DNA of 11,043 nucleotides from Alphaproteobacteria bacterium (lineage in GTDB: Bacteria > Pseudomonadota > Alphaproteobacteria > Rhizobiales > Rhizobiaceae). Under the pieces are notes generated by a model, which was not told the DNA's origin, ran no database searches, and saw nothing but the letters and a program-made list of their open reading frames with translations. Both the position numbers and the translations under genes were made by a program. The stretch spans positions 9,640 through 20,682 of the forward strand of contig JAFKFE010000195.1 of assembly GCA_017308345.1 (NCBI GenBank), given 5' to 3'. Of this stretch, positions 1 to 11,043 are shown piece by piece (positions within the stretch are counted from its first letter, which is position 1; every line of letters starts with the position of its first letter).

Positions 1-26
1 AATCAACGACAACAAGGGGAACTGAC

Positions 27-1142
27 ATGACAAACGATACGAAGAAACACGCAATGGAAAACCTCGCCGAGCGGGCGAAGCGCGGTGAGATTTCACGCCG
101 CCAGTTCGCGCAGCTCGCGGGCCTCGTGCTCGCCGGCACGCCGATGCTTTTGCGCTCGACCGGCGCTTTCGCCGAGACCAAGGGGCTGGTGCTGGTGAAC
201 TGGGGCGGCGACGCCATCACCGCCTATGACGCGGCCTACGGCCAGGCCTTCACCAAGGATACCGGCATCCCGGTCAAGATGGACGGCTCCGGCCCGACGG
301 AAGGCGCGATAGCCGCGCAGTATAAGAGCGGCGCGCCGACCTGGGACCTCGTCGACGTCGACCCGTTCTCGGCCATCACGCTGGGCGGCCAGGGCATGCT
401 CGAGCCGATCGACTACAAGATCGTCGACAAGAGCAAGATGCGGCCGGGCTTCGGCTGGGAGTATGCCGCGTCGACCTACTTCTTCTCCTATGTCATCGCC
501 TACGACTCGCAGAAATTCGGCTCCAACGCGCCGACCGGCATGGCCGACTTCTTCGACGTCAAGAAATTCCCGGGCAAGCGCTCGCTCTACAAATGGGGCG
601 TGTCGAGCTGGGAGGCAGCGCTTCTCGCCGACGGCGTGGCGCCCGCCTCGCTCTATCCGCTCGACCTCAAGCGCGCGCACGACAAGATCGCCGCCTTCAA
701 GGAGAACGTCGTCTCCTACTGGGGCGGCGGCGCCGAGAGCCAGAGCGTGCTGCTCAATGGCGAGGCCTCGATGGCGATCGTGTGGTCGACCCGCGCCTCG
801 CTGATCGAGCAGGACTCCGGCGGACAGATCAAGTTCATCTGGGACCAGGGCCTGATCTCGCCCGGCGCGCTGGCGGTGCTGAAGAACAATCCCGGCGGCA
901 AGGACGCGGCGATGAAGTTCATCGCCAGCACCCAGGATCCGCAAAAGGAACTGGTGATGTTCGACAAGCTCGGCCAGGGTCCGGCCAATCCGGCGGCCGA
1001 CGCGCTGATCCCGGCCGACAAGAAGCGCATCAACCCGGTCGACCCGGAAAACATGAAGAAGCAGATCGCGCTCGACATGGACTGGTACGCCAAGAACTAC
1101 GGCGCGGCGCTCGACGAATACACCAAGATCATCTCGGCCTGA
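27..1142 (+). CDS. ABC transporter substrate-binding protein, PotD/spermidine-putrescine type (Tat-exported)
   Basis: This 371-aa protein should be the periplasmic binding protein of an importer of the polyamine/thiamine-type (PotD-like) family. It starts with a twin-arginine signal: SRRQF at residues 23-27, a hydrophobic stretch to about residue 42, and a likely cleavage after GAFA at 46-49. The mature part begins with a strand followed by NWGGDA, typical of this family, and 371 aa is the usual length. An AAGGGGA ribosome site lies 6 nt before the ATG. The gene is followed after 21 nt by a permease and then a second permease, so the three form an operon. The family is known for polyamines and other small organic ions; the actual ligand cannot be read from the sequence. 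Family assignment is firm, substrate is open. Confidence 0.93.
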   Translation: MTNDTKKHAMENLAERAKRGEISRRQFAQLAGLVLAGTPMLLRSTGAFAETKGLVLVNWGGDAITAYDAAYGQAFTKDTGIPVKMDGSGPTEGAIAAQYKSGAPTWDLVDVDPFSAITLGGQGMLEPIDYKIVDKSKMRPGFGWEYAASTYFFSYVIAYDSQKFGSNAPTGMADFFDVKKFPGKRSLYKWGVSSWEAALLADGVAPASLYPLDLKRAHDKIAAFKENVVSYWGGGAESQSVLLNGEASMAIVWSTRASLIEQDSGGQIKFIWDQGLISPGALAVLKNNPGGKDAAMKFIASTQDPQKELVMFDKLGQGPANPAADALIPADKKRINPVDPENMKKQIALDMDWYAKNYGAALDEYTKIISA

Positions 1143-1163
1143 CCGGCCGAGAGCTTCTTACCG

Positions 1164-1997
1164 ATGAGAGGCACCCTCTCCGACAGGATGGGCGCGGCGC
1201 TGCTGATGGCGCCGCTGCTCCTGTTCCTCGTCCTTGCCTATGCCTGGCCGTTCCTCGGCGTGGTGAAGTGGAGTTTTACCCTCCCCACGCCCGGGCTCGG
1301 CCAATACCACGCCTTGCTCACCGACGAGCTGGTGCAGTCGGTGTTCATCCGCACGCTGCGCATCGCGGCAATCGTCACGATCGTCTCCGTCACCGCCGCC
1401 TATGCCATCACCGTGGTATGGGTGCGCGGCAGCCCGGTGCAACGCGTGCTCGCCGAATTCTGCATCCTGGTGCCGTTCTGGATCTCGGTGCTGACGCGCG
1501 CCTTCGGCTGGGTGGCGCTGCTCTCCAATCGCGGCCTGATCAACACCTGGCTACAGTCGATCGGCTTCATCTCGGAACCGCTGACGCTGGTGCGCAACGA
1601 GTTCGGCGTCGTCGTCGGCATGTCGCATTTCCTCATTCCCTTCGCGGTGTTTCCGCTGGCATCCGCCATGCGCAGCCTGGACGAGCGCGTGCTGCTTGCC
1701 GCGCGCGGGCTGGGCTCCAGCCGTATGCGCACCTTCTGGACGGTGTTCGTGCCGATGACGCGCTCGGGCATCATCGGCTCTGCGCTGATCGTCTTCGTCT
1801 TCTCGCTCGGCTTCTTCGTCACGCCGGCGATCCTCGGCGGCGGCCGCAGCGTCATGATCGCCGAACTGATCTATCTGCGCATCTTCCAGAGCCCGGACTG
1901 GGGGCTGGGCGCCGCGATCAGCGTCGTGCTGGTGGTGTTCGTGGCCGCGCTGATGGCGCTGCTCTTCCGCTACGTCAAACCGAAGCAATTGGTGTAG
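1164..1997 (+). CDS. ABC transporter permease, PotB-like
   Basis: This 277-aa inner-membrane protein is the first permease of the importer. It has about six hydrophobic segments; the first covers roughly residues 11-34. The cytoplasmic EAA loop that contacts the ATPase is visible at about 173-198, with the core LLAARGLGSS and the downstream VPMTRSGI. Length fits the PotB class. The ATG is 21 nt after the stop of the binding protein, with only a weak GAGAG ribosome site, suggesting expression coupled to the upstream gene; an in-frame ATG at 1188 is a less likely alternative. The gene pairs with the next permease, which starts 4 nt after its stop. Confidence in the family is high; the transported compound is unknown. 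Confidence 0.93.
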   Translation: MRGTLSDRMGAALLMAPLLLFLVLAYAWPFLGVVKWSFTLPTPGLGQYHALLTDELVQSVFIRTLRIAAIVTIVSVTAAYAITVVWVRGSPVQRVLAEFCILVPFWISVLTRAFGWVALLSNRGLINTWLQSIGFISEPLTLVRNEFGVVVGMSHFLIPFAVFPLASAMRSLDERVLLAARGLGSSRMRTFWTVFVPMTRSGIIGSALIVFVFSLGFFVTPAILGGGRSVMIAELIYLRIFQSPDWGLGAAISVVLVVFVAALMALLFRYVKPKQLV

Positions 1998-2001
1998 CGC
2001 G

Positions 2002-2808
2002 ATGCCGACCTACCGTCCCGGTCCCGTCTCGCTCATCCTCGCCGTGCTGGTGGCGCTGTTCCTTTTGATGCCGCTGCTTGCCGTCATCCCGGTGTCGCTG
2101 ACGCCGAGCCGCATGCTGACCATGCCGACGGGTGAACTGTCGCTGCGCCACTACCGCTCGCTGATCGAGGACCCGCGCTGGCTGGACTCCATCCTGCTGT
2201 CGATCCGGATCGGCGTGGTGAGCAGCGCGCTTTCCACGGTGCTGGCGCTTGCCTTCAGCCTGGGCGTCTGGATGTTCCAGCCGCGTTTCACCGCCACCCT
2301 CGTCGGCTTCGTGCTGCTGCCCATGGTGGTGCCGCCGGTGGTCTCGGCGGTGACGCTCTATTTCCTGCTCACCTCGGTCTCCGGCATCACCTCGTTCTTC
2401 GGCTACGACACCTGGCTCGGCGTCGCCATGGCGCATTCGGTGATGACCGTGCCCTTCGCCACGGTGCTCATCCTGGTGTCGCTCAGCCAGCTCGACCGGC
2501 GTATCGACCTTGCCGCGCGCGGCCTCGGCGCCAGCGTGTGGGAACGCGCGACGCGCGTCATCATGCCCAACATAAAGTTCGGCATCGTCACAGCCGCCCT
2601 GCTCTCTTTCGTGCTCTCCTGGGAAGAGATCGGCGTGACGCTGTTCATCACTTCGGTGAACGCGATCACGCTGCCGCGCCTGATGTGGATGGGCCTGCGC
2701 GACAACATCGACCCGGCGATCGCCGCGCTTTCGGTGATCCTGATCGTCATCACCGTGCTGGTGCTGGCGGTGCGGAGCGTGATCGCCGGACAGAAGGCGT
2801 CGCCATAG
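2002..2808 (+). CDS. ABC transporter permease, PotC-like
   Basis: This 268-aa inner-membrane protein is the second permease of the importer. It has a hydrophobic N-terminal segment (about residues 9-31), several further membrane spans, and a clear EAA loop at about 163-190 with LAARGLGASVWERA followed by VIMPN. The length and the single-domain form fit PotC. It starts 4 nt after the preceding permease stop with only a poor ribosome site (GGTG), so translational coupling is likely. No ATP-binding gene follows: the next 480 bases hold a hairpin and a likely small RNA, so the ATPase must lie upstream of the window or elsewhere. Confidence 0.93.
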   Translation: MPTYRPGPVSLILAVLVALFLLMPLLAVIPVSLTPSRMLTMPTGELSLRHYRSLIEDPRWLDSILLSIRIGVVSSALSTVLALAFSLGVWMFQPRFTATLVGFVLLPMVVPPVVSAVTLYFLLTSVSGITSFFGYDTWLGVAMAHSVMTVPFATVLILVSLSQLDRRIDLAARGLGASVWERATRVIMPNIKFGIVTAALLSFVLSWEEIGVTLFITSVNAITLPRLMWMGLRDNIDPAIAALSVILIVITVLVLAVRSVIAGQKASP

Positions 2809-2810
2809 AG

Positions 2811-2832
2811 CGGTTCCTTTTTCGTGGAACCG
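2811..2832 (+). terminator. Hairpin just after the ABC transporter operon
   Basis: A perfect 7-bp inverted repeat, CGGTTCC and GGAACCG, encloses an 8-nt T-rich loop, 2 nt after the permease stop codon. There is no T run after the stem, so it is not a textbook intrinsic terminator. It may stabilise the 3' end or be a member of a dispersed rhizobial hairpin repeat. The sequence around it also offers a second pairing, GAGCGG at 2808 with CCGCTC at 2838. Confidence 0.4.
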
Positions 2833-2893
2833 GCGAGCCGCTCGATCTCCAGGCGGAAGATCGCCCACGTTGTTTCCAGAATTGCTCTTCGCC

Positions 2894-2932
2894 GAAAAAC
2901 GAAAGAGGCCCGCCAGGAGCGGCGGACCTCTT
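2894..2932 (-). terminator. Strong intrinsic terminator, minus strand
   Basis: The arms at 2903-2914 and 2921-2932 pair over 12 positions with one mismatch around a 6-nt loop. In minus-strand reading the stem is followed by TTTCGTTTTT. This is the best terminator in the left half of the window. It ends the candidate small RNA and possibly read-through from the NolR-like gene. Confidence 0.8.
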
Positions 2933-3092
2933 ACGGAGCCGAAGTGGAAGCTCGGCGCCGTCGTGATCCGGGGGTGTGGATCGCTTCGGAGGTTAGCCAA
3001 CCGGGCTCAGCCGGGCGACTTACAAATCCGTAAACTTCGGCCTGACCAGGCGCCGGCCGCGCGAGAAAAGTCTCGCTCTATCAGTGCCTTGC
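2894..3092 (-). ncRNA. Candidate small RNA with intrinsic terminator, family unknown
   Basis: No protein frame of good quality covers this stretch, yet read on the minus strand it ends in three successive hairpins. The first is GATCC/GGATC with an 8-nt C-rich loop (2965-2982). The second is GCCGA/TCGGC (2938-2956). The last is a 12-bp terminator stem followed by a T tract. A TTGACA box (minus strand, 3122-3127) lies upstream, with a weak GGATGT at 18-nt spacing, which would put the 5' end near 3090 and give a transcript of about 200 nt. A CCUCC segment near 2990 is complementary to ribosome sites, as in some rhizobial trans-acting RNAs. It could instead be a long 3' leader of the neighbouring regulator gene. 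The 5' end is approximate. Confidence 0.5.
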
Positions 3093-3293
3093 GGGGAACA
3101 TCCGGACTGGAGCCATCCGCCTGTCAAAGAAACGTGATGAAACGCATGTCCGGCGAAGAGCGCGCGGGGCAGGCTTCGGGGCGTTGGAAAGGCTCGGCGC
3201 CGCCGCCATGCGGCTCGTCTGTCCAGGCTCCGCGCCATCAAGGCACCGCGCCGGACGAAGGCCCCCCGGCCTCGTCCGTGCGTGGCAGCCGGT

Positions 3294-3665
3294 TCAGGCG
3301 GCCTGCGGCCGCCGCATCCTCTCGACAAACGCCTGCCTTGCCGGGCCGGCAAGCGGCTTTTCCGTCGCCAGCAGGCCGTCGAGCAGCGCCAGAAGTTCGC
3401 GCGCCGCCGAGGACTTGCAGGAATAATAGACCATCTGACGATCGCGGCGGGTCTCGACCAGGCCAAACCTGCGCAGTTTGGCCAGGTGCTGCGACAGCGC
3501 CGATTGGCTGAGTTCGACCTTGTCGGCAAGCACGCCGACAGAGAGTTCGCCCTCGACCAGGTAGTTCATGATGAGCAGACGCTTCTCGTTGCCCATCACC
3601 GCAAGAAAGGCAGCCGCGCTTTCTGCGTTGGCGGTAAGTTTCTTGGTGACCATCGATTTCCCCAT
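3294..3665 (-). CDS. ArsR-family winged-helix repressor, NolR-like
   Basis: This 123-aa protein resembles the NolR type of ArsR/SmtB regulators, cytoplasmic dimers that bind DNA and in rhizobia repress nodulation and core genes. A helix-turn-helix spans about residues 41-66 (LSQSALSQHLAKLR is the recognition part) and the wing is at about 70-83 (RRDRQMVYY). The position where metal sensors carry a Cys pair reads ELSVGVL, so metal binding is not expected, again as in NolR. Two starts are possible: ATG 3665 with GGAAGAG 8 nt upstream, or ATG 3653 with GGGGA 5 nt upstream. It stands alone, with a likely small RNA downstream on the same strand. Orthology to nolR itself is an inference. Confidence 0.85.
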   Translation of the reverse strand: MGKSMVTKKLTANAESAAAFLAVMGNEKRLLIMNYLVEGELSVGVLADKVELSQSALSQHLAKLRRFGLVETRRDRQMVYYSCKSSAARELLALLDGLLATEKPLAGPARQAFVERMRRPQAA

Positions 3666-3876
3666 GGTTCATGCTCTTCCGAAGGCCATGGGGGCAAATG
3701 GCTTCAGAGTTCCAGAGCGTTAATGAGCATGCCCCGATTTGGACACGGGACCTGCCCTGCTTCTTTTGCGACCAGAACCCCTTCGCAACCCGGTTGCCAC
3801 CACGTCGGGGTCGTTGGTCTCGGATAGACGCGCGATGCTTTTTCCTAGCGCAAGTCAATGCAGACTCGGAAAAATT

Positions 3877-3903
3877 CCACGCTGCTAATACGTATCAGCG
3901 TGG
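3877..3903. promoter_or_regulatory. Inverted repeat, possible operator
   Basis: CCACGCTG and CAGCGTGG form a perfect 8-bp inverted repeat around an 11-nt AT-rich centre that contains ATACGTAT, itself a palindrome. No T tract follows on either strand. It lies about 210 bp upstream of the NolR-like start and 170 bp upstream of the 64-aa gene. The form suits a dimeric regulator, but which protein binds is unknown. Confidence 0.4.
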
Positions 3904-4027
3904 CGCTCATTCGGCAAGAATATAACGAGGCCGGCAAAGCACGGCCGGCCACGGGCGGAAGAAGGGCCAAGGCGGAAGCGCCTAGTGAAGGCAACCTCGC
4001 CGCGACTCACTCCCAATCTCGAAACAT

Positions 4028-4039
4028 GCTAATATTAGC
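4028..4039. promoter_or_regulatory. Perfect palindrome over a -10-like TAATAT
   Basis: GCTAATATTAGC is a perfect 12-bp palindrome 32 bp before the start of the 64-aa gene. It includes TAATAT (4030-4035), a good -10 hexamer, although the -35 position (TCACTC) is poor. A repressor binding here would block the promoter. Confidence 0.4.
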
Positions 4040-4071
4040 CGGGAAAAAGAGCCGGGCTGCAGGAGGGAACC

Positions 4072-4266
4072 ATGTCCACCATGCGCAGCACATTCACCCC
4101 CGAGGAAACGGCCATGCTTGCCCGCGTCTATGAGAACGGCGCCATCGAGGGTGAAACCGACGGACAGAAGGAAGCACGCGCCTCGCGCATCATCGCCAAC
4201 TACATGGCGGGCATCACCGACGAGGCGGAGTTGATCGAGCTTTCACGCCGGCCGCTTGGGAGGTGA
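4072..4266 (+). CDS. Small hypothetical protein, 64 aa
   Basis: This gene is not recognised as a known family. A strong AGGAGGGA ribosome site 4 nt before the ATG and good codon use support it as real. The product is soluble, without a signal or membrane segment, charged (many Glu and Arg) and probably helical, with a FTPEETAML start that resembles a helix cap. A TAATAT-containing palindrome lies just upstream and probably marks its promoter. It is followed after 93 bp by the DUF982 gene on the same strand, which has its own ribosome site; whether they share a transcript is unclear. Confidence 0.75.
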   Translation: MSTMRSTFTPEETAMLARVYENGAIEGETDGQKEARASRIIANYMAGITDEAELIELSRRPLGR

Positions 4267-4359
4267 GCGCCGCGCGAGCCGGCCTCACATCAAGTTGACG
4301 TTTCGGACCGGAACTCTCAGGTTAGATATTGCATTCCGACACATTCGGGAGGTTTCGCG

Positions 4360-4605
4360 ATGATGCAGGGATGGTTTTCAAAGCCGGTCGAAATCGCCGT
4401 CGGCGTTTCCGGCTCGATCCGTCACATATCCAATGCCGAACAAGCGGCCGAGCTTCTGGCCGGGCAATGGCGCGACGCCGGCAGCGCGCTGCATGGCGCG
4501 GCGCTGCTGGCCTGCCGCCGGGCGATCCACGGCGACGTCACGGCGGACAACGCCAGGGAGGCCTTCATCGTCGCCGCGCGCGAGGCGCATGTGCTGGTGG
4601 AATAG
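4360..4605 (+). CDS. DUF982 domain protein
   Basis: This 81-aa protein matches the pattern of the DUF982 family, small proteins found mostly in rhizobia and often in several copies per genome. Visible features are the start FSKPVEIAVG (residues 6-15), a central WRDAGSALHGAALLACRRAI helix region, and the closing ARE-AFIVAARE type helix. The function of the family is unknown. GGGAGG lies 7 nt before the first of two adjacent ATGs (4360, 4363). A TTGACG at 4295 could be a -35 box, but no well-spaced -10 follows. Family call rests on recalled pattern only. Confidence 0.8.
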   Translation: MMQGWFSKPVEIAVGVSGSIRHISNAEQAAELLAGQWRDAGSALHGAALLACRRAIHGDVTADNAREAFIVAAREAHVLVE

Positions 4606-4631
4606 AGCATGGCGAGGCTCCGCGGACCTGC

Positions 4632-4736
4632 CTACCGATAGAAGAGCCATAAGAGCACCGCCATCGCGAACACTGCCGGAGAGAGCAGGATGCCGGCCCG
4701 AAAGATGCACATGGCCAGGTAGAGCGGAGTGAGCAT
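4632..4736 (-). CDS. Putative 34-aa single-span membrane protein
   Basis: A short ORF of 34 codons that reads as almost one continuous hydrophobic segment: MLTPLYLAM at the start, ILLSPAVFAMAVLLWLF near the end, and a final Arg. It starts 19 nt downstream of the stop of the 54-aa ORF on the same strand, so the two could be a bicistronic unit. There is no good ribosome site directly before the ATG (a GAAGG lies about 17 nt upstream), which lowers confidence. No family is recognised. Confidence 0.4.
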   Translation of the reverse strand: MLTPLYLAMCIFRAGILLSPAVFAMAVLLWLFYR

Positions 4737-4755
4737 GCCTGGCGGCGCCGGCCTT

Positions 4756-4920
4756 CTATCGATTGCCGGCACCGACCGAAAACCGGCGCATCGTTCGAAA
4801 GGCAAGCACCCGGTCCGCTTCAGCGCGCATGCGATTTTTCCGGGCCTCCTCGTAAAACCCGAAAGCGGTCGCCATCAGCGTCGCGGCGGTCATGGTGAGG
4901 GCAAGCATGGCGATAAGCAT
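4756..4920 (-). CDS. Putative 54-aa small membrane protein
   Basis: A 54-codon ORF with a hydrophobic N-terminal segment (LIAMLALTMTAATLMATAF, residues 2-20) followed by a strongly basic tail with several Arg and Lys residues. This is the layout of a single-span inner-membrane protein with a cytoplasmic C-terminus. GGGAAGA lies 8 nt before the ATG. Upstream are a CRP-like palindrome and a tandem repeat that could control it. Small proteins of this type are common in rhizobia but are mostly uncharacterised. No family is named. Confidence 0.55.
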   Translation of the reverse strand: MLIAMLALTMTAATLMATAFGFYEEARKNRMRAEADRVLAFRTMRRFSVGAGNR

Positions 4921-4983
4921 GAGAGGTCTTCCCGCGTTTCATCAGCCTGCCGCAATGATTAGCGCCGCCCGCGCGGACGCGTC

Positions 4984-4999
4984 AGTGACTTTGGTCACA
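4984..4999 (-). promoter_or_regulatory. CRP/FNR-type palindrome
   Basis: On the minus strand the site reads TGTGA-N6-TCACT, nine of ten positions of the classical CRP half-sites. The core GTGAC/GTCAC is a perfect inverted repeat around 4 nt. It lies about 65 bp upstream of the 54-aa membrane ORF and downstream of the GT8 gene. Whether a CRP-family regulator binds is inference. Confidence 0.4.
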
Positions 5000-5000
5000 T

Positions 5001-5030
5001 GATTTTCGAGCGGTCGATTTTCGAGCGGTC
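5001..5030. repeat. Tandem direct repeat, 2 x 15 bp
   Basis: The 15-mer GATTTTCGAGCGGTC occurs twice in direct succession without any difference. It abuts the CRP-like palindrome. It could be a recent slip duplication or a pair of regulator sites. Confidence 0.9.
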
Positions 5031-5073
5031 CGCGGGCACCCGCAAACGGGCAGGCGCGGGCATAGGACCTCGA

Positions 5074-6033
5074 TCAGGCGAAACCGCCAAGCACTTCCGG
5101 AAACTGGACCGCCATCGCTCCTGCATCCGCGTGGCCGGCATAGATCCCGTGCATCTTGGCGCCGTCATATCTGGCCCTGCGGCGCTGCACGTCCTTGCCG
5201 AACAGACCGGCAACGGCGTCGAAACGCCGGAAGAAGCGCTTCATCACGCCGCGTTCGAAAGGAATGCGCTGCTCGAAAGGCCCGCCCCAGGGCGTGTCCC
5301 TCGCCAGGTCGCGCCAGATGCTCAGCGCGTCGAGTTCGACCCCGACCTGATTGCCCCATGGCTTGCCGCCCGCGAAATGCCTGGCCCAGGCTTGCGTGAA
5401 ACGGAACTCCCTCGTTCCGAGCGACTGCAGGTTCCAATTTGGATGCATCGTCTGCCATTTGCCCTCGAAGGCGACGTTCAGGGCATTTTGATCGTTCATC
5501 CTGCCGTCCATGGCGGTCTTACGCGTGCGCTCCAGTAGGGCGTCTTCCCGGACGGCGTCCATGTCGAAGACGACGACACCCGAATTGAAGTATGGCGCGC
5601 CGGGGGCCAGCTTGAGCTTCTGCCGGTACGAGGGCCTGAAATACATGTAGTCGTCATGCGCGGCGAGCAGCGGAGCGCGCAGCCCCTGCCCGGCCAGATC
5701 GTTGATGTCCCGGTTGAAGAGAACGTCGCAATCCGTGTATGCGATGCGGTCATACGGCTCGAAAACCGGAAGCCGGTCGGCGAAAAGCCGAACGTAGGCG
5801 GCGATGCTGTAGGTTCCGAAGCGGAAGCCGAAATTCGTCATGAAGTCGGTGACATCGACCAGCCCGACCTTGCCTTTCAGCAGATGGCGGGCGACTTCGA
5901 GATCCGGATTCCTCGCACCGGTGTAGAGCAGAAAGCCGTCGATCGGGGTCGAGACGTCGAGTATCCGACGCGCCGCCAGGCAGGCATACGGGAAGTAATT
6001 GGCATCCGTCGCCAGGAAGAAGCACTTGGTCAT
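5074..6033 (-). CDS. Glycosyltransferase family 8 protein (LgtC-like)
   Basis: This 319-aa protein has the layout of GT8 retaining glycosyltransferases, which move a sugar from a UDP-sugar to a lipopolysaccharide or other glycan acceptor. The N-terminus (FFLATDANYFPYA) is the nucleotide-binding start. DCD at 101-103 is the metal-binding DXD motif. FNSGVVVFD (149-157), DQNALNVAF (181-189) and HFAGGKPW (219-226) are the other family blocks; the last matches the HxxGxxKPW pattern with a one-residue shift. It starts 17 nt after the stop of the acetyltransferase gene, so the two are probably co-transcribed. The C-terminal region is basic, as in membrane-associated members. Donor and acceptor are unknown. 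Confidence 0.88.
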   Translation of the reverse strand: MTKCFFLATDANYFPYACLAARRILDVSTPIDGFLLYTGARNPDLEVARHLLKGKVGLVDVTDFMTNFGFRFGTYSIAAYVRLFADRLPVFEPYDRIAYTDCDVLFNRDINDLAGQGLRAPLLAAHDDYMYFRPSYRQKLKLAPGAPYFNSGVVVFDMDAVREDALLERTRKTAMDGRMNDQNALNVAFEGKWQTMHPNWNLQSLGTREFRFTQAWARHFAGGKPWGNQVGVELDALSIWRDLARDTPWGGPFEQRIPFERGVMKRFFRRFDAVAGLFGKDVQRRRARYDGAKMHGIYAGHADAGAMAVQFPEVLGGFA

Positions 6034-6050
6034 TCGTCAACCGCGACCCG

Positions 6051-6632
6051 TCATTTCGTTGCGGTGCCTGCCACAAAATGCTTCTCGACAAAAGTCTCGA
6101 TCGGGCCGGTCAGCGCGGCCGCCTCGCCTTTGATCTTCTCGTCGTCCCAATGCCACCATTCGATGGCGAGCAGCTTCGAGACGATGTCCTGCGAAAAGCG
6201 GTATCTGATCAGCCTTGCCGGGGAGCCGCCGACGATCGCGTAGGGCGGCACGTTCTTCGTGACCACTGCCCCTGCCCCGACGACGGCGCCGTCGCCGATT
6301 TCGACGCCCGGCAAGATCATGGCGCCATGGCCGATCCAGACATCATTGCCGACGGTAATGCCGCCCGGCCTGCCGCCATTCGCGATCGGCTCGGGCCGTT
6401 TCAGCAACCGGCTGTGGATCGGAAATGACGTCGCGCTGCCGGTCGGATGCTGGCCCGAGCACATGAAAAGAACCTGGCCCGCGACCGAGCAGAAGGCTCC
6501 GATTTCCAGCGGCGCGTCCTTTGAGGGAAACAAGACCTTTCGCCATGTCACGCCGTAGGTGTGACGGCCGACCGTCACATGCCGCGGCAATTTGGAGCGC
6601 GCGTCCCTCAGCCATCTGGAAAGCGTCGACAT
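6051..6632 (-). CDS. Hexapeptide-repeat acetyltransferase (CatB/Vat-type left-handed beta helix)
   Basis: With the start at ATG 6632 the product is 193 aa. It has the imperfect hexapeptide repeats of the xenobiotic/sugar O-acetyltransferase family: [19 protein letters not shown], then [14 protein letters not shown], closing with [19 protein letters not shown]. An acetyl-CoA-dependent transfer to a sugar hydroxyl or amine is expected. The WWHWDD motif near the C-terminus is typical of the CatB branch. The start was chosen because AGAAAGGG lies 7 nt upstream; the frame stays open to 6698, but those residues look non-coding. It leads a minus-strand pair with the GT8 gene and is divergent from the next glycosyltransferase, so it may decorate the same glycan rather than act on a drug. 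Confidence 0.88.
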
Positions 6633-6862
6633 CCCGCAACCCTTTCTGTGACTTGGTGACTTGGCGACATAGCCCCATAGCATCCGGATCGGAGCCAAGG
6701 CAAAGCCACAAGGCGCTGCTGGCGATTGCGCCGACCGGCACTACTCCAATTCGCTTGATTTTCCCCCGGCGCCGGGCAAAGAGAACGTCGGGGGGCCGCC
6801 GCAACTGCGAGACAGCCTTGGCATTCAAACCGATAGTTGACCGATTGAGCCGAAGCCGGGCG

Positions 6863-7744
6863 GTGATCCGGATAAAGGCGCTCAGGAACCAGGTCGTCTA
6901 CAGGATTTTCGAACATCGAGGACGCGCATCCGGCCGTCTTCTGGCAAAGGAATTGCAGGACGCAGGGGTATCGCGTCTGTGCATTACCATCGCGTTCAAC
7001 GTGCCATGGGTGATCGACGCTTTGACGAAAGCGTGGGAGATGCAGCCGCCAGGCATGACACTGGTGGTCGTCGACAACTCGACGAAGGTTTCGGCGAGAG
7101 AAAGCATCGCACGCATCTGCAAGATGCGCGGCGTGCCCTATCTTGCCCTGCCGATGCGGGTCGAAAAGCATCTGTCGCGATCGCATGGAACGGCGATCAC
7201 ATGGGCGTTCCACAACATCGTGCGCCACCTGGAGCCGGAACTGTTCGGCTTCATCGATCACGACTGCTTCCCGGTCGCGCCGTTCGACCTCCCGTCCAAG
7301 CTGGCCGGCAAAGCGGTGTACGGCCGCAGGGCGTACGGCACCGAGAACCACGTCTACAAGGCCAAGCCGGGCGACCGGCACTGGAATCTGTGGGCAGGCT
7401 ACTGCTTCTACCGGTTCTCCGCCGTGGCCGCCTACAAACTGAATTTCGAGCCGCGCATAAACCTCGGTCTCGACACTGGCGGCGCCAACTGGGCGACCCT
7501 TTATTCGAAACTCGCCGAGACGGATGTCGCCGTCGCGGCCGTGGAACAGCGGCCGATGACGATGGCAGGCGCGGTAGGCCATCACGAATTCATCGAAAGC
7601 GCCTTCTTCCACCTCGCCGGCGTGTCGTACCCCGAAAGGCCCGGCTATCATCACCGCACGGTGGAGCATCGCGAGATGCTGCGGGATTATGTATGGAACA
7701 CCTATCTGGGCGGCCCGGCCGGACAGGCTGCGAGCGATTTCTGA
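6863..7744 (+). CDS. GT-A-fold glycosyltransferase-like protein (GT2-like)
   Basis: From GTG 6863 the product is 293 aa. A first strand (LCITIAFN, residues 39-46) and a second strand ending in VVVDNS (68-73) match the start of a GT-A nucleotide-sugar-binding fold. FIDHDCFP (130-137) carries a DHD that would be the metal-binding DXD motif. Later parts (GLDTGGANW, GHHEF) are conserved-looking but I cannot assign them. The start is uncertain: no ATG lies between the acetyltransferase start region and residue 60, so GTG 6863 or TTG 6845 is most likely. ATG 6521 is in frame but overlaps the opposite-strand acetyltransferase. A role in surface polysaccharide or lipid glycosylation is inferred from the neighbours. 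Confidence 0.75.
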   Translation: MIRIKALRNQVVYRIFEHRGRASGRLLAKELQDAGVSRLCITIAFNVPWVIDALTKAWEMQPPGMTLVVVDNSTKVSARESIARICKMRGVPYLALPMRVEKHLSRSHGTAITWAFHNIVRHLEPELFGFIDHDCFPVAPFDLPSKLAGKAVYGRRAYGTENHVYKAKPGDRHWNLWAGYCFYRFSAVAAYKLNFEPRINLGLDTGGANWATLYSKLAETDVAVAAVEQRPMTMAGAVGHHEFIESAFFHLAGVSYPERPGYHHRTVEHREMLRDYVWNTYLGGPAGQAASDF

Positions 7745-7824
7745 GCGGGGATCTGCCGCTACCGAGCCGCAGGCTCAGATTCAGACCCCGGAGTCAACCA
7801 GTCCTCACAACCCATTGAACCAAT

Positions 7825-7880
7825 TGGCGATCCCGGCAGGATTCGAACCTGCGACCATCGGCTTAGAAGGCCGGTGCTCT
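7825..7880 (-). repeat. 56-bp direct repeat, left copy (tRNA-Arg 3' portion)
   Basis: Identical at all 56 positions to 8596-8651. It covers the 3' part of tRNA-Arg from the end of the D stem through the anticodon arm, variable loop, T arm and acceptor strand to CCA. This is the expected form of an att duplication made by a tyrosine recombinase, but no recombinase is present here. Confidence 0.95.
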
Positions 7881-7897
7881 CCCGCCGAGACGGGACC
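7825..7897 (-). pseudogene. tRNA-Arg(UCU)-like copy with altered D arm
   Basis: Read on the minus strand, the 56-bp repeat is preceded by GGTCCCG, so the full acceptor stem is also kept. In between, the D-arm region is 4 nt shorter than in the intact gene, the usual U8-A9 linker is lost, and only about three D-stem pairs remain. The total is 73 nt instead of 77. The anticodon TCT, the T arm and encoded CCA are intact. It is probably not a working tRNA, but it is more complete than a normal att-site remnant. Confidence 0.65.
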
Positions 7898-7913
7898 TGT
7901 TGGCAGAACGTTG

Positions 7914-8205
7914 TTAAGCCGCGTGCAAGGTCGGTATAGCGCTCACATCCACTTCCCGCTCGGCGTGCCACGCGTCATAGGCCGCCTGCATTCGAAGCCA
8001 GATTGCAGCGCCGTCGCCGAGCCGCAGCGGCCGGCGAAACCGGCTTCCGTTCGCGAGTGATATCGTAGAGCTGCTGTCGCGAGATTCCGAGCAACCGGGC
8101 AATTTCCACCTTGGTCTTTCCGGTCGCCGGGATGATGTCCTCAAGCAGCGCTCCCGGGTGGGACGGGCAACGTTCAATCGGACGCTTCGGCTTGTGCTCG
8201 CTCAT
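7914..8205 (-). pseudogene. higA: HigA-type antitoxin, apparently frameshifted
   Basis: The start at ATG 8205 has GGGGAAG 8 nt upstream and begins 27 nt after the toxin stop. The first frame encodes a typical HigA N-terminus (CPSHPGALLEDI, about residues 13-24) and an Xre-type helix-turn-helix at 30-49 (VEIARLLGISRQQLYDI). After VSPAAAA it runs into RRRRCNLASN and stops at 7975, giving 76 aa. The expected family ending (LGDGAAIWLRMQAAYDAW and so on, to TLHAA) is encoded in the next frame, down to a TAA at 7914. Family members of about 100 aa usually have a further 5-6 residues at the joint, so a deletion of about 17 nt near 8012-8026 is likely. The DNA-binding part could still be made; the C-terminal helices that help form the dimer are lost. 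Confidence 0.75.
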
Positions 8206-8232
8206 CAACCAAACTTCCCCAGTCTGTCCGCC

Positions 8233-8511
8233 TCAATGATACTGCTCGAAATCGACGCGGGCGGCGTCTTCGCCGTCGAATTCAAATGTGATGCACCACG
8301 GGCCGTTCACGTGAACCGTATAGCGGGTCGGATCGAAGCCTCTCAGCGCGTGAAAATCAAACCCTGGCAGGTTCATATCTTCCGGCCGCTCGGAAGCCTC
8401 AAGACGGTCAAGCCTGACCAGGATGCGCTTATGCATCTTAACATCAATCTTCCCGGTTTTCCCGGTCTCGAACAAATCGGCCAGCGCTTTGCTCTTGAAT
8501 GACTTGATCAT
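8233..8511 (-). CDS. higB: HigB/RelE-family type II toxin
   Basis: This 92-aa protein matches the HigB branch of RelE/ParE toxins, ribosome-dependent mRNA endonucleases kept in check by the antitoxin. Family blocks are MIKSF at the start, LDRLEASERPEDMNLPG (34-50), FHALRG (53-58), and the end WCITFEFDGEDA then FEQYH. The usual WR at the last block reads WC (72-73); as the Arg is widely conserved, activity may be reduced, though some relatives may share the Cys. The toxin-before-antitoxin order is characteristic of HigBA. The ribosome site (TGAGG) is only 1 nt from the ATG, so translation is probably weak. The open frame is full length. Confidence 0.85.
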   Translation of the reverse strand: MIKSFKSKALADLFETGKTGKIDVKMHKRILVRLDRLEASERPEDMNLPGFDFHALRGFDPTRYTVHVNGPWCITFEFDGEDAARVDFEQYH

Positions 8512-8517
8512 GCCTCA

Positions 8518-8568
8518 CGTAAGCAGATAGCGTACATAAGTCAAGCTCTCGTAAGCAAAAAGCTTACG
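8518..8568 (-). promoter_or_regulatory. higB promoter with repeated 7-bp operator motif
   Basis: CGTAAGC occurs at 8518-8524 and 8550-8556, with its inverse GCTTACG at 8562-8568. The last two make a perfect 7-bp inverted repeat around five A bases, and the two direct copies are 32 bp (about three helical turns) apart. A TATGTA (minus strand, 8533-8538) with TTTTTG 17 nt upstream (8556-8561) is the best promoter and lies between the copies. The layout fits autorepression by an Xre-type antitoxin. Promoter choice is inference; the repeats are seen directly. Confidence 0.6.
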
Positions 8569-8595
8569 TTTGCGATCAACAGGAATGTCAAAGAA

Positions 8596-8651
8596 TGGCG
8601 ATCCCGGCAGGATTCGAACCTGCGACCATCGGCTTAGAAGGCCGGTGCTCT
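8596..8651 (-). repeat. 56-bp direct repeat, right copy (inside tRNA-Arg)
   Basis: The 3' 56 nt of intact tRNA-Arg, identical to 7825-7880. The two copies are in the same orientation with a period of 771 bp. Confidence 0.95.
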
Positions 8652-8672
8652 ATCCAGCTGAGCTACGGGACC
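8596..8672 (-). tRNA. tRNA-Arg(UCU)
   Basis: A 77-nt cloverleaf with CCA encoded. The acceptor GGTCCCG pairs with CGGGATC (one G-U), the D stem is GCTC/GAGC, the anticodon stem CCGGC with GCCGA encloses CTTCTAA giving anticodon TCT, and the T arm GCAGG-TTCGAAT-CCTGC is perfect. It reads AGA codons. It lies 56 bp after the stop of the complex I subunit gene on the same strand and may be co-transcribed, as no strong promoter is seen between. Its 3' end is the boundary of the candidate insertion. Confidence 0.97.
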
Positions 8673-8728
8673 GTCGGCCGGCCGGGCCGGCTGATGCGCG
8701 TTACGCCAGGCGATGCAAGACTCGAAAG

Positions 8729-9034
8729 TCAGTGCGTCCAGTGCGTCCTGCGGTCATAGCGGAAATTGTCCGAATAGGAAATCTGCCGGCGCTTGGCTTC
8801 CTTCGGCTCTTCGACGCGGTAGGCGATCTTTTCCTTTTCGGCGTAGGCCACCGCCTCTTCCTTCGTGTCGAAGGTCAGCTTCACCTGGCTCAGCATGTCG
8901 CCCGAGGTTGTGTAGCCCATCAGCGGGTCGATCTTCTTGCGCTGGGCGGGATCGAACTCCAGCACCCAATGTCCGGTCTTGGCCTTGCCGGACTGCATCG
9001 CGGTTTTGGCTGGACTGAAAATGCGCGCGGACAT
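8729..9034 (-). CDS. NDUFS4-like accessory subunit of NADH dehydrogenase (ETC complex I)
   Basis: This 101-aa protein matches the conserved region of the ETC complex I NDUFS4 type, an accessory subunit of respiratory complex I kept by alphaproteobacteria and mitochondria. Visible blocks are ARIFSPAKTAMQSGKA (3-18), WVLEFDPA (23-30), the DPLMGYTTSGDMLSQVKLTF stretch (36-55), KEEAVAYAEKEKIAYRV (58-74), and the ending YSDNFRYDRR, all typical. ATG 9034 was chosen because AGAGG lies 5 nt upstream and the family starts here; the frame stays open far upstream without family sequence. It acts at the inner membrane on the matrix/cytoplasmic arm. It is divergent from the flavin monooxygenase and followed by tRNA-Arg. 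Most complex I genes are elsewhere in rhizobia. Confidence 0.9.
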   Translation of the reverse strand: MSARIFSPAKTAMQSGKAKTGHWVLEFDPAQRKKIDPLMGYTTSGDMLSQVKLTFDTKEEAVAYAEKEKIAYRVEEPKEAKRRQISYSDNFRYDRRTHWTH

Positions 9035-9395
9035 GACCACCTCTTTGCCGCCCGACGATCCGGGCATCGTTGTTCGGCGCCGCCTCCGAGCCTCCCGTCG
9101 GGAGCCCGAAATCTCGCGCCAACCCGTCATTACTGTGCAATGGCCGTGGCGGCAAGGCCGCAAGCGGCGCTCCGCCAGCGATCGCGTGGGGGACCTCGGC
9201 GCGCCGACGACATCAGGAGACCGGCCCGCGTCGTCGTGGCGGCGGCCGAGCGCAACCGCCGTTGCGTTGCCGGGTTTGATTAGCCGGCCCTTCAATATCC
9301 GCGACACAATGCCGGGGGCTTTGCAACACCCGCCTATTCCTTTTGGCCCGCACGCGGCATACATCAGATACATGGTCGTGCCAGTTGAAGGCATG
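9035..9395. other. Intergenic region between divergent genes
   Basis: These 361 bases should hold the promoters of the NDUFS4-like gene (minus) and the flavin monooxygenase (plus). Frames are open through it by high GC alone and show no family features. A short hairpin, CTCCC/GGGAG at 9092-9104, is the only structure seen; no convincing -35/-10 pair was found. Confidence 0.6.
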
Positions 9396-10592
9396 ATGAC
9401 GACGACGAAGACACGAATGGGCGCGCAAGCGGAAGTCTCGCCGTCGGGGGCCGGCGAGCCGGCGATACTGGACGGCGTAATTGTCATCGGCGCGGGCGCC
9501 GCCGGGCTTGCCGCCGCGCATGCGCTGGTCACGGCTGGCATGACGACCCAAATCCTCGAGCGCGAGCAGAGGCTGGCCGAGCCCTGGCACCGCCGCCACG
9601 ACAACCTGCACCTCAACACGCATCGTGACCTCTCCCGCTTGCCGGGCGCATCCTATCCGGCGGGGACGCCGGCCTTCCCGCACCGCGGCGCCGTCATCCG
9701 CCACCTCAACGAGTTCGCCGAGATGCACCGGCTGCCGGTCGCCTTCGGCGTCGAAGTCGATGAGATCGCGTTTCGCGGCGACCACTGGCTGCTGCGGACG
9801 AGCGAGGGCCTGAAGGCGGCGCGGCATGTGGTGATAGCCACCGGGCGCGACCGGCAGCCCTTCATCCCAACCTGGAAGGGCATGGAGGATTTTTCGGGAC
9901 CGATCATCCATTCGGCCGATTTCGGCAAAGCGAGCGACTATGCCGGCAAGAAGGTGCTGGTGGTTGGCGCCGGCAATTCCGGCTTCGACGCGCTCAACCA
10001 TCTTTCCCGCGTCGAGACCGGCCAGATCTGGCTTTCGGCGCGCAACGGACCTTCGCTGCTGCCCAAGCGCATCGGCAAGATCGCGGTGCACCGCATCTCG
10101 CCGCTCATGGCGCGGCTGCCGGCAAGGCTCGCGGACGTGGCCATGGCGGCAACGCAGCGCCTGGTCTTCGGCGATCTGACCAAATACGGCCTGCCCCCCG
10201 CCCCGTCGGGCGGCGCCAGCCGGCTCGGCTCCGACTACACGGCGATCGCCGCCGACGACGGCGCGGTCAAGGCCATCAAGGCGGGGCGCATCATCGTCGT
10301 GCCGCAACCGCGCGAATTCAAGCGCGACGGCGTCGTGCTCGACAATGGCCAGTCGATCGCGCCCGACATCGTCATTGCCGCCACTGGCTACCGCACCGGA
10401 CTGGAGACGATGCTGGGCAAGCTCGGCGTGCTCGACGCCAAGGGCGTGCCGCTGTTCAACGGCGCGGCGAGCGATCCGAAGCTGCCCGGGCTCTGGTTCA
10501 CCGGCATGCGGCCGAGCATTCGCGGATGCTTCTCCAACGCGATAATCCAGGGCGCGGCGATCGCCAGGAAGATCGCGGGCAACAAGCGCTGA
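9396..10592 (+). CDS. Flavin-containing monooxygenase (FAD/NAD(P)H-dependent)
   Basis: This 398-aa protein is a compact class B flavin monooxygenase that would use FAD and NADPH to oxygenate a small substrate. GAGAAG at 32-37 is the FAD Rossmann motif, GAGNSG at 191-196 the NADPH motif, and FSGPIIHSADF at 166-176 fits the FMO fingerprint FxGxxxHxxxF (not the Baeyer-Villiger form, which ends in W). ATG (148-150) and ATGYRTG (329-335) are the usual linking motifs. The start at 9396 has GAAGG 4 nt upstream; ATG 9372, 9393 and 9417 are alternatives. The size and sequence around WHRRHDNLHL recall YUCCA-type enzymes, so an indole or amine substrate is conceivable but not shown. A terminator follows the stop. 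Confidence 0.9.
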   Translation: MTTTKTRMGAQAEVSPSGAGEPAILDGVIVIGAGAAGLAAAHALVTAGMTTQILEREQRLAEPWHRRHDNLHLNTHRDLSRLPGASYPAGTPAFPHRGAVIRHLNEFAEMHRLPVAFGVEVDEIAFRGDHWLLRTSEGLKAARHVVIATGRDRQPFIPTWKGMEDFSGPIIHSADFGKASDYAGKKVLVVGAGNSGFDALNHLSRVETGQIWLSARNGPSLLPKRIGKIAVHRISPLMARLPARLADVAMAATQRLVFGDLTKYGLPPAPSGGASRLGSDYTAIAADDGAVKAIKAGRIIVVPQPREFKRDGVVLDNGQSIAPDIVIAATGYRTGLETMLGKLGVLDAKGVPLFNGAASDPKLPGLWFTGMRPSIRGCFSNAIIQGAAIARKIAGNKR

Positions 10593-10594
10593 AT

Positions 10595-10622
10595 CCGACG
10601 GTCACTTGCGACCTCGGTTTTT
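10595..10622 (+). terminator. Intrinsic terminator of the monooxygenase gene
   Basis: CCGA-C-GGTC pairs with GACC-TCGG, eight base pairs with one bulged C around a 6-nt loop, followed directly by five T. It starts 2 nt after the stop codon and is the clearest plus-strand terminator of the window. Confidence 0.82.
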
Positions 10623-10625
10623 GTG

Positions 10626-10654
10626 TTGCGTTCCGGACGCCCGCCCCCTATACG
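10626..10654 (+). promoter_or_regulatory. Promoter of tRNA-Pro
   Basis: TTGCGT (10626-10631) and TATACG (10649-10654) are 17 nt apart, and the tRNA begins 12 nt after the -10 box. The position just after the upstream terminator supports a separate transcript. Confidence 0.55.
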
Positions 10655-10665
10655 CCCCGGGACGT

Positions 10666-10742
10666 CGGAGTGTAGCGCAGCCTGGTAGCGCACCTGATTT
10701 GGGATCAGGGGGTCGCGTGTTCGAATCACGCCACTCCGACCA
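10666..10742 (+). tRNA. tRNA-Pro(UGG)
   Basis: A 77-nt cloverleaf with CCA encoded. The acceptor CGGAGTG pairs perfectly with CACTCCG, the anticodon stem CCTGA/TCAGG encloses TTTGGGA giving anticodon TGG, and the T arm GCGTG-TTCGAAT-CACGC is perfect. It reads CCA and, by wobble, other Pro codons. It stands between the monooxygenase terminator and a convergent gene. Confidence 0.97.
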
Positions 10743-10750
10743 GCCTTCCC

Positions 10751-10782
10751 AAAAACAACCCTGCGCGCCAGGCAGCCGGCGC
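10751..10782 (-). terminator. Possible terminator of the edge gene
   Basis: GCGCC (10765-10769) pairs with GGCGC (10778-10782) around an 8-nt loop. On the minus strand a TTGTTTTT run follows about 6 nt after the stem. The gap makes it a weak intrinsic terminator. It lies 24 bp after the stop of the minus-strand edge gene. Confidence 0.35.
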
Positions 10783-10806
10783 AATTCGGTTCCAGGCCAG
10801 AAGGGT

Positions 10807-11043
10807 TCAGCCGCGGCGGCGGTGGTTGTTGCGATCCTCGACCGGGGCAGTTGGAGCGCCAACACCGATATCATCGTGGTTGCCGACATCACCCGGTGGC
10901 GGATTGCTGCTCGAAGCGCTTGCGGGGCTCGGCTTTGCCGCTGAAAGCGCGGTCTGCCTCAGGCGCGCGGCCTCCGAAGGCGCGCTGGTGGAGGCAGGCG
11001 TATCCGTGCCGGTCAGCGAGCCGCTCGACTTCTGGTATCCGCT
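10807..11043 (-). CDS. C-terminal end of an unknown protein (partial)
   Basis: A minus-strand frame is open from the window edge to TGA at 10807-10809, giving the last 78 residues of a longer protein. It is rich in Ser, Pro and Ala (for example SPASASSSNPPPGDVG) and ends in a basic NNHRRRG tail, so it looks like a disordered C-terminus. Third positions are clearly GC-rich, which supports coding. The opposite strand is also open in the matching frame, so strand choice is not certain. No family can be named from this part. Confidence 0.5.
   Translation of the reverse strand, partial: SGYQKSSGSLTGTDTPASTSAPSEAARLRQTALSAAKPSPASASSSNPPPGDVGNHDDIGVGAPTAPVEDRNNHRRRG

Follow-up and report, generated by a model that had tools for sequence, protein, structure and literature searches.

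Architecture of the tRNA-Arg locus

The window, i.e., the whole stretch of 11,043 nucleotides analysed here, derives from a bin in many pieces (1307 contigs, 5.4 Mb, completeness 80%) of a Mesorhizobium-type soil bacterium, which is numbered G000 in the genome comparisons below. Its reverse strand holds an intact tRNA-Arg(UCU) gene, a toxin-antitoxin (TA) locus of the HigBA type and a damaged second copy of the same tRNA gene, with the following features.

8596..8672, minus strand: intact tRNA-Arg(UCU) gene (ARAGORN; Rfam RF00005, 68.6 bits), the same gene that adjoins NDUFS4 in relatives
8550..8568, minus strand: palindrome of 19 bp, putative HigA-type operator box 1, located at -57 to -59 in each of 11 loci
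8518..8536, minus strand: palindrome of 19 bp, putative HigA-type operator box 2, located at -25 or -26 in each of 11 loci
8233..8511, minus strand: higB toxin gene, 92 aa, frame intact (PF05015, 49.5 bits, cut-off 27; PDB relatives include 4mct and 4px8)
8017..8205, minus strand: first part of higA, corresponding to residues 1-63 of G023 HigA (tblastn; TIGR02607, 30.5 bits)
7914..8021, minus strand: last part of higA, shifted to a different frame by a 17-bp deletion near 8020 (TIGR02607, 21.2 bits)
7825..7897, minus strand: second tRNA-Arg copy with damaged D arm, the distal repeat, matching the intact gene exactly in its last 56 nt
7800..7824, minus strand: native tRNA-Arg trailer, now behind the second copy, assigned by its by-eye likeness to the sequence directly after tRNA-Arg in relatives with one copy of the gene, G004 among them

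The intact gene, which adjoins an NDUFS4 gene (PF04800) in the window, is the insertion target and the presumed working copy. An earlier note on this DNA had described a perfect 56-base direct repeat of its end at a distance of 771 bp, and this is confirmed: positions 7825-7880 and 8596-8651 are 100% identical, with a spacing of 771, which is far beyond chance. The view that only these last 56 bases had been copied needs correction, however, since the second copy aligns with the whole tRNA model (positions 1-71 of 71, 43.3 bits) and its equivalents are complete in G091 (65.6 bits; 76 of 77 bases equal to the intact tRNA-Arg gene) and in G093 (54.1 bits). In G023, G146 and G008, too, the second copy can be followed as far as the tRNA's first half. 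The changes in the second copy are unevenly spread: tRNA positions 1-24 have 56 of the 94 changes counted in the ten genomes whose copy could be aligned, whereas 29 are expected there (69 of 138 against 43 when G146 and G136, displayed and uncounted, are included), and positions 25-77, i.e., the last 53 nt, carry no change at all in G000, G126 and G144. Between the two copies in the window nothing was found except higBA, which reads in the same direction as the tRNA, and no integrase gene was found beside the tRNA within the window's insert.

A HigBA module with a broken antitoxin gene

As a member of its family, HigB would be an mRNA-cleaving toxin kept in check by HigA, and HigA would repress the operon at two operator boxes. 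Compared with its counterpart in G023, the window's higA has lost 17 bp (deletion at 8017-8021), so that its frame is broken and both pieces score below the TIGR02607 cut-off of 47.7; no match to the HigA model above the curated cut-off was found in the whole bin. Eight further genomes carry HigBA at the tRNA-Arg site, and in 8 of 8 tblastn matched HigA as one stretch, residues 1-102, a count that sets aside the fragments in G115 and G120. Given the broken HigA, the module may have reached its last stage in the window's genome, or the bin may be misassembled. The reverse state is seen in G146 and G106, where HigB is frame-broken and HigA whole.

The paired 19-bp palindromes before HigB were checked in 11 loci, three of which lie outside the tRNA site, and are presumably the HigA operators expected of this family. 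A scan of the locus for a sigma-70 consensus promoter and for a terminator found neither. Two further statements of the earlier note are retained in part: the HigBA pair does lie between the repeats, with HigB intact but HigA split over two frames, and what had been called the locus's own promoter comprises two operator-like palindromes but no sigma-70 consensus site. Among the copies of HigBA compared, dN is smaller than dS for both genes in every one of the 28 pairs, and the ratio does not exceed ~0.22 (HigB, dN 0.005-0.063 and dS 0.19-1.24; HigA, dN 0-0.022 and dS 0.10-0.81), and the best reading of these substitution rates is that HigBA is under purifying selection.

Distribution of filled, eroded and empty sites

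Matches to HigB occur in 43 of 146 genomes of the genus. The tRNA-Arg site itself was compared in 62 of 145 NDUFS4 loci, i.e., the 50 most similar in NDUFS4 and 12 from the remaining 95; this set leaves out G013, G014 and G017, and in G019 and G119 the sequence ends 37 and ~100 bases behind the tRNA, respectively. HigBA follows the tRNA-Arg in 9 of the 62 loci (G000, G023, G062, G091, G092, G093, G126, G144 and G146, the last with its frame-broken HigB). G019 is probably the tenth (10/62), because its tRNA contig ends 37 bases past the gene while its HigBA starts another contig, where the genes behind it are those that also follow it in the window. Fragments of HigBA are present at the tRNA-Arg of G115, G120 and G155 (3/62), and relics of the tRNA copy occur without HigBA in G136 and G008. 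In G144 (L128) and G092 (L132), a SUFU-domain gene (PF05076) lies between tRNA-Arg and HigBA in the same order, and G120 (L112) has the SUFU gene and a HigA fragment, again in this order, as the remnant of a longer form; the domain scores 72.3 bits in G144 and was located by tblastn in G092 and G120. A core-genome status of the intervening DNA, which the earlier note had named as the case that would count against it, is rejected by the presence of HigB in 43 of 146 genomes and by the 49 of 62 loci that have neither HigBA nor a fragment (G019 counted as present).

Sites lacking the unit are found in G004, G043, G131 and other relatives, where the flank matches, by eye, the sequence after the second copy in G091 and G093. 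A similar trailer lies directly behind the single tRNA-Arg in many genus-mates and behind the second copy in the window, G091 and G093, and in these three the intact tRNA-Arg is followed by other DNA, not by the trailer (both comparisons by eye). With the native trailer behind the second copy and empty sites in relatives, the locus is the product of an insertion or a duplication, and this tRNA gene is a hotspot. The closest relative, G007, is only partly usable as a clean empty site, since an IS-like end adjoins its tRNA, and G004, G043 and G131 are cleaner. A shared sequence that we take to be IS-like is seen directly beside tRNA-Arg in L037 (G007), L038 (G015), L042 (G019) and L111 (G077).

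The DNA behind tRNA-Arg differs widely among the 51 genomes compared. In G002 (L040/L041), a tyrosine-recombinase gene lies 50 bp from the same tRNA-Arg, and 49 bp of the tRNA end recur ~64 kb away, at the far end of the island; an integrase 72% identical to that of G002 is present at this tRNA-Arg in G109, pieces of one in G006 and a weak match (25%) in G054. The loci were searched for integrases by tblastn using the G002 integrase and by Pfam on selected frames rather than every frame, and within this scope no integrase remnant was found together with whole HigBA at the tRNA-Arg site. An integrase-like frame that the tblastn search missed is present in G115, which has only a HigA fragment at the site. 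In G113 (L099 ~237-1684), an insert of ~1.4 kb at the same tRNA-Arg terminates in 20 bp copied from the tRNA 3' end, and its frames of 179 and 217 aa gave no Pfam match. The earlier note's proposal of an insertion at the tRNA 3' end is supported by the empty sites of G004, G043, G131 and others, for which the note had suggested a comparison of relatives, and by the integrase-bearing island of G002 with the related integrase of G109.

History of the HigBA copies

The copies of HigBA at tRNA-Arg form one clade with support 100/99, amounting to 10 of the 31 rows of the HigBA tree. Of the 43 genomes that gave a match, 31 are in this tree; among the other 12, the copies of 10 are fragmentary, frame-broken or distant, whereas G085 and G151, with HigB on another contig than NDUFS4 or ~2.5 Mb away from it, are outside the tree only because the number of loci was capped. 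Within the clade, a branch with support 99/99 unites G000, G023, G091, G093, G144 and G146, the hosts of which all belong to a single branch of 21 rows (100/98) when the tree is built from the neighbouring ABC-transporter block; G126 and G092 lie outside that branch, and G062 and G019 are absent from the ABC-block tree. As far as these trees go, the two halves of the clade fit host groups. The distances of HigBA and the ABC block are correlated (Mantel r 0.61, p 0.04, 7 genomes), and inside the six genomes the conflict between the two topologies is not significant at 0.05 (AU p 0.127 for HigBA and 0.053 for the block).

The presence of HigBA or its fragments requires 11 changes on the 42-row ABC-block tree, compared with a mean of 9.9 for shuffled labels, i.e., there is no extra clustering, and an account by descent consequently needs many losses. 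Filled and empty sites alternate between sister genomes (G000/G007, G023/G101, G146/G147 and G093/G108). The synonymous distance of HigBA between the halves is 0.5-1.1 and exceeds that of the ABC block (~0.3), and within the first half it is likewise larger than that of the block for G023 and G144 (HigB up to 1.24). We read these sequence data as pointing to one old arrival, followed by descent with many losses, with some exchange between species possible.

HigBA at other chromosomal places and beyond the genus

A second association with tRNA-Arg occurs in G106 (L227 6659-7411) and G071 (L223 9184-9938), where HigBA lies at a different chromosomal place, with an ABC-transporter block on the HigA side. 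A tRNA-Arg relic is found ~90 bp before HigB, of 52 nt at 92% in G106 and of 35 nt at 91% in G071, and an outer flank of ~4.9 kb is common to G106, G071, G087 and G016; no such relic was found at that place in G087 and G016 at the limit used. The search for a second tRNA copy on the HigA side gave local scores of 13.5 in G071 and 15.5 in G106, compared with shuffle maxima of 20.5 and 19.5, respectively, while the score of 18.0 in G087 equals the best of 100 shuffles and is borderline. Either tRNA-Arg and HigBA may have come together before the tRNA-site clade arose, or the unit may have moved. In G016, a tRNA-Arg(CCG) predicted upstream of HigB has no Rfam match at the gathering score and was dismissed as a likely false positive.

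A wider survey covered the best 80 of 379 HigB relatives in genome_contigs. Among these, HigBA is bounded by a tRNA and an exact repeat of 18 nt or more in four loci, all from Mesorhizobium (L143-L146), and two further Mesorhizobium loci (L147 and L149) have the tRNA and a decayed copy; no other tRNA gene was found to bound HigBA with a repeat in these best 80 of 379. Exact direct repeats of 20-40 nt surround HigBA in L188, L200 and L210, where no tRNA was found; the sources are two MAGs (Reyranella and Hyphomicrobiales) and a Bartonella plasmid record. In L164, L179, L194 and L220, a tRNA lies within ~450 bp behind the estimated end of HigA, with its 3' end toward HigBA and with no exact repeat of at least 18 nt. 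One of these, L194 3213-4775 from Bradyrhizobium forestalis, has two tRNA-Arg(ACG) genes ~1.4 kb apart behind HigBA. Matches to HigB on plasmids comprise 39 records, 28 of them from Rhizobium, with 37 at 60-80% identity. A phage origin was rejected; the phage matches to HigB are 5 distant ones at 39% identity, all in Mannheimia phages.

Origin of the tRNA-bounded unit

Judged by sequence comparison, the unit is probably an old and shrunken CIME-like relic that has been passed on mostly vertically and often lost, and not a tiny element that jumps today. A unit with higBA and a tRNA-Arg copy, probably accompanied by the SUFU-domain gene, would have entered tRNA-Arg(UCU) once in the past of a Mesorhizobium clade, with the outcome tRNA, cargo, tRNA copy and native trailer; the insertion itself is shown by the comparison of sites, whereas a tyrosine recombinase would be its presumed agent. 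Descent would then have prevailed, while the cargo was reduced to HigBA and the second tRNA copy decayed, most of all in its first 24 nt. In many lineages the unit would have been lost, either cleanly, as by recombination between the tRNA copies, or through IS or newer islands, and HigBA would have been retained through selection. This account is based on the trailer, which is behind the second copy here and directly behind the single tRNA in relatives with empty sites, on the one HigBA clade at the site with halves fitting their hosts, on the combined SUFU and HigBA forms (G144, G092) with the remnant in G120, the fragments in G115, G120 and G155 and the tRNA-copy relics in G136 and G008, and on dN being below dS in all pairs, with HigBA as all that was found between the window's repeats. 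The scar of a collapsed island, one of two alternatives offered by the earlier note, fits better than the other in view of the one clade, the longer SUFU forms, the fragments and the tRNA-copy relics. Several observations speak against the relic account, however: the scattered presence and the synonymous distances of HigBA above those of the ABC block, the second copy that is a whole tRNA gene compared with the 49-bp repeat in G002, so that the usual attP picture is not exact, the lack of an integrase remnant with whole HigBA in the search described above, and the relic beside HigBA in G106 and G071, which needs an extra rearrangement.

Some of these observations would be accommodated by a non-autonomous mini-element whose tRNA copies serve as att sites and whose HigBA unit is moved in trans by the integrase of a resident island, such as those of G002 and G109. 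The alternation of filled and empty sites between sister genomes, the scattered presence on the host tree and the tRNA-Arg relic beside HigBA at the second place would suit such movement, as would the integrases at the same tRNA-Arg in other genomes, the unchanged last 53 nt of the second copy in G000, G126 and G144 with the excess of changes in positions 1-24, and the ~1.4-kb insert of G113, which ends in a tRNA-end copy and gave no Pfam match. Nevertheless, HigBA forms a single clade at a single site with halves that fit host groups, its conflict with the ABC block is not significant, and no repeat-bounded HigB was found at another tRNA gene among the best 80 of 379 relatives. We regard movement in trans as unlikely, and its fullest form, a sub-kilobase mobile unit that has no integrase, takes the whole tRNA gene as att, uses island recombinases and has the TA pair as its sole device of self-preservation, would be a little more doubtful still. 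The little-known class of trans-moved elements that the earlier note had offered as its other alternative is not demonstrated by these loci.

A second copy that began as a full tRNA gene, as it still is in G091 and G093, that is traceable in G023, G146 and G008 and that is unlike the 49-bp repeat of G002 would be expected if tRNA-Arg had been duplicated in tandem first and HigBA, together with SUFU, had then been inserted by ordinary recombination, a site-specific recombinase never having been involved. Such a history appears no likelier than the self-preserving mobile unit just described, as none of the 62 loci has a tandem tRNA-Arg(UCU) free of cargo and as tRNA-Arg genes are among the known ICE and IME sites of the genus in the part of PMC8627217 available to us, where the anticodon is not given. 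An old neighbourhood of HigBA, ABC block and tRNA-Arg, like that in G106 and G071 with the relic ~90 bp before HigB, the ABC block behind HigA and the ~4.9-kb flank shared with G087 and G016, could also have been brought to the NDUFS4-tRNA-Arg by recombination between tRNA-Arg sequences; this rearrangement is very improbable, for it fails to yield a second tRNA copy followed by the native trailer, and no second copy on the HigA side stood out in G071 and G106, G087 being borderline. We prefer the old relic to all of these. The locus offers a comparative series, in which one tRNA-bounded site passes across a genus from a complete double-tRNA form through eroded forms to the empty site, and in which the TA pair is retained more often than any other cargo. 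With this series, it becomes testable in ordinary soil bacteria if a TA module can persist after the island that delivered it has gone, and the locus is also a warning that a sub-kilobase tRNA-bounded unit need not be mobile.

Comparison with known systems

No description of this HigBA-tRNA unit was found among the listed titles and abstract openings of the literature searched. As a type II module, the window's locus agrees with known HigBA systems in having the toxin gene first and the antitoxin gene second, two operator-like palindromes and a HigB that matches PF05015 and is related to 4mct, but it differs in its frame-broken HigA. A TA pair at a tRNA-bounded locus is also known from Shewanella, where, according to the accessible portion of PMC8978831, the HipAB module stabilises an island at tRNA-Trp; that island is a 48-kb composite, whereas nothing but the TA pair is left in the window.

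ICEs and IMEs at tRNA-Arg have been reported in Mesorhizobium in the part of PMC8627217 that we consulted, with a smallest IME of 5,814 bp and tyrosine-recombinase genes in 73 of 79 elements. The HigBA unit shares with them the genus and the tRNA-Arg target, and an island occupies this very tRNA in G002, but it has no tyrosine-recombinase gene and lies below the 5,814 bp given in that part of the paper.

A CIME is defined in the section of PMC5704250 available to us as an element without integration and transfer genes but with attL and attR. The HigBA unit resembles a CIME in its direct repeats at a tRNA 3' end, in that no integrase or transfer gene was found, only HigBA lying between the repeats, and in the use of its site by an integrase-bearing island; it is unlike one in being smaller than 1 kb, in carrying a TA pair only and in a distal copy that was once a whole tRNA gene and not a 3' core. 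For the att sites, there is the 56-bp repeat with the trailer behind the distal copy, yet this copy is a whole tRNA compared with the 49-bp repeat of G002. For descent from an ICE or IME, there are the longer SUFU forms, but no integrase was found with whole HigBA by tblastn with one integrase, a search that missed the G115 frame. Its descent from an ICE or IME being putative and its repeats candidate att sites, we call the unit CIME-like and do not file it as a CIME. Overall, the locus is a real tRNA-bounded TA unit, which works, or worked, like a CIME relic.
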